From positions 248,001-312,000 of the forward strand of contig NZ_CP007451.1 of NCBI RefSeq assembly GCF_000626635.1: a stretch of DNA of 64,000 nucleotides, read 5' to 3'. How positions within the stretch are numbered: position 1 is the first letter of the stretch; each line of letters begins with the position of its first letter. The DNA comes from Draconibacterium orientale (GTDB lineage: Bacteria; Bacteroidota; Bacteroidia; Bacteroidales; Prolixibacteraceae). The notes beneath the pieces are model-generated. The model worked only from the letters and a program-made list of their open reading frames with translations, did no database searches and was not told the DNA's origin. Made by a program: the position numbers and the translations under genes. This document shows, piece after piece, positions 1-64,000 of this stretch.

Positions 1-35
1 TTTATTAACTGTTATTTTTATGGGCATGCCGGAAA

Positions 36-263
36 TCCTTGTTTTTCCATGGTTTCCTTAACATTCCTCATGCGCTCCTTACAGTTTCTCTTGGATTCCT
101 TACCGGCCTTATGCCTTCCTTAACGTTGCTCATGAGTTCCTTAATGTTCCCCGTGTATTCCTTGTCGTTCCTCACGCGATCCTTACTGTTCCCCATCTAT
201 TCCTTAACGTTACTTGTGCATATATTCTGGTTTCCCGCGCATTCCTTAAGGTTTCCCGGACAA
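36..263. repeat. 21-bp imperfect tandem repeat array, about ten copies
   Basis: The motif TCCTTA (or a close variant) recurs at 55, 76, 97, 117, 138, 159, 180, 201, (222, degenerate) and 243, so the period is 21 bp with one 20-bp unit. The unit consensus is roughly TCCTTAACGTTCCTCATGC plus two variable bases. It lies downstream of the rhamnulose aldolase gene on the minus strand. Read on the minus strand, one frame gives a seven-residue pattern containing N-x-K-E, but it is broken by stops, so I do not call a gene. The period and copy positions are read directly; the role is unknown. Confidence 0.85.
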
Positions 264-306
264 TTTCACACGGTCTCACCCTCTCAAATTCTCAATATCT
301 CTAATC

Positions 307-2268
307 CTAGTGCAACATCGACTGTCCGCCCGAAATTGGCAGCGCCTGTCCGGTTTCATTCTCCTGGTCGATCAGGTACAAAATTCCTTTCACCACGTCT
401 TTTGGCGAACATCCTTTTCCAAGCGGTACCTGGTCTAAATAAAATTGCTTCACATCATCGATTGTTTTTGCACCCGGCACTTTTCCTGCATTCAGGTACT
501 GAATGAACAAACCGTTTTCAGGATCGCTCCACAGCGGGCCTTCGTAAAAATTACCCGGACAAACCGAATTCACTTTAATTTTCGCGGGTGCCAGTTCCAG
601 CGCAAACGACTGAGTAAGCCCGATTCCTCCGAATTTACCCCCGGCATAGGCAAAATTCTTCTTGCTTCCTTTTAAGCCCGATTTTGAGTTGATCTGAATG
701 ATATCAGAATAGTAATCCGGCTTATAAGCATTTTGAAGTTTCAATATTTTGGAGGCTACTTTGGTGCAGTAGAAATAAGCGTTGTAGTTTATTTTGGTCA
801 CAAACTCGAAATTCTCGGGAGTCATTTCCTCCAAACCACCGGCCCGCAACACGCCAGCGTTACTAACAAATACATCAAGCCCACCAAAAGTAGCAACCGT
901 TTCCTTCATTAAATTAGCCAGGCTATCCATGTCGGCCACATTGGTTTTTACAAAAATCGCACTGTTATTGCCTTTCATGGCAGCCAGTTCGGCAGCCGTT
1001 TTCTGCCCCACTTCTTCGTTAATATCGGCCACAACAATGTTAGCCCCTTCTTCTTTTAGGTGGCGGGCAATACCTTCGCCAAATCCCATGGCTGCGCCTG
1101 TAACAATAATGGTTTTATTCTGAACGCGGCCAACAGATGTTCCGGCAGCAATTTTGCGGCGGTAATTTTCTACCTCCCAGGTATCGATAAAGGCAATCTG
1201 TTCTAGTGTCATAAAATGCTGACCTCCGAACGATTCTGAATATGCGCTGATTTTCATTGCATCCTCATATACATCCAGAATGGTGTCGCACTGTGCCGCA
1301 TGATCGCCAACAGCCAACAAACCAATTCCTTTCAGCAAAATTACTTTTGGCACAAATCCGTTTACTGAAATAAAAGCTGCAATTTTTTCTTTAGCCTCTT
1401 TCAACAAGTCTTCAACGTTTTCGGTATTTTCAACAAATACGTATTTTGATTTGCAATAAACGATCAGATCCGGAGTAAATGGCTTGGCCACTTTTTCAAA
1501 AGCCGTTGCATCTTTGGCGAATTGTGCGATTACTGCATTGTTCCGAAGCTTCAGCGTTTTAATTTCCTCTTCAGAAACCATCATTCGGATAGCAGGAATA
1601 AACTCCGCAATGTCATCGCGAATTGGAAGTGCTTCTTCCAACAATTCTACTTTTAATCCACTGTTCAGTTTAGCAAATACATCACTGTAAATCGTTCCAA
1701 TTTCATCAACAGAATCGGCTGCTACAAAAATTCCGTGATTTTGTAAAAAGATGATTTGGGCAGCTTTGCCATTATCCGCTTTGAATTTGGTTAGTTGCTT
1801 TTCAACCTCTTTAAACAACACGTACCCCGGATCGATGTACGAAATATAAACCACCTGGTCGCCAAACAATTCTTCGAGGTATTTTTCAACCTCGTTGCCA
1901 CACATCAGTCCGTTTACTTTTGTCGGGTGCAGGTGCACCACGTAAGCATAATCAATGGCATCGTGCATGGATGTTTCCACCGATGGGCGACGATCTTTTG
2001 TGATGGTAGCTTCCATCAGATCATCTTTAATCTGGCGCTCACGCTCGAACGGATCGGCGCTGTATGTTTTTTCAGAGATCACTCCCAGTTTTTTACGATC
2101 GAGCTTTGCAAAACCATCTTCGGTAATTGTTGCAAGCGCATGACCACTGGCTTTCACCCAAATATTTTCGTCGTTTTTATAGGAAGTGTTTCCACCTCCG
2201 GCAATCACCATCTCCGGATTTTTGCCATAGAACTGCGATATCTTGATAAGATTTTCTAATCCTTCCAT
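307..2268 (-). CDS. Bifunctional rhamnulose-1-phosphate aldolase / lactaldehyde dehydrogenase (RhaEW type)
   Basis: A 653-residue fusion. The N-terminal half is a class II (zinc) aldolase, with the HLH metal motif (VVHLHP) and a downstream QNHG histidine. The C-terminal part from about residue 380 is a short-chain dehydrogenase: TGAAMGFGEG nucleotide loop, an INSKSG serine and a YAGGK catalytic Tyr/Lys pair. In rhamnose catabolism this family splits rhamnulose-1-phosphate into dihydroxyacetone phosphate and L-lactaldehyde and oxidises the aldehyde to L-lactate in the cytoplasm. It is the last gene of the minus-strand operon that starts with the E2 gene. Full length, with both active sites intact. 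Family identity is secure; substrate is inferred from the neighbouring rha genes. Confidence 0.9.
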   Translation of the reverse strand: MEGLENLIKISQFYGKNPEMVIAGGGNTSYKNDENIWVKASGHALATITEDGFAKLDRKKLGVISEKTYSADPFERERQIKDDLMEATITKDRRPSVETSMHDAIDYAYVVHLHPTKVNGLMCGNEVEKYLEELFGDQVVYISYIDPGYVLFKEVEKQLTKFKADNGKAAQIIFLQNHGIFVAADSVDEIGTIYSDVFAKLNSGLKVELLEEALPIRDDIAEFIPAIRMMVSEEEIKTLKLRNNAVIAQFAKDATAFEKVAKPFTPDLIVYCKSKYVFVENTENVEDLLKEAKEKIAAFISVNGFVPKVILLKGIGLLAVGDHAAQCDTILDVYEDAMKISAYSESFGGQHFMTLEQIAFIDTWEVENYRRKIAAGTSVGRVQNKTIIVTGAAMGFGEGIARHLKEEGANIVVADINEEVGQKTAAELAAMKGNNSAIFVKTNVADMDSLANLMKETVATFGGLDVFVSNAGVLRAGGLEEMTPENFEFVTKINYNAYFYCTKVASKILKLQNAYKPDYYSDIIQINSKSGLKGSKKNFAYAGGKFGGIGLTQSFALELAPAKIKVNSVCPGNFYEGPLWSDPENGLFIQYLNAGKVPGAKTIDDVKQFYLDQVPLGKGCSPKDVVKGILYLIDQENETGQALPISGGQSMLH

Positions 2269-2380
2269 AATTAACTTTTCGCTTTGAATTTTGCACGCTG
2301 ATTACGCAGATTTTCGCAGATGATTTCTTTTGAATTTCGTTTATCTGCGGTTTTCTACGTTGTCTGCGAGAAACTTCTTT

Positions 2381-3598
2381 TTATGCGATCATTTCTTTTA
2401 TAACCGCGTTACCAAGGGTAATCATTTCGGCTACCGCACGCTGTGTACGATCGCCATTTGCGGAAACGAATCCCTCTTCGCCATTGGCTTTTAAGTATTG
2501 ATGAGCTGCAATAACACAAGCCCCATCGTACGATACTTTTTTCAGATCTTCGGGCAGAATGTCTTCCCCATCAACTTTTACCTCTATTGGAAAAACGCCC
2601 GGTGTATTGTGCTCCGAACCCAATGAAATTACATAACCCTTTTTAGTGAAATATTTAATGAATTCGCGCAATTTCGGCACTGAATTCCGCGACGGGATCA
2701 ATTCGATCATGTGCACATTCATTGCTTTTAGTTGCTCGTCCATAAATTCCCAGTCTCGTTCAAAAACGGTGATCACATTTCCTTTTCTGTCATCGAGTAA
2801 AACAGGATAACACGGAATTCCTCCGGCATCCAAAATATACTCGCTTATGCGCTCTACCGGCGGGAATGATGCAGGCGACTCAGGAACAAAGGCAGAACCT
2901 CCGGCTTTTAAAAGCTTACTGCGGATTTCATTTTCAATGGCAGGAATATCTTCAGGATTCGACCTGGGTTCCACATCAAAAAGCTCGGTATAGAACATCA
3001 TTTTGCCCGATTTTTTCGGATAGTTTTTTTCCACTAAAATCCGAACAGCTTTGGCAATGTGCCTTTCCCGCACCAATTCTTTCGCGTATTTCGATTTTAC
3101 ATCATTGTAGGTCAGGCTCATTTCCGGGTAAATCGATTGCAAAAGATAGTTTACCTTTTCAATCATCCTCGTCACCTGTTTCTGACTTTCTGCAATCAGG
3201 TCGTCCAAAAACTTTTTGCTTTCTTCCGATACCCGGTAAGGATAATTCAGCCCTTTGCCACTCAAATAAATGCGCCCCGGATTATTCGGATCGTTGATGG
3301 TAACATTGCGGCGTTGCAGCTCAGGAATCAGCCCTATAAACTCAACATTAAACAATGGAAATACGCCGTTTTTTACCGCGTAGTTATAAAATTCGTTATA
3401 GCCGTCGGAAACAAAAAAGTCGTTAATCCCCAACACATCAACCTCTTCGTCTTTTGCCAGATCAAAAATCTGCGCAATATTATCGAACGAACTAAATGAG
3501 TATGGTGTATGAATGTGACCATTAACATGAGGTATGCTAACATCGCCTCCAATTCGCATTAATGTTTCAATATCCGGATATTCTCTAAGAAAATTCAT
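2381..3598 (-). CDS. PHP-domain metallohydrolase-like protein
   Basis: A 405-residue protein whose N-terminus carries a PHP-type histidine motif (HIHTPYSFSSF, about residues 28-38) followed by DVLGINDF. A later LGSEHNTPG fits another metal ligand of the PHP fold. PHP domains are metal-dependent phosphoesterase or hydrolase folds. I do not know the substrate. It sits between the E1 gene and the bifunctional aldolase gene with short spacers, so it is probably co-transcribed and may act on a sugar-derived phosphate or aldehyde; that is inference only. No signal peptide or membrane segment is visible. Confidence 0.7.
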   Translation of the reverse strand: MNFLREYPDIETLMRIGGDVSIPHVNGHIHTPYSFSSFDNIAQIFDLAKDEEVDVLGINDFFVSDGYNEFYNYAVKNGVFPLFNVEFIGLIPELQRRNVTINDPNNPGRIYLSGKGLNYPYRVSEESKKFLDDLIAESQKQVTRMIEKVNYLLQSIYPEMSLTYNDVKSKYAKELVRERHIAKAVRILVEKNYPKKSGKMMFYTELFDVEPRSNPEDIPAIENEIRSKLLKAGGSAFVPESPASFPPVERISEYILDAGGIPCYPVLLDDRKGNVITVFERDWEFMDEQLKAMNVHMIELIPSRNSVPKLREFIKYFTKKGYVISLGSEHNTPGVFPIEVKVDGEDILPEDLKKVSYDGACVIAAHQYLKANGEEGFVSANGDRTQRAVAEMITLGNAVIKEMIA

Positions 3599-3693
3599 AT
3601 CAGTTAATTGTTATTGGTTAAAAGCAAGTGTGAATATAAAAAATCCTTTCCTACCAAAAATGTATTCACACTATGCTTTTCAACTAACCAAGA

Positions 3694-6162
3694 TTATATA
3701 CCTAACTTATTTCTACGAATTTGCTCGGCATTTGTATAGTTGTTTTTCACAACATGTTTTTTAAGCGGAACGATTTTTTCGTGAATCGCATCCAGGAACC
3801 AGTCAACCTGCGGGAAGAAATATTTTTCCAGTTCGTGCGCCGGAGTGATCCAGTTACGCGAACCAACAACTACAGGAGGTGCATCCAAATCATCGAAGGC
3901 CAGCTCTGTAATATTTCTTGCCATATCGTTCAGGAACGAACCTCTTGAGTTGGCATCGCCCGAAATGATAATTCTACCGGTCTTTTTAACCGACTCCAGC
4001 ACTTTTTCGTAGTTGAAAGGAACGATTGAACGGGCATCGATAACTTCGGCTTCCATTCCGTATTCTTCTTTCAGTTTATCGGCAGCCTCAAGAGCGCGGT
4101 ACAGCGTTGCCCCAATGGTAAGAATGGTAATGTCTTTACCTTCGCGTTTTACATCCGGTTCGCCAAATGGAATTTCGTAATATCCTTCCGGCACACCTCC
4201 TTCGTGGAATTGCTCGCCAATGTCGTAAATACGCTGGCTTTCGAAGAAAATCACAGGATCGGTTCCCTGCAATGCCGTGTTCATTAAACCTTTGGCATCG
4301 TATGGAGTTACCGGGAATACCACTTTCAATCCGGGAATGTGCGCTACCAGCGAAGTCCAGTCTTGAGAGTGTTGTGCGCCGTATTTCGATCCTACAGAAA
4401 CGCGAACCACCACGGGCATTTTAATTACATTACCCGACATGGCCTGCCATTTCGGCATCTGGTTGAACACCTCATCGCCACAACGACCGAGGAAGTCGCA
4501 GTACATAATTTCGGGAATTACGCGTCCGCCACACATGGCATAACCAATGGCTGTACCAATAATCGACGCCTCCGAAATTGGCGAGTTGAATAAACGATTA
4601 TATGGCAACGCTTCTGTTAATCCACGATAAACAGCAAAAGCACCACCCCAGTCGCGGTTTTCTTCACCGTAAGCTACCAAGGTAGGATCTTTGTAAAAAC
4701 GATCAACAACAGCTTCGAAGATACCGTCGCGTAACTGGTATTGTTTAATTTTTGAGAATGGTTTTCCATTCGCATCAAAAGCAAAACGTTCTTTTTTAGC
4801 CAGCTGCTGTACACGTGGATTTTCCTCCATCGGATGATTCACCTCCACTTCGCGGTCTTCCATTTTATCCAGGCTCTCGTTCGAGAACATCATATCGCCG
4901 ATCAGTTCCGGATATTTTTCCATATCCATGTGAGGCGAAACTTTATCATCAATAGCCAGTTTCATGGCGTATTTCATCAACTCAACAATGTCGGCTTTAA
5001 TATCTGCAAGCTCTGCTTCTTTTGCCACACCGGCACCAACCAACTCGCTAGCGTAAGAAGCAATACAATCCTGCTTCTCCCAGGCTTCCACTTCCTCTTT
5101 GCTGCGGTACGACGAAGCATCAGAAGGTGAGTGACCACTGTAACGATACGTTAAAACATCGAGCAAAACAGGACCTTTTTTGTTTTTCAGCAGTTCCATT
5201 TTGCGTTTGTAGGCATCAATTACCGCCAGCGGATTGTAACCATCAACGCGCTCGGCGTGCATGCTATCGCGGTTTACACCTGCACCAATACGAGCGGCAA
5301 TGTCGTAGCCCATCGTTTCGCCACAGGTTTGTCCGCCCATTCCGTACTGGTTATTCATGATATTGAAAATGATTGGCAGACCACCTTTGTAGGCACCCTC
5401 CCAAAGTTGCTCAAACTGGTCCATCGATGCAAAAGCCAGACCTTCCCATACCGGACCGCAAGCCATTGAAGCATCACCAATGTTGGCCACAACAATACCC
5501 TCTTTTTTATTTACTTTTTTGAACAATGCAGCACCCACAGCAATGTCGCCAGAACCACCAACAATAGCGTTGTTCGGATACACTCCAAACGGTGTAAAGA
5601 AAGCGTGCATCGATCCGCCTAAACCTTTATTGAAACCTGTTTCGCGGGCAAAAATCTCGGCCAGTGTTCCGTAAATCAAGAAACGGCGTGCCAACGATTT
5701 TACGTTGCCTTCGTGACCTTCTTTTACGATGTTCAGAATTGTACCGTCGAAGAAGTTGGTCATTACATCCATCAATTCGTCGTCGCTCATGTTATGGATG
5801 GCCGACATACCTTTGGCCAAAATCTCTCCGTGAGAACGGTGCGAACCAAAGATAAAATCCTCAACTCCCAGGTGATAAGCCATACCAACAGCTGCCGATT
5901 CCTGTCCGATTGACAAGTGAGCAGGTCCCGGGTGGTTATATTCAATTCCCTCGTACTCCCCCTTTGTTTTAATCAGGTTCAACATCGTTTCGAACTCACG
6001 AATCAAAGCCATATCATGGAAGATATCGACGAATTCTTCGTTCGAGAAGTTTGCTTTTTCCTCTTCAATACTTTTGTTGTATTGATTTACAGGTATTTCT
6101 TTGAATTGAATTGAACCCGGTTTTCTTACTTCAACCGGATCAATAAATTGCGATTTAGGCAT
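3694..6162 (-). CDS. 2-oxoacid dehydrogenase E1, fused alpha and beta subunits
   Basis: An 822-residue single-chain E1. The alpha part (about residues 40-400) has the thiamine diphosphate/Mg motif, starting NIGDASMACGPVWEG near residue 225 and closing with NIMNNQYG. The beta part starts near residue 474 (QLRDGIFEAV) and contains the typical EISEASI-like and SQDWTSLVAHIPGLKV segments. E1 decarboxylates a 2-oxoacid and passes the acyl group to lipoyl-E2. E3 and E2 lie just upstream in the same operon, so a full complex is encoded. The substrate (pyruvate, a branched-chain oxoacid or a rhamnose-derived oxoacid) cannot be read from sequence. Confidence 0.88.
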   Translation of the reverse strand: MPKSQFIDPVEVRKPGSIQFKEIPVNQYNKSIEEEKANFSNEEFVDIFHDMALIREFETMLNLIKTKGEYEGIEYNHPGPAHLSIGQESAAVGMAYHLGVEDFIFGSHRSHGEILAKGMSAIHNMSDDELMDVMTNFFDGTILNIVKEGHEGNVKSLARRFLIYGTLAEIFARETGFNKGLGGSMHAFFTPFGVYPNNAIVGGSGDIAVGAALFKKVNKKEGIVVANIGDASMACGPVWEGLAFASMDQFEQLWEGAYKGGLPIIFNIMNNQYGMGGQTCGETMGYDIAARIGAGVNRDSMHAERVDGYNPLAVIDAYKRKMELLKNKKGPVLLDVLTYRYSGHSPSDASSYRSKEEVEAWEKQDCIASYASELVGAGVAKEAELADIKADIVELMKYAMKLAIDDKVSPHMDMEKYPELIGDMMFSNESLDKMEDREVEVNHPMEENPRVQQLAKKERFAFDANGKPFSKIKQYQLRDGIFEAVVDRFYKDPTLVAYGEENRDWGGAFAVYRGLTEALPYNRLFNSPISEASIIGTAIGYAMCGGRVIPEIMYCDFLGRCGDEVFNQMPKWQAMSGNVIKMPVVVRVSVGSKYGAQHSQDWTSLVAHIPGLKVVFPVTPYDAKGLMNTALQGTDPVIFFESQRIYDIGEQFHEGGVPEGYYEIPFGEPDVKREGKDITILTIGATLYRALEAADKLKEEYGMEAEVIDARSIVPFNYEKVLESVKKTGRIIISGDANSRGSFLNDMARNITELAFDDLDAPPVVVGSRNWITPAHELEKYFFPQVDWFLDAIHEKIVPLKKHVVKNNYTNAEQIRRNKLGI

Positions 6163-6202
6163 GGTATATTGTTTTATTAATTTTTACTTGTTTTCTTTTT
6201 TA

Positions 6203-6288
6203 AGATGCTGAAACAAGTTCAGCATGACGTAGTCGGTTGTGTCCTTGCTTATGCACTGAACGTCACCCTGAACTTATTTCAGGGTCTC
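6203..6288. repeat. Dispersed intergenic double-hairpin repeat, copy 1
   Basis: Two short hairpins lie back to back between E3 and E1: an arm pair GATGCTGAA/TTCAGCAT and an arm pair CCCTGAA/TTCAGGG, each ended by a GACG/CGTC box. A second copy in reverse orientation is at 20794-20879. This looks like a REP-type element of the genome and probably forms stable hairpins in the operon mRNA. Confidence 0.8.
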
Positions 6289-6299
6289 TGTTTCAACAA

Positions 6300-7661
6300 T
6301 CAGTGCCCAAAACTGAAAACGGTTTCTTTAAAAATCTCCGAAACGGTTGGATGCGGGAAAACCACTTCTTCCATTTCTTTCAGTGTCATTTCTGCTTCAA
6401 TGGCCATGCAGGCGCCGTAGATTATTTCGCTCGATGGATTTCCGATCATGTGAACACCCAGCACCTCGCCGTACTTTGCACCTACCAATACTTTGCACGA
6501 TCCGCTGCCACCCTCGTTTTCAGCAACAAACCGTCCGGCGTAAGCCATCGGCAATTCAGCAATTTTATAGTCGATTCCTTTTGCTTTTGCAGTTTCTTCG
6601 GTTAAACCAACACCCGAGATTTCAGGATTGGTGTAAACCACTCCGGGAATGGCATTGTAACGCATTTTATCCGGGCGACCTGAAAGGTTGTTTACCACCA
6701 CTTCACCTTCGCGGCTGGCAGTGTGTGCCAACAATGAAAAACCTGTTACATCGCCGGCAGCGTAAACGTTAGGAATATTGGTGCGCATTTTTTCATCGAC
6801 TTTTATTCCGCCTTTGAATAATTCAACACCCAGATTTTCCAGACCAAAACCTGTGGTTACCGGCTTGCGACCAACGCTCATTAATATTTTATCACCTTCA
6901 ATTTCGGTTGTTTTACCGTCTTTTTCGAAGCTTACTTTTGTTCCGTCAACTTTGGTAACTTTTGACGACAGATTGAACTCGATGCCTTTTTTCGCGTAGA
7001 TCTGGCGCAATATGGCACTTTGGCCTTTGTCCATTCCGGTCAGGATCTCGTCCAACATTTCAATGATGGTAACTTTCGTTCCAAGGCTGTTAAAAATACT
7101 GGCGAACTCCATTCCGATAACACCTCCGCCAATGATCACCAATGATTTTGGCTGCTCTTTCAGTTGCAAAATTTCGCGATTGGTAAGTACATCATCATTA
7201 TCCTGTACTCCGGGAATTGGAGGCACAAAAGCTTCAGAGCCGGTGCAAATCATCAGGTTGGCAGCTACATAAGCTTTACCTCCTGCTTCAATCTCAATAC
7301 CATCGGCACTTCTCTTTTTTATCATTGCCGCCTCGTTGACCACATCCACATTAAACTGCTTCATTTTCATGCCAACGCCGCCAACCAGTTTCTTCACCAC
7401 TTTATTCTTACGGGCCATCATCTTATCGAAACTAAACGACAGATCGTTTGCTTCCACACCGTATTTACTTCCGCTTTTTGCGCTATCGTAAATTTTGGCA
7501 CTGTAAAGCAATGTTTTTGTAGGAATACAACCTTCGTTCAAACAAACACCGCCCAGTTCTTTCTTTTCGAAAAGAACCACTTTCAGTCCCTTTGCTCCGG
7601 CTCTTTCGGCGGCAACATACCCGCCAGGTCCGGCACCTATTATTGCTAAATCGTACTTCAT
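6300..7661 (-). CDS. lpdA: Dihydrolipoamide dehydrogenase (E3)
   Basis: A 453-residue flavoprotein disulfide reductase. It begins with the FAD motif GAGPGGYVAAERA, has the redox-active disulfide in GGVCLNEGCIPTK, a second nucleotide motif IGGGVIGMEFA, and the C-terminal His-Pro pair (FPHPTVSE) of the active site. E3 reoxidises dihydrolipoyl groups on E2 with NAD+. It lies between E2 and E1 in the same operon, so it is probably dedicated to this complex. Length and motifs match the family with nothing missing. Confidence 0.95.
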   Translation of the reverse strand: MKYDLAIIGAGPGGYVAAERAGAKGLKVVLFEKKELGGVCLNEGCIPTKTLLYSAKIYDSAKSGSKYGVEANDLSFSFDKMMARKNKVVKKLVGGVGMKMKQFNVDVVNEAAMIKKRSADGIEIEAGGKAYVAANLMICTGSEAFVPPIPGVQDNDDVLTNREILQLKEQPKSLVIIGGGVIGMEFASIFNSLGTKVTIIEMLDEILTGMDKGQSAILRQIYAKKGIEFNLSSKVTKVDGTKVSFEKDGKTTEIEGDKILMSVGRKPVTTGFGLENLGVELFKGGIKVDEKMRTNIPNVYAAGDVTGFSLLAHTASREGEVVVNNLSGRPDKMRYNAIPGVVYTNPEISGVGLTEETAKAKGIDYKIAELPMAYAGRFVAENEGGSGSCKVLVGAKYGEVLGVHMIGNPSSEIIYGACMAIEAEMTLKEMEEVVFPHPTVSEIFKETVFSFGH

Positions 7662-7803
7662 AAGCCCCCTCCATCTCCCCCAAGGGGGAGGGTTTTATTT
7701 CTTTAAAATTTATTTTTCAAACACCTTTTTTTTAACATCGTAAGCTCTTTAACAAATACAGATCAGCTTCTCTATTCCTCCCCTCTGGGGAGGTGCGGAG
7801 GGG

Positions 7804-9117
7804 CTAATATTCAATCGTTAAGTTTTCAATTTCAATAGCCACCTGCTTCACAAAACGTGTGGCCATTCCGCCGTCCAGCGCCTGGTGATCGTAAGTCAAA
7901 CTCAAGCCCATGTAAGGTACGAATCCGTAAACTCCGTCGCCAAGATCTTTGGGTCGTGGTACAATTGTGTTCACACCAAGAATAGCTACCTGTGGCAGGT
8001 TGATAACCGGTGTAAACATTTCGACACCGTAGTTTCCAAGGTTTGAAACGGTAAACGATGCAGCTTCAGAAGAAAGCAACTCAGGATCGATACTTCCGGT
8101 ACGACAAGCATCGGCAACCTCTTTAAACTGGTTGCACAAACCTGTAATTGAAAGGTCATCCGCATTTTTTATCACCGGAACCATCAGACCACGGTCGGTA
8201 TCAACGGCCAACCCAAGATGTACTTTATTGAAATATTTTACGCTATCGCCAAGGAAATGAGCATTTACATCGGGGAATTGTTTCAGGGCTTTAATTACGG
8301 CGAAACAAACCATATCGTTCAGTGTGATATTCGGTGCGCCTTCCTGGGCTTTTATTTCTTTACGCAAGGCAAGCAATCTTCTTGCATCGGCACCTAAATG
8401 ATGCGTCAACTGTGCCGAATACTGCAACGATTGAAACATTGCTTTGGCGATCAACTTGCGGATATGTGGCATTTCCCTGATCTCGAAATCATCGGCATAA
8501 ACAGGTTTTGTTCCGAGATCGGATGCTTTTACTGTTCCTGCCAATCCGCTACCTTCTCCGGCTGCTTCCAATCCTTCAGCTTTGGCAACTTCTTTAGCCA
8601 GCGGCGACATTTTCGGCTGCGATGCTTCATAAGCTTTAACATCACGCTCGATTACGCGTCCACCGGGGCCTGAGCCTTCAATAGATTCGTAAGGCACTGC
8701 ATCTTTTTCAGCCAGATTTTTGGCGCGTGGAGAAATTTTTACTTTCCCGCCTTCAGCCTTTTCTTTCAGAACCACCTTAACTTCTTCTTTTTCCTCAGCA
8801 GGCTTTTCTACCACTTCTTCTTTTACTTCAGTGGCCGCTGCAGGTGCAGTTCCGGCAGCTAACTCATCGATATTTTCGCCCGGCTGGCCAATTACGCCAA
8901 TGGTTTGCAAAACAGGAACCTCATCTCCTTCTTCGCAAAACACAGCCAGTAAAACACCATCTTCCTCAGCTTCCTGCTCAAATGATGCTTTATCGGTTTC
9001 ATAAGCAAAGAGCGCATCGCCCTTTTTAACTTCCTCTCCCACTTCTTTCGTCCATTCGGTAAAGATGCAGGATTCAACAGACTGCCCCTGACGGGGCATT
9101 ATTATCGGTGTAGCCAT
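7804..9117 (-). CDS. Dihydrolipoamide acyltransferase (E2), one lipoyl and two subunit-binding domains
   Basis: An N-terminal lipoyl domain (lipoyl lysine in ETDKAS, residue 43 of this start) is followed by an acidic/Lys-rich linker, two peripheral-subunit-binding-like segments (SPRAKNLAEK and SPLAKEVAKA, each followed by a GSG..G turn), and a catalytic domain ending in the DHQALDGG active-site box. E2 carries acyl groups between E1 and CoA and forms the complex core. The start at 9117 (MATPIIMP) is preferred over an upstream start because the upstream reading overlaps the palindromic operator at 9152-9169. It is the first gene of the E2-E3-E1-PHP-aldolase operon and is divergent from the GntR gene. 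Confidence 0.92.
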   Translation of the reverse strand: MATPIIMPRQGQSVESCIFTEWTKEVGEEVKKGDALFAYETDKASFEQEAEEDGVLLAVFCEEGDEVPVLQTIGVIGQPGENIDELAAGTAPAAATEVKEEVVEKPAEEKEEVKVVLKEKAEGGKVKISPRAKNLAEKDAVPYESIEGSGPGGRVIERDVKAYEASQPKMSPLAKEVAKAEGLEAAGEGSGLAGTVKASDLGTKPVYADDFEIREMPHIRKLIAKAMFQSLQYSAQLTHHLGADARRLLALRKEIKAQEGAPNITLNDMVCFAVIKALKQFPDVNAHFLGDSVKYFNKVHLGLAVDTDRGLMVPVIKNADDLSITGLCNQFKEVADACRTGSIDPELLSSEAASFTVSNLGNYGVEMFTPVINLPQVAILGVNTIVPRPKDLGDGVYGFVPYMGLSLTYDHQALDGGMATRFVKQVAIEIENLTIEY

Positions 9118-9151
9118 AGTTCTATTAATTTTCAACAAACTTAAACGAGCC

Positions 9152-9169
9152 AACTTGTATTTACAAGTT
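9152..9169. promoter_or_regulatory. Palindromic operator 1, probable GntR site
   Basis: A perfect 8-bp inverted repeat, AACTTGTA-TT-TACAAGTT, 35 bp upstream of the E2 start. It uses the same 7-bp half-site (ACTTGTA/TACAAGT) as operator 2, in the opposite order. Its place in the divergent GntR-E2 intergenic region suggests binding by the GntR protein. Confidence 0.7.
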
Positions 9170-9217
9170 AATTCACTGTTTTTACATAAACATTTAAGCT
9201 ACAATCTTTTCAAGACA

Positions 9218-9236
9218 TTTACAAGTAACTTGTAAA
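9218..9236. promoter_or_regulatory. Palindromic operator 2, probable GntR site
   Basis: A perfect 9-bp inverted repeat with a single central base, TTTACAAGT-A-ACTTGTAAA, located between operator 1 and the GntR promoter region. A -7-like box TATATTTG is at 9281-9288, ahead of the GntR start at 9312. Binding here could control both divergent transcripts. Confidence 0.7.
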
Positions 9237-9311
9237 TACATTTATACATTTTTGTATTCACATCAAAAGAGAAAATCGTTTATATTTGTCACTCCTGAAA
9301 AAAGTAAAAAT

Positions 9312-10031
9312 ATGCGTCTGAGTAAAAATTTACCGCAATACAAAGTTGTTTACGAAATCATTCGCAAACACATAACCGATGGCGTATATCTGAAAGGTGA
9401 TATTCTACCTTCAGAAAACGAACTTTGTACGGTGCATCAGACCACCCGGCCAACGATTCGCAAAGCACTCGACCGCCTTGTTCACGAAGGATACATTAAA
9501 AAGAAACAAGGAAAAGGGAGTATTGTAATGGGCGTTCCGCAGGGTGTTGGAATCCTGTCGTTATCGGGAACAACGAGTGCTGTTGGACAGGAAAACCTTA
9601 TTACTGAGATAATTGTAAAACCGGAGATCCGGCAGTGGGATACCACAAATCTTGCCTATCCGCTCTTGAATAATGAGGAAGAATTTGGTTGTATTTATTT
9701 CGAGCGATTGCGCATTATGAACAAGCAGCCGGTTTTTTATGATATTACCATGATGCCCAACATCAACCTGCGTCGTTTTATCAGCCGTAACCTCGAGAAT
9801 AAATCCTTGTTTAACATTTTGCGCACCATGTACGACATTGAAGTTACCGGTGGCGAGCAGCGATTGATGGCCATTTTGGCTGACAAGAAAATTCAGGAAT
9901 ACCTGAATGTAAAAGAAGGGCACCCGATACTTCACCTCAACCGCAAAATGGAAACCAGTCGTGAAGGATTTTTTATTTACAGCCAGGTGTATTGCAACAG
10001 CGAGAAGTACGCTATTTTTGGAACGTTTTAA
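9312..10031 (+). CDS. GntR-family (HutC/UTRA type) transcriptional regulator
   Basis: An N-terminal winged helix (YKVVYEIIRKHITDGVYLKGDILPSENEL, then TTRPTIRKALDRLVHEGYI) is followed by a UTRA-type ligand-binding domain that ends in a YSQVYCNSEKY strand. The start at 9312 (MRLSKNLPQ) is chosen because the helix begins right after it and because a TATATTTG -7 box lies at 9281-9288, which excludes the upstream start at 9252. It is divergent from the E2 operon, and two palindromes in the shared intergenic region are likely its sites. A sugar, sugar phosphate or oxoacid effector is expected for the family; which one is unknown. Confidence 0.9.
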   Translation: MRLSKNLPQYKVVYEIIRKHITDGVYLKGDILPSENELCTVHQTTRPTIRKALDRLVHEGYIKKKQGKGSIVMGVPQGVGILSLSGTTSAVGQENLITEIIVKPEIRQWDTTNLAYPLLNNEEEFGCIYFERLRIMNKQPVFYDITMMPNINLRRFISRNLENKSLFNILRTMYDIEVTGGEQRLMAILADKKIQEYLNVKEGHPILHLNRKMETSREGFFIYSQVYCNSEKYAIFGTF

Positions 10032-10126
10032 AAACCAACAAGCATAAAATATTCATTACTCCGAGATTCATGAATGGGATTGAAAGTGAATAATTTTGTA
10101 ACACTACAGAATATCTTTGATCATGC

Positions 10127-10231
10127 TCCCATTTTAAGGGGAGCTCCCGATAGGATGAAGGGTAAAGAATATAAAATACAAACTCTACCCTTTTGTCTAT
10201 CGACATTTTCCCTTACAAAGGGAAAACAGCT
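10127..10231. repeat. Dispersed intergenic repeat, copy A
   Basis: Contains a palindrome (TTTTCCCTT..AAGGGAAAA) next to GTCGATAGACAAAAGGGTA (read on the minus strand). The same unit, about 45 bp nearly identical and then diverging, is at 35353-35500 in the opposite orientation. It lies between the GntR gene and the aldolase operon terminator. No coding potential is evident. Confidence 0.75.
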
Positions 10232-10275
10232 CAAATGTTAAGCTGGGGAAATTAGACGATGCGAAAAATTTTCAT

Positions 10276-10306
10276 AAAAAAAGGGCTGCAACCGCAGCCC
10301 TTTTCA
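10276..10306. terminator. Bidirectional rho-independent terminator
   Basis: Hairpin GGGCTGC-AACC-GCAGCCC with an A-run on the left and a T-run on the right, so it works on both strands. It separates the GntR gene (+) from the end of the rhamnose operon (-). Confidence 0.9.
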
Positions 10307-10316
10307 TTATATATCG

Positions 10317-11612
10317 TTACGATAGAAATTTCTTCCTTAAATCTTCAATCTGTTCCTGATTGATTGGAACCAATTTCCCGAGCGATGCTCCCATGGTAAG
10401 CGATTTAGCACTAAACTCTGCCACTTCCAGTTTATCGAATGTACCCAGTAATTTATCGCCGGTTACCAGTACCGAATCGTTGTTAATGATTACTGCCGGT
10501 GTATTTTCTCCCAAGGTACTCAAAATGGTTTCTTCGCCGGCAAAGTGAGAACCAAACGGTACATTCGGAATGTCTTGCAGGAAGATCCAGCTCTCCGGAA
10601 TAGTTCGAACATCAATTTTTTCACCTGTTACGCTGTAAGCCATCAGGTAAGGTGTTTGCGTAAGAATGATGGAATTGATGTGCGGAAAACGTTTGTAAAT
10701 TTCCTGGTGCAGCCATGTTGAACGACTCGGAAGCTTTCCGGGCTCGCGTTTACCATCTTTAATCTGCACAATGTCTTTTAACTGAATATCCCAACGTGCA
10801 ACATTGGTAGGTGTAATCAGAAAGTCATCGCCTTTCCATCGCACCGAAACAGTTCCGTATGAGCTGATCATCATTCCCTGATCGCAGGCGCGTAAAACAA
10901 TACGCTGTATCTGCTCCCGAATAGCTCGCTCGTCCGATGGATGTTCCACTTTCTCCATCTCGGGCAATAACCGTGGAATCTGATTCTCAAATGCATCAAT
11001 CTGCTCATCCGATAAATAATTCGGCTTACCAATTGTGCTTCCGTTTATCAGTGTTCGCGCACAAAATTCCATGGTTTCGAAACGCTGAAAAGCATCACTT
11101 AAATCACTTCCGCCCACCACTGTTCCGTGGTTTTCCATAATTACGGCGTTTACTCCTTTTGCAAACTCATCGGCAATTACATCGCCCAACTCATTACTTC
11201 CGGGCAAAGCGTATGGCGCATAACCAATTGGCCCGCAAACATGTTTTGCCTGCGGAATTACATTGGTATTTGGAATTTGACGAACAATACTAAACGAAAC
11301 CAATGCCGGCGGGTGCGCGTGAATTACGGCTTTAATCTCCGGACGGCATTTGTAAATGGCGATGTGAAACGGATACTCCGATGACGGCTTATGGCGCCCT
11401 TCGATGGTTCCATCCTTTTTCACACAAACAATATCTGTAGGGCGCAGCGTTCCTTTATCAATAGCCGAAGGTGTTACCCACACATCCCCATCATCGTCAA
11501 TTATCGAGATATTACCTCCGGAAGTTGTCGTCAGTCCTCCTTTGTAAATCTTATCAATAATCATGATGATCTGATCACGCGGATGCATCCACTTCGTATT
11601 CAATTTTCTCAT
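10317..11612 (-). CDS. Tandem-domain class II aldolase/adducin family protein
   Basis: A 431-residue protein made of two class II aldolase-like domains. Domain 1 (about residues 1-215) keeps the zinc motif IHAHP and the ENHGT histidine, so it should be catalytic. Domain 2 (about 225-431) aligns by TPTNVARWDIQLKDIV and similar blocks, but reads LTQTP where IHAHP is expected and NNDSV where ENHGT is expected, so it looks catalytically dead. It is the last gene of the rhaT-rhaM-rhaA-rhaB operon, 49 bp after rhaB, which suggests rhamnulose-1-phosphate or a related aldose phosphate as substrate. A second aldolase gene is at 307-2268, so the locus has two candidates for the cleavage step. Confidence 0.85.
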   Translation of the reverse strand: MRKLNTKWMHPRDQIIMIIDKIYKGGLTTTSGGNISIIDDDGDVWVTPSAIDKGTLRPTDIVCVKKDGTIEGRHKPSSEYPFHIAIYKCRPEIKAVIHAHPPALVSFSIVRQIPNTNVIPQAKHVCGPIGYAPYALPGSNELGDVIADEFAKGVNAVIMENHGTVVGGSDLSDAFQRFETMEFCARTLINGSTIGKPNYLSDEQIDAFENQIPRLLPEMEKVEHPSDERAIREQIQRIVLRACDQGMMISSYGTVSVRWKGDDFLITPTNVARWDIQLKDIVQIKDGKREPGKLPSRSTWLHQEIYKRFPHINSIILTQTPYLMAYSVTGEKIDVRTIPESWIFLQDIPNVPFGSHFAGEETILSTLGENTPAVIINNDSVLVTGDKLLGTFDKLEVAEFSAKSLTMGASLGKLVPINQEQIEDLRKKFLS

Positions 11613-11661
11613 TTTCTAAATTTTAAACTATTCGTCTTCTGTCTTGTAAATTATTGCATTC

Positions 11662-13023
11662 TTACTTTTGAATCCCCAGATCAAGCTTCGACACATCAGC
11701 ATCCGAAAAAGTATCGGAAATAACCATTGCAGCCCCCAAGGCACTGGAGTTATCAACTTCTGAGATCAGAACTTTTTTAGCCGGTAAACTTTTTTTCAGC
11801 AAGCCGATAAAAATTGGGTTTCGGGCAAAACCTCCTGAAACATAAAGAATCTCTGAATCATCATTTTCAGGAATAACCAGATTAATACTAGTTACACAAA
11901 GTGCTGTCAGATCGATCATCAACTGGGTGTAGGCTTCCTCGTAATTTGCAAAGATACTCAGATCAACCAATTTTAAACCATCCTCGAAACTTTCCTTGCC
12001 TGTGGGAAAATATACGGAGCTTTCGCCATATTTGTTTGAAAGCGTATCAACCAATTCCTGATCGTTTTTCACCTTTTTAAACCGGTCTTGCGCAACACCA
12101 AAATGTTTGGCCAGCTTTTCGGCCCAAACTTCGTGAAAATGCCCCATAAACAAACGCGAAGATTTCACTTGCTCTTTGTTTGGAGTTAAGAAACACAAAC
12201 AATCCTGTTCCAGTTCACTGGCAGTTAAGGGCTCTTTGTTGTATGGGTTCATGTTAATGCACCATGTTCCGGTTGAAACGAGGATGAATTTTGCAGGACT
12301 GGCCTTCAAGTAAGGCACCAACGAAGCCGAACTGTCGTGAATCCCGGTTCCTACTTTTACTTCTTTTCCTCCCACGCAGGCCGGAAAAACCACATCGTTG
12401 TTAACAGGTTCCGGCAAAGCAATTTCGTTATCAGCAATCCACTGATGGTATTTCATTTGATCGAAATCCCACATAAAAGTATGACAACCGATTGATGTAG
12501 GCTCCGATACTATTTGTTTCGACAAAGTGTACGACAAAAATTGTGGGAAATGCAACACCGCTTTTGCTTTATCGTAAACGGCAGGCTTTTGGTTTTTCAG
12601 CCATAAAATCTGAATACCGGAATTCAGCAGCAGCCCCAACGCCGGACTGGCCGTTTTTCGGCAAAATTCATTTTTACCTCCATACTGTTCGAAAAGACTC
12701 GCTGCAATCGTTTCCGGCACTTCCTTCAAATAGTTATACACCGGTGCAAGGCGCTGTCCTTTCTCATCCAAAAACATCAGCGATGCTCCGTAAGTTGAAA
12801 AGTTTACCCCTTTTAAATCATACGCAATGTCGGCTACAATTTCTTGCAGGCTTTTACCTATCCACGATGTAATCAAATCAATGTCGTCGCATTCAAATCC
12901 ATCGTCGTCGGTTATCACCGGAAACTTCTCTTCGTGTTGTTTCACAACTTTGAAGTTACTGTCGAACAACAATATTTTTTTATTGGTTTTTCCTATGTCG
13001 AAAACAGCTATTACTTCGGTCAT
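11662..13023 (-). CDS. rhaB: Rhamnulokinase-like FGGY-family carbohydrate kinase
   Basis: Starts with the FGGY phosphate motif (VFDIGKTNKKILLFD) and has a VSTGTWCINMNP segment and the late SGGFARNP adenosine loop of this family. The enzyme phosphorylates L-rhamnulose at O1. The start at 13023 (MTEVIAVFD) is chosen because the ATP motif follows directly; the open frame extends 45 bases further upstream. It lies 71 bp after rhaA and before the tandem aldolase. The sugar is assigned from operon context with rhaA and rhaM, since FGGY kinases differ in substrate. Confidence 0.88.
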   Translation of the reverse strand: MTEVIAVFDIGKTNKKILLFDSNFKVVKQHEEKFPVITDDDGFECDDIDLITSWIGKSLQEIVADIAYDLKGVNFSTYGASLMFLDEKGQRLAPVYNYLKEVPETIAASLFEQYGGKNEFCRKTASPALGLLLNSGIQILWLKNQKPAVYDKAKAVLHFPQFLSYTLSKQIVSEPTSIGCHTFMWDFDQMKYHQWIADNEIALPEPVNNDVVFPACVGGKEVKVGTGIHDSSASLVPYLKASPAKFILVSTGTWCINMNPYNKEPLTASELEQDCLCFLTPNKEQVKSSRLFMGHFHEVWAEKLAKHFGVAQDRFKKVKNDQELVDTLSNKYGESSVYFPTGKESFEDGLKLVDLSIFANYEEAYTQLMIDLTALCVTSINLVIPENDDSEILYVSGGFARNPIFIGLLKKSLPAKKVLISEVDNSSALGAAMVISDTFSDADVSKLDLGIQK

Positions 13024-13094
13024 TTTTGCAGGTAATAAAAAATCCTTTTCCACCTTACTATCAGGCAAAAAAGGATTCCAGTTATAAACTCAAC

Positions 13095-14357
13095 TTATCT
13101 TTTTAACAGCACATCTTTTTCGTACTGTTGAATTTCACCAATGTAAGCCATTCCGGTTGGGACGCCTTCCTGCAAACAGTAGTAATCCCAAACAGCGCTG
13201 AACGGCATTGTTTTTAGTTCTTCCAGCATTGCCAAACGCTCGAAATTTTTTCCGGCTTCCTCAATGGCAACCAAATCATTAGTTGGCTCCAACATGGCAA
13301 TTAAGAACGCCTTTTGGGCAGCACGTGTACCGGTTACATAAGCACCAATACGGTTTATAGATGCATCGAAAAAATCGAGCCCTACATTTACCCGACTCAT
13401 AAAATCGTTACGTACAATTTCTGATGCAATCAGCTGGATTTCCTCGTTAAGTGTAACTACGTGGTCAGAGTCCCAACGTACAGGACGGGTTACGTGAAGC
13501 AACAAACCGTCAATATACTGAAGAACGGCAGAAATTTTATCACCAGCAATTTCGGTTGGGTGATAGTGACCATTGTCGATACACATCAGGATATTGTTTT
13601 TCACGGCATAACCCACATAAAATTCATTTGAGCCAACTGTCATCGATTCCAACCCGATACCAAAAGTTTTACTTTCAACAGCATCTTTCATGTGTTCTTT
13701 CGGATACTTTACAGCCATACCTTCGTCCAGCGATTTTTGCAGCAAAGTGCGATACCCGTTTCTGTCAATCGGTGTATCTTTTGATCCGTCAGGCACCCAC
13801 GTATTGTGTACACAAGGCGTTCCCAGTTGTTTTCCGGTCTCAGCCGAAATAGCCCGGCAACGTTTCAGGTGCTCTACCCAAAACTTACGGGTTTCTTCAT
13901 TTTTACTCGACAAGGTAAAACCATCGGAGGCTTTCGGATGCGCAAAGAAAGTACCGTTAAAATCCATACCTATTCCCTGCTCTTTACACCAGTCGATCCA
14001 GCCCTGGAAATGCTTCAATTCTATCTGGTCACGATCAACCACTTCGCCTCCAAACTCGCCATAAATGGCATGCAGGTTTACACGTTGTTTTCCGGGAAGC
14101 AACGACATTACTTTCTCCAAATCCTGACGAACATCGGCAACTGATTTTGCTTTACCGGGATAATTTCCGGTAGTTTGAATACCTCCACCTGAAAGTGTTG
14201 CATCGGGTGTTTCAAAACCACCAACATCATCGGTTTGCCAACAGTGCAGCGATATGGTTAATTCGTTCATTTTTTTCAAAGCAGCATCAGTATCTACACC
14301 AATTGCAGCATATTGTTCTTTAGCTATTTCGTAAGCTTTTTTTATTAATTCACTCAT
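13095..14357 (-). CDS. rhaA: L-rhamnose isomerase
   Basis: A 420-residue protein that matches the Escherichia coli RhaA type along its whole length: LHCWQTDDVGGFE, TTGNYPGKA, DAVESKTFGIGLESMTVGSNEFY, VRWDSDHVV and VGLDFFDASINRIGA are all recognisable, including the acidic/His metal ligands. It interconverts L-rhamnose and L-rhamnulose in the cytoplasm with a divalent metal. It follows rhaM by 24 bp and precedes rhaB, the normal pathway order. Identity is secure. Confidence 0.96.
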   Translation of the reverse strand: MSELIKKAYEIAKEQYAAIGVDTDAALKKMNELTISLHCWQTDDVGGFETPDATLSGGGIQTTGNYPGKAKSVADVRQDLEKVMSLLPGKQRVNLHAIYGEFGGEVVDRDQIELKHFQGWIDWCKEQGIGMDFNGTFFAHPKASDGFTLSSKNEETRKFWVEHLKRCRAISAETGKQLGTPCVHNTWVPDGSKDTPIDRNGYRTLLQKSLDEGMAVKYPKEHMKDAVESKTFGIGLESMTVGSNEFYVGYAVKNNILMCIDNGHYHPTEIAGDKISAVLQYIDGLLLHVTRPVRWDSDHVVTLNEEIQLIASEIVRNDFMSRVNVGLDFFDASINRIGAYVTGTRAAQKAFLIAMLEPTNDLVAIEEAGKNFERLAMLEELKTMPFSAVWDYYCLQEGVPTGMAYIGEIQQYEKDVLLKR

Positions 14358-14381
14358 AATTATTGTCTTATCGATTTCTAT

Positions 14382-14696
14382 TTATTCCATATAAAAAACT
14401 TCCTCCAGTGGAACCGAAACAGGCGAATTATCCGAATTTGATTTCATGATGTCTTTCATATAAGTCCACCACTTTTGTACAATTTCAGTTGCTCCCAAAT
14501 CCTGCGAACCACTTTCGCCAGTTACCTTCTGAAATGCAAACAAGGTGTTTGTTTCGTCATCAAAAAAAATCGAATATTCGCTTATGCCGGCCTCTTTCAG
14601 CAATTGTTTCAGCTCGGGCCAAATTTCAGCGTGTCGTTTTTTATATTCTTCCTTTTGCCCTTCGTTGAGGTACATTTTAAAAGCTATCCGTTCCAT
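14382..14696 (-). CDS. rhaM: L-rhamnose mutarotase
   Basis: A 104-residue protein with the family hallmarks: EEYKKRHAEIWPEL near the N-terminus (catalytic His and the Tyr), a KWWTYMKDIM segment, and the conserved tail DNSPVSVPLEEVFYM. It equilibrates the anomers of L-rhamnose before isomerisation. Its ATG overlaps the rhaT stop by one base (TAATG), indicating translational coupling. Confidence 0.95.
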   Translation of the reverse strand: MERIAFKMYLNEGQKEEYKKRHAEIWPELKQLLKEAGISEYSIFFDDETNTLFAFQKVTGESGSQDLGATEIVQKWWTYMKDIMKSNSDNSPVSVPLEEVFYME

Positions 14697-15822
14697 TATC
14701 CCAGGGCATTTAATTCAGGATATAACCATTTGGCAATTCCTATTACGATAACCGACAACAGAATGGTTCCGATTCCGACAAGAATCATATTGAAAGCCTT
14801 CCGTGAAACACTTCTCCACTCTTTCCGGTAAAATCCCCACAAGTTGGCAGTAAGAATAATGGTTGCCATGTGCAGTGTCCACGAACTGGCGCCGTTGCCA
14901 ATTTTCGTTTCGCCCATTCCGTAAAAAAAGAACTGAAGAAACCAGGTGGTTCCTGCCAAGGCACAGAAAAGATAGTTACGCAGCAATGGTGTTTTTTTGT
15001 TGACAAAATCGCTGCCGGTTTATTTTTTAAGATCAGCGCAAGCGACCACAATAAGTTGGTTGTTAAACCACCCCACAAAATCACAAAAAATATAATGTTG
15101 TTTTCGAAGAGATATTTAAATCCGTTGCCATTTTCTGTTATAAAAGAATAGTTCTGCTCCACAGCCATCGACCGGGCCACTTCTGCCATTTCTTTTCCGG
15201 TATCGATTCCGAAACTAAAAAATGCACTTAAAACACCCGAAATAACGGCTATAATAAGTCCTTTTGCCAGTTTAAATTCTTCGTTAACACCTTCCTTATT
15301 CCCTGCCAAATCGCGGTCTTTCATAATTCCGGCGCGTCCGCTCAAAATAATTCCAACTACCAAAATAACAATACCCAGTAACACAATTCTACCGCCGGTA
15401 CTACCAAAAAGGTCGGAGAAAGAAAGTCCTGCGGGGAGCAAATCGGCAACTCCCGGAATATTACGCAAAATAGGTAAGCCCAGCGACCCAACCACTGAAG
15501 TTATTCCTAACAATACGGAATTACCCAGCGACATACCCAGATAGCGAATGGCCAAACCATAGGTTAATCCGCCAATCCCCCAAAGTAATCCCATTATGTA
15601 GGTATTGCGGATAACACTTCCTTCGGCTGATTGAAGAATTCCCTGCCAGTCGGGTATCGTAAAAACAACAGCCAGATAAGGCATAATCAGCCACGAGAAT
15701 ATTCCGCCTGTAATCCAGTAGATTTCCCACCGCCATTTATTCACCCAGTTATACGGCATATACCAGCTTCCGGATGCCATACCTCCAAGCGAATGAAAAA
15801 TAATTCCGAGTAGAGCCTGCAT
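14696..15822 (-). CDS. rhaT: L-rhamnose/proton symporter RhaT, with a single-base frameshift
   Basis: A multi-membrane-segment transporter of the RhaT family, starting MQALLGIIFHSLGGMASGSWY. The frame breaks at a run of seven T on the plus strand (14992-14998): one more base would join ILSTKK to TPLLRNYLFCALAGTTW and give a full-length protein of about 375 residues, with the remaining helices encoded in the second frame down to 14696. The C-terminal part keeps conserved residues, so a sequencing or assembly deletion is more likely than a true mutation. It imports rhamnose and is the first gene of the operon. Confidence 0.88.
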
Positions 15823-15880
15823 TTTGATTAATTTTTAATTGGTTTATAAAAGTTTTAAGTTCTGTTATGTAAAGACAAGT

Positions 15881-15911
15881 CAAAAATATTATGCTTTTTC
15901 TTGCGCATCAA
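15881..15911 (-). promoter_or_regulatory. Probable promoter of the rhamnose operon
   Basis: On the minus strand a TATTTTTG -7 box (plus-strand 15881-15888) is preceded by TTG at 15911-15909 with 20 bases between, close to the Bacteroidota consensus. Transcription would start near 15874, about 50 bases before the rhaT start. The divergent AraC protein probably acts here. Confidence 0.5.
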
Positions 15912-15954
15912 TACAGAAACTGGCAAATAATTTATATTTTTTGGCACAATTTAA

Positions 15955-16827
15955 ATGAACGAGTATTTTAAATATCTAACAACAAGTGAAGAGGATATAA
16001 ACTGGGGCTTATATTTAAAGGTGGCCGGATATGCCCGAATAAAAGCCAATACACATTACCCAACCAAAGAACATCCGTCGGAATATTATTTTGAATGGAA
16101 AAACGGACGGGTTCTTCATGAATTTCAATTGAATTACATAACAGAAGGCACAGGAATATTTGAAAATTCAGCCGGAAAATTCCAGGTAAAGCCGGGAAGT
16201 TTGCTCGTTATTTTCCCGGATGAATGGCACCGGTATCGCCCCCTAAAAAAAACAGGCTGGGTAGAAAACTATGTAGGATTTAACGGGAGTGTAGCCAGCC
16301 ATCTATTAAAACACCCCACATTCTCGGTACGGCAACCGGTTATACAATGTGGCATTCGCGAAGATATTATCGATTCGTATTTAAAAATATTCGACCTGAT
16401 TGAAAAAGAACACCCCGGCTATCAGCAAATCGCATCAGGAATGGTGGTAAAACTGCTGGGTTACATTATTTCAATTGAAAAACGAAAAGGTTTCTCCGGA
16501 AAGCAGATTTCGAAGGTAATTGAAGAAGTACGTTTTTTAATGCGACAAAATGCGGCGCAGGAATTCGACTTAGAGGAATTGGCATGCCGGCACAATGTTG
16601 GCTATTCGTATTTTCGTAAAATGTTTAAAAAATACACCGGTGTTTCGCCCGGCCAGTATCATTTGCAACTGCGTATAATACGTGCCAAAGAACTGCTGAT
16701 TTCTACCGATAAAAGCATTAAGGAGATCAGCCTTGAGCTTGGCTTTCAAACCATTCACTATTTCAGTTTGATATTTAAAAAGAAAGTGGGCATGAATCCT
16801 TCGGAATTTCGTAAACGTGTGAATTAA
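15955..16827 (+). CDS. AraC-family transcriptional regulator
   Basis: A 290-residue protein with an N-terminal cupin-type sensor domain (YEFxxG-like EFQLNYITEGTGIF, then KPGSLLVIFPDEWHRY) and a C-terminal double HTH domain (LACRHNVGYSYFRKMFKKYTGVSPGQYHLQLRI, then SLELGFQTIHYFSLIFKKKVGMNPSEFRK). It is divergent from rhaT across a 132-bp intergenic region, so it most likely senses L-rhamnose and activates the rhaT-rhaM-rhaA-rhaB-aldolase operon. The ligand is inferred. Confidence 0.9.
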   Translation: MNEYFKYLTTSEEDINWGLYLKVAGYARIKANTHYPTKEHPSEYYFEWKNGRVLHEFQLNYITEGTGIFENSAGKFQVKPGSLLVIFPDEWHRYRPLKKTGWVENYVGFNGSVASHLLKHPTFSVRQPVIQCGIREDIIDSYLKIFDLIEKEHPGYQQIASGMVVKLLGYIISIEKRKGFSGKQISKVIEEVRFLMRQNAAQEFDLEELACRHNVGYSYFRKMFKKYTGVSPGQYHLQLRIIRAKELLISTDKSIKEISLELGFQTIHYFSLIFKKKVGMNPSEFRKRVN

Positions 16828-16992
16828 TTGCAAAAAAAGCGTTTCAAAAAAAACGGATACTGCCATTCCAGAAGCATGTCTCAAAAAACATGTAAATGTC
16901 ATTGCTTTTAACCGCCAACCCATCTAAGTTCGCGGAAGCAGCTGAGATTCAAAAAAAATCGGTTATTTTGTGTTTTTTTAAATATTTATACA

Positions 16993-17745
16993 TTGGCTAA
17001 TAAACATCAACTCAACGTTTCAGAGGTACTCGATCATATTTCTTTAGATTGTGTAATATTTGGTTTTCACGATAATGAACTAAAGGTTTTAATGCTTCGG
17101 TTAAAACATACGGATGCCTATGGTTTGCCCGGTGGTTTTTTAAAGCACGAAGAAACATTGGAGCAGGCAGCCGAGCGCACGCTTAAAGAACGAACCGGAT
17201 TGGACAACATTTTTCTGAAACAGTTTAATGTGTTTAGCGACCCGTACAGGGATAAACCCAAAAAAGACGATCCTGAATTTTTAAAAAATAAACCACCTGA
17301 AATTGTAGCATTTTTCAAAAAACGTTTCATATCAGTTGGATTTTATGCCCTGGTTGAATTCTCGAAAGTAAATCCCCAGCCCGATGCACTTTCGGAATCC
17401 TGCGAATGGATAAGCCCCTTTGCCGATGTTGAGATGTTTATCGACCATAAGGATATTATCGATAAAGCACTGACAACCTTGCGCATTCAACTAAATCAGC
17501 AACCCATTGGATTAAAATTGCTGCCCCGGAAGTTTACCATGCCGCAATTGCAAAAACTTTACGAAACGATATTGGGACGCGAACTCGACCGTAGAAATTT
17601 TCAGCGAAAAATATTATCGTATAAAATTCTGAACAAACTGAATGAGCGAAAAACCGGCGGCGCCCATAAAGCACCGTTTTTGTACGAATTTAACCGCGAA
17701 AGCTACAAAAAAGCGCTGGAAGATGGATTGAGTGGAATTTGGTAG
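16993..17745 (+). CDS. NUDIX-type transcriptional regulator (NrtR/AraR-like), degenerate NUDIX box
   Basis: About 250 residues: an N-terminal NUDIX domain and a C-terminal winged helix (PRKFTMPQLQKLYETILGRELDRRNFQRKILS). The NUDIX box reads G-x5-E-x7-R-T-L-K-E-R-T-G-L, so two of the catalytic glutamates of the REUxEE core are replaced (T and R). This is typical of sugar- or nucleotide-sensing regulators that lost hydrolase activity. No in-frame ATG precedes the domain; TTG at 16993 is the best visible start, which should be checked. It follows the AraC gene on the same strand and may control a sugar pathway. Confidence 0.85.
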   Translation: MANKHQLNVSEVLDHISLDCVIFGFHDNELKVLMLRLKHTDAYGLPGGFLKHEETLEQAAERTLKERTGLDNIFLKQFNVFSDPYRDKPKKDDPEFLKNKPPEIVAFFKKRFISVGFYALVEFSKVNPQPDALSESCEWISPFADVEMFIDHKDIIDKALTTLRIQLNQQPIGLKLLPRKFTMPQLQKLYETILGRELDRRNFQRKILSYKILNKLNERKTGGAHKAPFLYEFNRESYKKALEDGLSGIW

Positions 17746-17751
17746 AAGCTT

Positions 17752-18462
17752 TTACACAAAATGTTTCCGTACAAAAATTCGGCTTACCAACCACAACAAA
17801 GCAAGGAAAAAAACAAATCCAATGGCCGCAAATACTCCTATCGACAGGTTTTGTGTTGCCCGATCGATTGCCTGAAATACCCAGTGCGTTGGAAAAACAC
17901 CAAACCAATGCACGAACTTTTCGGGAACAAAAAAGGCAGCAAGCGGAATCAACACCAGCATATTAAATGCTTTTACATACACCATTCCCTGCATGCGGTT
18001 TTGCACAAGTGAATTTATTGCCAAGGCATAAACCGGCACCACCAGCGCAGCCAGAAACGAAATAAGCAGTGCTGATGCCGTCGAAATATCGCAAATTGTT
18101 TGAACAAATAATAAAATCAGGTTCAAAACAACAGTAAACAGGTACGGAAGCAAAAAACGGGAAAACACATATTCCATCTTGCTTAACGGAACAACTCCAT
18201 AAACTTTTGCCACATCCGACTCTTTTTCGTCTATCAAAACCATGGTATTTATAAAGCAAAACATTTGGGTGTTTTCGATAACGCCAACCACCAAAAACAA
18301 CGACAGGTACGGAAACAAAAAATCGTATTTTTCGATTAAAGGAGGCACGCCCCAAATAATAAGCACAAACAGAATTACGGGCAACACCAAAAACGATCTC
18401 AGCGACGGATCGCGAAAAATCAGCTTAAAATCAGTAAAAGCCAGTTTTAATAACTTTTTCAT
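17752..18462 (-). CDS. ABC transporter permease, second subunit
   Basis: A membrane protein of about 236 residues (start MKKLLKLAFTDFKLIFRDPSLRSF at 18462) with around six hydrophobic segments. The pattern of a short cytoplasmic N-terminus followed by helices is that of ABC-2 type exporters. It lies 11 bp after the first permease gene and is the last gene of a TetR-ATPase-permease-permease operon. The substrate is unknown; drug or lipid export is common for TetR-linked systems. Confidence 0.75.
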   Translation of the reverse strand: MKKLLKLAFTDFKLIFRDPSLRSFLVLPVILFVLIIWGVPPLIEKYDFLFPYLSLFLVVGVIENTQMFCFINTMVLIDEKESDVAKVYGVVPLSKMEYVFSRFLLPYLFTVVLNLILLFVQTICDISTASALLISFLAALVVPVYALAINSLVQNRMQGMVYVKAFNMLVLIPLAAFFVPEKFVHWFGVFPTHWVFQAIDRATQNLSIGVFAAIGFVFFLALLWLVSRIFVRKHFV

Positions 18463-18472
18463 CTCCGGTGTT

Positions 18473-19171
18473 TTATTGATGAACAATTTTTCGTGAAAAG
18501 CGGCGAAATGCAAGCCAGTAAAAAAACGGAATAAACACCACAATTGATGCGATTGCAAATGCAAAATTAATTGCTGTGCCGCTTACCGAATAATCAATCA
18601 GATCGAGACTTCCCTGAATGGGAAAAATGTATTTCACCAATCCCATTTCAACAACATTTAAATATTGAAGAAGTGGCAGGTTTACAAATATCAGAAAAAC
18701 AGGAATTGAGGTCATGGCAAATTTTAAGAACTCGTTGGAAAATGTAAGCATATACAAGCCCAACAACGAAGAAAGAACACAGATGGAAAGCGAACCAATT
18801 GCATACCAGGCGATATTAAAGTGAAATCCTTTTACGGAAAATGCCAACCCCAACGAACACACCATCCCGATTAACGAGACCGAAATAACTTTCGACAAAA
18901 ACAGATGATGCAGGTTAAACGGCGTTACAAAAATGGCCTGCAAAATCCGGTGTTTCATCTCGATGTAAATGGCCAGTGCAATAAAAAAGTAACCAATTAC
19001 CGACGGATCGTTCAGCACAAGAGCAATCAGCAATTTATCCAAACTGCCAATGTCTCTTAAGAAATATAATAGAAGGCCATATACCAATGTTACAGCAAAA
19101 CTGATTGTTATAATGCTGTTCTTTTGCAGCAAAATAAACTGCCATTTTAGTTGCGAGCCAAAACTATTCAT
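18473..19171 (-). CDS. ABC transporter permease, first subunit
   Basis: A protein of about 232 residues with six hydrophobic segments, starting MNSFGSQLKWQFILLQKNS. Its start codon overlaps the end of the ATPase gene (ATGAATAG), so the two are translationally coupled. It resembles ABC-2 type export permeases, and together with 17752-18462 would form a heterodimeric channel. Confidence 0.75.
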   Translation of the reverse strand: MNSFGSQLKWQFILLQKNSIITISFAVTLVYGLLLYFLRDIGSLDKLLIALVLNDPSVIGYFFIALAIYIEMKHRILQAIFVTPFNLHHLFLSKVISVSLIGMVCSLGLAFSVKGFHFNIAWYAIGSLSICVLSSLLGLYMLTFSNEFLKFAMTSIPVFLIFVNLPLLQYLNVVEMGLVKYIFPIQGSLDLIDYSVSGTAINFAFAIASIVVFIPFFYWLAFRRFSRKIVHQ

Positions 19172-20018
19172 CACCCAACGATTTTCCGGTTACACGAATA
19201 AAAACCTCTTCCAAAGTAGCTTCCAGCGTATGAATGCGTTTTACCTCATCCTGCTTTATAAAGTCCAGAAATTTCGGATTTACACCAAGGTCTTTCAGCG
19301 GAAACTCTTCCGACTGCCCGTTTTTCAGCTCAACGGTTACCGCTTCTTTACCGTAAATACTCTTCAGGTTGCGAGGAGTGTCGGTAAGCACCAACTTCCC
19401 ATCTACAATAAACGACACACGATCGCAAATACCATCGGCGGTTTCCATACTATGCGTAGTTACAAAAATGGTTTTACCCCGGTTTTTCAAATCCAGAATA
19501 TGCTGTTTTATTTTACGTGCATTCACCGGATCGAGGCCGGTGGTTGGCTCATCGAAAAACAAAATATCAGGATCGTGTTGTATGGCCCGGATAAAATTCA
19601 GGCGCATTTTCATGCCTTTCGAATAGGTTTCAACCGGCTTGTCCATGGCATCTTGCAAATCAACCATTTCAAACAGCTGTGCATTGTTTTGTTTTTCACC
19701 ACTTGGGTAGAAAGCCGCAAACAACTCCAGGTTTTCTTTCCCCGTTAACTTCAGGTAATGGTTGGGCAACTCAAAACCAACGCCGATTCGTTCAAAATAC
19801 GAATTGTTCCATTCCGAAAGATTTTTCCCATCAATATTCACCTGTCCTTTGTAGCCTTCCAGAATTTTGTACAGAACTTTTTGCGCGGTACTTTTCCCGG
19901 CTCCCGATGGCCCGAGAAAACCAAAAATGTCGCCTTTGGCAATCGAAAAATCAAGCCCCTTTAACGTTGGTTCATCATTTCCGGGGTATTGAAACACCAA
20001 ATTTTCAACCTGTATCAT
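19164..20018 (-). CDS. ABC transporter ATP-binding protein
   Basis: A classical ABC ATPase: Walker A GPSGAGKST, signature YSKGMKMRL (the variant seen in ABC-2 exporters), Walker B ILFFDEPTTGLDP and a switch histidine in VTTHSME. The start at 20018 (MIQVENLVFQ) is chosen because it falls 4 bp after the TetR stop; the upstream candidate overlaps the TetR gene. A C-terminal extension of about 70 residues after the core is common in this class. It powers the two permeases encoded downstream. Confidence 0.92.
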   Translation of the reverse strand: MIQVENLVFQYPGNDEPTLKGLDFSIAKGDIFGFLGPSGAGKSTAQKVLYKILEGYKGQVNIDGKNLSEWNNSYFERIGVGFELPNHYLKLTGKENLELFAAFYPSGEKQNNAQLFEMVDLQDAMDKPVETYSKGMKMRLNFIRAIQHDPDILFFDEPTTGLDPVNARKIKQHILDLKNRGKTIFVTTHSMETADGICDRVSFIVDGKLVLTDTPRNLKSIYGKEAVTVELKNGQSEEFPLKDLGVNPKFLDFIKQDEVKRIHTLEATLEEVFIRVTGKSLGDE

Positions 20019-20022
20019 TCGT

Positions 20023-20682
20023 TTAGTTTTTATCAAAAGCCCGTCTGGCCAGCTTTATATAATCAGCAACCACTTGCATTAAATCGTTCTTTTTCCCAAA
20101 ATAAACCGGCTGCAGCTTTTCAATACTTTCCTTGGGGTGAATTATTCCTGTCACTTCCAGTTGCTCCTGAATACTTACGCCCAGTTTATACAAAAAAAAT
20201 CCCTGTGTATTTATCGGAATATCAGAACGGAATAAACCTTTTTCCACTTCATATTCCACCATATTTTCAAAAGCTGCCACCACCTGCGAAAGCAATTCGT
20301 TATACAAATGTTTTATGGAAGGCGAATTAAGATTTTGGGTTAGGTTATGCAAAAAATGGCTGTGCAAGGGATTCTCGTCATCGAAACGAAATCCGTGTTC
20401 GTACAAAGCTGAAAAGAAAGCCCAAAAGTCGGGGTAATTTTCGCGTTTAACGGCTTCGGTGTACTTTATTTTAACAGCCACCGATTCGTTTACCAGATAC
20501 ATAAACAAATCGAGTTTATCATTGAAATATTGGTAAACGCTGCCTTTGGCAATTCCCAACCTTTTTACCACCATCGAAATGGAAGCTTCGTCGTAGGTTT
20601 TCACCGCAAACTCCCTCAAAAAAGCATCGGTAATCTGCTTTTTCTTTTCCTCCTTCAGCTTTATAAATGTTTCTTTTGGCAT
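20023..20682 (-). CDS. TetR-family transcriptional regulator
   Basis: A 219-residue protein with an N-terminal TetR HTH (KKQITDAFLREFAVKTYDEASISMVVKRLGIAKGSVYQYFNDK) and a helical C-terminal ligand domain. It is the first gene of the exporter operon. Two 14-bp palindromes just upstream (20688-20701 and 20722-20735) are likely autoregulatory operators. Confidence 0.92.
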   Translation of the reverse strand: MPKETFIKLKEEKKKQITDAFLREFAVKTYDEASISMVVKRLGIAKGSVYQYFNDKLDLFMYLVNESVAVKIKYTEAVKRENYPDFWAFFSALYEHGFRFDDENPLHSHFLHNLTQNLNSPSIKHLYNELLSQVVAAFENMVEYEVEKGLFRSDIPINTQGFFLYKLGVSIQEQLEVTGIIHPKESIEKLQPVYFGKKNDLMQVVADYIKLARRAFDKN

Positions 20683-20687
20683 AATTA

Positions 20688-20701
20688 TGACTGCTCAGTC
20701 A
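20688..20701. promoter_or_regulatory. TetR operator, proximal site
   Basis: TGACTG-CT-CAGTCA, a perfect 6-bp inverted repeat five bases upstream of the TetR start. It matches the TGACnnn..nnnGTCA pattern of many TetR-family sites. Confidence 0.7.
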
Positions 20702-20721
20702 CAAATGTAAAAATAATAAAA

Positions 20722-20735
20722 TGACTGAGTGGTCA
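20722..20735. promoter_or_regulatory. TetR operator, distal site
   Basis: TGACTG-AG-TGGTCA, an imperfect copy of the proximal site, with starts 34 bp apart. Two related sites over the promoter suggest repression of the exporter operon by its own TetR protein. Confidence 0.6.
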
Positions 20736-20793
20736 TATATATTATAAATGGATCATGTTTTACAACAACCTCTCGTCTTTGTACAGACAATTA

Positions 20794-20879
20794 AAGACCC
20801 TGAATCAAGTTCAGGTTGACGCCAGAACAAACACAGTAAATAAATTGAAACGTCATGCTGAACTCGATTCAGCATCTCT
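20794..20879. repeat. Dispersed intergenic double-hairpin repeat, copy 2
   Basis: Two hairpins (CCCTGAA/TTCAGG and ATGCTGAA/TTCAGCAT) bracketed by GACG and CGTC boxes. It is the reverse-complement arrangement of the element at 6203-6288. Confidence 0.8.
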
Positions 20880-20922
20880 CCCCTACTTAAATTAATATAG
20901 AAATCGTACTAATGAAAAACAT

Positions 20923-21636
20923 TCAGGATTGAAGCTTTTTCAGCACTGCATCTTTATAACTGCGACTTACCGGAATTTGCTTTTTACCAACTTCAATGAT
21001 TTCGGCAGTAAACGAGCTAATTGCCCTTACGGCCACAATAAACGAGCGGTGTACCCGCAAAAAATCGTGCTGTGGTAATTTGGCTTCAATGCTCGAGATG
21101 GTTTCGCGTGTTACAATGGTTTTATCCCTTAAATGAATTTTTATGTAATCGGCCAGGCTTTCGATATACAGGATCTCCGGGAAATTTATTTTAATCATTT
21201 TGCGGTCGGAGCGAACAAATATCGACTCACTTTTTTCGGGCTCAATTCGTACAGGTTCATCAAAATCTACCTGCTGATTTTCGCTCAGGTATTTATTAAT
21301 ACTTTGCATCAGCCGGCCAAACGAAATGGGTTTCAGCAAATAGTCCACGGCCTGCAAATCAAAACCGTCAACCGCATACTCGCGATAGGCTGTGGTAAAA
21401 ATTACTTTCACCGAATTGTTAATGGATTTGGCAAACGACAGCCCCGAAATCTCCGGCATATTTATATCAAGAAAAATCAGGTCAACCGACTGGTTGCTGA
21501 TCACATTAAAAGCCTCGATAGCATTTTTACACAACGCAACAATTTCAACCGTTTCAATTTTCCGGAGGTGGCTCTTCAGAATTTCACGTGCCATGGGCTC
21601 ATCGTCAACTATTATGCAAGGTATTTTTTTACTCAT
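20923..21636 (-). CDS. LytTR-family response regulator
   Basis: A receiver domain (VDDEP; phospho-acceptor Asp57 in IFLDINMP; TTAYREYAVDGF; lysine in LLKPI) is followed by a LytTR DNA-binding domain (FVRSDRKMIKINFPEILYIESLADYIKIH, then FLRVHRSFIVA). It acts with the sensor kinase encoded directly upstream, whose gene overlaps this one by 8 bp. It should bind direct repeats near its targets; which genes is unknown, though the divergent small membrane protein at 22925 is a candidate. Confidence 0.92.
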   Translation of the reverse strand: MSKKIPCIIVDDEPMAREILKSHLRKIETVEIVALCKNAIEAFNVISNQSVDLIFLDINMPEISGLSFAKSINNSVKVIFTTAYREYAVDGFDLQAVDYLLKPISFGRLMQSINKYLSENQQVDFDEPVRIEPEKSESIFVRSDRKMIKINFPEILYIESLADYIKIHLRDKTIVTRETISSIEAKLPQHDFLRVHRSFIVAVRAISSFTAEIIEVGKKQIPVSRSYKDAVLKKLQS

Positions 21637-22714
21637 CTTTCCGGTTCGATTGTTCGTTTTTTGCCAGGTCGCAAATAACTAGTTTCGCGCGATACCAGTT
21701 CTCTTTTATCTCGTGTGTTAATTCATAATTTCGCGGATAATTCAAATCCAGCCGTTTTCTGATATTCAGCAATCCCAGCCCGCCATTTTTGTGTGCGTTA
21801 TCCTCATTAATAAACGAATTTGCAATTTCAAATTCCAGGCAGTCATTGTCAACCTGCACCTCAATTTTAATTTGCAAAAATCCATCCACTAAGTTACCAT
21901 GTTTAAAGGCATTTTCAACAAAGGGAATCAGTAACATTGGCGCCACCTGAATTTCCTCCTTCACTTCCGACGACTGAAAATCTACTTTCAAGGTGTCTTG
22001 AAAACGCACTTTCTCCAGCTCAATGTATTCCTGAATATGAAGCACTTCTTCTTTCAAACTTACCAGCGGTTTATTTACCTGGTACAATATATAATCGAGC
22101 AAATTCGAGAGTTTCAGAATAATATCGGGCGTTTGTTTCGACTGTTTCAAGGCAAAACCGTAAATGGTATTTAAAGTATTAAACAAAAAATGCGGATGAA
22201 TCTGGCGCTTCAAATAAAGCAACTCCTGCTCCTTTAACTGAAGTTGCGTTTCCAGAATTTTGTTCTGCAATTCCTTATTTGCTGTAGCGGTTTTAAAACT
22301 CTGGTTTAATATGCTTACAAAACTAATTACACCAACAACGATAATAACCAGCAGCAAAACAAAGAAGAAATTTTTGCTCATTGGCGGCATCTCGTTCAGG
22401 TTGAATTTAAGTACCAAAATCAGGCAGGTATAAATAAGCAAAGAGATAACGTATGAAATATAAACGAAGGTATAAAAGCTGTACAGTGCGAATTTCCAAT
22501 AACGTTTGGCCAGCAAATACCGCGGAATTAGGCGGTAATTTACAAAATAGGTAACGCCAATGGTTAAGGGCAATAACCCGCTCGAAAACCACAGTGCATA
22601 ATCCACTTTATCCGAATTATAGCTAAAAAAATAGAAAAAGAAAAACCACACCGCCACCCAAAACAGCGAATGAAAAAGGATCGTTTTAAAATTTATTTTC
22701 TTCCAAAAGTTCAT
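21629..22714 (-). CDS. LytS-type sensor histidine kinase
   Basis: Four hydrophobic segments in the first about 135 residues, a short coiled coil (NKELQNKILETQLQLKEQELLYLK), and the His_kinase motif IHPHFLFNTLNTI (His near residue 173). The ATPase part has VPMLLIPFVENAFKHG and a GLGLLNIRKRL lid. No periplasmic sensor domain is visible, so the signal is probably sensed within or at the membrane. It overlaps and is co-expressed with the LytTR regulator gene. Confidence 0.92.
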   Translation of the reverse strand: MNFWKKINFKTILFHSLFWVAVWFFFFYFFSYNSDKVDYALWFSSGLLPLTIGVTYFVNYRLIPRYLLAKRYWKFALYSFYTFVYISYVISLLIYTCLILVLKFNLNEMPPMSKNFFFVLLLVIIVVGVISFVSILNQSFKTATANKELQNKILETQLQLKEQELLYLKRQIHPHFLFNTLNTIYGFALKQSKQTPDIILKLSNLLDYILYQVNKPLVSLKEEVLHIQEYIELEKVRFQDTLKVDFQSSEVKEEIQVAPMLLIPFVENAFKHGNLVDGFLQIKIEVQVDNDCLEFEIANSFINEDNAHKNGGLGLLNIRKRLDLNYPRNYELTHEIKENWYRAKLVICDLAKNEQSNRKDE

Positions 22715-22924
22715 TAATACAATACTACTTAATTTTCGTGAACCGGCATTTTTTTAGCGACGAATTACGGGTTTTCATCGTTTTGTTGCATTTACAACAT
22801 TCCGTTTTCGGTTTATAAGATTAATTTTGAAAAAACGCGCATAGAATGTTCCATCTGTCGCAATAAAATAAATGCCATCATTTTCTGACGTACATTTGAT
22901 TAGTATTTATTTAAAACTAAAATT

Positions 22925-23302
22925 ATGAATGCAATTATCGACAAACTTAACGAAGGCGGTCCTGCTTTTACCTACATTATTTTACTGACATTTTTTGTAC
23001 TTATCGGGCTGTTTGTACGCGGAATATTAATGAAAGGAGAAAAATACAAAACCATTGAATTAATGAAGCAAATAAGCTGGTTTGCAGTTGCCTGGGGATT
23101 TTTGGGGCGCGTTTTCGGACTTATTATGATCTTCGATAAAGTTCAGGCAATGGGCGATGTAGCGCCAAGTGTTTTTGCTGACGGACTAAAAATAGCATTG
23201 ATTGCTCCTTTGTGCGGCATTCTGGTATTTGCTTTAACACGACTGGGAATTGTTGTGCTTATCAGTATGCAAAAGAACTTTCAGCCACACGAAAACAATT
23301 AA
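22925..23302 (+). CDS. Small three-helix membrane protein, possibly MotA/TolQ/ExbB-like
   Basis: A 125-residue protein with three hydrophobic segments (about 17-36, 48-68 and 88-113). The arrangement and the GxxxRxFGLxxIFDKV stretch recall a minimal MotA/TolQ/ExbB channel subunit, but the match is weak. It is divergent from the LytS gene with 210 bp between, including a TACATTTG -7-like box at 22891-22898. No partner (ExbD/MotB-like) gene is next to it. I do not assign a function. Confidence 0.6.
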   Translation: MNAIIDKLNEGGPAFTYIILLTFFVLIGLFVRGILMKGEKYKTIELMKQISWFAVAWGFLGRVFGLIMIFDKVQAMGDVAPSVFADGLKIALIAPLCGILVFALTRLGIVVLISMQKNFQPHENN

Positions 23303-23420
23303 ACAATACTGTCATTCCATTGCTTTGTGCACTTTGCGGTTTGGTCCGCTTAGCGCATAATTTCAACACTTACCCCTGTTTTTTGTTGCTTAATTATAAC
23401 GCAACCAAATGATGCACTAA

Positions 23421-24170
23421 ATGAAACCAATCGAAAATATTGATGATGTTATTCTTGCACTGAATTCCATTATTGAAGAGTCTTTGAGAACCGGAAGTAC
23501 GCTGGGTTATTTTGCCGTACTCTACCAAAAGGTAACGATTAAGGTAAAAGAGGAAATCCAGAATAATTATTTTGATGACGGCCCGCGAATGGAAAAGCTT
23601 GATGTTGTTTTTGCCAAACGCTACATCGATGCGTATTTTGCCGGGAAGAATAACCCGGTAACTCACTCATGGAACATTGCCTTTACTGAAGCCAAAAACA
23701 ATAACCATCTGGTGGTTCAACACCTTTTACTGGGAATGAACGCACACATTAACCTTGATCTTGGCATTGCGGCCGCTGAAATTTCAAACAACACTAACAT
23801 TGTTGAACTGGAAGATGATTTTAAACGGATAAACGAGATTTTGGCATCGATGGTAGATGAAGTGCAAAACGGGCTCTCTTCCATTTGGCCTTTTCTCCGA
23901 AAGTTGCTTTTGTGGCTGGGTCAGGCCGATAATTTTCTGGTAGATTTTAGTATGAAAATTGCGCGGGATGGTGCCTGGAACTTTGCCAAAGAAATTGTTG
24001 CTGTTGACAAAAACGACTGGCCCGAAACGATTAAAGTCAGAGACAAAAAAGTTGCTGATAAAACCCGGCTGATAACCGATCCCGGGAAAGTTCTCAACTT
24101 CTTGTTCCAAATTATTCGATGGACCGAACGTGGCACGGTTGCCGATAAAATTCAAAAATTAAGGCGATAA
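23421..24170 (+). CDS. DUF5995 family protein
   Basis: A 249-residue soluble protein. The central LLGMNAHINLDLGIA segment and FDDGPRMEKLDVVFAKRY are what I recall as the core of DUF5995, a family of unknown function common in Bacteroidota and some Actinomycetota. Conserved histidines and aspartates suggest a metal-dependent fold, but no activity is known. A perfect 11-bp inverted repeat overlaps its stop codon (24156-24194) and may act as terminator. Confidence 0.65.
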   Translation: MKPIENIDDVILALNSIIEESLRTGSTLGYFAVLYQKVTIKVKEEIQNNYFDDGPRMEKLDVVFAKRYIDAYFAGKNNPVTHSWNIAFTEAKNNNHLVVQHLLLGMNAHINLDLGIAAAEISNNTNIVELEDDFKRINEILASMVDEVQNGLSSIWPFLRKLLLWLGQADNFLVDFSMKIARDGAWNFAKEIVAVDKNDWPETIKVRDKKVADKTRLITDPGKVLNFLFQIIRWTERGTVADKIQKLRR

Positions 24171-24194
24171 AATTTGGCTTCAACGCCTTAATTT
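24156..24194 (+). terminator. Hairpin overlapping the DUF5995 stop
   Basis: Perfect arms AAATTAAGGCG (24156-24166) and CGCCTTAATTT (24184-24194) with a 17-base loop; the TAA stop lies inside. The 3' arm ends in a short T-run. Probable intrinsic terminator. Confidence 0.5.
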
Positions 24195-24298
24195 GTTCAG
24201 CATACTTTGTGAAACTTTGAGCGATCTTTGCGCAACTTCGTGGTTAAATTTCTAACCACAAAGTACACGAAGTGGGTCACAAAGTTTCTCAAAGGATT

Positions 24299-25996
24299 TT
24301 AGCCTTCTATTTTAAGCTTCACAATTGCCAGAATTGCAGCCTCTTTTTCTTTTGCCGCTTTTAGTAAGTTCTCAGCTGTTTCCAAAGCCTTTTCCAGAAA
24401 ATCTGCATCAGCAAAACCAGCTGCATTAATTTTTACATTCAGGTAGGCACCATGAACAGCTGTTCGTGCACACAAGGCTCCTACCCCGGCATCGGAAACC
24501 GAATTCGGATTACCAACTTCTGCCATCGCCTGCATTACTTCCAATGAATCGTGCGCCAGTTGCATTACTTTTAGTGGCACTTCAATGGCATTTTTTGTAG
24601 CATCGTGAATGGCTTGTTTGCGCTCGGCTTTTTCCTGATCGCTGGATTTTGGCAATCCAAAAGCGGCCATAATTTTATTAAATGCATCGGTATCTTCATC
24701 CACACAATTCAGCAAGGCGCTGTGGTAATATTTGCCTTTTTCAGCCCAATCAGAGAATTCTTCCCAACGCTCGTCCCAACCACGTTTATGTGCCGAAAGA
24801 TTGGCCACCATCGCTCCCAAAGCGCCACCTAAAGCACCAACATAAGCCGAAATGGAACCACCTCCCGGAGCCGGCGATTCCGAAGCTGTTTCATCTTTAA
24901 ACTGTGTTAAAGTCATATCAACCAGCTTTTTCACTGATTTATCTTCGATCACATATTCAATGATTTTCTTTTTCGGATCAAAAGGTGCCAGTTCATCCAG
25001 CCCCAATGATTTGATGGCAATCTTTATAAGCTCTTCATCCGAAATACCGGTTGAACGTTCTTGTTTGCGCAGGAAATATTTTCCGGCGTCCAGCATCGCC
25101 TGTAATGGAATCAAACCCACCAACTCCGAACCTGTAACACGAATTCCACGTTCGGTTGCTTTTTTGCAGGTTTCATCAAAAGCCACATATACCGGTGTAA
25201 CGGTTATGTCGGTTAGGTTAATGGAGATTTGAGCCACACCATATTCTTCGATGTACCAGCCAATGGCGCGGGTCTTTTTCAGGCTGCCCGGAATACGAAC
25301 CGGCTCACCATTTTCATCGGTTACAATTTTTCCGGTAATGGGGTTTCCCTCGCGTTTTACACGTCCGGCTTCGCGAATATCAAAAGCAATAGCATTGGCA
25401 CGGCGTGTTGATGTTGTATTCAGATTGATATTGTAAGCTACCAAAAAGTTGCGGGCCCCAATAGCTGTTGCACCACTTCCGGCAACTCTGTCGTTCCATT
25501 CATTGGGGCCAAAATCAGGTTTCCATTTTTCTGTTGTGATGCGCTCTTTCAAGGCTTCGTATTCGCCTGAACGGCAATTGGCCAAACTGCGGCGTTCTTC
25601 TTTAAAAGCGGCAAACTCGTAGCTAAACACCGGAATTCCGAGTTCTTCGCCAACACGCTGCCCCAGTTTTCGTGCATATTCTATGGCTTCATCCATGCTT
25701 ACGTTAGCCACCGGCACCAGCGGACAAACATCGGTGGCACCAAAACGGGGATGCTCTCCTTTGTGCTGTCGCATATCGATTAACTCGGCAGCGCGTTTTA
25801 TTCCACGGAATGCAGCTTCAATCACATCATCGGGCGTACCTACAAAAGTGACTACAGTACGGTTGGTTGCTTTTCCGGGATCGACATCCAGCAAACTAAT
25901 ATCGGCCACACTTTCAATGGCATTGGTAATTTCCTTGATTATACTCATATCACGCCCTTCAGAGAAGTTGGGAACGCATTCGATTATTTTTTTCAT
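24299..25996 (-). CDS. ftcD: Bifunctional glutamate formimidoyltransferase / formimidoyl-THF cyclodeaminase
   Basis: About 565 residues with all three parts: the N-terminal formiminotransferase (KKIIECVPNFSEGRD, GEHPRFGATDVCPLVP), the middle formiminotransferase domain (ending GLDELAPFDPKKKIIEY) and the C-terminal cyclodeaminase (TASESPAPGGGSISAYVGALGGALGAMVANLS). It moves the formimino group of N-formimino-glutamate to tetrahydrofolate and releases ammonia, the end of histidine degradation. The start at 25996 (MKKIIEC) is chosen by homology; the frame extends 33 bases upstream. hutI lies upstream on the same strand, but a 411-bp repeat-bearing gap separates them. Confidence 0.94.
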   Translation of the reverse strand: MKKIIECVPNFSEGRDMSIIKEITNAIESVADISLLDVDPGKATNRTVVTFVGTPDDVIEAAFRGIKRAAELIDMRQHKGEHPRFGATDVCPLVPVANVSMDEAIEYARKLGQRVGEELGIPVFSYEFAAFKEERRSLANCRSGEYEALKERITTEKWKPDFGPNEWNDRVAGSGATAIGARNFLVAYNINLNTTSTRRANAIAFDIREAGRVKREGNPITGKIVTDENGEPVRIPGSLKKTRAIGWYIEEYGVAQISINLTDITVTPVYVAFDETCKKATERGIRVTGSELVGLIPLQAMLDAGKYFLRKQERSTGISDEELIKIAIKSLGLDELAPFDPKKKIIEYVIEDKSVKKLVDMTLTQFKDETASESPAPGGGSISAYVGALGGALGAMVANLSAHKRGWDERWEEFSDWAEKGKYYHSALLNCVDEDTDAFNKIMAAFGLPKSSDQEKAERKQAIHDATKNAIEVPLKVMQLAHDSLEVMQAMAEVGNPNSVSDAGVGALCARTAVHGAYLNVKINAAGFADADFLEKALETAENLLKAAKEKEAAILAIVKLKIEG

Positions 25997-26407
25997 TTTG
26001 TTTCGGTTTATTTCTGTCATTTCGAACACAGTGAGAAATCTCTTCGTTTTGCAACAGATTTCTCCTCGCCTACTCGTCGAAATGACAATTTATGCGAATG
26101 TATAAATAGCAAAAGATTTAGCTTATGATTTTTTGCAGTGATTAATTCCACTTCAACAGATTCATTAATCTATTAATAAAATCAATCTGTTTTCCCCTAA
26201 TCCCAAAAGGCAATTTAGCTGCCCTTTCAGGGCGACCAAAAACATCAATCGTTGGCCCCAAGGCGTCGCCTTGGGCTGAATTAACAAAGGCTTACAGCCT
26301 TAACCTAATTACATTGCTCTTCAAAGCGGTAAAAATCCATAAAATCTGATATAAAGATAATCTGTAAAAGTAGAATTAAAAACAATCACGCTGAGTGGTG
26401 TCGAAGC
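25997..26407. repeat. Intergenic region with dispersed palindromic repeats
   Basis: No gene is visible. From 26016 to 26090 two arms related to GTCATTTCGA and TCGAAATGACA enclose a copy of AGAAATCT/AGATTTCT. From about 26215 to 26305 there is a cluster of short hairpins: CCCTTTCAGGG, a perfect CCCAAGGCG-T-CGCCTTGGG (26257-26275) and AAGGCTTACAGCCTT. These look like REP-type genome repeats. Confidence 0.7.
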
Positions 26408-27661
26408 CTAAAAGTTTTGAACCTCGCCGTTAATGATAACCGTTTCTATCAGGTTTGAACCGTAGGCATACGGCAGATATTCAATTCCCGGTATTTCAGT
26501 GGTAATAAACAGATTCGCAATTTTTCCGCGGGCAATACTTCCGTAGCTTTCGCTAATTCCCATGGCATAGGCTGTATTTAGTGTGGTGGCGTTAATCACT
26601 TCTTCGGGCAACATTTTAAAGTTAATGCAGCCCATTGCCGAAATCAGGCTCATGTTTCCGCTGGGCGACGAACCGGGGTTAAAATCGGATGCCAGCGCTA
26701 CCGGCAAACCGGCTTCAATCATTTCGCGCACCGGCGACAATTTCATATTCAGAAAGAAAGCAGCTCCCGGCAAAACAGTCGGCATCGTTTCCGAATCTAT
26801 GAGCGCGGCAATTTCATCTTCGCCCACATATTCCAGGTGATCGACCGAAAGTGCGTTGTATTTCACCCCGGCCTGGATACCGCCGGTTAATCCCAGTTCG
26901 TTCGCGTGAATTTTTGGCCGCAAGCCATATTTTAATCCGGCCATAAGAATACGTTCAGTATCCTCTACCGAGAAAAAGCCCTGATCGCAAAACACATCAA
27001 TAAAATCGGCCAGTTCTTCGGCAGCAACCTGCGGAATCATTTCGTTGATGATGATATCGACATATTCCGATGGATTATTTTTATACCCCAGCGGAATAGC
27101 GTGAGCCCCCAGAAAATTCGCACGCACACAAATGGGCGAAGTGCGTTTAATCTGTTGAATTACACGCAACATTTTCAATTCGTCTTCGGTATTCAGGCCG
27201 TACCCGCTTTTTATTTCCACGGCTCCGGTTCCCATTTTTACAATCTCCCAAAGGCGCTCCATGGCACTTTCATACAGTTCTTCTTCCGAGGTTTCGTGCA
27301 GCAGTTTTGCCGAATTTAAAATACCACCACCCCGGCGGGCAATCTCTTCGTACGACAGGCCTTTTATCCGGTCCACAAATTCCTTTTCGCGCGGTGCTGC
27401 ATAAACCAGGTGCGTATGCGAATCGCAAAAACTGGGGTAAACCAATCGGTTCGAGCAATCAATCTCAATCAGCAGGTCATCATCCAAATATTTGTCTTTT
27501 AGCTGGTCCATCGGCCCAAAATCCTCAATCACTTCATCGCGGATAATCAGAAAAGCATTTTTTATGGTATTCACCTTTGCCATTTCTTTTCCGGCCCTGA
27601 ACAAAACGGGTTGATCCTCCACCTGAACCAGCTCTTTTATATTTTCAAGTAATAATTTCAT
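26408..27661 (-). CDS. hutI: Imidazolonepropionase
   Basis: A 417-residue amidohydrolase with the zinc motif DSHTHLVYA, HANELGLTGG and VDHLEYVGEDE, and the typical SDFNPGSSPS loop. It hydrolyses imidazolone propionate to N-formimino-L-glutamate, the substrate of FtcD. hutH and hutU are not in the window. A good promoter match lies at 27688-27718. Confidence 0.95.
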   Translation of the reverse strand: MKLLLENIKELVQVEDQPVLFRAGKEMAKVNTIKNAFLIIRDEVIEDFGPMDQLKDKYLDDDLLIEIDCSNRLVYPSFCDSHTHLVYAAPREKEFVDRIKGLSYEEIARRGGGILNSAKLLHETSEEELYESAMERLWEIVKMGTGAVEIKSGYGLNTEDELKMLRVIQQIKRTSPICVRANFLGAHAIPLGYKNNPSEYVDIIINEMIPQVAAEELADFIDVFCDQGFFSVEDTERILMAGLKYGLRPKIHANELGLTGGIQAGVKYNALSVDHLEYVGEDEIAALIDSETMPTVLPGAAFFLNMKLSPVREMIEAGLPVALASDFNPGSSPSGNMSLISAMGCINFKMLPEEVINATTLNTAYAMGISESYGSIARGKIANLFITTEIPGIEYLPYAYGSNLIETVIINGEVQNF

Positions 27662-27687
27662 TCTGCTGCTGTTTACTGTTTGTTTTA

Positions 27688-27718
27688 AAAAGGTACAAAA
27701 ATGCAGGCATAAATCAAC
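27688..27718 (-). promoter_or_regulatory. Probable hutI promoter
   Basis: On the minus strand GTTG (27718-27715), exactly 19 bases, then TACCTTTT (27695-27688). This fits the Bacteroidota TTTG-N19-TAnnTTTG consensus with one mismatch per box. Confidence 0.55.
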
Positions 27719-27949
27719 CTTTTACCAGCCGTTTTTGAAATGATGGAAATCAGCAAAACCAAATTAAAGTTTAAAATAATAGAACCGTAGTTGGTAAATT
27801 TGCCAATGGAAATAGTGAAATAACGACGAGTTTAATTACTTCATCAAATAGGGCTGGAAAACGATTTCCGATAACTTTCCGGAAGAAGCTTCCAGTTTAA
27901 TGGAAAATCAGATTTATTTGAAAGTTGTGGATCTATAAAATACTCAGCA

Positions 27950-29877
27950 GATCGAGTAGGAGGAAAATAAAATAGTTTTCCTCCTACTTTATTTTCCGAC
28001 CTCTCACACCACCGTACGTACGGTTCTCGTATACGGCGGTTCCTTAATTAACAACTTCTTACCTTACGATAACAATCCGAAAAGAAAACGTAGCCAGTAA
28101 TTCGTAACCTTTCATTGGTAATGGAGGTAGAAAGGATCCAGCTATGCGCTAATCGCCAATAGCCTTTCCTTGTATTCGCCCACTCCCATGCCTTGTACTT
28201 ATTTACACCCAACTTAATCAGGTTCTTACCCTTGGTCTTTATTCGTTTCCATTGTTTCCAAATAACCATGCGCAACCTTCGACGATACCATTCATCAACT
28301 TTGATTAGAAGCTTCTGCATATCTGCCAGCTTGAAGTATTGCACCCAACCAGTGACGTACTGCCGGAGCGCAACCTTTCTTCGGTCGTTTCCCCAACCGT
28401 TACTGCGGGATGTAAGTTCTCTGATTCTAGCTCTCATCTTATCCACACTTCTCGGGTGAATGCGCAGCCTGCCTTTCCCTCTAAATTTCCCTCTAAATTT
28501 ATAGAAAGAGTAACCAAGAAACCTAATGTTCCTGTTTGATGCAACCTTACTCTTGTCCCGATTGACTATTAAAAACAATTTCTTTTCAATAAAAGGAACG
28601 ATGTTCTTCATTGTCCGTTCGGCACTTCGTTGGCTTCGGCAGAAGATGACCAGGTCGTCGGCGTAGCGAACAAACTTATGGCCCCGCTTCTCTAGTTCCC
28701 TGTCCAGTTCATTAAGAAAAATATTACTCAATAATGGACTTAACGGTCCTCCCTGCGCCACCCCTTCATAGCTTTCTTCAAACTTACCGTCCTTCATCAC
28801 TCCTGCATTAAGGTATTTATGGATAAGCGATATGACCCGCCCATCTTTTACCTTTCGGGATAATACCTCAATGTGTTTGCTGTGGCATACTGTGTCAAAG
28901 AAACGTTCGAGGTCTAAATCAACTGCATAACCACAACCTTGCGTGATGTAAGCCTGCCATTTTTGAAGTGCCTGATGGGCACTGTGTTTTGGACGGAAAC
29001 CGTAACTGTGATCCGAAAACTCGGGGGCAAAGATCAACTGTAGTTGTTGTGCGATACTTTGTTGGATAACCCTGTCTACGACTGTGGGGATACCCAACTG
29101 ACGCTTCTTCCCGTTTTCTTTAGGTATATCCACCCGTCTCACAGGATTGGGGCGGTATTTACCTTTATGAATAGAGGCCAGTAACTTATCCTTGTGACAG
29201 ACAAGATAATCCTTTAAGGATTCAACTTGCATCTTATCAACACCTCCTGCTCCTTTATTCCGCTTAACTTGTTTGTAAGCTGTGTTTAGGTTGGAGGATG
29301 AAAGGATACGTTCTAACAATCCATTCTCTGACTGATAGTTGGGAGTGAGGTTGTTTTCTGTTATCTCTATAAAAGTCTGCCCTCCCGCATAGCCTTCGGA
29401 TGCCGTCCTATTCTTTTGCGGACAGGTCTTCGAATCATCAAAGATTTTCTGCATTGTTCCTTTCATTGAGTAACATTCATTTACTTCTCACTCATTAAGG
29501 TTCGGCCCTTCCCATAAGTTGTCGGTTATGGTACTATGGCCTCGGCTGACTTCTCACGATAAATCTTTTCCAACCGTGTTTCATACTCTGTTTCCACACC
29601 TCCGTGAGACCTCCCGCGGTAAGATAAATAACTTTCATTCCATCCTCCCGCACCATCTACACTCCAATGTCCGTGTAGTTTTGGACTTCGTTTTGTTTGG
29701 CAAACTTATCCCATTGGAAATGCCTAATGATGTTCGTGTTCCTCGGGTCAGAAATTTGCTTTCAGCTTCCTTCAGATTCCACCTCACGATGGACACCCTT
29801 GCCTTCGGCTAATGGTTGGCACTACAAACCCCCATTCAGGACTTTCACCCTATAGCTATCTACCATGCACGGCACAC
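27950..29877 (-). mobile_element. Group II intron, class C-like, inserted after the folD terminator
   Basis: The 5' end on the minus strand is GTGTGCCGTGCATGG at 29877, a GUGYG-type start. The 3' part shows a domain V-like hairpin at about 28005-28040 (arms around CCGTACGTACGG with a CGTATACG segment) and a domain VI-like hairpin (GTAGGAGGAAAA/TTTTCCTCCTAC, 27955-27988). The exact 3' boundary, near 27950, is uncertain. The reverse transcriptase gene occupies the middle. The 5' junction falls directly after the T-run of the folD terminator, the usual target of class C introns. Confidence 0.85.
28048..29466 (-). CDS. ltrA: Group II intron reverse transcriptase/maturase
   Basis: A 472-residue protein with reverse transcriptase blocks: RRVDIPKENGKKRQLGIPTVVDRVIQQ, the YGFRPKHSAHQAL block, VDLDLERFFD, GVAQGGPLSPLLSNI and the catalytic FVRYADD. 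The maturase/DNA-binding region follows (ELTSRSNGWG, VTGWVQYFKLADMQ). No HNH endonuclease domain is present at the C-terminus, which fits class C introns. It would splice and mobilise the surrounding intron. The frame is intact, so the intron may be active. Confidence 0.95.
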   Translation of the reverse strand: MKGTMQKIFDDSKTCPQKNRTASEGYAGGQTFIEITENNLTPNYQSENGLLERILSSSNLNTAYKQVKRNKGAGGVDKMQVESLKDYLVCHKDKLLASIHKGKYRPNPVRRVDIPKENGKKRQLGIPTVVDRVIQQSIAQQLQLIFAPEFSDHSYGFRPKHSAHQALQKWQAYITQGCGYAVDLDLERFFDTVCHSKHIEVLSRKVKDGRVISLIHKYLNAGVMKDGKFEESYEGVAQGGPLSPLLSNIFLNELDRELEKRGHKFVRYADDLVIFCRSQRSAERTMKNIVPFIEKKLFLIVNRDKSKVASNRNIRFLGYSFYKFRGKFRGKGRLRIHPRSVDKMRARIRELTSRSNGWGNDRRKVALRQYVTGWVQYFKLADMQKLLIKVDEWYRRRLRMVIWKQWKRIKTKGKNLIKLGVNKYKAWEWANTRKGYWRLAHSWILSTSITNERLRITGYVFFSDCYRKVRSC

Positions 29878-29881
29878 CAAA

Positions 29882-29915
29882 AAAAGGGGACACCGTTATG
29901 TCCCCTTTTCTTACG
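29882..29915 (-). terminator. folD terminator next to the intron insertion point
   Basis: Minus-strand hairpin AAGGGGACA-TAACGG-TGTCCCCTT followed by a T-run, directly downstream of folD. The intron's first base follows two bases later. Confidence 0.9.
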
Positions 29916-29928
29916 ATATAATTTCGTT

Positions 29929-30804
29929 TTATTTATAAATCTCCTTTTTTGCCGACAGCAAGGTATTTAACAACAGCGAGGTACGTGTCATCGGTCCTAC
30001 TCCACCCGGAACCGGTGTGATGTACGAACATTTTGGAGCTACCTCATCGTACAAAACATCGCCTTTCAGTTTCCATCCCGACTTTGTTTTATCCGATTTT
30101 ACTCGGGTAGTACCCACGTCGATAACAACGGCACCTTCTTTAACCATATCGGCCGTTACAAACTCAGGAACTCCCATCGCAACGATTAAAATATCGGCAT
30201 TGGCACAAACTTCTTTCAGATTAGCAGTGCGACTATGAGCAACGGTTACAGTGGCGTTAATTGCCTTTTGCGACATCAATACACTCATTGGGCGGCCAAC
30301 AATATTACTGCGGCCCAAAACCACACAGTTTTTACCGCTGGTTTCAATGTTGTAGCGCTTCAGCAATTCAACAATTCCGTAGGGAGTTGCCGAAACAAAC
30401 GACGGCAAACCAATTACCATGCGTCCAACGTTTATCGGGTGAAATCCATCAACATCTTTTTTCGGATCAATGGCTTCAATTACTTTCTGCTCCGAGATAT
30501 GTTTTGGAAGTGGCAATTGAACAATAAAACCATCCAAATCGTCATCGTTGTTCAATTCTTCTACCTTGGCAAGCAATTCCTCTTCGGTTACATCGTCTTC
30601 ATAACGAATCAGCGAAGACTTAAAACCAACGGCTTCACAATCTTTAATTTTGTAGGCAACATAGGTTTCGCTACCCCCATCATGACCAACCAGAATAGCT
30701 GCCAAATGAGGTTGTTTTCCTCCGTTGTCGATGATTTGTTTAACCTCTTCTGCTATTTCCTGCTTAATTTCAGCAGCAACTTTTTTTCCGTCGATCAAAT
30801 TCAT
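29929..30804 (-). CDS. folD: Methylenetetrahydrofolate dehydrogenase / methenyltetrahydrofolate cyclohydrolase
   Basis: A 291-residue protein with the family blocks [13 protein letters not shown] (catalytic lysine), [35 protein letters not shown] and [13 protein letters not shown]-like [12 protein letters not shown]. It interconverts methylene-, methenyl- and formyl-THF in the cytoplasm. Full length. Confidence 0.97.
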
Positions 30805-30894
30805 ATTGTCTAATTTCTCGCAAAGGCGCTAAGACGCCAGGTTATTATTATAGAACTGTCAATTGCGTTTTTTAATCGCCAGTGGATAATTGCC

Positions 30895-30950
30895 ACTTTC
30901 CAATGACCAGTGACTGATGACCAGTGTCCAATGACCAGTGACCAGTGACT
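30895..30950. repeat. Short tandem repeat of TGACCAGTG units
   Basis: Several copies of a CAATGACCAGTGAC-like unit lie between folD and ffh and touch the ffh stop codon. The reverse complement of the same unit (CACTGGTCATTAGTC) is repeated at 35521-35576 and once at 35281. Confidence 0.75.
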
Positions 30951-32290
30951 AAAACTTACGTCCCTGCCCTTGCATTCCGGCCATCATGCGTTGAACATTT
31001 TTCCCCTGCGATACCATACGCATCATTTTACGTGTTTCGCCAAATTGTTTCAGCAAACGGTTTACTTCCTGAATATCGGTTCCCGATCCGTTGGCAATAC
31101 GTTTTCTGCGGCCTCCGTTAATCAACGATGGATTTTCACGCTCGGCCGGTGTCATTGAAAAAATAATGGCTTCGATGTGCTTAAATGCGTCATCGTCGAT
31201 ATCCATTCCTTTTAACGCTTTTCCCATGCCCGGAATCATTCCCATCACATCTTTCAGGTTACCCATTTTTTTAATCTGGTTAATCTGTTTCAGGAAATCG
31301 TTAAAATCAAATGTATTTTTCTGCAGCTTTTTCTGCAGGCGTTTTGCTTCTTCTTCATCAAATTGTTCCTGGGCTTTTTCAACCAGCGACACAATATCAC
31401 CCATTCCCAAAATACGGTCGGCCATACGATCGGGGTGGAAAACGTCGAGCGCATCAACTTTTTCGCCGGTACCCACAAACTTAATCGGCTTTTCAACCAC
31501 TGCACGAATCGATAAGGCAGCACCACCGCGGGTATCACCATCGAGTTTGGTAAGAACAACGCCGTCGAAATCCAGGCGGTCGTTAAATTCTTTTGCTGTA
31601 TTTACCGCATCCTGACCGGTCATCGAGTCAACCACAAAAAGAATCTCATCCGGATTGATGGCTTTCTTAACGGCAGAAATCTCGTTCATCATCTGCTCAT
31701 CAACGGCCAAACGACCGGCGGTATCCACAATCACCACATCGTTACCATTGGCTTTTGCATGTGCAATTGCTGCTTTGGCAATTTTCACCGGATCCATGTT
31801 TCCTTCTTCGGTATAAACCGGAACATTGATCTGCTCGCCCAGAACTTTCAACTGATCGATTGCAGCCGGACGATAAACGTCGCATGCCACCAACAGCGGA
31901 TGACGGCCTTTTTTGCTTTTCAGCATATTTGCCAGTTTTCCGGAGAAAGTGGTTTTACCCGAACCTTGCAACCCCGACCATCAGGATGACCGCCGGTTTA
32001 TTTTCAAGCTTAATATCGGTAAAAGTACCACCCATCAATTGCGCCAGCTCGTCTTTCACGATCTTTACCATCATTTGCCCCGGTTTTACGGCAGACAAAA
32101 CATCCTGCCCCAAAGCTTTGACTTTTACGTCGTCGGTAAATTTTTTGGCAATTTTAAAGTTAACGTCGGCATCCAATAACGCACGACGAATATCTTTTAG
32201 CGTTTCCGCCACATTGATCTCGGTAATTTTCCCTTGTCCTTTAAGTAGTTTGAAGGACTTCTCCAGCCTGTCGCTTAAATTATCAAACAT
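30949..32290 (-). CDS. ffh: Signal recognition particle protein Ffh, with a single-base frameshift
   Basis: The N domain ([22 protein letters not shown]) and the G/M domains are in two frames. Removing one C from the CCCC run at 31972-31975 (plus strand) restores the P-loop GLQGSGKTT. Downstream are the G motifs DTAGR, TKLDG and the Met-rich M domain ([32 protein letters not shown]). Ffh binds 4.5S RNA and targets membrane proteins for co-translational insertion. As this gene is essential, the frameshift is very likely an assembly error. A TATTTTTG -7-like box lies upstream on the minus strand (32319-32326). Confidence 0.93.
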
Positions 32291-32394
32291 GCTTTTACTT
32301 CTTTTTGAAAATGAGGTGCAAAAATAGGGAAAAAAGTTTGAAGAAAGAAGCCGGTTGTATGAAGTTTCTTTACAGATTTACAGGAAGTCATCTT

Positions 32395-32425
32395 TTTGAA
32401 ATGATGATATGCTTGTCTACCTTTG
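32395..32425 (+). promoter_or_regulatory. Consensus Bacteroidota promoter of the Tex-family gene
   Basis: TTTG at 32395-32398, exactly 19 bases, then TACCTTTG at 32418-32425: a perfect TTTG-N19-TAnnTTTG match. It places the transcription start just before the ATG at 32446 and rules out the earlier in-frame start at 32305. Confidence 0.8.
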
Positions 32426-32445
32426 CGATTCAAGAAAAACAAAAT

Positions 32446-34581
32446 ATGCAAAACAAAATCATAGATCTAATTGCCCTCAACCTGGGACTGAACACCACCC
32501 AGGTTTTAAACACCATAAATTTGCTGAATGAAGGCGCCACCGTTCCGTTTATTTCGCGCTACCGAAAAGAACGCACCGGCAGTCTCGACGAAGTGCAGGT
32601 GCTACAAATTAAGGAGCAAAACGATAAATATGCTGAACTTGCCAAGCGCAAAGAAACCATACTGAAAACCATTAACGAACAAGAACAATTAACTCCGGAT
32701 CTGAAAAAGCGAATTGAAGATTGTTTTGATTCGGTTGAGCTGGAAGACATTTACCTGCCCTACAAACCCAAGCGCCGCACCAAAGCCACCATCGCCCGCG
32801 AAAAAGGATTGGAACCACTGGCAAAAATTGTAATGAAACAGCTGGAACGCGATCCGGAATACCGGGCCAATCCGTTTTTAAACGATGAAGTGCCTGCAGT
32901 TGAAGATGCACTTTCGGGAGCCCGCGATATTATTGCCGAATGGGTAAGCGAAAACGAACGTGCCCGGAATATTGTGCGAAAAGGATTTGACCTGGGAGCT
33001 TACATTAGCTCAAAAGTTATAAAAGGAAAAGAGGAAGAAGCCGCCAAATACCGCGACTATTTCGATTGGAGCGAACCCTTGAAAAAATGCCCTTCGCACC
33101 GATTGCTGGCCATGCGCCGCGGCGAAAACGAAGGATTTTTGCGTGTTTCCATTTCGCCAAACGAAGAGCGGGTACTGGAAAACCTCGAACGTTTTTTCGT
33201 AAAAGGCAACAACGACAGCTCGCAACAAGTAGCACTTGCCGTTAAAGACAGCCTAAAACGCCTCATCCAGCCATCGATAGAAACAGAATTTGCCAAACTA
33301 TCGAAAGAAAAAGCGGATGCAGAAGCCATAAACGTTTTTACCGAAAACCTGAAACAGTTGTTGCTGGCACCTCCGCTGGGGCAAAAACGAACCCTGGCCA
33401 TCGATCCGGGCTACCGCACAGGCTGCAAAGTGGTTTGCCTCGATGAACAGGGAAACCTGCTGCACAACGAAAATATTTACCCGCACAAACCGCAGGAAGA
33501 AAAAAAGATGGCGGCAAAAAAAGTATCGTCGATGGTAGAAATGTACCAGATTGATGCCATTGCCATTGGAAACGGAACCGCCAGCCGCGAAACGGAAGCT
33601 TTTATAAAAAAGCTGCGTTATAACCGCGAAGTGCGTGTGTATGTCGTAAGTGAAGATGGTGCTTCGGTTTATTCGGCCTCGTCGGTCGCCCGTCAGGAAT
33701 TTCCGCAATACGATGTAACTGTGCGAGGAGCCATTTCAATTGGCCGCCGCTTAATGGATCCGCTGGCTGAGCTGGTGAAAATCGATCCGAAAAGCATTGG
33801 CGTTGGGCAGTACCAGCACGATGTTGATCAGAAACAGCTGAAAAATAGTCTCGATTCAGTGGTTGAGCTGAGCGTAAACGCGGTTGGCGTAAATTTAAAT
33901 ACCGCCAGCAAACACCTGCTCACCTACATTTCGGGGCTTGGCCCGCAACTGGCAGAAAATATTACCACTTACCGAAAAGAAAACGGGATGTTCGAATCGC
34001 GCGACTCACTAAAAAAAGTTCCGCGAATGGGACCAAAAGCTTTTGAACAAGCCGCCGGGTTCCTGCGTATTCCTGATGCGAAAAATCCGTTGGACAATTC
34101 AGGTGTACATCCCGAATCGTACAAAATCGTATCGAAAATTGCCAAAGACCTGAAGTGTGAAGTGAAAGACCTGATCAGAAACGAAGAGCTGATTTCGAAA
34201 ATTGATTTCAAGAATTATGTAACTGCCGAAGTAGGCCTCCCTACCCTCACCGACATAAAAAATGAATTGCTTAAACCGGGTCGCGATCCGCGAAAACCAA
34301 TCAAAGTTTTTGAATTTGCCGATGGTATTTTCAACATCACCGATTTACAGGTGGGCATGGTACTGCCCGGAATTGTGAACAACATTACCAAGTTTGGCGC
34401 TTTTGTTGATGTGGGCATTAAAGAGTCGGGATTGATTCACGTTTCGGAAATGGCCGATCGTTTTATCTCCGATCCGAATGAAATTGTAAAACTGCACGAA
34501 CATGTAAAAGTGCGCGTAAAAGAACTGGATATTCCGCGCAAACGCATTCAGTTGTCGTTAAAAGGTGTTGATCAGGAATAA
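32446..34581 (+). CDS. tex: Tex-family RNA-binding transcription accessory protein
   Basis: About 711 residues. The N-terminal Tex helices (VPFISRYRKERTGSLDEVQV, LEDIYLPYKPKRRTKA), the YqgF-like RNase H fold (LAIDPGYRTGCKV), the double HhH region (NTASKHLLTYISGLGPQLAENI, VPRMGPKAFEQAAGFLRI) and the C-terminal S1 domain (GMVLPGIVNNITKFGAFVDVGIKESGLIH) appear in order. It is a cytoplasmic nucleic-acid-binding protein of the transcription machinery. The start at 32446 is set by the promoter at 32395-32425. Confidence 0.95.
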   Translation: MQNKIIDLIALNLGLNTTQVLNTINLLNEGATVPFISRYRKERTGSLDEVQVLQIKEQNDKYAELAKRKETILKTINEQEQLTPDLKKRIEDCFDSVELEDIYLPYKPKRRTKATIAREKGLEPLAKIVMKQLERDPEYRANPFLNDEVPAVEDALSGARDIIAEWVSENERARNIVRKGFDLGAYISSKVIKGKEEEAAKYRDYFDWSEPLKKCPSHRLLAMRRGENEGFLRVSISPNEERVLENLERFFVKGNNDSSQQVALAVKDSLKRLIQPSIETEFAKLSKEKADAEAINVFTENLKQLLLAPPLGQKRTLAIDPGYRTGCKVVCLDEQGNLLHNENIYPHKPQEEKKMAAKKVSSMVEMYQIDAIAIGNGTASRETEAFIKKLRYNREVRVYVVSEDGASVYSASSVARQEFPQYDVTVRGAISIGRRLMDPLAELVKIDPKSIGVGQYQHDVDQKQLKNSLDSVVELSVNAVGVNLNTASKHLLTYISGLGPQLAENITTYRKENGMFESRDSLKKVPRMGPKAFEQAAGFLRIPDAKNPLDNSGVHPESYKIVSKIAKDLKCEVKDLIRNEELISKIDFKNYVTAEVGLPTLTDIKNELLKPGRDPRKPIKVFEFADGIFNITDLQVGMVLPGIVNNITKFGAFVDVGIKESGLIHVSEMADRFISDPNEIVKLHEHVKVRVKELDIPRKRIQLSLKGVDQE

Positions 34582-34657
34582 ATGATGAGAAATGGTGGTA
34601 TTTCGATTATAACGTTTGGGAAGCCTTTCCCGTTAATGGATCTTTTGTTTGAAGAGC

Positions 34658-34879
34658 TTACGAATTAGTTTCCTCATTATAAGGATTGAAAGGTTTCTCA
34701 GGCGTTACAATCCAGAAAATAATATAAACCAGCAAGCCGGGAAATCCGGCAGAGAAAAGCGATAGCAGCACATAGATTACCCGTACCAAAACCACATCTA
34801 TCGAGAAATATTCGGCAAAGCCGGCCAAAACACCTCCAAGTACCCGGTTACGCGAACGATATAAACGATCTGCTGCCAT
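34658..34879 (-). CDS. PspC domain protein
   Basis: A 73-residue protein: LYRSRNRVLGGVLAGFAEYFSIDVVLVRVIYVLLSLFSAG is the PspC core, with a hydrophobic segment following (LLVYIIFWIVTPE). Stand-alone PspC proteins sit in the inner membrane and relate to envelope stress. It lies 44 bp after the acidic protein gene on the same strand and is probably co-transcribed. Confidence 0.88.
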   Translation of the reverse strand: MAADRLYRSRNRVLGGVLAGFAEYFSIDVVLVRVIYVLLSLFSAGFPGLLVYIIFWIVTPEKPFNPYNEETNS

Positions 34880-34923
34880 TGCTCTTCTGTGTATTTTGCT
34901 GAATTAAATCAGCGCGTTAGAAA

Positions 34924-35175
34924 CTACTCCTCGTCGTCTTCTGCCAGTAGTTCTTCGTTTTCAAATTCTTTTTCCAAAAATTCTTCGGCTGCCTCCACCA
35001 GTTCTGTAATAAATTTTTCATCTCCTGGTTCTCCGTCAATCCAGTGAATTTCCTGGTTGTTCCAGAAATCATCAATATCTGCTTCAATAATAAAACGTGG
35101 AGTTTCGGTATGAACCACAAAAATAGTATCAGGCGTTTCCTGCGAATTGTCGGCTAATAAAAACTTTGGTAACAT
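34924..35175 (-). CDS. Small acidic protein of unknown function
   Basis: An 83-residue protein, rich in Glu/Asp, with an acidic C-terminal tail (EEFLEKEFENEELLAEDDEE). No domain is recognised. The start ATG (35175) is preceded by an A-rich leader, normal for this phylum. It precedes the PspC gene. It appears to be a real gene because of its codon use and placement, but no function can be given. Confidence 0.6.
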   Translation of the reverse strand: MLPKFLLADNSQETPDTIFVVHTETPRFIIEADIDDFWNNQEIHWIDGEPGDEKFITELVEAAEEFLEKEFENEELLAEDDEE

Positions 35176-35911
35176 GATTAATTGTTTTTTATGTTGTTTA
35201 TGCGAAATTACGAGAAAATACCTTCGCTTTGGTCATTTATCTGAAAGAAAATGGAAATTCGGTTTTAGTTTGGTATTGGGCACTGGTCATTGGTTGACGG
35301 AAGCTCCCCTGATCAGGAAAGCCGGCATCAAGCTACTTTCTGCGTTTCATTGAAGCTGTTTTCCCTTTTTAAGGGAAAATGTCGACAGACAAAAGGGTAA
35401 AGCAGTTTTCAATACATTTTTTATTTTAATATCCGTACCCCTCATCCGTCAGTTGAGCTTGCGAAATCCCGTACTTTACATCGGGAACAGAAGGGTACTG
35501 AAAATAAAAAGAAAGGATGCTGGTTATTGGTCATTAGTCACTGGTCATTAGTCATTAGTCACTGGTCACTGGTCATTTCCGGTATTAAGCAACAATTTTA
35601 CAATTTCACAGTTTAGCAATTTAACAGTTTCACAATTTAACAGTTTATCAATCCTCCTCAATCTTCAATCCATCTTTTCTCAATCTTCAATCAACCGCAG
35701 CGCATCAAAGTCATCTCGTGTCTTCATTTAATAACATTTTAAAAATAAAAATCTCATTTTTTAGCAAATTGAACAGGATTGCTATTTTTAACTCAGTTTT
35801 TGAAACGAGCATACAATAATGCCTTTTATCCGAATAAAAGTATTGGGCGATGCGGGGTTCAAAAGTCATCTTTTGAATGAACAATTCAACGTATAAAAAA
35901 AACTGCAAATA
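35176..35911. repeat. Repeat-rich intergenic region upstream of the AGCS symporter
   Basis: From 35353 to 35500 lies copy B of the dispersed element seen at 10127-10231 (palindrome TTTTCCCTT..AAGGGAAAA, then GTCGACAGACAAAAGGGTA). From 35521 to 35576 come repeated CACTGGTCATTAGTC-type units. From about 35590 to 35655 there are repeats of CAATTTAACAGTTTCA. No gene is convincing; the open frames on the minus strand have no support. Confidence 0.75.
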
Positions 35912-37642
35912 ATGAACAAACTCAATGAGATTCTCTCAACCATCGACGACCATATTGGAGGCTCGGAATGGTTTGTATTTTTATTACTCGGAACCGGTAT
36001 CTTTTTTACTATTTATCTGAAATTTCCCCAATTCCGTTACATGAAACATTCGCTGCGAATTGTAAGAGGAAAATTCGACAAAGAAGGCGACGAGGGCGAT
36101 ACATCCCATTTTCAGGCCTTAACAACAGCCTTGTCGGGAACAGTGGGAACCGGAAATATTGCAGGTGTGGCGCTGGCCATCCACCTGGGTGGTCCGGCAG
36201 CCCTTTTCTGGATGCTGGTAACAGCAGCCCTGGGTATGACCACCAAATTTGTGGAAGTTACCCTGTCGCACAAATACCGCGACAAAGCTGCCGACGGATC
36301 GATTGCCGGTGGCCCCATGTATTTCATGAAAAAACGTTTGAACATTCCTTTAAAAAATAACAAGCTTTTAAAAACAGGCACTTTGCTGGGCGGGCTTTTT
36401 GCTATAGCCACCATACTTTCGTCGTTTGGCACCGGAAACCTGCCGCAAATCAACAGTATCTCCAACTCGCTGTTCGAAACATTTGGCATTAACCACATGG
36501 TAAGTGGAGGTATTTTGGCCGTACTGCTTGGGCTGGTAATTGTTGGTGGAATTAAACGTATTGCCAATGTTACCTCGAAACTGGTGCCACTAATGGCCAT
36601 TATTTATTTTGTAGGAGCGCTGGCTGTTATCACTTATAATTACGAAAATATTATTCCTTCTATCGCTGCTATTTTCGGCGACGTTTTCAATGGTTCGGCA
36701 GCAGTTGGCGGTTTTTTGGGCGGAAGCATTGCTTTTGCTTTTAACCGTGGCGTAAACCGGGGATTGTTCTCGAACGAGGCCGGACAAGGATCGGCGCCAA
36801 TTGCCCACGCCGCTGCCCGTGCTCACGAACCGGTTTCGGAAGGGTTGGTTGCCTTATTGGAACCATTTATCGATACCATTATTATTTGTACACTAACCGG
36901 GCTTGTGCTTTTATCGTCGGGGGTTTGGACCGAAAAACACCAGAACCTTTTTCAGGAAACCGATATTGTAGTGCTCGACGGAACATATTCGGAAGCCAAC
37001 CAAAACGATGTTAAGCAGTTACACAACTACCTGGTTGGAAAAGCTGATTTGCCGCTATTCAACAATAGTCTTCAGGTACAAAACGGAGAAATTGTAAACC
37101 AGCCAACCATCTTACATGCACGCTCGGTAGCCGAAGATATTCGCGTTTTTGTGGACAACCAACCCTATTCGGGAGAAATAATAATTACCGGCGGTAAGAT
37201 TGACCGGTCGCCGGACAGCCCGAATCCCAAAGGCCTGGTGCTGGAAGGAAAATCGCTGATGCACAGTGCTCCGCTTACCACCATTGCTTTTACACGCAGC
37301 TGGTTTGGCGACTACGGAAAATACATCGTTTCAATCGGGCTGTTGCTGTTTGCCTTCTCAACTGCCATTAGCTGGTCGTATTACGGCGGCCGCGCGGTTA
37401 CCTATTTGTTTGGCGTGAAGGGCGTTGTTTGGTACCGCCTGGTTTATGTTATCGGCTTCTTCCTGGCATCGTTTACCGACACGACAATTGTTTGGACACT
37501 TTCGGGAATTACCATTGCATTGATGACGATTCCCAACCTCATCGGTCTGCTTTTCCTTTCAAAAGAAATGAAGAGCGAGGTGAAATTATTCTGGGTAGAA
37601 TATGGAAAACGTTTCCCTGACGAGAAAGTACCCAAAGGATAG
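35912..37642 (+). CDS. AGCS-family sodium/alanine symporter with an inserted extracytoplasmic-type segment
   Basis: A 576-residue polytopic membrane protein. The AGCS signatures [31 protein letters not shown] and [25 protein letters not shown] are intact. Between residues about 338 and 455 there is a polar insert ([16 protein letters not shown] to about SWFGDYG) not present in the basic family. The protein should import alanine or glycine with sodium. A strong hairpin terminator follows. Confidence 0.92.
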
Positions 37643-37677
37643 CTTTCAAAAATACACTCAGTATTTTAAACGGGAAA

Positions 37678-37714
37678 GGGATGTCATCTTTTCGAAAAGA
37701 TGACATCCCTTTTT
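37678..37714. terminator. Strong bidirectional terminator
   Basis: A perfect 32-base palindrome (16-bp arms, GGGATGTCATC...GATGACATCCC) followed by five T and preceded by AAA. It ends the symporter gene. Confidence 0.92.
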
Positions 37715-37744
37715 CAATAAAAAGAAAATCACGACATTTGATTT

Positions 37745-38782
37745 ATGAAAAGATCAATCCTGGCGCTAAACTTTCTTTTTCTACTAATTGCGAGTTGCCG
37801 CCAAAGTAAAAACATAAACTATACAATTGTTTCCGAAAGCTACATTTCCGACTCAACCCAATACGCCCAATGCCATGCTTCAACAATTATCGAAACCAAC
37901 AACGGACTTTTGGTATCGTTCTTTGCCGGGCCTTACGAGCGGCACCCCGGGGTTAGCATTTACACAGCTGCTTTTGAACGCGAACAATGGCAAAAACCAC
38001 AAAAAGTAACCGATGGCAAAGTTAACACAACGTTGTTCCCAACATGGAATCCGGTTTTGTTCAGAAGTGCAAAAAATCAAATTGACCTTTTCTATAAAGT
38101 TGGCCCCAGTCCAAACGATTGGTGGGGAATGGTTATGCACTCAACCGACGAAGGAAAAACCTGGTCGACACCCGAAAAACTGGCCGACGGAATTTTTGGC
38201 CCTATCCGAAATAAACCGATTCAACTGGCTTCCGGTATAATTCTTAGTCCGTCGAGCACCGAAGAAAGCCACGAGCTTTGGAAATCTCATATTGAACGAT
38301 CAACAGATGGCGGGCAAACGTGGACAAAAATTGCTATTCCTTCACCCGATTCAGTAAAAGTTATTCAGCCCACATTGCTTGTTTATCCCGATGAAAGCAT
38401 ACAGGCACTTTTGCGCAGCAACCAAAATGTTGTGATGCAAAGCTGGTCGTACGACGAAGGAAAAACATGGTCGGAAGTTCAGCCAACAACCATTCCGCAT
38501 CCCAATTCGGGAATCGACGCTATCACGCTTCAGTCAGGAGAAAAGTTATTGGTAAACAATCCATTGCCAGGTGGCGATTCATGGGAGGCCGGACGAAACA
38601 AACTCGATCTTTATTATTCCGCCGACGGAAAATCGTGGCAAACCATCATGCATTTGGAAGACGAAGCAGAAGGCGAATTCAGCTATCCGTGCATTATTCA
38701 AACAACTGACGGGTTAATTCACATTTCGTACACCTACAACCGGCGCAAAATTAAACATGTAGTATTAAGTGCTTCGAACTAG
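37745..38782 (+). CDS. Sialidase-like (BNR/Asp-box) lipoprotein
   Basis: A 345-residue protein with a lipoprotein signal (LLIASC, lipid Cys about residue 19) and four Asp-box turns (STDEGKTWS, STDGGQTWT, SYDEGKTWS, SADGKSWQ), so it is a six-bladed beta-propeller. The blocks LLVSFFAGPYERHPGV, PTWNPVLF, NKPIQLASGIILSPSSTE, IQPTLL, PHPNSGIDAITL and FSYPCIIQTTDGLIHISYTYNRRKIKHVV are those of a sialidase-related family present in bacteria and plants. True sialidase activity is unproven. It probably faces the periplasm or outside. Confidence 0.85.
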   Translation: MKRSILALNFLFLLIASCRQSKNINYTIVSESYISDSTQYAQCHASTIIETNNGLLVSFFAGPYERHPGVSIYTAAFEREQWQKPQKVTDGKVNTTLFPTWNPVLFRSAKNQIDLFYKVGPSPNDWWGMVMHSTDEGKTWSTPEKLADGIFGPIRNKPIQLASGIILSPSSTEESHELWKSHIERSTDGGQTWTKIAIPSPDSVKVIQPTLLVYPDESIQALLRSNQNVVMQSWSYDEGKTWSEVQPTTIPHPNSGIDAITLQSGEKLLVNNPLPGGDSWEAGRNKLDLYYSADGKSWQTIMHLEDEAEGEFSYPCIIQTTDGLIHISYTYNRRKIKHVVLSASN

Positions 38783-38792
38783 AGGGGTATAA

Positions 38793-39260
38793 TCATTCTT
38801 CGGGAATGTATTTTTTTAAACGATCGTAGTAATATTCCTGCTGAAGTTTTGGTAAGTTCTGCTCGAATCCTGTACATGTTCCGGTACTATCAATATAAAC
38901 CTTTAAAAATGCCTTGTTGGTTCGGTATTCCGTATTGCTTTTCGCATCAGAAAGTGCATCGCCAATCTGCCAAACATCAACATCATAATCTCGTTGGCCA
39001 TCCATATCAAATTGTGAAGTTACAGCCGGCTTAATGCTTTTCGAATAACCAACCATCATTCTCTCTGATACTTCGTACACCAAAACTTTTTCACCTTCAT
39101 TGGCGGTATTAATTTCGGTAGGCAGTCCAACTCTTGAATACACTATTTTTTCCTTTTGTCCAACAATACCATGGGACAATGCTTTGTTCGTAATTTTCTT
39201 TTGAAAAGTACAAGCGGCAATCGCAAATAGCATTACTGTTAACAATAGCCAATTTTTCAT
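38793..39260 (-). CDS. Small lipoprotein of unknown function
   Basis: A 155-residue protein with a lipobox (LFAIAACTFQ; lipid Cys about residue 17). The rest is polar with no recognised domain. It is convergent with the sialidase-like gene (10 bp apart), so they probably share a boundary region. I cannot assign a function. Confidence 0.7.
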   Translation of the reverse strand: MKNWLLLTVMLFAIAACTFQKKITNKALSHGIVGQKEKIVYSRVGLPTEINTANEGEKVLVYEVSERMMVGYSKSIKPAVTSQFDMDGQRDYDVDVWQIGDALSDAKSNTEYRTNKAFLKVYIDSTGTCTGFEQNLPKLQQEYYYDRLKKYIPEE

Positions 39261-39454
39261 TTGGTAAGTTTAATCGTTTATTAATAGCCTACAAATTAAA
39301 CACAACCATTAATATTAACTCAAACATTTTAGCTGTTTATTACGAATTTGTTTTTTTTCGAATAAGAATTGAACCTTCGGAAACAATTAGTCCACAAAGT
39401 GTCCTGTTTTACATTATAAAAGGTAAGCAGTATTGCTTTTTGCCTCAACATTCC

Positions 39455-39865
39455 AGCTCATTACTTCTAATTCTGAGCTCAGAGCTCAATTGAAGTACCT
39501 TTTATATTCTATTTTGAAGTTCGGAGCTCAAAGTTTGAAGTTATTAGGTACCTCCCCCTACATCATTTCCTAATTCTTTAAGATAAAAGCTATTTATTTT
39601 AAGCTCTGAGCTCAAAGTTAGCAGCTCAGAAGTCCCCCCTCCCTACTTCATTTCTAAAATCATTAAGTTCGGAGCTCATTGTTTGCAGCTCTGAAGTCCC
39701 CTCTTCAAGCTATTTCCTCGGTATTTGAAGCTCTGAGCTTCTTCTTTAAAGCTATTTTCTCCTTACATTAAGCTTTTAAGTGGGAGTAGGTACTTCCGAG
39801 GTGGGTCAGGGTACCTCGGAGGTGGGTGGGAGTACCTCTGAGGTAGGGGTAGGAACTTCGGAAGT
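39455..39865. repeat. Array of 20 phased 11-bp palindrome-like sites with 21-bp period
   Basis: Eleven-base units of the form A-(G/C)-Y-T-C-N-G-A-R-(C/G)-T or eroded versions start at 39455, 39476, 39497, 39518, 39539, 39560, 39581, 39602, 39623, 39645, 39666, 39687, 39708, 39729, 39750, 39771, 39792, 39813, 39834 and 39855. All steps are 21 bp except one of 22. Several are perfect palindromes (AGCTCAGAGCT, AGCTCTGAGCT, ACCTCTGAGGT, ACCTCGGAGGT, ACTTCGGAAGT) with paired changes in both arms. No gene is present in 39261-40074 outside this array. Spacing of two helical turns suggests ordered protein binding; function unknown. Confidence 0.85.
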
Positions 39866-40023
39866 GGGTTGATAAAGTTCTAAACTAATCTATTGAAGTT
39901 GCTTACTCCAATTAAAAATAAATTAAGCCGTTGAAGCGACTAAAAGTTGGAATAGTTGATAAACAATAACAACGCTATCATTTTGTTACAGCAAACAGAA
40001 AAGTGAAACTATGAACGCGCCAC

Positions 40024-40054
40024 TTTGTACTTTAAACAATGAAGCGTATTTTTG
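40024..40054 (+). promoter_or_regulatory. Consensus Bacteroidota promoter of mutS2
   Basis: TTTG at 40024-40027, exactly 19 bases, then TATTTTTG at 40047-40054: a perfect TTTG-N19-TAnnTTTG match, about 20 bases before the mutS2 ATG at 40075. Confidence 0.8.
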
Positions 40055-40074
40055 CAGCTGATTAAGAAAAGGCT

Positions 40075-42566
40075 ATGCAAAACATTTATCCAAATAATTT
40101 CGAGGCAAAAATTGGTTTCGACCGCATTCGCGAAATGCTCACCAACAAGTGCATCAGCACCATGGGAGACGAGTGGGTGCAGGAAATGCATTTTCAAACG
40201 GGGTACGACACCATTTTGCAACAACTGAATGAGGTGAATGAATTTTGCCGAATCGTCCGCGAATTCGATAGTTTTCCGGCTACGCATTTTTACGACCTGC
40301 GCGAGGCTTTGCAAAAAATCCGACTGGAAGGCCGCTTCCTCGAACCCGAAGAATTGTTCGATTTGAAACGCTCGCTGGAATCCGTTCGTGCCATCGTTAA
40401 TTTCTTTTCGAAACAGGAAGATGAAGTCTTCCCTATCCTGAAACAGAAAACATCGCGCGTGCAGGTGTTTCCGTACATCTACGACCGCATTGATGTAATC
40501 ATCAATAAATTTGGAAAAATTCGCGACAACGCATCGCCCGAGCTGGCACAAACCCGCCGCAGCATTATGAATATGCAGTCGAACATGTCGAAACGATTGC
40601 ATGCCATTTTAAAACAGGCACAAAAAGATGGTTGGGTAGATGAAGATGCGTCGGTATCGATCCGCGACGGGCGTGCCGTTATTCCTGTTGCGGCTGCCAA
40701 CAAACGTAAACTAAAAGGTATTGTTTACGATGAGTCGGCCACCGGAAAAACCTCGTATGTTGAGCCCAACGAAATTGTTGAAATGAACAACGAAATCCGC
40801 GAACTGGAATATGCCGAACGCCGCGAGATCATTAAAATACTCACCAATTTTGCCAACGATATCCGTCCTTACCTAGAGGAGCTGGCGTATTCGTACGATT
40901 TCCTTGGCGAAATGGATTTTATCAGAGCAAAAGCCTTGCTGGCCGTTGAATTTGATGCCATCCGCCCCGAATTTAAAGAGGAGCCAATTGTTGAATGGTA
41001 CAACGCCATTCATCCGCTGCTTTTAAAAACGTTACAAAAGGAAAACCGGAAAATTGTTCCGCTCGATATAAAACTTACCGACGAGAAACATATTTTACTC
41101 ATCTCAGGACCAAACGCCGGAGGTAAATCAGTTTGCCTGAAAACCACAGGATTACTACAATACATGCTGCAATGTGGTTTGCTTATTCCGGTGAACGAAG
41201 CCAGCCGCACCGGAGTTTTCGAGCAACTTTTTATCGATATTGGCGACGAGCAGTCGATGGAAAACGACCTGAGTACTTACAGTTCGCACCTGATGAACAT
41301 GAAACATTTTGTGCGCAACTGTAACGAAAAAACGCTGATTCTGATTGATGAATTTGGTACCGGGACTGAGCCGATGCTGGGTGGCGCCATTGCCGAATCG
41401 ATTCTGGAAAAGTTAACTGAGCTCGGCACTTTTGGTGTAATTACCACACACTACACCAATCTGAAACACTTTGCCTCGTCGGCCGAGGGGATAATAAACG
41501 GCGCCATGCTTTACGATTCGCAGCATATGAATCCTTTGTTTAAACTGGACATTGGCAAACCGGGCAGTTCGTTTGCTTTCGAAATTGCACGAAAAATAGG
41601 ATTACCCGAAGATATTTTGGAACAAGCCACCGAAAAAGTGGGAAAAGACCATATTGATTTCGACCGCAACCTGCGCAAAATTAACCGCGACAAACGCTAC
41701 TGGGAAACCAAACGAATGAAGATTCGCAAAGTGGAAAAAATTATCGACGACACGGCGGAAACCTACGAATCGGAATTGCAGGAAATACAAAAGCAGCGGA
41801 AAGAAATTCTGAAAAAAGCCAAAGAAGAAGCCGATGCCTTGCTGAAAGGTGTTAACAAGCGAATTGAAAACACCATCCAGGAAATAAAAAAAGCACAGGC
41901 CGATAAGGAAAAACAAAAGAAGCACGCGCCAAACTGAGCGATCTGAAAAAAGATATCGACCGCAAAACAACGGGCAACGATTCGCAGATCTCGAAAAAGA
42001 TGGAGAAGTTACGCCAACGCGAAGACAACCGGAACAAGCACCGTCCCGATGAGTCGAAAAAGCCGTTAAGCAAAGAAAAGCTGGAGAAAAGTATTGAAAT
42101 GCGCCCCGGCGATAAAGTGAGAATAAAGGGGCAAGATACCATTGGCGACCTTATTGAAATTAACGAAAAAAATGCGGTGGTTGCTTTTGGCCAGCTGATG
42201 ACAACAATACCAAGTAAAAACCTGGAACGAATCAGTAATAACGAAGCTAAAAAGCTGGATAAAAACCGCGGCGGAAGAGCATCGGTTCTCACCGAAGGTT
42301 TCTCGGAGCGCCGCCTGAGTTTTAAACCCGAAATTGATATTCGCGGGCAAAGAGCTGATGAAGCAATCTCTAAAATCACAGCGTTTATTGATGAAGCAAT
42401 AATGTTTGAATCGGGTCAACTTCGAATCCTCCATGGAAAAGGGAATGGAATTCTTAGACAAATTATTCGCGATTACCTGCGCTCGGAACCCATGGTTCGT
42501 AGCTACAAAGACGAGCATGTTGACTTTGGCGGCGCGGGAATTACAGTCGTTAATTTAGCCTTATAA
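40075..42566 (+). CDS. mutS2: MutS2 (ribosome-rescue/anti-recombination) protein, with a single-base frameshift
   Basis: About 830 residues if joined. The MutS core ATPase (ISGPNAGGKSVCLKTTG; Walker B LILIDEFGTGTEP; THYTNLKHF) and a long coiled coil are in the first frame. The first frame stops at about 41937; adding one A in the A-run at about 41909-41913 restores TKEARAKLSDLKKDID and continues to the KOW-like part and a C-terminal Smr domain (DIRGQRADEAISK, LHGKGNGILRQ). MutS2 senses collided ribosomes and limits recombination. The remaining sequence is well conserved, so assembly error is likely. Confidence 0.92.
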
Positions 42567-42636
42567 AGCAGCTAGTTCCGTACATTTATCAAAAATGCAA
42601 TCAGCGTTTTCAGCGAAATCTGCGAGAAAAATAATT

Positions 42637-43330
42637 ATGAAAACCAACTTCAAAGTAATAGCATTTGATGCCGACGACACCCTCTGGGTAAACGAAACCT
42701 TCTTCCGCGAAACCGAGAAAAAGTTTTGTGCTTTGTTATCCGATTTCAGTACTTCGCATGAGACAATGGAAGTGCTTTATGCCACCGAACTACAAAACCT
42801 GGAAGATTACGGTTACGGCACCAAAGGATTTGTTCTTTCGATGCTAGAAACTGCCTTGAAAATTACCGGAAACAAAGTACCTCAACAAACTTTGGAGCAA
42901 ATTATCGAGCTTGGTAAAAAAACAAATCAATCAGCCGGTAGAACTGCTCCATGGCGTTATTGAAACGCTGGAATATTTGCAACAAAAGGGCTACAAATTA
43001 ATTGTTGCTACAAAAGGAGATTTGCTCGACCAGGAACGAAAACTGCAAAAATCGAAACTGGAAAAATATTTCCACCATGTGGAAGTGATGAGCAACAAAA
43101 AAGTTGCCGATTACCAAAAACTCATCAACCACCTGGAAATTGAGCCGGAGGATTTTCTGATGATCGGGAATTCGTATAAATCAGATATTGATCCGGTACT
43201 GCAACTCGGTGGCTTTGGCCTGCATATTCCGTTTCATATTACCTGGATTCACGAAAAAGCGGAAGAAATGGAAGAACACCCGAACTGGATAAAACTGCAA
43301 ACCATCGGGGAGGTTAAAAACCTTATTTAA
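42637..43330 (+). CDS. HAD-superfamily hydrolase, with a single-base frameshift
   Basis: Starts MKTNFKVIAFDADDTLW, the HAD nucleophile motif DxD, and ends with motif IV (FLMIGNSYKSDIDPVL). The frame breaks in a seven-A run at 42916-42922; dropping one A joins IIELGKK to QINQPVELLHGVIETLEYL. It gives a 230-residue haloacid dehalogenase-type phosphatase, substrate unknown. The start at 42637 is chosen because an earlier in-frame ATG at 42595 would add a tail unlike the family. Confidence 0.85.
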
Positions 43331-43386
43331 TTACTTATTTTAAATCATTGGCAGGAATTGTATATTGCAAAAAAATAGCAATTACC

Positions 43387-45240
43387 ATGAAATATACATT
43401 TCTAATAATCCTGTTTTCCTGGCTGTTTACCTTTACAATGCAGGCTTCGGCCTCGGCATCTCCGAACGATACCACTTATATTTTTCTGAAAGATTACGGC
43501 TTATACAAAACACGGAAAAACAATGCCATAAAATACTTCTACCAAGCACTGGAAGACCTGAATACCGATCAACCAAAAGTACTGGTATTCTCCACAGGCA
43601 CCTATCATTTTTATCCCGACGGTTGCGAAACCAGTGTTTACTACCAGGCAAACACCTTAAATGCAAGTCCGAAAGTTTGTGCATTTCATTTTGAGAGTAT
43701 AAAAAACCTGGTAATCGACGGGCGCGGCAGCCACCTGATCTTTCACCAGGAAATGCAGCCCTTTACCTTCGAAAATTGTGAAAACATTACCCTTAAAAAC
43801 CTTACTATTGATTGGGAACAACCAGTTATTGCCCAGGCCGAAGTTCTCCGGGCGACCGACCTTTATATTGATATTGCCCTTAATCCCAAAGAAACTCCCT
43901 ATCATTTAGAGGAAGGAAAGATCTATTTTGATGTGGGAAATGGCCGGACCAATGAATGGAAAGAGACACTGGAGTTCGACCGAAACGGCAGGTACATTGT
44001 ACCTGGCACCGGCGATATACCTTGTTTGGGAGAAGACTGGGAGGCTTATACAGCCGAGGCTAGCATGCCGGGGATTGTACGCCTTCATTTTAACTTTAAA
44101 CGCAAGCCCCAAATTGGGAATTTCCTTATAATGCAACACGCCACACCTACACATGCAGGTGTTTTTATTTCAGAATCGGAGAACATTACGGTTGAAAATA
44201 CCAGGTTGTATCATGCTGCCGGCTCGGGTATATTAGCGCAATACAGCAAAAATCTGGAGTTCGACCGGTACCAGGCAATTCCCAACCGTTCTAAAATACG
44301 TTACTTTGGAGGAGGCTTTGATGGCTTACGGATAGTAAATTGCCAGGGCAACGTTTGGGTTAACAATTGCACTTTCGAGGGGCTGGTTAATGAACCGGTT
44401 CATGTTTACGGCATCAGCGTTCGTGTTGACGAAATTTTATCGGAAAACGAGGTGAAATGCAGCTTCCTGGATAAACAAAGTGAGATTCAGAATTGGGCTC
44501 GTCGGGGAGATCTGGTAAATTTTATCGGAGCGACTACTACGAACACGGTTAAAACGGTAAACCCAATTAATGAAGAACATTTTTCATTACAGTTGGAACA
44601 ACCGATACCAACAAACCTGCAAGCCGGAGCTATTATTGAAAATCTGAGCTGGACACCTGACCTGACCATTAAGAACAGTAACTTTAAAAGTAGCCGGGCC
44701 AGTGGAATGGTGCTGGCTACACCCGGAAAAGTTGTAATCGAAAACAATACATTTGAATCGAGCGGAAGTGCCATACTTATTGCCGGCGATGCCAATACCT
44801 CGCTTCAAACAGGCGGCGTAACCGATGTATCCATTTCGGGCAATATATTTACATCGTTATGCCATACAAGTACTTACCGGTACAACGAGGCTATTATTTC
44901 CATTAACCCAGTAATTCCTGCTTTACATGATAATACTCCGGCTTATCACCGCAACATCAACATTCAGCATAACCAGTTTAATGCATTCGATTATCCACTA
45001 CTTTATGCGCTTTCTGTTAAAGAATTAACATTTACGGGTAACACCATAAGCCGAAGTTACGATTTTTCGCCATTTCACAACCGGCTTTATACCTTTAGCC
45101 TTGAGTATTGCAAAAATGTTGAGATTACGGCTAATAACATTTCGGATGACCTGCTGGGGAAAACTATTTATTTGAAAAAGACCCTGGAGAATCAATTAAA
45201 AACGGATATGGACTCCATCGCTACCACCGAAAAGAACTGA
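43387..45240 (+). CDS. Secreted right-handed beta-helix protein, GH110-like
   Basis: About 617 residues with a signal peptide (MKYTFLIILFSWLFTF..ASA). Repeated short beta-turn units (ENITLKNLTIDW, ENITVENTRLYHAAGSGILAQ, NVWVNNCTFEGL, VTDVSISGNIFTS) give a parallel beta-helix. The order of blocks resembles GH110 alpha-1,3-galactosidases as I recall them, but the region where those have a DDA-N-HG active-site stretch reads LVNEPVHVYG, so the specificity or activity could differ. Start is set by the signal peptide; an in-frame TTG lies further upstream. It may act on host- or plant-derived glycans. Confidence 0.75.
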   Translation: MKYTFLIILFSWLFTFTMQASASASPNDTTYIFLKDYGLYKTRKNNAIKYFYQALEDLNTDQPKVLVFSTGTYHFYPDGCETSVYYQANTLNASPKVCAFHFESIKNLVIDGRGSHLIFHQEMQPFTFENCENITLKNLTIDWEQPVIAQAEVLRATDLYIDIALNPKETPYHLEEGKIYFDVGNGRTNEWKETLEFDRNGRYIVPGTGDIPCLGEDWEAYTAEASMPGIVRLHFNFKRKPQIGNFLIMQHATPTHAGVFISESENITVENTRLYHAAGSGILAQYSKNLEFDRYQAIPNRSKIRYFGGGFDGLRIVNCQGNVWVNNCTFEGLVNEPVHVYGISVRVDEILSENEVKCSFLDKQSEIQNWARRGDLVNFIGATTTNTVKTVNPINEEHFSLQLEQPIPTNLQAGAIIENLSWTPDLTIKNSNFKSSRASGMVLATPGKVVIENNTFESSGSAILIAGDANTSLQTGGVTDVSISGNIFTSLCHTSTYRYNEAIISINPVIPALHDNTPAYHRNINIQHNQFNAFDYPLLYALSVKELTFTGNTISRSYDFSPFHNRLYTFSLEYCKNVEITANNISDDLLGKTIYLKKTLENQLKTDMDSIATTEKN

Positions 45241-45344
45241 TTACTTAGCAACAACTTCATAAAAACTGATTAACACCGTAAAATAAGCGGAATCGAGTGT
45301 TGCCATTGCTACTTTTTCTCTTATTGTTTATACTTTTGCAGCCA

Positions 45345-45471
45345 GACATAATAATCGAAAAATATTAAAATACTGTTGTGATCCATTCCCTGAATGGTAC
45401 TACATTTTCAGTACACTTTTTGAAGTGGTTTGTAAATACAAAACCGTTCATGCAGATGAACGGTTTTTTTT
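45345..45471 (+). ncRNA. Candidate small RNA with promoter, stem-loops and terminator
   Basis: A TACTTTTG -7 box at 45331-45338 would start a transcript near 45345. It contains a nested hairpin: CCATTC-CCT-GAATGG (45383-45397) inside an outer TACTG/CAGTA pair (45371-45375 with 45409-45413). It ends at a strong terminator AACCGTTCAT-GCAG-ATGAACGGTT with seven or more T (45442-45471). The -33 box is weak (TTG with 22-base spacing). I do not recognise the family. Confidence 0.4.
45441..45471 (+). terminator. Rho-independent terminator of the candidate small RNA
   Basis: Ten-bp arms AACCGTTCAT/ATGAACGGTT around GCAG, followed by at least seven T. It lies 200 bases after the beta-helix gene, so it may terminate that transcript or a separate RNA. 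Confidence 0.9.
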
Positions 45472-46607
45472 ATTCTGGCCCCTCTATAATATCATGTGAA
45501 TTCGATACCTCCCCAAGCTTTATTAACATAACATTAAAGTTGAGATAAAAAGAAAGGGTAGAACTTAAGGACGCTTTTTAGTGATGATTGATAATTTACA
45601 AACCCCTTTATACAAAACCAATCAAATTAGAAGTCGTTCTACCCTGTTATACAAACCCTATATTTTTATTTTCCTAATTTGTTCTGCTAATAGCAATCGA
45701 TGTTCCAAAAACATCTATCTCTTCATTTACTGATAGTTAAGCAGACCACACTTATTACCCATAGTCTCATCTTGGGACATTTTTCTCTATTTAGAACTCA
45801 AATGAACCACTCACTCTTTTCTGGTTTGCAAATTTTTGGATGAAAATACTTGGGAAGAAATACAGGTTGAAAGAAATGGACTGTTATAAAACAAAAGGCA
45901 ACTCAACAGTTGCCTTTGTATATTTTCTTACGTCCTAGTAAGATGTAAAAGAATTGTGCCTTATTTAAACTAAATCGTTTATGTTGAATTGAAAAAGGTA
46001 TTTGAATAACCCCCTGATCAATTTTCATCTTCCCAACAACAATTTGTTCGATCGTTGTTAATCAAAATTACAAATACGATTACAAAAAACCTTGGAACGA
46101 CCCGCTTTTTCAGCCTATTTCAGCAAACTGCCTAGAATTCGATAGGCGTTTTTAACATCGCGATAAGTTAATTTATCCTACGTTTTATACTCATATAAAT
46201 TAAAATATCTACACCAAAGGAATGCGGCGTAACAATAAACCTTTTTCACCGAACTTTCCGTTTGCGCTTTTCGAATCATCTTTTAATTCAACCGAGAACA
46301 AAGCCCCTGGGTAAATAGATAAAAAATTTAAAAGCGCAATTGCAAAGTACCTGGAAATACAAACCTTCCTGCGCCGCTTTGCTGTTAATTTTAATGTAAA
46401 TCCACACGGTTAAAGAATCGGTGAAAAACATAAGCATAAAACAGTACTAAAATCTTATTGATTTGACCTGTTTAAATGGATAAAAGAACGAGGCTTGAAA
46501 CATAATTTTGTAATATGTCATCAAAAACAGACGAACAAATGCCTTATTCTCTTAAAAAAGAACCAGTTAAAACACAGGTAAAACAAAAAGTTATTAACAG
46601 GTTGCAG

Positions 46608-46641
46608 CAAAAAAAATCCACCAGAAAACTCTGATGGATTT
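46608..46641 (-). terminator. Terminator of tRNA-Ser
   Basis: On the minus strand AATCCATCAGAG pairs with CTGGTGGATT and is followed by a T-run, immediately after the tRNA 3' end. Confidence 0.85.
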
Positions 46642-46643
46642 TG

Positions 46644-46728
46644 CGGAGAGAGAGGGATTCGAACCCCCGGTACCTCGCGGTACAACGGTTTTCAAGACCG
46701 CCGCATTCGACCACTCTGCCATCTCTCC
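46644..46728 (-). tRNA. tRNA-Ser (UGA anticodon)
   Basis: An 85-base cloverleaf on the minus strand: acceptor GGAGAGA/TCTCTCC, anticodon loop CTTGAAA with UGA, a long variable arm (TACCGCGAGGTA region) and T-loop GGTTCGAATCC. The long variable arm is the class II (Ser) signature. CCA is not encoded. Confidence 0.95.
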
Positions 46729-47012
46729 GAATGCGCTGCAAAAGTAGATTAATTTTTCAAAGTACAAAACACTTTTCAATAAAAATTTCAGAAATTACTT
46801 AAAAAAAAAGGGTGCCAGGGTTTGGTTTTTTAAAACATATTTATGAATTTAGCTAAAACTTAAAAAAGTTCTCTGAAACGCTTGATTTTACTGAATGTTT
46901 GACGAATTTTAACCCTTGAAAGAGTAGATAGATTCTGAATATTCTTTATAAAGTACATAGAACTAAGTTATTTATTTTCAATCACTTAATTAATTATTTA
47001 AAATTTTGCCTT

Positions 47013-47285
47013 ATGAACAAAGCTCAATTACTTGATGCGATGGCCGAAAAAGCAGGCCTCAGTAAAGCTGATGCTAAAAAAGCTCTTGATGCATTTGTAG
47101 GTGCTACTACAGACGCTCTTAAAGCTGGAGACCGTGTTGCACTTATTGGATTCGGCTCTTTCTCTGTTTCAGAACGTGGTGCCAGAACTGGTAGAAATCC
47201 TCAAACAGGAAAAGAAATTACAATTCCAGCTAAAAAAGTTGTTAAATTTAAAGCTGGTGCTGAATTAGCAGATGCTGTATCGTAA
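47013..47285 (+). CDS. DNA-binding protein HU
   Basis: A 90-residue HU/IHF-family protein: [48 protein letters not shown] (the DNA-binding arm) and a [15 protein letters not shown] tail. It bends and compacts DNA. A terminator follows at 47315-47341. Full length. Confidence 0.96.
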
Positions 47286-47314
47286 CGAAATACGAGTAGG
47301 TAAAAAAACTGATT

Positions 47315-47341
47315 AAAGGGAAGCCAAATGCTTCCCTTTTT
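47315..47341 (+). terminator. HU gene terminator
   Basis: AAAGGGAAGC-CAAAT-GCTTCCCTTT hairpin followed by T. Confidence 0.9.
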
Positions 47342-47369
47342 CTTTTAACAACATCAATCTTGAGCTAAA

Positions 47370-48050
47370 ATGAACAATAAACTTATTAATTACCTTTCCG
47401 GTTACCTAACCCCACAGCGGCTGGAACTTTATGACAAAGTGTTAAACAGGCGCACCAGGCACCTCACAGTTGTTTTGGAAGACATTTACCAGAAACAAAA
47501 TGCAAGTGCAGTTTTGCGCACCTGCGATTGTTTTGGTATTCAGGATGTACATATTATTGAAGACCGGAACGAATTTCAGGTTAACCGCGAAATTGCCATG
47601 GGAGCTTCAAAATGGTTGTCGTTACATAAATACAATAACAAAGAGAATAACGCACTTGATGCAATACAAACACTAAAAAAGCAGGGTTACCGGATTGTTG
47701 CCACCACTCCGCACAATAACGATTTGGGATTACAGGATTTTGATATTGCCAAAGGAAAAACGGCGCTGGTATTCGGATCGGAACTACCGGGAATAACAGA
47801 AACCATTATGCAGGAAGCCGATGAATTTCTGAAAATTCCGATGTATGGTTTTACCGAAAGCTTTAATATCTCCGTTTCTGCTGCAATTATTCTACATCAC
47901 CTAACCATGAAAATGAGAGATAGCAAAGACCTGCACTGGCAGTTGAGTAATGATGAAAAGGATGAACTTAAAATGGAATGGATTCGAAAAACCATAAAAC
48001 GAAGCGAACTGATTGAGAAACGCTTTTGGGAAGAGAACAAAAAGAAATAA
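47370..48050 (+). CDS. TrmH-family tRNA/rRNA 2'-O-ribose methyltransferase
   Basis: A 226-residue SpoU/TrmH protein with the three trefoil-knot motifs: QNASAVLRTCDCFG, TALVFGSELPGIT and IPMYGFTESFNISVSAAIIL. An N-terminal LTPQRLELYDKVLNRRTRHLTVVLED segment resembles TrmH, which methylates G18 of tRNA. The substrate assignment is by similarity. Confidence 0.92.
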   Translation: MNNKLINYLSGYLTPQRLELYDKVLNRRTRHLTVVLEDIYQKQNASAVLRTCDCFGIQDVHIIEDRNEFQVNREIAMGASKWLSLHKYNNKENNALDAIQTLKKQGYRIVATTPHNNDLGLQDFDIAKGKTALVFGSELPGITETIMQEADEFLKIPMYGFTESFNISVSAAIILHHLTMKMRDSKDLHWQLSNDEKDELKMEWIRKTIKRSELIEKRFWEENKKK

Positions 48051-48294
48051 GCCGCTGGTTTATGACAAAGCCATATCTTACTATTTTATGACTTTTCGCG
48101 AACGAAAGCCGGCTTTAAATGACGAATTTTGATTAACGATTTCTGATTGTCGATTGCTAAGGAAACATGCATTGAGCCTTACTTCGTAATTTTGCATTGG
48201 TTAATGATCATTCAAAATTCAATTTTTCTAAAATCATTGGAGAAAAGAAAACTCCTTCCGTTCAAGTGGAAATTCCTGATCATATACATAAGAA

Positions 48295-49485
48295 CTACCC
48301 TGCCCTTTTTGATTTTTCCCAGTTAACCGATTGATGGCCTTTTACGTAACGAAGAATCCCCAAAACAGAAGCATAGTTGATCATTACAAAATAATACGGT
48401 ACGAAAAGCATTTTCATTCGCAGCTTTCTATTTTCGAAATACCACCCGAATGCCGCCATCAGGTAACACAAAACCTGCAGATACAGTGATAGAGCATAAA
48501 AATTGCCCCAATTCCAATTAACTGAACTCACTACCAGCAGCAAATTTATAATAAAAAAGAGGAATAAAACCGGCGGAGCAACAGCCCAGCGCAAAACTTT
48601 GTGCGAAAAATACTGCCAGCTCAAAATGCCATTCTTAAATGGATTGAGCAGTCCTTTTAATCGCATAATAGTTTGAATTCCCCCGGCAGCAATTCTTACT
48701 TTACGTTTTAATTCTTCTTTTACGTTTAAGGAAGCAGTTTCTTCGGCGTATGCATTTGGCGCATACGCGATTTTATAGCCGCGCCGGGCAATACGCAACG
48801 AGATAATAAAATCGTCAAGCAGAGTATCGGGTTCCACCTCCTCGAAAAGTTCGGTTCGTATGGCGAAGAGTTCACCTACTGCTCCAACTGCCGAATTCAA
48901 TTCCCAGTCTTTACGCTTTATCCACGATTCCATTTTCCAATATAGACCTTCGCCGGCACCGGCAGCAGCTTCTGTATCTTTCTGCACAATCCGTTTCTCT
49001 CCTGCCACGCAACCAACTTTCGGAATGTTAAAACATTTTACAATCTCACGTATCGATTGCTTTCCAAGAACCGTGTTCGAGTCGGAAAAGATGACAATGG
49101 GTGCTTTAACAAATTTCATTCCCCGGTTTATAGCATGCGTTTTCCCGCGTCGTTGCGGCTGATGATAAACCTCCAGTCCCTCTATCTGCTTTAACATTTC
49201 CGGGCTTCCATCGTCCGAGCCATCAGTTACCCACACATACTGTATTTTCTCTTTCGGATAATCGAGCGCAAAAGCGTTCTTCACTTTCTGATAAACGTAA
49301 TCCTTCTCATTAAATGCTGTTACGAACAAACAAATTTCGGGTTCGTAACCATTGCTTTCCGGTGAGTTTTCAGGTTGGGCCAATAGTTTTTTCACCCCCA
49401 CAAACAACCACAACAAAAGTGCATACCCGGCGTAGGTATAAAAAAGCACAACTAAACATACCCAGAATAAAACGCTTAAAATCAT
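48295..49485 (-). CDS. Membrane glycosyltransferase family 2 protein
   Basis: A 396-residue protein with an N-terminal hydrophobic segment and two or three at the C-terminus. The GT-A core has LFVTAFNEKDYVY, VTDGSDDGSPEML, QRRGKTHAINRGMK, FSDSNTVLG and LLDDFIISLRIARRG. It resembles processive beta-glycosyltransferases for exopolysaccharide or lipid-linked glycans. It overlaps the next upstream gene by 4 bp, so it is in the envelope operon. Confidence 0.88.
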   Translation of the reverse strand: MILSVLFWVCLVVLFYTYAGYALLLWLFVGVKKLLAQPENSPESNGYEPEICLFVTAFNEKDYVYQKVKNAFALDYPKEKIQYVWVTDGSDDGSPEMLKQIEGLEVYHQPQRRGKTHAINRGMKFVKAPIVIFSDSNTVLGKQSIREIVKCFNIPKVGCVAGEKRIVQKDTEAAAGAGEGLYWKMESWIKRKDWELNSAVGAVGELFAIRTELFEEVEPDTLLDDFIISLRIARRGYKIAYAPNAYAEETASLNVKEELKRKVRIAAGGIQTIMRLKGLLNPFKNGILSWQYFSHKVLRWAVAPPVLFLFFIINLLLVVSSVNWNWGNFYALSLYLQVLCYLMAAFGWYFENRKLRMKMLFVPYYFVMINYASVLGILRYVKGHQSVNWEKSKRAG

Positions 49486-50684
49486 TTAGTGTATTGTTTG
49501 TAAAATCCGATCAGCCTTTTCGATAGCACTAAATTATCAAAATTCTGTTGGATAAAAAGGCTGGCATTTCTTCCAATACGTTCAAAACAGTCACGGTCTT
49601 CAAGCAAGTTGGAAACAGCTTTAATAAACCTGGTTGCCTCGTTAGCCATTAAAATGTTTGCCCCATCGCTAACATTGATACCTTCAGCGCCGATCGAAGT
49701 TGACACGATACTTTTTCCCAGGGCCATTCCTTCAATAATTTTTATGCGCATGCCACTGCCCGAAAACAGCGGAACAATCATAATGGCTTTCGAATTCATA
49801 AATTGATAAGCATCGTTAACTTCTCCTTCAAAAAACACCCCTTCAACATTCAATTTATCGATTAGCCACCGCGGAGCATTTCTTCCGGCGATGTAAAAAC
49901 GCAAATCGGGATATTTGTTGTGAATCTTCGTCCAGCAGTTTTTAATAAACCACAAAAGGCCATCCTGGTTGGGCGCCCACTCCAGCGATCCGATGTGAAA
50001 AAGTGATGGAAATTCGAGACTGCTTGTATCCGGCACAACAACCGACGAATCGATTCCGGTTGGAGAAACCTGCTTATCTTTTATGTTTCCCAACGAATCC
50101 AGAATATTGCCATCGCGATCAGTAATCGGGACTAACAAATCGTATGAGTTTAACAATCCTGTCTCGAACCGTTTAATCCTTTTTGAAAGATTTTGCAGGT
50201 AAATCTTTTTTAGCCCTCGTGATAGTTTTGCCGCCCTTTCCCAAATCTCGAACTCAATATTATGGGCACGATAGACCAGTGTTGCATTGGAGTATTTTCG
50301 TATTAACGGAATATACGGACAAACATAAAGGCCCTCGAACTGAATAATATCAAATTGGTTTTCACTTATCAAATCAACCAGCGCCGTGCTAAAATTTTTA
50401 TTTATAAAACGAACGGCATTATATGGTTTTCGTGAAAAGAGGAGATTTGCCAATGCGGCAAAAGCATTTATTTGTGCCGGAACATCAACCAGCTTAAATG
50501 TTGCCAATTGATTTATTTCATCGGGAATTTCATCCGGATGAACATGATGTTTCAAGGTATTCATCGCCAGTACGGTTACCCGATTTCCAAGTTGCGAGAA
50601 TCCTTTTGTTAAATTCATACAGGCAATGGCCCCACCATCCCTGGCCGGAAACGGAACCTTATTTGTTACCTGCAATATGTTCAT
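49482..50684 (-). CDS. Glycosyltransferase family 4/1-type
   Basis: A 400-residue soluble GT-B enzyme: N-terminal VTNKVPFPARDGGAIACM, linker, and C-terminal PTGIDSSVV, FHIGSLEWAPNQDGLLWF, YIAGRNAP and the EGMALGKSIVSTSIGAEGI nucleotide-sugar block. It likely adds a sugar to a lipid-linked or surface glycan. Spaced 6 bp after the LptF/G-type gene and 4-bp overlap with the GT2 gene. Confidence 0.9.
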   Translation of the reverse strand: MNILQVTNKVPFPARDGGAIACMNLTKGFSQLGNRVTVLAMNTLKHHVHPDEIPDEINQLATFKLVDVPAQINAFAALANLLFSRKPYNAVRFINKNFSTALVDLISENQFDIIQFEGLYVCPYIPLIRKYSNATLVYRAHNIEFEIWERAAKLSRGLKKIYLQNLSKRIKRFETGLLNSYDLLVPITDRDGNILDSLGNIKDKQVSPTGIDSSVVVPDTSSLEFPSLFHIGSLEWAPNQDGLLWFIKNCWTKIHNKYPDLRFYIAGRNAPRWLIDKLNVEGVFFEGEVNDAYQFMNSKAIMIVPLFSGSGMRIKIIEGMALGKSIVSTSIGAEGINVSDGANILMANEATRFIKAVSNLLEDRDCFERIGRNASLFIQQNFDNLVLSKRLIGFYKQYTK

Positions 50685-50690
50685 TCGGGT

Positions 50691-52172
50691 TTAATCGTTT
50701 GATTTTCTTTTCTTGAAAAACCGTTCGAGCCCCAGGCGCGCAAAAAACTTGGTATAAGCTTCGGCCGTCATGATAGCGGAATCGGTAGCTGCTTTATACG
50801 TTAACCACACACCAATGGGCAGAAAGATATAAGACGAAAACCACATTCCGTTAAACATTGCCCAAACATCTTCGCGGGCAGTTTTTTCGCCGCTCATGGA
50901 AACTATGTAATACAAAATAAACAGAAAAATAGATACAACAACCGGCATTCCAAGTCCTCCCTTTCGGATAATTGCTCCCAAAGGTGCTCCGATAAAAAAG
51001 AAAATTAACACGGCAACCGACAGCGTAAACTTCCGATGTCGTTCCATCCGGTATTTATTCAATGTTTTCTTTTTATTATAAAGTTGCCCCTGAAACATGT
51101 TTACCTGTTGCATATTGCTTCGGGCTTTATCAAGTGCGCTTTTGGCAATATCAGCCTGCACCCATTTATCCAGGCCTGCATAAAAAGTATCAAAATTAAA
51201 TATCGTATCGGCCTCAACTTCATCAATATCGCGTTTCAACGAATCGGCTTTGGCAGTCAGATTATACATTCTCCGGGTAATTGTCGGATTTATATTAATC
51301 TGCATCATATAATTTCGAAGCCGACCGTAATAATCGTCCGTTAAACTATCATCGGCAGTCATCAACTGATCGATAGTAAGCATACGGTATTGATTTTTAA
51401 AAATGCTTTCATCGCGGCGGTTAAATTCAAAATCGCGCACTTTTACCCTTATCGTTTGTTCTTCAAAACGATTGCGCTGATAAGGATACGTTTCTTTTTT
51501 ACCCCGGCTTTGCGATTTCTGCTCCTGATACGTCACTCCGCTAAACAGATTTAGTACCATGTACTTTTTATCTTCCGTAATCCGAAGCAATCCCGAATCG
51601 GCAACCGTAACACTTTCGTTGGGCTTATTTTTTGTGTGGTCGTATATCAGCAGGTCATATAGCATTTTTGTATCGTTATCGCGCTTGCCAACTTTAATGC
51701 TGTAGCCATCCATTTCGTTGGTAAAAACCCCTTCCTGCAAAACCAGTTCGGGTCGCTGCTTTTTTACACTGTATAAAAGCGTCGAGAATTTCAGGTTTGT
51801 TTTCGGCAGAATATTATTGGAAAAATAAAAGGCGGTTCCGGTAATAAGAATTGCAATAACTATTAACGGACGCATGATTCTGAACAGCGAAATTCCGGAA
51901 GCTTTCATGGCTACCAGCTCGTAATTTTCGCCCAATGCTCCAAAAGTCATAATTGATGCCAGTAACATGGCCAATGGGAAAGCAAGGGGAAGCAAAGCGA
52001 ACGATGCATAAAACATCATTTCGCCAAGTACTTTAAAATCCAGCCCTTTACCCACCAGGTCATCAACATACTTCCACAAAAACTGCATAAGCAGAACGAA
52101 GACCACAATAAAAAAGGTCATAAAAAATGGCCCAAGAAATGATTTTATAATAAAAAGGTGCAGACGTTTCAT
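50691..52172 (-). CDS. LptF/LptG-family permease
   Basis: A 493-residue YjgP/YjgQ-type protein. An N-terminal group of membrane segments (LHLFIIKSFLGPFFMTFFIVVFVLLMQF...), a large periplasmic beta-jellyroll-like middle (MDGYSIKVGKRDNDTKM, VADSGLLRITEDKKYM) and a final helical group (AVLIFFFIGAPLGAIIRKGGLGM) are visible. It would be the membrane part of lipopolysaccharide export to the outer membrane. It heads an operon with two glycosyltransferases. A -7-like TAGTTTTG lies upstream on the minus strand. Confidence 0.92.
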   Translation of the reverse strand: MKRLHLFIIKSFLGPFFMTFFIVVFVLLMQFLWKYVDDLVGKGLDFKVLGEMMFYASFALLPLAFPLAMLLASIMTFGALGENYELVAMKASGISLFRIMRPLIVIAILITGTAFYFSNNILPKTNLKFSTLLYSVKKQRPELVLQEGVFTNEMDGYSIKVGKRDNDTKMLYDLLIYDHTKNKPNESVTVADSGLLRITEDKKYMVLNLFSGVTYQEQKSQSRGKKETYPYQRNRFEEQTIRVKVRDFEFNRRDESIFKNQYRMLTIDQLMTADDSLTDDYYGRLRNYMMQININPTITRRMYNLTAKADSLKRDIDEVEADTIFNFDTFYAGLDKWVQADIAKSALDKARSNMQQVNMFQGQLYNKKKTLNKYRMERHRKFTLSVAVLIFFFIGAPLGAIIRKGGLGMPVVVSIFLFILYYIVSMSGEKTAREDVWAMFNGMWFSSYIFLPIGVWLTYKAATDSAIMTAEAYTKFFARLGLERFFKKRKSND

Positions 52173-52293
52173 GTATTTTATTTCAATCTGGAAACGCTTA
52201 CAAAACTAAGTTATTTTAGGAATTAGTAAAGCAAAAAAGGTTAAGAAACGTTATTACTGCCGGAACACAGCTGTTAATAAACTGAAAAACGAA

Positions 52294-52674
52294 TTACGAG
52301 CCCAGCACATGTTTTAAAGCGTCTACCTGCGAATCCCATAAGCCACGGGTTTCTTCAACTTCATCTTCTTCGGCAAAATCGGTTATTAAAAGCGAAACAT
52401 CGCCGGTAAGTTCATCGCGTGTAATTTTAAATTCGAAGTACGAATCATCTTCTTCATCTATCCAGCTAAACCGTACCAAACGGTTTTCTTTGTGCAATGT
52501 CATTTCAGCAGTTTGCTCCGATCCGTCCCAAATAAAAGTATAGCGTTTTCCCCGAACGCGAACATCGTCGGCGAACCACTCAGTTAACCCGGAAGCCGTG
52601 CTTAGTCTGTTATAAAGCACCTTAGGAGAACAATTGATAATATATTCCAGATTGATTTTTACTTTACTAGTCAT
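52294..52674 (-). CDS. START-like (AHSA1-type) protein
   Basis: A protein of about 126 residues (start MTSKVKINLEYIINCSP): the LYNRLSTASGLTEWFADDV, FIWDGSEQTAEM, and GLWDSQVDALKHVLGS blocks of Bacteroidota START-like/SRPBCC proteins. Binds a hydrophobic ligand in the family fold; function unknown. An alternative start 18 bases upstream is less likely. Confidence 0.85.
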   Translation of the reverse strand: MTSKVKINLEYIINCSPKVLYNRLSTASGLTEWFADDVRVRGKRYTFIWDGSEQTAEMTLHKENRLVRFSWIDEEDDSYFEFKITRDELTGDVSLLITDFAEEDEVEETRGLWDSQVDALKHVLGS

Positions 52675-52768
52675 AAGTTTGATTTTTGGCAATATAATTA
52701 ATAAGAATGTAACTTACAACTAGTTAAAATCGCGGCAAGAAAGTTATTTCGAAAATTTTAAAAAATGA

Positions 52769-52799
52769 TTAGTGAGAATAAAAATAAACACTATATTTG
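52769..52799 (+). promoter_or_regulatory. tRNA-Met promoter
   Basis: TTAG (52769-52772), exactly 19 bases, then TATATTTG (52792-52799). The -7 box is perfect and the -33 box has one mismatch. The tRNA starts 24 bases downstream. Confidence 0.6.
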
Positions 52800-52822
52800 C
52801 ACCGCAATTTTGAAAAACAAAT

Positions 52823-52896
52823 GGCGAGGTAGCTCAGCTGGTTAGAGCGCATGATTCATAATCATGAGGTCGGCGGTTCAAGCCCGCCTCTCGCTA
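52823..52896 (+). tRNA. tRNA-Met (CAU, elongator-like)
   Basis: A 74-base cloverleaf: acceptor GGCGAGG with TCTCGCT (two G-U pairs at the ends), D arm GCTC-AGCTGGTTA-GAGC, anticodon loop TTCATAA and T arm GGCGG-TTCAAGC-CCGCC. CAU could also be a lysidine-modified tRNA-Ile; the body looks like elongator Met. It marks the left edge of the AT-rich region. Confidence 0.93.
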
Positions 52897-52904
52897 CGAA
52901 TCAA

Positions 52905-52947
52905 ACAACAAAAGACCTGTAATTTCAACTATTACAGGTCTTTTTAT
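52905..52947 (+). terminator. tRNA-Met terminator
   Basis: AAAGACCTGTAAT-TTCAACT-ATTACAGGTCTTT followed by T-rich sequence (about 52909-52943). Confidence 0.9.
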
Positions 52948-53380
52948 TTTAATGCAGTGTCTTATTCAGTGTCAAATTCAATAAATTTGTTTTTAATTAA
53001 AAACGTTTTAACCTTGTCAATATAATCACATTTAAAGATACAAATTTTCATGCAATTCTAACTCAAAAAACCGTTTAATTCAACATCCAATTTTTTCTAC
53101 CCAGAATTTTTTAAAACCTTACTTTTTCGAAACCAAATTTCATTTTCTGTAAATTTTTCACTGACCCGAATAAAAGCACTTTTCTATATACCCTCAGATT
53201 TTTTTATAAAAAATTTGGCAATCACAATATGCAAAAACTGCTTTCCCTATCTGGATTCCCAATTTTTTTTGGCAGAAATTTTTATAAAAAATTATAATAA
53301 TCAGTTATTTACGACTCTGGAAAACCAGAATTAGGCAAATACCTGTAAAACAACTGCTTGGCGCACCTACAGCACCAGAA

Positions 53381-53425
53381 GGGGGGCTGGGTGGGAATAT
53401 CGGCAGTGGGGGTTACCGTGGGGGG
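53381..53425 (+). other. Putative G-quadruplex motif
   Basis: G runs at 53381-53386, 53389-53391, 53393-53395, 53408-53412 and 53420-53425 in an otherwise AT-rich region, 60 bases upstream of the 53488 gene. Confidence 0.6.
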
Positions 53426-53487
53426 TATAATATTGAACATTATTGTCTAAACCAGTTTGCTTCAGTATTTATATTAAAGCAGAGACT

Positions 53488-53853
53488 ATGACTCCAGAGA
53501 TTAAAAAACATATTCAAAACCATGATACTCACAACACATTTGGATTTCTTCGACTTAAAGGATTCTTTATTCTTGATTATGATTGCATCATGACCAACGA
53601 TTCTCAAATAGTTAATGTACTTAGTCATTATCTACTTGTCGAATTTGAGGATGGTGGAAAAATAAAATATCGAACGGTTATGTTTTGGCATGCTTTGGTC
53701 AAGGATGGATATTTAAAAATAATTGTCTACGATATCAACAAACAGGTTATTATAACAAGACTGCACAATATCGATAAGACTAATTCTATTTGCAACTGGG
53801 TTCTGTTGGATAAGAACATCTTCAAGGATGACCGTTTAGAAAGTGACTTTTAA
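53488..53853 (+). CDS. Hypothetical protein of the mobile region
   Basis: A protein of about 121 residues starting MTPEIKKHIQNHD. No domain recognised. The central LLVEFEDGGKIKYRTVMFWHALVKDGYLKIIVYD segment looks like a small beta-rich fold. The start at 53488 is the first ATG; an earlier TTG-start frame is less likely. Codon use is AT-rich like the rest of the region. Its stop overlaps a TTTTAATTAAAA repeat. Confidence 0.5.
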   Translation: MTPEIKKHIQNHDTHNTFGFLRLKGFFILDYDCIMTNDSQIVNVLSHYLLVEFEDGGKIKYRTVMFWHALVKDGYLKIIVYDINKQVIITRLHNIDKTNSICNWVLLDKNIFKDDRLESDF

Positions 53854-53936
53854 TTAAAAATGATGCCATATCTCCATTTCATGCATTTTTAATTAAAACT
53901 ATATCAAATCACCCATCTAAACATTTTTAATTAAAA
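53848..53936. repeat. Three phased TTTTAATTAAAA palindromes
   Basis: Perfect 12-bp palindromes TTTTAATTAAAA at 53848-53859, 53887-53898 and 53925-53936 (steps 39 and 38 bp), with a fourth copy at 52991-53002. They lie between the convergent ends of the 53488 gene and the serine recombinase gene. Possible protein-binding or recombination sites. Confidence 0.7.
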
Positions 53937-53974
53937 GCATAATCAAATCGCAACCTTCATCAATCTAATAAATA

Positions 53975-54598
53975 TCACCTAATCAACTCCATAACTTTTC
54001 TAACAGTAGGTGGTGTCGCTATTGGTTTACCAGTATCATCTTTAACCATTTTTGAAATTGCGTTAGCTGTAAGTTTCCCATTTGAATTTTTAATAATATT
54101 CACAATAGGTGTGTACTTCTTTAGGAATTTTTCTGAATTTTCAGCAGTTCCTTTTTTCCTTCCGATATACACACCTTTGGCTTTCGCCAATTCAACACCT
54201 TGACGTTGACGTTCTCGAATGTTATCCCTTTCCATTTGTGCGATATTGGCTAAAAGGTCTGTGATTAGCTTGAACATCGGGTTTATTTTGCCACTATTAA
54301 AAAGTGTTAGACCGTATTCGCTGATTAATAACTGGCAACTGTGGTCTTCAAGATATTTAATGGTCTGTTGGATGTCATATGCATCTCTACCAAGTCGGTC
54401 AATTGATTTAACCTGAACAAAATTTATTTCACTTGATTCAATGGATTTAACTAATTTACTTCCACTGGGTCTTTCTTTAAATGGTATCACACCACTACAA
54501 GTATCTTTAAACACTTTGCCATTGAAATTTTTTATTTCTTGCCTTAAAGTGCTCTGTGAACCAGAACTCACACGGATGTACAATGCTTTCTTTTCCAT
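53975..54598 (-). CDS. Small serine recombinase (resolvase/invertase family)
   Basis: A protein of about 207 residues. The N-terminal catalytic domain has YIRVSSGSQS (nucleophile Ser11), the SIDRLGRDAYDIQ Arg block and AQMERDNIRERQRQGVELAKAKG, then a C-terminal HTH (LTANAISKMVKDDTG, ATPPTVRKVMEL). It would resolve or invert DNA at short sites. It lies near the left end of the AT-rich element, which suggests a role in its maintenance. Start at 54598 (MEKKALYIRVS) preferred. Confidence 0.92.
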   Translation of the reverse strand: MEKKALYIRVSSGSQSTLRQEIKNFNGKVFKDTCSGVIPFKERPSGSKLVKSIESSEINFVQVKSIDRLGRDAYDIQQTIKYLEDHSCQLLISEYGLTLFNSGKINPMFKLITDLLANIAQMERDNIRERQRQGVELAKAKGVYIGRKKGTAENSEKFLKKYTPIVNIIKNSNGKLTANAISKMVKDDTGKPIATPPTVRKVMELIR

Positions 54599-55134
54599 AA
54601 TCCAAAGATATGAAAAAAGTTTCAAAATAGAAATTATTAGGGTGGTTTTAATTTATCTATTATTTCAACGGTTTTGTTGACTTCTAGGGCACGAAAATTT
54701 ATTCATTGCAGAAAATTTTGATGTACACTCTAATTTTTTTTATTATCCATGAAAATCAATTATGATTTTAATTGTTCACTTAGTGCTAATATTTGATTAT
54801 CACGAAATTTCGCTTCACATTTCTTCAAAGAATTACAATTAGTGAAAATTGAAACCAACTACCTTGAAAATTTATAATTCCCAATAATTATTTTTTATTT
54901 TCTTGTCGATGCTCTTGATGTTGGGCATACTTGGACAATTTTACGGACAACATGCCTTAAAAACTAAGGTGTTTAGCGTTCTACTGCCCAACGGGGCTGG
55001 ATTCTGGATTCTCTAATCACCCCGGTAAACCAGCATTAATTGCATCAAAAAGTACAATAAAACGCTATTAATTACCCCCTACATATGGCTTTTTTGAAAC
55101 CTTGACAGTATCAAAATTTTCAGTATTTATTATT
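54599..55134. other. AT-rich gene-free region
   Basis: No gene is visible. It holds an imperfect palindrome around CGGGG..CCCCG (about 54991-55023) with direct CTGGATT repeats inside. Probably regulatory region between divergent recombinase and HTH genes. Confidence 0.6.
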
Positions 55135-55383
55135 ATGAAACAGCAGAGAAAATCAGAAGTAAGCACTGAAAACCAAACCAGATTAAAGGAAATTGCATCT
55201 TTTCTAAAGGAGTATCGGTTGCTCAGCCAGCTAACACAGGAAGAGATTTGTAAAATTAGTGGATTAAGCAAATCATCAGTAATTCGATTAGAGGCAGCAG
55301 AACCAACCTCATTTCTGACAATCTGTAAATATCTAACAGCAGTTCAATTACCACTTAATCAATTATTCCTAGAAATTTATTAA
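55135..55383 (+). CDS. XRE-type helix-turn-helix protein
   Basis: An 82-residue protein: KEYRLLSQLTQEEICKISGLSKSSVIRLEAA is a standard HTH, followed by an LTICKYLTAVQLPLNQLF helix. It is likely a repressor of the element. Start at 55135 (MKQQRKSEVS). Confidence 0.8.
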   Translation: MKQQRKSEVSTENQTRLKEIASFLKEYRLLSQLTQEEICKISGLSKSSVIRLEAAEPTSFLTICKYLTAVQLPLNQLFLEIY

Positions 55384-55465
55384 GCATTTATTTTTGTAGT
55401 TTTAGATTCTTAAAATTTAAAACCTTAATTGGTATTTTAAATATCTTTTTGAGCACTTTGTAGTT

Positions 55466-56272
55466 ATGAACACATTCATCGACCAATTTGTAGAAGTATT
55501 TGCCGATAATGAATATAAGGCTGATGTCCAACATTACTGCGAATTGAATGGGAAGTCTTCCTCGAAGGAATTAAAGAAATATCTTGAAAAACATTTTCGG
55601 AAATTTAAACGAGAATATCTTGGTGTCAACTCAGACAGAAAGGATGAATTATACAGCACTATGCTTGCAAGTCTTAATCGAATACTTACTGATTTCACTC
55701 CAGCGTATAAAGAAGTTATGGACTCGAATAATTCTTCGTTGAAAGAATTGTTTAATGTTAAACTGACAATTTTAAAAAGATTAAACGAATTTATTTCTTC
55801 AAATCCAACACATGCCGAACTTAGTGCAAAAGATATCGTCTACTATTTCACTGTTAAGAATGATTTTAAATATAAGTATGATATTTACCTTAATAATTTA
55901 TATTACGGACTTAAAGATGATTTAAAGTATATCAATTGTACTCCAGAACAATTTAAAATGCTGTTCAGACCAGAGGGAAAAAAAAGAATGAAAACTCCTG
56001 AGCCAATAATATGGTTGTCTGCATATAGTCACTTATTGCATTTTATAAAATGTTTAGTGGATGCAGATTTTATCCCGAACACAAAAAAACCTTCTTTCAA
56101 TATCATCGCAAGAAATCTATTCTACGAGAAAGAGGATGGCAAATATTTTAGACAGAGTGGCACTAAAAGAGATGTTAAAGACCTAACCAAGTTTCCTTAT
56201 GTCGATATCAAGAACATGGTTGTAGATAAATTGAACTTAAAGACCCGACCTTCTTCAGAATTGAAAAAATAA
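55466..56272 (+). CDS. Hypothetical protein, possibly RteC-like
   Basis: A 268-residue helical protein, no clear domain. The C-terminal PIIWLSAYSHLLHFIKCLVDADFIPNTKKPSFNIIARNLFYEKEDGKYFR part has a layout that recalls the C-terminus of RteC regulators of Bacteroides conjugative elements, but similarity is weak. It follows the HTH gene in the mobile region. Confidence 0.5.
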   Translation: MNTFIDQFVEVFADNEYKADVQHYCELNGKSSSKELKKYLEKHFRKFKREYLGVNSDRKDELYSTMLASLNRILTDFTPAYKEVMDSNNSSLKELFNVKLTILKRLNEFISSNPTHAELSAKDIVYYFTVKNDFKYKYDIYLNNLYYGLKDDLKYINCTPEQFKMLFRPEGKKRMKTPEPIIWLSAYSHLLHFIKCLVDADFIPNTKKPSFNIIARNLFYEKEDGKYFRQSGTKRDVKDLTKFPYVDIKNMVVDKLNLKTRPSSELKK

Positions 56273-56364
56273 AATTCAACATTTTTTACATTTAATTACC
56301 CGTACTTTTTCGCCTTTACGTGGCTTCATACCTGACCATTGACCCGACCATACATAAAGGTCGG

Positions 56365-56395
56365 TTGTCCTTCCATTGCCTTCCCAATATATTTG
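56365..56395 (+). promoter_or_regulatory. Probable promoter of the 56427 gene
   Basis: TTG at 56365-56367, 20 bases, then TATATTTG at 56388-56395. A short hairpin CCGACC/GGTCGG (56345-56364) just upstream could terminate the previous gene. Confidence 0.45.
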
Positions 56396-56426
56396 TTTCA
56401 TTATTAACAATTAAAATTCTAATGAC

Positions 56427-56969
56427 ATGGAAACAAAAATTTTGACGGAGCAATCATTGAAAGCAAAACAGCCAATGCCACCAGAGCACGCTGCTTACCT
56501 CGAACTAAAACTAAATCATTATATCGAAGAAACACCCAAACACTCGGGGGCATATCTTGCAAATACTCCTAAATCGTACGATTACGGCAATCTTAAAGAG
56601 CTAAAATCCTTAGCAGCTAATTATATTCTTACGAATTTTAGCCTAGAAGACCTTTGGACAATATTTTTTGACTTCAACGACTCCTCTTATACTATAGACC
56701 TGATGTCAATAAAGAAAAAGAAGAAGTTTGCAATTGACTGTATCAATGAGGAGATATTCATAGATGATAATTATCCAGAGAGGCTTAAAAGAAAGGTGTG
56801 GAATATGAGTCCTTTAGTTTTCGGACTAATTTATATCGTAGTTTGTGAATCTAAAATATTTTTGGATGAAGAAGTAAACACAGGTATTGAAGGTGCGATT
56901 AGACCCGAAAATATTAACGATTTTATAAAGACGGATATTGCATATTCATTGACTAATAATTGGATTTAA
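56427..56969 (+). CDS. Hypothetical protein of the mobile region
   Basis: A 180-residue protein, soluble, acidic, with AT-rich codon use. Segments such as YGNLKELKSLAANYILTNFSLEDLWTIFFDF suggest an all-helical N-terminal part. No family recognised. It has its own promoter. Confidence 0.55.
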   Translation: METKILTEQSLKAKQPMPPEHAAYLELKLNHYIEETPKHSGAYLANTPKSYDYGNLKELKSLAANYILTNFSLEDLWTIFFDFNDSSYTIDLMSIKKKKKFAIDCINEEIFIDDNYPERLKRKVWNMSPLVFGLIYIVVCESKIFLDEEVNTGIEGAIRPENINDFIKTDIAYSLTNNWI

Positions 56970-57138
56970 ACCCTCACAACGGATAGTTTAAGTTTTACTA
57001 TTCCACTACTGACAGTCGAAATAGCCTGAAAACAAAGGAAACTGCACTGTCGATGTAACCAATGCTGGTTACAACAATAACCAAAACAAAATATAACCAA
57101 TTGTAAAATTGATGCAAGGCATTAATAGTGGGATAGGT

Positions 57139-57160
57139 CTGTCCAAATGGAATTGGACAG
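57139..57160. promoter_or_regulatory. Inverted repeat upstream of the radical SAM gene
   Basis: CTGTCCAA (57139-57146), 6-base spacer, TTGGACAG (57153-57160): perfect 8-bp arms, 38 bases before the ATG. Could be an operator or a regulatory hairpin. Confidence 0.5.
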
Positions 57161-57198
57161 GTAAAGAGATTGAGTAATAATTTTAAAAACAATAAAAG

Positions 57199-58038
57199 AT
57201 GAAAAAAGAAAATTTAAAAACAGAAAAGATGAAAAACGTGTACAAAGGAAAAGCAATTTATAATCCAAGTGGTAAAGCTGGTGAATATAGCAATTGGGCT
57301 TGTAATTTTTATGTAGGATGTTCCAACGAATGCAGTTACTGTTATTTGAAAAAAGGAATTACAGCAAAGGTATTAGGAGGCAGTACACCTGTACTGAAAA
57401 AGTGTTTTAATAACGAGACTCATGCACTTGATATATTTTCGGCAGAATTGCACAAAAATATTAATGAGTTAAAGCAGCATGGTTTATTCTTTAGTTTCAC
57501 CACTGACCCAATGTTAAACGAAACGATAAAGCTAACCTTAGAAGCGGCAAAATACGCTGTAGATTTTGGCGTACCTGTAAAGATATTAACTAAAATGGGA
57601 TTGCTTGCTTTTGAAGTGTTTGATGATGATTACACCCTTAATGCTGGGCGTGACAAAGGGATGGTAGCTTTTGGTGTTACATTAACAGGGCACGATGAAT
57701 TAGAACCAAATGCAAAGAGCAATAAAGAAAGAATAGAGATGCTTCGAACAGCAAAAAAGTTTGGGTATAAAACATTTGCAAGCATTGAACCTATAATTGA
57801 TTTTAGAAGTGCGAAAAACGTTATTGAAGCGAGTAAAGATTTCTGCGACTTATTTAAAATAGGACTAGAAAGCGGTGGAAAATATGATGTTTTAGAATCG
57901 CAGAACTTTGTTGAATGGCTTAATCAGATTAAGCAGCCTAAAATTTACCTTAAAGAAAGTTTACAAAAACTAAGTAGATATACCAATGCTGAATTGGGTA
58001 ATTATTTTGTAGAAAGTAATTACAATCTTTTCACTTAG
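57199..58038 (+). CDS. Radical SAM protein, SPL-like family
   Basis: A 279-residue protein with a CxxxCxxC cluster in VGCSNECSYCYLKKG (Cys41, Cys45, Cys48), plus Cys35. SAM-binding stretches SFTTDPMLNETIK and ILTKMG follow. The layout fits the spore photoproduct lyase-like group of radical SAM enzymes, of which mobile-element members are common in Bacteroidota. The substrate is unknown (DNA repair or RNA/peptide modification both possible). Confidence 0.82.
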   Translation: MKKENLKTEKMKNVYKGKAIYNPSGKAGEYSNWACNFYVGCSNECSYCYLKKGITAKVLGGSTPVLKKCFNNETHALDIFSAELHKNINELKQHGLFFSFTTDPMLNETIKLTLEAAKYAVDFGVPVKILTKMGLLAFEVFDDDYTLNAGRDKGMVAFGVTLTGHDELEPNAKSNKERIEMLRTAKKFGYKTFASIEPIIDFRSAKNVIEASKDFCDLFKIGLESGGKYDVLESQNFVEWLNQIKQPKIYLKESLQKLSRYTNAELGNYFVESNYNLFT

Positions 58039-58336
58039 ATATGGTATTCTTTTTATTATACGACAGGGTGACAGGATGAAATTGAGTTTTCAACCAATTA
58101 CTAAACAGTGACAGTAATAAATCAGTATACTAAATAACAACTGTCACTGTCTACATTCCTGTTTAAAACCTGTTTCTATCTTGTCTCCTTGTCCATCCGA
58201 CCTAAAAAACAATAAAAAGAATAATTATTTACGAGAAAATACCACAAAAAATGGCGTTTACTTTTTTTCTGAGTATTTAGTTTTAGATGGGTGCTAATTG
58301 TACCTCAAAAAAATAACAGGATTTAATCTTAAAAAA
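58039..58336. promoter_or_regulatory. Region with an 11-bp perfect inverted repeat, possible replication/transfer origin
   Basis: ACAGTGACAGT (58105-58115) and ACTGTCACTGT (58140-58150), perfect 11-bp arms with a 24-base spacer. Extra GACAGG/CCTGT half-motifs lie on both sides. It is directly upstream of the RHH-prim-pol operon, so an origin or an operator for the RHH protein are both possible. Confidence 0.45.
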
Positions 58337-58534
58337 ATGAAAAAGATGAAAAACCAACAAAATGTAAAAATGAACTTGTCTCTGGACAGAGACTTCTATG
58401 AGCTACTTCAGGCTAATGCAAAACGAGACTATGTTAAAGTAGCAACATGGACAAAGCAATTCTTAATGAAGAACCTGCTTGAAAAAAATAACAGCGATTC
58501 TAAATGTTTAATTCAAAATGAAAAAGAAATGTGA
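58337..58534 (+). CDS. Ribbon-helix-helix-like small protein
   Basis: A 65-residue protein starting MKKMKNQQNVKMNLSLDRDFYELLQANAKRD. The strand-helix-helix pattern is that of RHH DNA-binding proteins. It overlaps the prim-pol gene by 17 bp and is probably co-translated with it. It may bind the inverted repeat at 58105-58150. Confidence 0.65.
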   Translation: MKKMKNQQNVKMNLSLDRDFYELLQANAKRDYVKVATWTKQFLMKNLLEKNNSDSKCLIQNEKEM

Positions 58535-60641
58535 TAACAAACAGTCAGAAAATATCGATAAGCTCGACATTGGTTTATCAATAATTCCCGTAAGTTCAAA
58601 AAAGACTCCTTTCACCCCTTGGACGGAGTACCAAAGCAATATCGCCCCGATATCACTCTGGCATTCACATTATATTAACCAAGGAACTGTTGGCATAATA
58701 GCAGGTAAAGTAAGTGGTAACCTCGAATGTATTGACATTGACACTAAAAACGACCCCAAAAAAACTATCATAACAGAGTTTAATGCTTTGATTCCCGATG
58801 AATTGCTCAACAGACTCATTATCCAATCAACTCCAAGTGGCGGTCTACATTATATTTATAGATGCCCTGAAGCAGTTATTGATAAAAATCTCAAACTCGC
58901 ACGTCATTCCAATGGTGAAATTATACTCGAAACCCGTGGTGAGGGTGGATATTTTTGCACTAGCAAAACCAATAACGAGATAATGCAAGGCAAATTCAAC
59001 CTTGAAACACTTGAGGTTGACGTACCAATTATCACAGCAGAGGAACGTAATCTTCTGCTAGAGACTGCCAGAAGCCTTACCCGATATTTTCCCAGTGGAA
59101 ATACTAATTCAAAGAACAATAAATCGTTTAATTACAAAGAACCTGCAATCAATGAGTTCAATAATAAATACGACATAATTGAATTATTTACAAAAGATAA
59201 TTGGTCTGTTGTTAATGAAGATGATGACAAATTCTATTTACTTCGTGACGGTTCTGCTGCTAGCCATTCAGGGTATTATTTTAAAGCAACCAAGACCTTC
59301 TTCTGCTTTAGTACCTCAACTGAATTCAAAACTGAAAAGCCATATAACAACTTCCAGATACTTCAGGTTCTTGAAGGAAAAAACGACTACAAAACAACAT
59401 TGAGACTGTTATCGAAATATGGTTACGATGTGAAAACTAAACCAGATAAGGTTGATGTAGATGACATTGCATTGTACTTAAATAATATAGGTGTTCGATA
59501 CGATTCTTTCATTCAAGACCTTACCCTTAATGGTAAAATCATTGAGGAAATGGACTACAATACTGTCTATATCGATTTGAAAAAACACTTCGATAAGCAA
59601 ATACCCAGAACTAGGTTTGAAGAAACCATCAAGTCACATTATATACAAACGGTAAACCCGATTCTTGATTTTATTGAAGCCAATAAGGAAAGACAGCCAT
59701 CAGGTACATTTGAAAAATGGCTGGATTGCATCGAATTAAAAAACAAAAGCATCAGCAAATCCAATGTCTTATTTTTTCTGAAAAGGTGGTACGTGGGTAT
59801 GATTGCTCAGGCATTAGGTGCAGAATATCCAAATGAGTTCTTTCTAACTCTATTATCCACTGAGCAGGGTGTAGGAAAAACTACATTCCTTAGAACTTAT
59901 ACTATTCCCGAGCAACTACATAGTTATCGAAAGGAACACTCACTTAGTTTTGATGACGATTTTAAAGTATTGATGTCTCAGGCAATGCTCATTGTGGATG
60001 ATGAGATGGATGGTCGAACATTTGGTGAGGACAAAACATTCAAGACGGTTTTAAGTACTAAAGAACTCACCATGCGAAGGAAATACGACAGGAGAATCAG
60101 TACAATAAAACGTAGATGCAGTTTTGCTGGTAGTGGCAATAATCTTGCAGTGGTAAGAGAACAACAAAACCGTAGAATCATTCCAATTGAAGTCGAAAAA
60201 TTTCATTTCGAAAGACTAGCTGCAATTAATTTAGTTGATTTGTTTATGGAAGCCTATCATCTGTATTCTGGTGGTTTTCGATACTCATATCAGCGAGATG
60301 ACATGGTATTACTAAAGCAAATCTATGATGATTATGTGCAAAAATCCGATGTTGATTTATTGCTTGATGAATACATTATGCTGCCAGAAACAATAGGTGA
60401 CATCTACTATATCTCAACCCTTGATATTGTCCTGAGTTTAACCCGCAATTTTCCGCAGTTCAGCAAACGAATTAACGTGGTCTCCATCGGTAAACAAATG
60501 GTAGAGCGCAACTTTAATTCGGTTAGAAAAGGAAGTAACCGTACATCTGGTTATGAAATAAATAGAAAAAGTAAAATTTTACAAATTCTTGGAAACGACT
60601 CCGAATCTTGGAGACTTAATGTTCAGGGATTAGTAGGATAA
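58518..60641 (+). CDS. Bifunctional prim-pol / VapE-family replication protein
   Basis: A 707-residue protein. The N-terminal half resembles prim-pol (LSIIPVSSKKTPFTPW, VSGNLECIDIDTKN, TPSGGLHYIYRC). The C-terminal part is a VapE-type P-loop ATPase: EQGVGKTTFLRTY (P-loop near residue 450), MLIVDDEMDG, and FAGSGNN, QQNRRIIPIEV. It would prime and open DNA for replication of an element, typical of satellite-like or integrative elements. Confidence 0.9.
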   Translation: MKKKCDNKQSENIDKLDIGLSIIPVSSKKTPFTPWTEYQSNIAPISLWHSHYINQGTVGIIAGKVSGNLECIDIDTKNDPKKTIITEFNALIPDELLNRLIIQSTPSGGLHYIYRCPEAVIDKNLKLARHSNGEIILETRGEGGYFCTSKTNNEIMQGKFNLETLEVDVPIITAEERNLLLETARSLTRYFPSGNTNSKNNKSFNYKEPAINEFNNKYDIIELFTKDNWSVVNEDDDKFYLLRDGSAASHSGYYFKATKTFFCFSTSTEFKTEKPYNNFQILQVLEGKNDYKTTLRLLSKYGYDVKTKPDKVDVDDIALYLNNIGVRYDSFIQDLTLNGKIIEEMDYNTVYIDLKKHFDKQIPRTRFEETIKSHYIQTVNPILDFIEANKERQPSGTFEKWLDCIELKNKSISKSNVLFFLKRWYVGMIAQALGAEYPNEFFLTLLSTEQGVGKTTFLRTYTIPEQLHSYRKEHSLSFDDDFKVLMSQAMLIVDDEMDGRTFGEDKTFKTVLSTKELTMRRKYDRRISTIKRRCSFAGSGNNLAVVREQQNRRIIPIEVEKFHFERLAAINLVDLFMEAYHLYSGGFRYSYQRDDMVLLKQIYDDYVQKSDVDLLLDEYIMLPETIGDIYYISTLDIVLSLTRNFPQFSKRINVVSIGKQMVERNFNSVRKGSNRTSGYEINRKSKILQILGNDSESWRLNVQGLVG

Positions 60642-60670
60642 AAATAATATTAATTAAAAAATAAAAAATT

Positions 60671-61270
60671 ATGCCAAATCATATATATAATAGACTTGAA
60701 GTCATCGGAACAGATGAACAAGTAAAACAAGTTTTAGAATTCATAAAAGGAGAACCTTTTGAAAATGGTTCAGAAATGTACATTGATTTTAATAAAATCA
60801 TTGAAAAGCCAAAAGAATTAAATATTAAATCTGATAGTATTAGTACGACTATCCAATTTCTTTTATTTGGAACAAGGAGTGGAATTCAGGAAGAAAATAT
60901 TGAAGAAGAACAAAATTTCATAAAAAGGTTCAATTCCAAGGAACTCCGCAAAGGATTTAATTTAGCTATAGCTAGACAAGCCAATTTTGAAAAGTTCGGG
61001 TATTCAGATTGGTACGATTGGAGTTATGCAAATTGGGGTACAAAATGGAATGCATATACCCAGTCACTTGAAAAAAATAATGTAGTGTTTTTTAATACAG
61101 CCTGGAATGGAGTTCCTGATTTAATGATAAAGCTAAGTTTGATTTTTCCCGATGTAACTCTTAAATACACATTTGAAGACTACTATATTTCATGGAACCT
61201 TGAAATAAAGAATGGAGAAGTAGTAAACCAACAGAAAAATGAAGTTGAATGGGTGCCGGTGGATAAGTAG
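60671..61270 (+). CDS. Api92-like/DUF1281-type protein
   Basis: A 199-residue protein. The SDWYDWSYANWGTKWNAYTQ block and the N-terminal MPNHIYNRLEVIG strand are those of Api92-like proteins of phages and mobile elements, as I recall them. Function unknown. It is followed by a terminator shared with the convergent helicase gene. Confidence 0.7.
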   Translation: MPNHIYNRLEVIGTDEQVKQVLEFIKGEPFENGSEMYIDFNKIIEKPKELNIKSDSISTTIQFLLFGTRSGIQEENIEEEQNFIKRFNSKELRKGFNLAIARQANFEKFGYSDWYDWSYANWGTKWNAYTQSLEKNNVVFFNTAWNGVPDLMIKLSLIFPDVTLKYTFEDYYISWNLEIKNGEVVNQQKNEVEWVPVDK

Positions 61271-61350
61271 AAATCATGTGTGATATCATTGCCAATATAA
61301 TTGGAATTTTAATACGATACAGTTTCACAAGATAATAAGTTGAAAATATC

Positions 61351-61384
61351 AAGGGTTTAGCTATTTATAGCTGAACCCTTTTTT
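61351..61384. terminator. Bidirectional terminator between convergent genes
   Basis: AAGGGTT-AGCTAT..ATAGCT-AACCCTT hairpin with T's on the right and A's on the left. It ends the Api92-like gene and the helicase gene. Confidence 0.85.
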
Positions 61385-61414
61385 AATACCAATCTATTCG
61401 TTTGCAGGCTAAAA

Positions 61415-64000
61415 TCAATTATTCGTTGGTTTATGATTCGCTATGGGAGATAAATTAATCAGAAATTCTTTTTGTACATTTTCTATTTCTTCAGCACTTA
61501 AATTTTCAATCAAGTGATTTACGAGTTCTTCTTGCCTGGGTTGTCCCAAAGCAATTCGGTAAACAGAAATTGTTTTCAGCAAATTATTCAATTTTTTGAC
61601 TTCCTTACTGTAAGGTATTGTTGGTACTTGGCGTTCAATGAATACATGTTCCGGTTCAACATGCCAATATGGAACAAGGTCAGATTTGTTACCTTTCTCA
61701 TGGTCTATCGCCAATTGAAAAAGTTGTTCCCAAATGTTTGAGGAATCAATTTTTTCCAATTTATTTCTGTATTTCAGAGCAAGGTTTTGCCGGATAGCAA
61801 GATTTTTGAAACGATTTATTCTTCCTTCTCTTTGCTCAAAATCAACTGGATTTGCTGGAAGATTCCAGTGCAATATTTTTCGACAATACAAGTGAAAGTC
61901 AAGACCTTCCTGACCAATTGAGGTTGTTGCTAATATAAAAGGTCTGAATGGAGAATTGAAGGCATCTCTAACATTATCACTTCGAATAACGTTTTTTTCA
62001 TTATCTAATGATTGGCTCAAGGCAACACCAAAGTGACAACGGAAATGATTTGGTTTAGAATCTTTTACAAAACTATCATAAGTGTGACCTGCTACTGAAA
62101 CTGTCCTGAGTCCGATATTTTCAGAAAGTATGGTAATTAGTTTTTGTAGTTTGTTTTTAACAGTAATATTCCACAAGCCATTATGGTCAACCATTGCATT
62201 GGAGAATTCATCTAACATGGATTGAAAGTTCCCCGAGGCTGAATAAATTAATACATTCTCCCAATAAGATTTATCCTTTATGGCATATTTATCAACTACA
62301 GCAATGTTCTCAGATACATTAAAAAACTTTCTGAAGCTATCTGCAATTTGAAATGCCCCGAAAAATGAAATGTAATCAATATCTTTCTCCAACCTGGAAA
62401 ATGAATTCAACAGCCGATAAGAGCAAATTGCAGGAGATGAAATTGTAAGGTATGCCAATTTTTGTGCGATGTCAGCAGGTGGCTGTCCAAGCCTTAATTG
62501 AATTAATGTATTTCTTATTGCATTTTCAGGTCTAACACCACGAGCTAATTCCCAGGCTGGAATAAATTTTGGTCTTTCAGCAAATAAAATTTCTGTAAAT
62601 ACTTTCTTGTAATATTCACTGGCAACTGACACTTCTGAATCACCTTTTAACCAATCCCAATTATATTCACTTTCGCATTGCTTGATGTGATTTATTTGCT
62701 CCAAATTATTCTTTCTGTCGAGCAGAAGCATATAAATCAATGCCCACCGGTCATCATTCTTTTTATTGGGTTCAGAAATGAATTCCTTGACTGAGATTCC
62801 GCTAATTAAAGATTTTATTTGTGTGGTAAGGGTAGAAATTAGGTTGGTTAGGTTGGTAGTTTTAATAGCAGGTTTCCAAAGATTACTAAGTGTAATGCAC
62901 GGATAAAGTAAGGCATAACTTGAAAGTGTACTATAATTATTTCTTTCAATTCTGAATCTTAATCGTGCTTTTGGATTTCTCTCTGAACCTGTTTGAAAAT
63001 ATTTTCTTTCGCTTCTGTCATCAGCATTATTAATGGCACTTTCGTCACCAATTGTTAGTCTTTCGCATTCATAAGATGAAAGTGCTGCTATCATCTTTGG
63101 AACCATTATCCAGGAAGAAAATACCAAACATTTCGAAAACAGTTCATTTCCTGCAAATGGTGCTTCAAAATCGTAATATGGCAATGAGGGTGGTATCCAA
63201 AGTAAATCGCTTCCACCGTTATATAGTGAGTCATTTAAAAGATAGGCCAGTTTTGCATTAGGACTTCCAATTTTTTGGTATTCGTCCATTTTTGAAACAG
63301 GAAGGAATGAGCCACTATTCTTTTTTAAAGCAGATTTTAGTTCACCGTTCCCTTTTTCTATTTCCTTTTGTGCAATTTTTTGAAGTTGGTAACCTTCCAT
63401 AAATGAAAAGGGGAATGCAGATGATTTACAATATTCAATGGGACTGTTTACATTACTAAGTTTTAATGCAACAGAATCAGCAGAAATAAAACTTAGGATA
63501 TCATCTTGGTTTATCCACAGAATATCTGATTTTGATGGTTGCAACATCGTATTTCTGTCGTCTGAAACCGTTATACGCTCAGTTCTTGCAATTACATCTT
63601 TAAGAAGCCTTTCAACCTTATTCTTTTCATTTCTTATAAAGTCCCAGTTCCCTTGCTGCAAATGAATTAACGAGTTGGAGTAAACTTTCCATGCTTCTTC
63701 AAACTGCTTTCTTTTGATTACATCGTTTAATAAGAAATCAACAATGAATTTAAATTCTTCAAAGTGGCTTTCACCTTCATCTTCTTCTGACTGCATCACA
63801 TACATTTTATATGGGGTTGCAGACAGCAGTAAAATTTTTATTTTATCATTAGTAAACAGACTTTCAGTAATAAGTTTTACATCGTTATCTTCATCCAAAT
63901 CAATTAAATATTTAAACCTTTGGAATTCATCCATGATAATTAAATCAGGCTGTAAATAGGACACGCAAATTGATGCAAGTAACCTTCTTAAACTACCAAT
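61415..64000 (-). CDS. SF2 helicase, N-terminus beyond the window
   Basis: At least 860 residues, still open at the window edge. Walker B/DEAH-type MDEFQRFKYL is near the present N-terminal end, motif III LLLSATPYKM follows, and the second RecA domain has ATTSIGQEGLDFHLYCRKILHWNLP and motif VI QREGRINRFKN. A long helical insert lies between. The P-loop is in the missing part. This SNF2-like layout is found in several phage-defence systems, but no other defence gene is visible here, so the assignment is open. Confidence 0.8.
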   Translation of the reverse strand: MGSLRRLLASICVSYLQPDLIIMDEFQRFKYLIDLDEDNDVKLITESLFTNDKIKILLLSATPYKMYVMQSEEDEGESHFEEFKFIVDFLLNDVIKRKQFEEAWKVYSNSLIHLQQGNWDFIRNEKNKVERLLKDVIARTERITVSDDRNTMLQPSKSDILWINQDDILSFISADSVALKLSNVNSPIEYCKSSAFPFSFMEGYQLQKIAQKEIEKGNGELKSALKKNSGSFLPVSKMDEYQKIGSPNAKLAYLLNDSLYNGGSDLLWIPPSLPYYDFEAPFAGNELFSKCLVFSSWIMVPKMIAALSSYECERLTIGDESAINNADDRSERKYFQTGSERNPKARLRFRIERNNYSTLSSYALLYPCITLSNLWKPAIKTTNLTNLISTLTTQIKSLISGISVKEFISEPNKKNDDRWALIYMLLLDRKNNLEQINHIKQCESEYNWDWLKGDSEVSVASEYYKKVFTEILFAERPKFIPAWELARGVRPENAIRNTLIQLRLGQPPADIAQKLAYLTISSPAICSYRLLNSFSRLEKDIDYISFFGAFQIADSFRKFFNVSENIAVVDKYAIKDKSYWENVLIYSASGNFQSMLDEFSNAMVDHNGLWNITVKNKLQKLITILSENIGLRTVSVAGHTYDSFVKDSKPNHFRCHFGVALSQSLDNEKNVIRSDNVRDAFNSPFRPFILATTSIGQEGLDFHLYCRKILHWNLPANPVDFEQREGRINRFKNLAIRQNLALKYRNKLEKIDSSNIWEQLFQLAIDHEKGNKSDLVPYWHVEPEHVFIERQVPTIPYSKEVKKLNNLLKTISVYRIALGQPRQEELVNHLIENLSAEEIENVQKEFLINLSPIANHKPTNN

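What the first reader, a model, noticed from the sequence alone, without database searches (positions are those of the whole stretch)
39455..39865. Twenty phased 11-bp palindrome-like sites with exact 21-bp period
Unit starts are 21 bp apart across 410 bp, with a single 1-bp slip, i.e. two DNA helical turns. The palindrome arms vary but covary: AGCTC/GAGCT, ACCTC/GAGGT and ACTTC/GAAGT all occur as perfect palindromes. Part of the array (39780-39872) can also be read as a frame with four TSEVG heptads in which all codon differences are synonymous, so coding and palindrome pressures are hard to tell apart. It is not a known repeat class to me and could be a nucleoprotein or regulatory array.
Basis: seen in the sequence. 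Interest (0 to 1): 0.75.

Follow-up and report, generated by a model that had tools for sequence, protein, structure and literature searches.

The report
Two-helical-turn DNA site arrays between genes
A stretch of short mirror-symmetric DNA sites repeated every 21 base pairs lies between two genes of a marine Draconibacterium, and many other gene gaps of this bacterium hold arrays with the same 21-base pitch but different sites, an apparently undescribed kind of repeat that probably organises proteins along one face of the DNA.

Summary
In detail: across 39455-39886, 21 sites sit 21 bp apart with one 1-bp slip, about 15 s.d. above dinucleotide shuffles. Ten of 21 are good palindromes; arms covary (P 0.0005; 0.02 with related blocks shuffled apart). 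It is not isolated: in 2.05 Mb of the 5.13-Mb host genome (Draconibacterium) about 17 intergenic arrays have a 21- or 41-42-bp pitch, each with its own short conserved site and free spacer; other long periods are nearly absent apart from a separate heptamer-repeat class. At one array compared in six species, sites (identity 0.93) outlast spacers (0.65) at the same pitch; arrays are present in some and absent from other orthologous gaps. A same-type array in another species also shows arm covariation (P 0.0006, about 0.01 after correcting for choice of phase). Covariation is strongest at the pair flanking the central base, which no hairpin can form, and mismatches show no G-T excess, so symmetry seems kept in duplex DNA. 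Coding, Rfam and plasmid/phage explanations found no support. Most likely these are phased platforms for cooperative binding by dimeric proteins along one DNA face; no binding protein was identified. A mutational (minisatellite) origin without function is the main rival.

The parts
39455..39654 (.). First half of the array: ten sites at 39455+21k (k=0-9), AG-type where recognisable (AGYTCNGARCT)
   Evidence: an 84-bp higher-order repeat 39505-39667
39655..39665 (.). Spacer holding the single +1-bp slip of the register (11 instead of 10 bp)
   Evidence: Unit coordinates 39644 and 39666
39666..39781 (.). Second half, AG-type sites 39666, 39687, 39708, 39729, 39750, 39771
39792..39865 (.). AC-type block of four sites ACTTCCGAGGT, ACCTCGGAGGT, ACCTCTGAGGT, ACTTCGGAAGT (the last three perfect palindromes); part of a 30-codon GTG...TGA frame (39780-39872) with four TSEVG
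39876..39886 (.). Last recognisable site AGTTCTAAACT
   Evidence: 4 of 5 arm pairs
38793..39260 (-). Left neighbour, 155-aa ORF with a lipoprotein-like start (by eye), transcribed away from the array
   Evidence: no Pfam match
40075..41937 (+). Right neighbour, MutS2-like gene (MutS_V domain)
43..252 (.). Second 21-bp array in the same window, unrelated motif TTCCTTAACGTTCCTCATGCA; same motif family as an array at G000:C1:4641690-4641960 (L198)

Best explanation
The array is one member of a class of intergenic two-turn site arrays in Draconibacterium: short, often dyad-symmetric sites placed on one face of the double helix at a 21-bp pitch (2 x 10.5 bp), with free spacers. Shown here: the pitch, the symmetry in some arrays, covariation including the pair next to the centre, conservation of sites over spacers, presence and absence at orthologous gaps, and recurrence of the pitch with unrelated motifs. 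Inferred: dimeric DNA-binding proteins bind consecutive sites cooperatively, neighbour touching neighbour along one face, and build a short filament or patch that insulates, regulates or topologically marks the gap. In the main array this lies between two divergent genes. Function, binder and transcription were not tested.
For: Periodicity far above shuffles. Pooled autocorrelation of 224 kb of intergenic DNA has peaks at 7 and 14 and at 21, 42, 63, 84 and 105 (short lags 6 and 8 are also raised); scan windows per period: 22 at p=21, 20 at p=42 (largely the same arrays), 10 at p=14, 6 each at 16 and 28, at most 3 at every other period from 10 to 60, and 0 in one mononucleotide shuffle at the six periods tested. 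Spacing 21 in 76 of the 80 neighbour distances of 15-27 bp counted in one family; 7 of 7 in L160. Array L188 in six species: core identity 0.93, other positions 0.65; 64 of 72 core sites intact in register. Main array against D. mangrovi: site identity 0.479, spacer 0.319, averaged over unit offsets with at least 5 units. Covariation in main (P 0.0005) and in a third same-type array in another species, L433 (52 of 84 pairs vs 41.4, P 0.0006; its phase was chosen as best of 21, so about 0.01 corrected); pooled 152 of 230 vs 125.6, 0 of 20000 shuffles. Strongest at the pair separated by one base (32 of 46 vs 18.7), impossible in a hairpin. No wobble bias: G-T 4 and A-C 7 in main, 2 and 5 in L433. 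Neighbouring units are not significantly more alike than distant ones in 13 of 15 sets, unlike a young tandem repeat.
Against: No cognate protein is known; unrelated motifs at one pitch would need many binders or one with loose specificity. Palindromy is clear only in some arrays (main, L433, L118, L177/L134); others (L160, L198, win54) are not palindromic. The main motif has no isolated intergenic sites in 2.05 Mb. Some arrays look like ordinary tandem duplications (84-bp repeat in main; strict A-B alternation in L421; adjacency signal in L173 and L198, and borderline in win54 and L277). A fixed-specificity dimer would not by itself force the two arms to vary together. Covariation in D. mangrovi alone is not significant (P 0.13). 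Pitch is not always exact: 41-42 in L151 and L187, 20-21 in G013. Only 1 of 11 inspected orthologous gaps holds the main array, and a blastn-type search with the D. mangrovi array did not match the host array, so their kinship rests on place, pitch and site motif.
Confidence: 0.48

Rival explanations
1. Mutational minisatellite: tandem duplication in steps of 21 or 42 bp plus template-switch correction of imperfect palindromes creates and homogenises the arrays, with no function.
For: 84-bp higher-order repeat in main; alternating near-identical 42-bp blocks in L421; two L186-orthologous gaps without the array (L205, L206) keep what looks like a single unit, so arrays may expand or collapse in place (by eye); arrays come and go between species. 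Conversion of imperfect to perfect palindromes by template switching is discussed in PMC4060949 (passages).
Against: Spacers within arrays are near chance identity (0.25-0.47) while cores are conserved, and neighbours are not significantly more alike than distant units in 13 of 15 sets (core and spacer columns were split by conservation there, so that contrast is partly built in). In L188 sites outlast spacers in six species. Unrelated motifs share one period. Template switching does not readily explain covariation of the innermost pair (inference).
Confidence: 0.28
2. RNA: the arrays are transcribed and act as chains of small hairpins or one long hairpin.
For: Seven of 15 arrays (main, L118, L142, L173, L177, L180, L188) fold with z of -3 or lower on both strands, 40 shuffles each; main -4.7/-3.4, L188 -6.4/-6.1; arm covariation.
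Against: The strongest covariation is at a pair one base apart, which RNA cannot form; no G-T excess; in L188 each arm pairs about equally well with another species' arm (0.633 own vs 0.625); several arrays have no fold signal on either strand (win54, L101, L163, L187, L198); the L177 array lies between two terminator-like hairpins (by eye); no Rfam match in the five array loci searched.
Confidence: 0.14
3. Mobile or REP/BIME-like element spread by a transposase.
For: Same-motif arrays at several loci of one genome; presence and absence at orthologous gaps.
Against: Many unrelated motifs; copies differ in unit number and order. Insertion ends, target duplications and transposase association were not tested systematically.
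Confidence: 0.07
4. Decayed or real coding repeats with a 7-residue period.
For: 21 is a multiple of 3; TSEVG frame in main; L154 (G000:C1:3060953) looks coding; L029 has a long open frame; L425 and L426 have an ORF over the array.
Against: Stops through most of main and in frame in L186 units (TTTAG, TTGAG and TTCAG alternate); L188 changes orientation half-way; TSEVG linker residues not kept in D. mangrovi (by eye).
Confidence: 0.03

Closest known systems
BvgA-type cooperative dimer arrays on promoters (PMC7250471; passages read)
   Same: Head-to-head dimers, centres 22 bp or two turns apart, one DNA face, several sites degenerate
   Different: Up to six sites on a promoter of a known regulon; here 6-21 sites, many unrelated motifs, often convergent or divergent gaps, no regulator known
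Plasmid iterons (recalled; no call)
   Same: Conserved site plus spacer repeated about every two turns
   Different: Many different motifs on one chromosome; main array has no plasmid match by blastn; initiator genes were not searched for
Heptameric short tandem repeats, e.g. TAACTGA in Beggiatoaceae, Cyanobacteria and Bacteroidetes (PMC4679880; passages read)
   Same: Intergenic; some Bacteroidetes carry them, and this genome has its own heptad arrays
   Different: Head-to-tail 7-bp units; the other 21-bp arrays have little 7-bp signal (m7 0.19-0.35)
REP/BIME palindromes (PMC3733652; start of abstract in search listing only)
   Same: Intergenic palindromes, sometimes in series (recalled)
   Different: REPs are small 20-40-bp palindromes in high copy; here the motif differs by array and the pitch is the constant
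CRISPR arrays (recalled)
   Same: Conserved repeat plus unique spacer at regular pitch
   Different: Conserved part of roughly 5-13 bp, pitch 21 bp; cas genes near the arrays were not searched for

Membership tests
Heptameric short tandem repeats | Dominant 7-bp period | tested here: not met
   Main: lag 21 0.46, lag 7 0.38; the left half of main has a raised 7-bp signal (m7 0.42) and was flagged heptad-like, the right half 0.34; other 21-bp arrays 0.19-0.35
Structured RNA (Rfam) | Match to a described family | tested here: not met
   No array matched among 4227 families at gathering scores (window, L160, L177, L186, L188 searched, other arrays not)
Structured RNA in general | Covarying pairs that a strand can form, wobble allowed | tested here: inconclusive
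   Against: innermost covarying pair spans one base, no G-T bias, L188 shows no species-specific pairing. For: pairs at distances 3 and 4 also covary in the pool, and 7 of 15 arrays fold well
Protein-coding repeat | Open frame kept in relatives | tested here: not met
   Stops in main; D. mangrovi and L433 keep the palindromes, not the linker residues (by eye)
Cooperative two-turn operator array (BvgA-like) | Same-face spacing of dyad sites | tested here: met
   21-bp pitch and dyad symmetry in main and L433
Cooperative two-turn operator array (BvgA-like) | A dimeric protein bound to each site | not testable with these tools
   No binding data
Operator of a regulon | Same site found singly before other genes | tested here: not met
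   11 intergenic ASYTCNGARST in 2.05 Mb, all in the array; 14 in coding or other DNA; 18 in all after shuffling. Degenerate single sites could escape
Iteron | Adjacent replication initiator or plasmid relatives | tested here: inconclusive
   blastn of main: none in 72,556 plasmid or 50,697 phage records; degenerate sites could escape blastn; initiator genes not searched for
REP/BIME | One palindrome family in high copy | tested here: not met
   Main array finds only itself in the host and its motif is confined to it in the sample. Some other motif families do recur at 2-5 loci
CRISPR | Repeat of about 23-50 bp with cas genes (recalled) | tested here: not met
   Whole unit is 21 bp, or 41-42; cas genes not searched for

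The most novel reading that the evidence does not exclude
Draconibacterium and relatives carry a chromatin-like layer: tens of gene gaps hold arrays of array-specific sites locked to two helical turns, read by filament-forming proteins that accept many motifs as long as symmetry and phase are kept, and that insulate neighbouring, often convergent, transcription units. Motif identity can drift while symmetry and pitch are maintained.
Probability: 0.2. Interest if true: 0.92.

Novelty: categorically new. Interest (0 to 1): 0.8.

Why it matters
A repeat class defined by helical pitch and symmetry rather than by sequence would escape ordinary repeat or motif searches, which look for shared letters. 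If the arrays bind protein, they offer a directly testable case of nucleoprotein assembly phased on one DNA face in Bacteroidota, a phylum with little known chromosome-organisation machinery (recalled). If they are mutational, a 21-bp step with arm correction would itself be an unusual mutational signature. Searches of the held open-access library listed no paper on such a class in the rows shown; listings are capped and most subscription papers are not held.

Tried and rejected
Viral origin: an exact three-site pattern of the L160 motif in viral contigs gave 14 stretches; 10 lie in ORFs as called and L308 is a 21-bp repeat inside an ORF; the other three are L301 (at a stretch end, reads like a coding heptad), L303 (7-bp-type repeats) and L302 (three 21-bp units, no ORF called, not followed up). 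The four-site L188 motif matched 100 stretches (80 loci listed), not inspected. Plasmids and phages: no blastn match of main. One long RNA hairpin for L188: strong fold but own-arm pairing about equals other-species pairing. Unit-by-unit orthology of main with D. mangrovi: several offsets score alike, so not claimed. A hit of the main motif at L134:2978 just above the shuffled maximum (23.0 vs 20.1) does not look like an array. MAFFT of main segments slid the registers, so no model of the main family was built; aligning L118/L142 failed likewise. Of the three marginal non-self hits, G006 is an array (L433), G044 lies in ORFs, G022 was not inspected. Promoter and terminator scan of 39200-40120: 0 sigma-70-like sites (2.1 expected), 2 terminator-like (0.6 expected), one of them a perfect array site; Bacteroidota promoters are not covered. 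Outside the genus: L425 (another family) has inverted 21-bp repeats but an ORF covers it, L426 likewise; both left open. L029 (Sunxiuqinia) shares the motif family of L277 but lies in a long open frame. Samples of relatives: G007 2 arrays in 19.0 kb intergenic, G031 none in 18.7 kb. Gap orientation: of 17 arrays 13 could be classed, 6 convergent, 4 divergent, 3 co-directional, against 19.6% convergent by length; suggestive only, ORF-based.

Full report
What is there. The host is a Draconibacterium: among named relatives of the adjacent MutS2-like protein D. sediminis (98%) and D. mangrovi (97%) are nearest. The genome is one contig of 5,132,075 bp, which matches D. orientale by recalled size only. 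The array fills the divergent gap between a 155-aa ORF (38793-39260, minus) and the MutS2-like gene (40075-41937, plus). Sites lie at 39455+21k (k=0-9) and 39666+21k (k=0-10). Its summed match rate at lags 21, 42 and 63 is 1.327; 1000 dinucleotide shuffles gave 0.778 +- 0.037, with 0.965 the best for any period 7-59 in any shuffle. ASYTCNGARST occurs 11 times in the window, all inside the array, against 0.48 expected.

Palindromes and covariation. Ten of 21 sites have at least four of five arm pairs, six are perfect. Pairing is 73 of 105 against 61.1 +- 3.4 when right-arm columns are shuffled (P 0.0005). Leaving out the AC-type block P is 0.034; shuffling blocks separately 0.020; the AC block alone (4 units) 0.50. 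There, at another locus, lies a third array of this type with partly different arms (ACCTAATAGGT, ACCTTAAAGGT, ACTTCAGAAGT). In it 52 of 84 arm pairs match against 41.4 +- 3.0 (P 0.0006; the phase was picked as best of 21, so about 0.01 corrected). Pooled over main, D. mangrovi and G006, 152 of 230 match against 125.6 +- 5.4, reached by 0 of 20000 shuffles; D. mangrovi alone is not significant (P 0.13). By position in the pool, the pair flanking the single central base covaries most (32 of 46 against 18.7; main alone P 0.004, G006 alone P 0.002), then distances 4 (P 0.007) and 3 (P 0.018); distances 2 and 5 hardly vary together. In main alone distance 3 shows none (8 of 21 against 8.3). A pair one base apart cannot form in a hairpin. 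Mismatches show no strand bias (G-T 4, A-C 7 in main; 2 and 5 in G006). The symmetry therefore seems to belong to the duplex.

A class, not a single repeat. I took about 2.0 Mb of the host genome in 20-kb stretches; with the window 2.052 Mb, 223,759 bp of it intergenic by an ORF mask of 90 aa. Pooled intergenic autocorrelation shows two series: 7 and 14 (excess 16.0 and 11.3 per thousand; lags 6 and 8 are raised by about 8), and 21, 42, 63, 84, 105 (11.5, 9.3, 2.8, 2.6, 1.5). Windows passing one score threshold: 22 at period 21, 20 at 42 (largely the same arrays), 10 at 14, 6 each at 16 and 28, at most 3 at any other period from 10 to 60; one mononucleotide shuffle gave 0 at the six periods tested. 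At a slightly lower threshold there were 28 rows, 8 flagged as heptad-like, one of them the left part of the main array. By inspection 15 loci are clear 21- or 42-bp arrays; L154 looks coding, and L105:4750, L107 and L172 were not settled. Two more (L134, L151) came from motif scans, making about 17. The pitch is exact in L160 (7 of 7 distances 21) and L118 (5 of 5 distances 42), but 41-42 in L151 and L187.

Each array has its own site: TTCTCCC-type eight times (L160); TGCGAGC-type six times then the reverse complement six times (L188); TTAAACAAATGTTTAAG-type every 42 bp (L177, L134); TTTCCGC-N4-GCGGAAA-type every 42 bp (L118, L142); TTGCTTTAGTTGAAGTGCT-type (L186, L101); TCCTTAACG-type (window 43-252, L198). 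Five motif pairings within the host (window 43-252 with L198, L101 with L186, L118 with L142, L177 with L134, L124 with L151) score well above shuffled maxima, L177 with L187 only modestly, and one links relative G007 with Sunxiuqinia indica (L277 and L029).

Evolution. Between the two, sites agree 0.479 and spacers 0.319 averaged over unit offsets; one-to-one unit pairing could not be fixed, and blastn with the D. mangrovi array does not find the host array, so kinship rests on place, pitch and site type. The L188 array is present in 6 of the 13 genomes inspected, the host included. Laid side by side from the centre, core positions have mean identity 0.93 and other positions 0.65; of 72 core sites (12 in each of six species) 64 are intact and in register; one species (L221) has a seventh left-hand site and six altered cores, one (L222) a 1-bp shift before the last site. 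G012 and G003 lack it cleanly. The L186 array is in 3 of 13 genomes inspected, and in G024 by a later hit. At the L177 gap the host has its array, whereas G013 has a different motif (CAGGA) mostly at 20-21-bp steps. A sequence-only model of the L186 family, built from seven segments of four loci, hit 27 of 61 genomes at E <= 0.01; at E <= 1e-5 it hit 14 of 37 same-genus genomes and 0 of 24 others; the host has five loci at E < 1e-6 (the model's own loci match by construction). In nine loci of the family, 76 of 80 motif distances between 15 and 27 bp were exactly 21.

What keeps the arrays. Neighbouring units are not significantly more alike than distant ones in 13 of 15 sets; L173 (P 0.008) and L198 (P 0.030) are the exceptions, window 43-252 (0.056) and L277 (0.068) borderline. 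So most arrays are not fresh tandem copies, yet duplication plays a part: an 84-bp repeat in main, and alternating 42-bp blocks in L421. Gaps without the L186 array in G005 and G007 seem to keep one unit (by eye), so growth or collapse in place is possible. The main motif has no isolated intergenic copy in the sample, against an ordinary regulon.

Alternatives. RNA: 7 of 15 arrays fold with z of -3 or lower on both strands (main -4.7/-3.4, L188 -6.4/-6.1), 5 have no signal; L188 arms pair about as well with another species' arm as with their own; Rfam has no match in the array loci searched. Coding: frames are broken by stops in main and L186, and linkers are not kept. Plasmid or phage: none found for main. 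The strongest rival is a mutational process with a 21-bp step.

How it most likely works. The common denominator is two helical turns. In BvgA promoters, head-to-head dimers sit 22 bp apart on one DNA face, some promoters using only poor sites (PMC7250471, passages). Plasmid iterons, from memory, are similar. I propose that dimeric proteins bind these arrays cooperatively along one face. This is inference: no binder, transcript or phenotype was seen.

Novelty. Seven searches of the held library listed no description of arrays defined by a 21-bp pitch with changing motifs, in the rows shown. TAACTGA heptads (PMC4679880, passages) and REP palindromes (PMC3733652, search listing only) are different things. 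I rate the class as new, with the reserve that the library is incomplete.

Noticed in passing
window 40075-41937 and 42000-42566 (+): The MutS2-like gene is split here: a 620-aa ORF with MutS_V and a separate 188-aa ORF with MSSS and Smr domains, whereas the close relatives listed mostly have one open frame of about 830-860 aa. Real break or sequencing error not settled.
   Followed up: partly
window 43-252: A second two-turn array with an unrelated motif (TTCCTTAACGTTCCTCATGCA), same family as L198.
   Followed up: yes
window 30879-30949 and 35520-35652: Heptad (TGACCAG/TGGTCAT-type) and octamer (AACAATTT) tandem repeats, a separate intergenic class seen at several places in the sampled genome.
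   Followed up: partly
window 27951-29793 (-): Group II intron (three Rfam matches).
   Followed up: no
L188 5291-5522 (G000:C1:3345291-3345522): Mirror-ordered array TGCGAGC-type x6 / GCTCGCA-type x6 between convergent genes (DUF4924 and DCC1-like), found in six species with sites kept and spacers diverged.
   Followed up: yes
L101 4993-5125 (G000:C1): A 21-bp array soon after what reads as a tRNA 3' end; its unit TTGAGTTCAAGTCC resembles the T-arm GGTTCGAGTCC of that tRNA (by eye; tRNA not confirmed by a tool).
   Followed up: no
L425 1331-1650 (relative G046, another family): 21-bp repeats in two opposite orientations (CAAGTGGT / ACCACTTG), the right-hand ones near-identical, meeting at an A-rich centre; an ORF covers them.
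   Followed up: partly
L421 1405-1650 (relative G008): Array with two 21-bp unit types in alternation, looking like recent 42-bp duplication.
   Followed up: no
L302 2126-2174 (viral contig): Three 21-bp units GGAGGTTCTCCC-type with no ORF called; not followed up.
   Followed up: no
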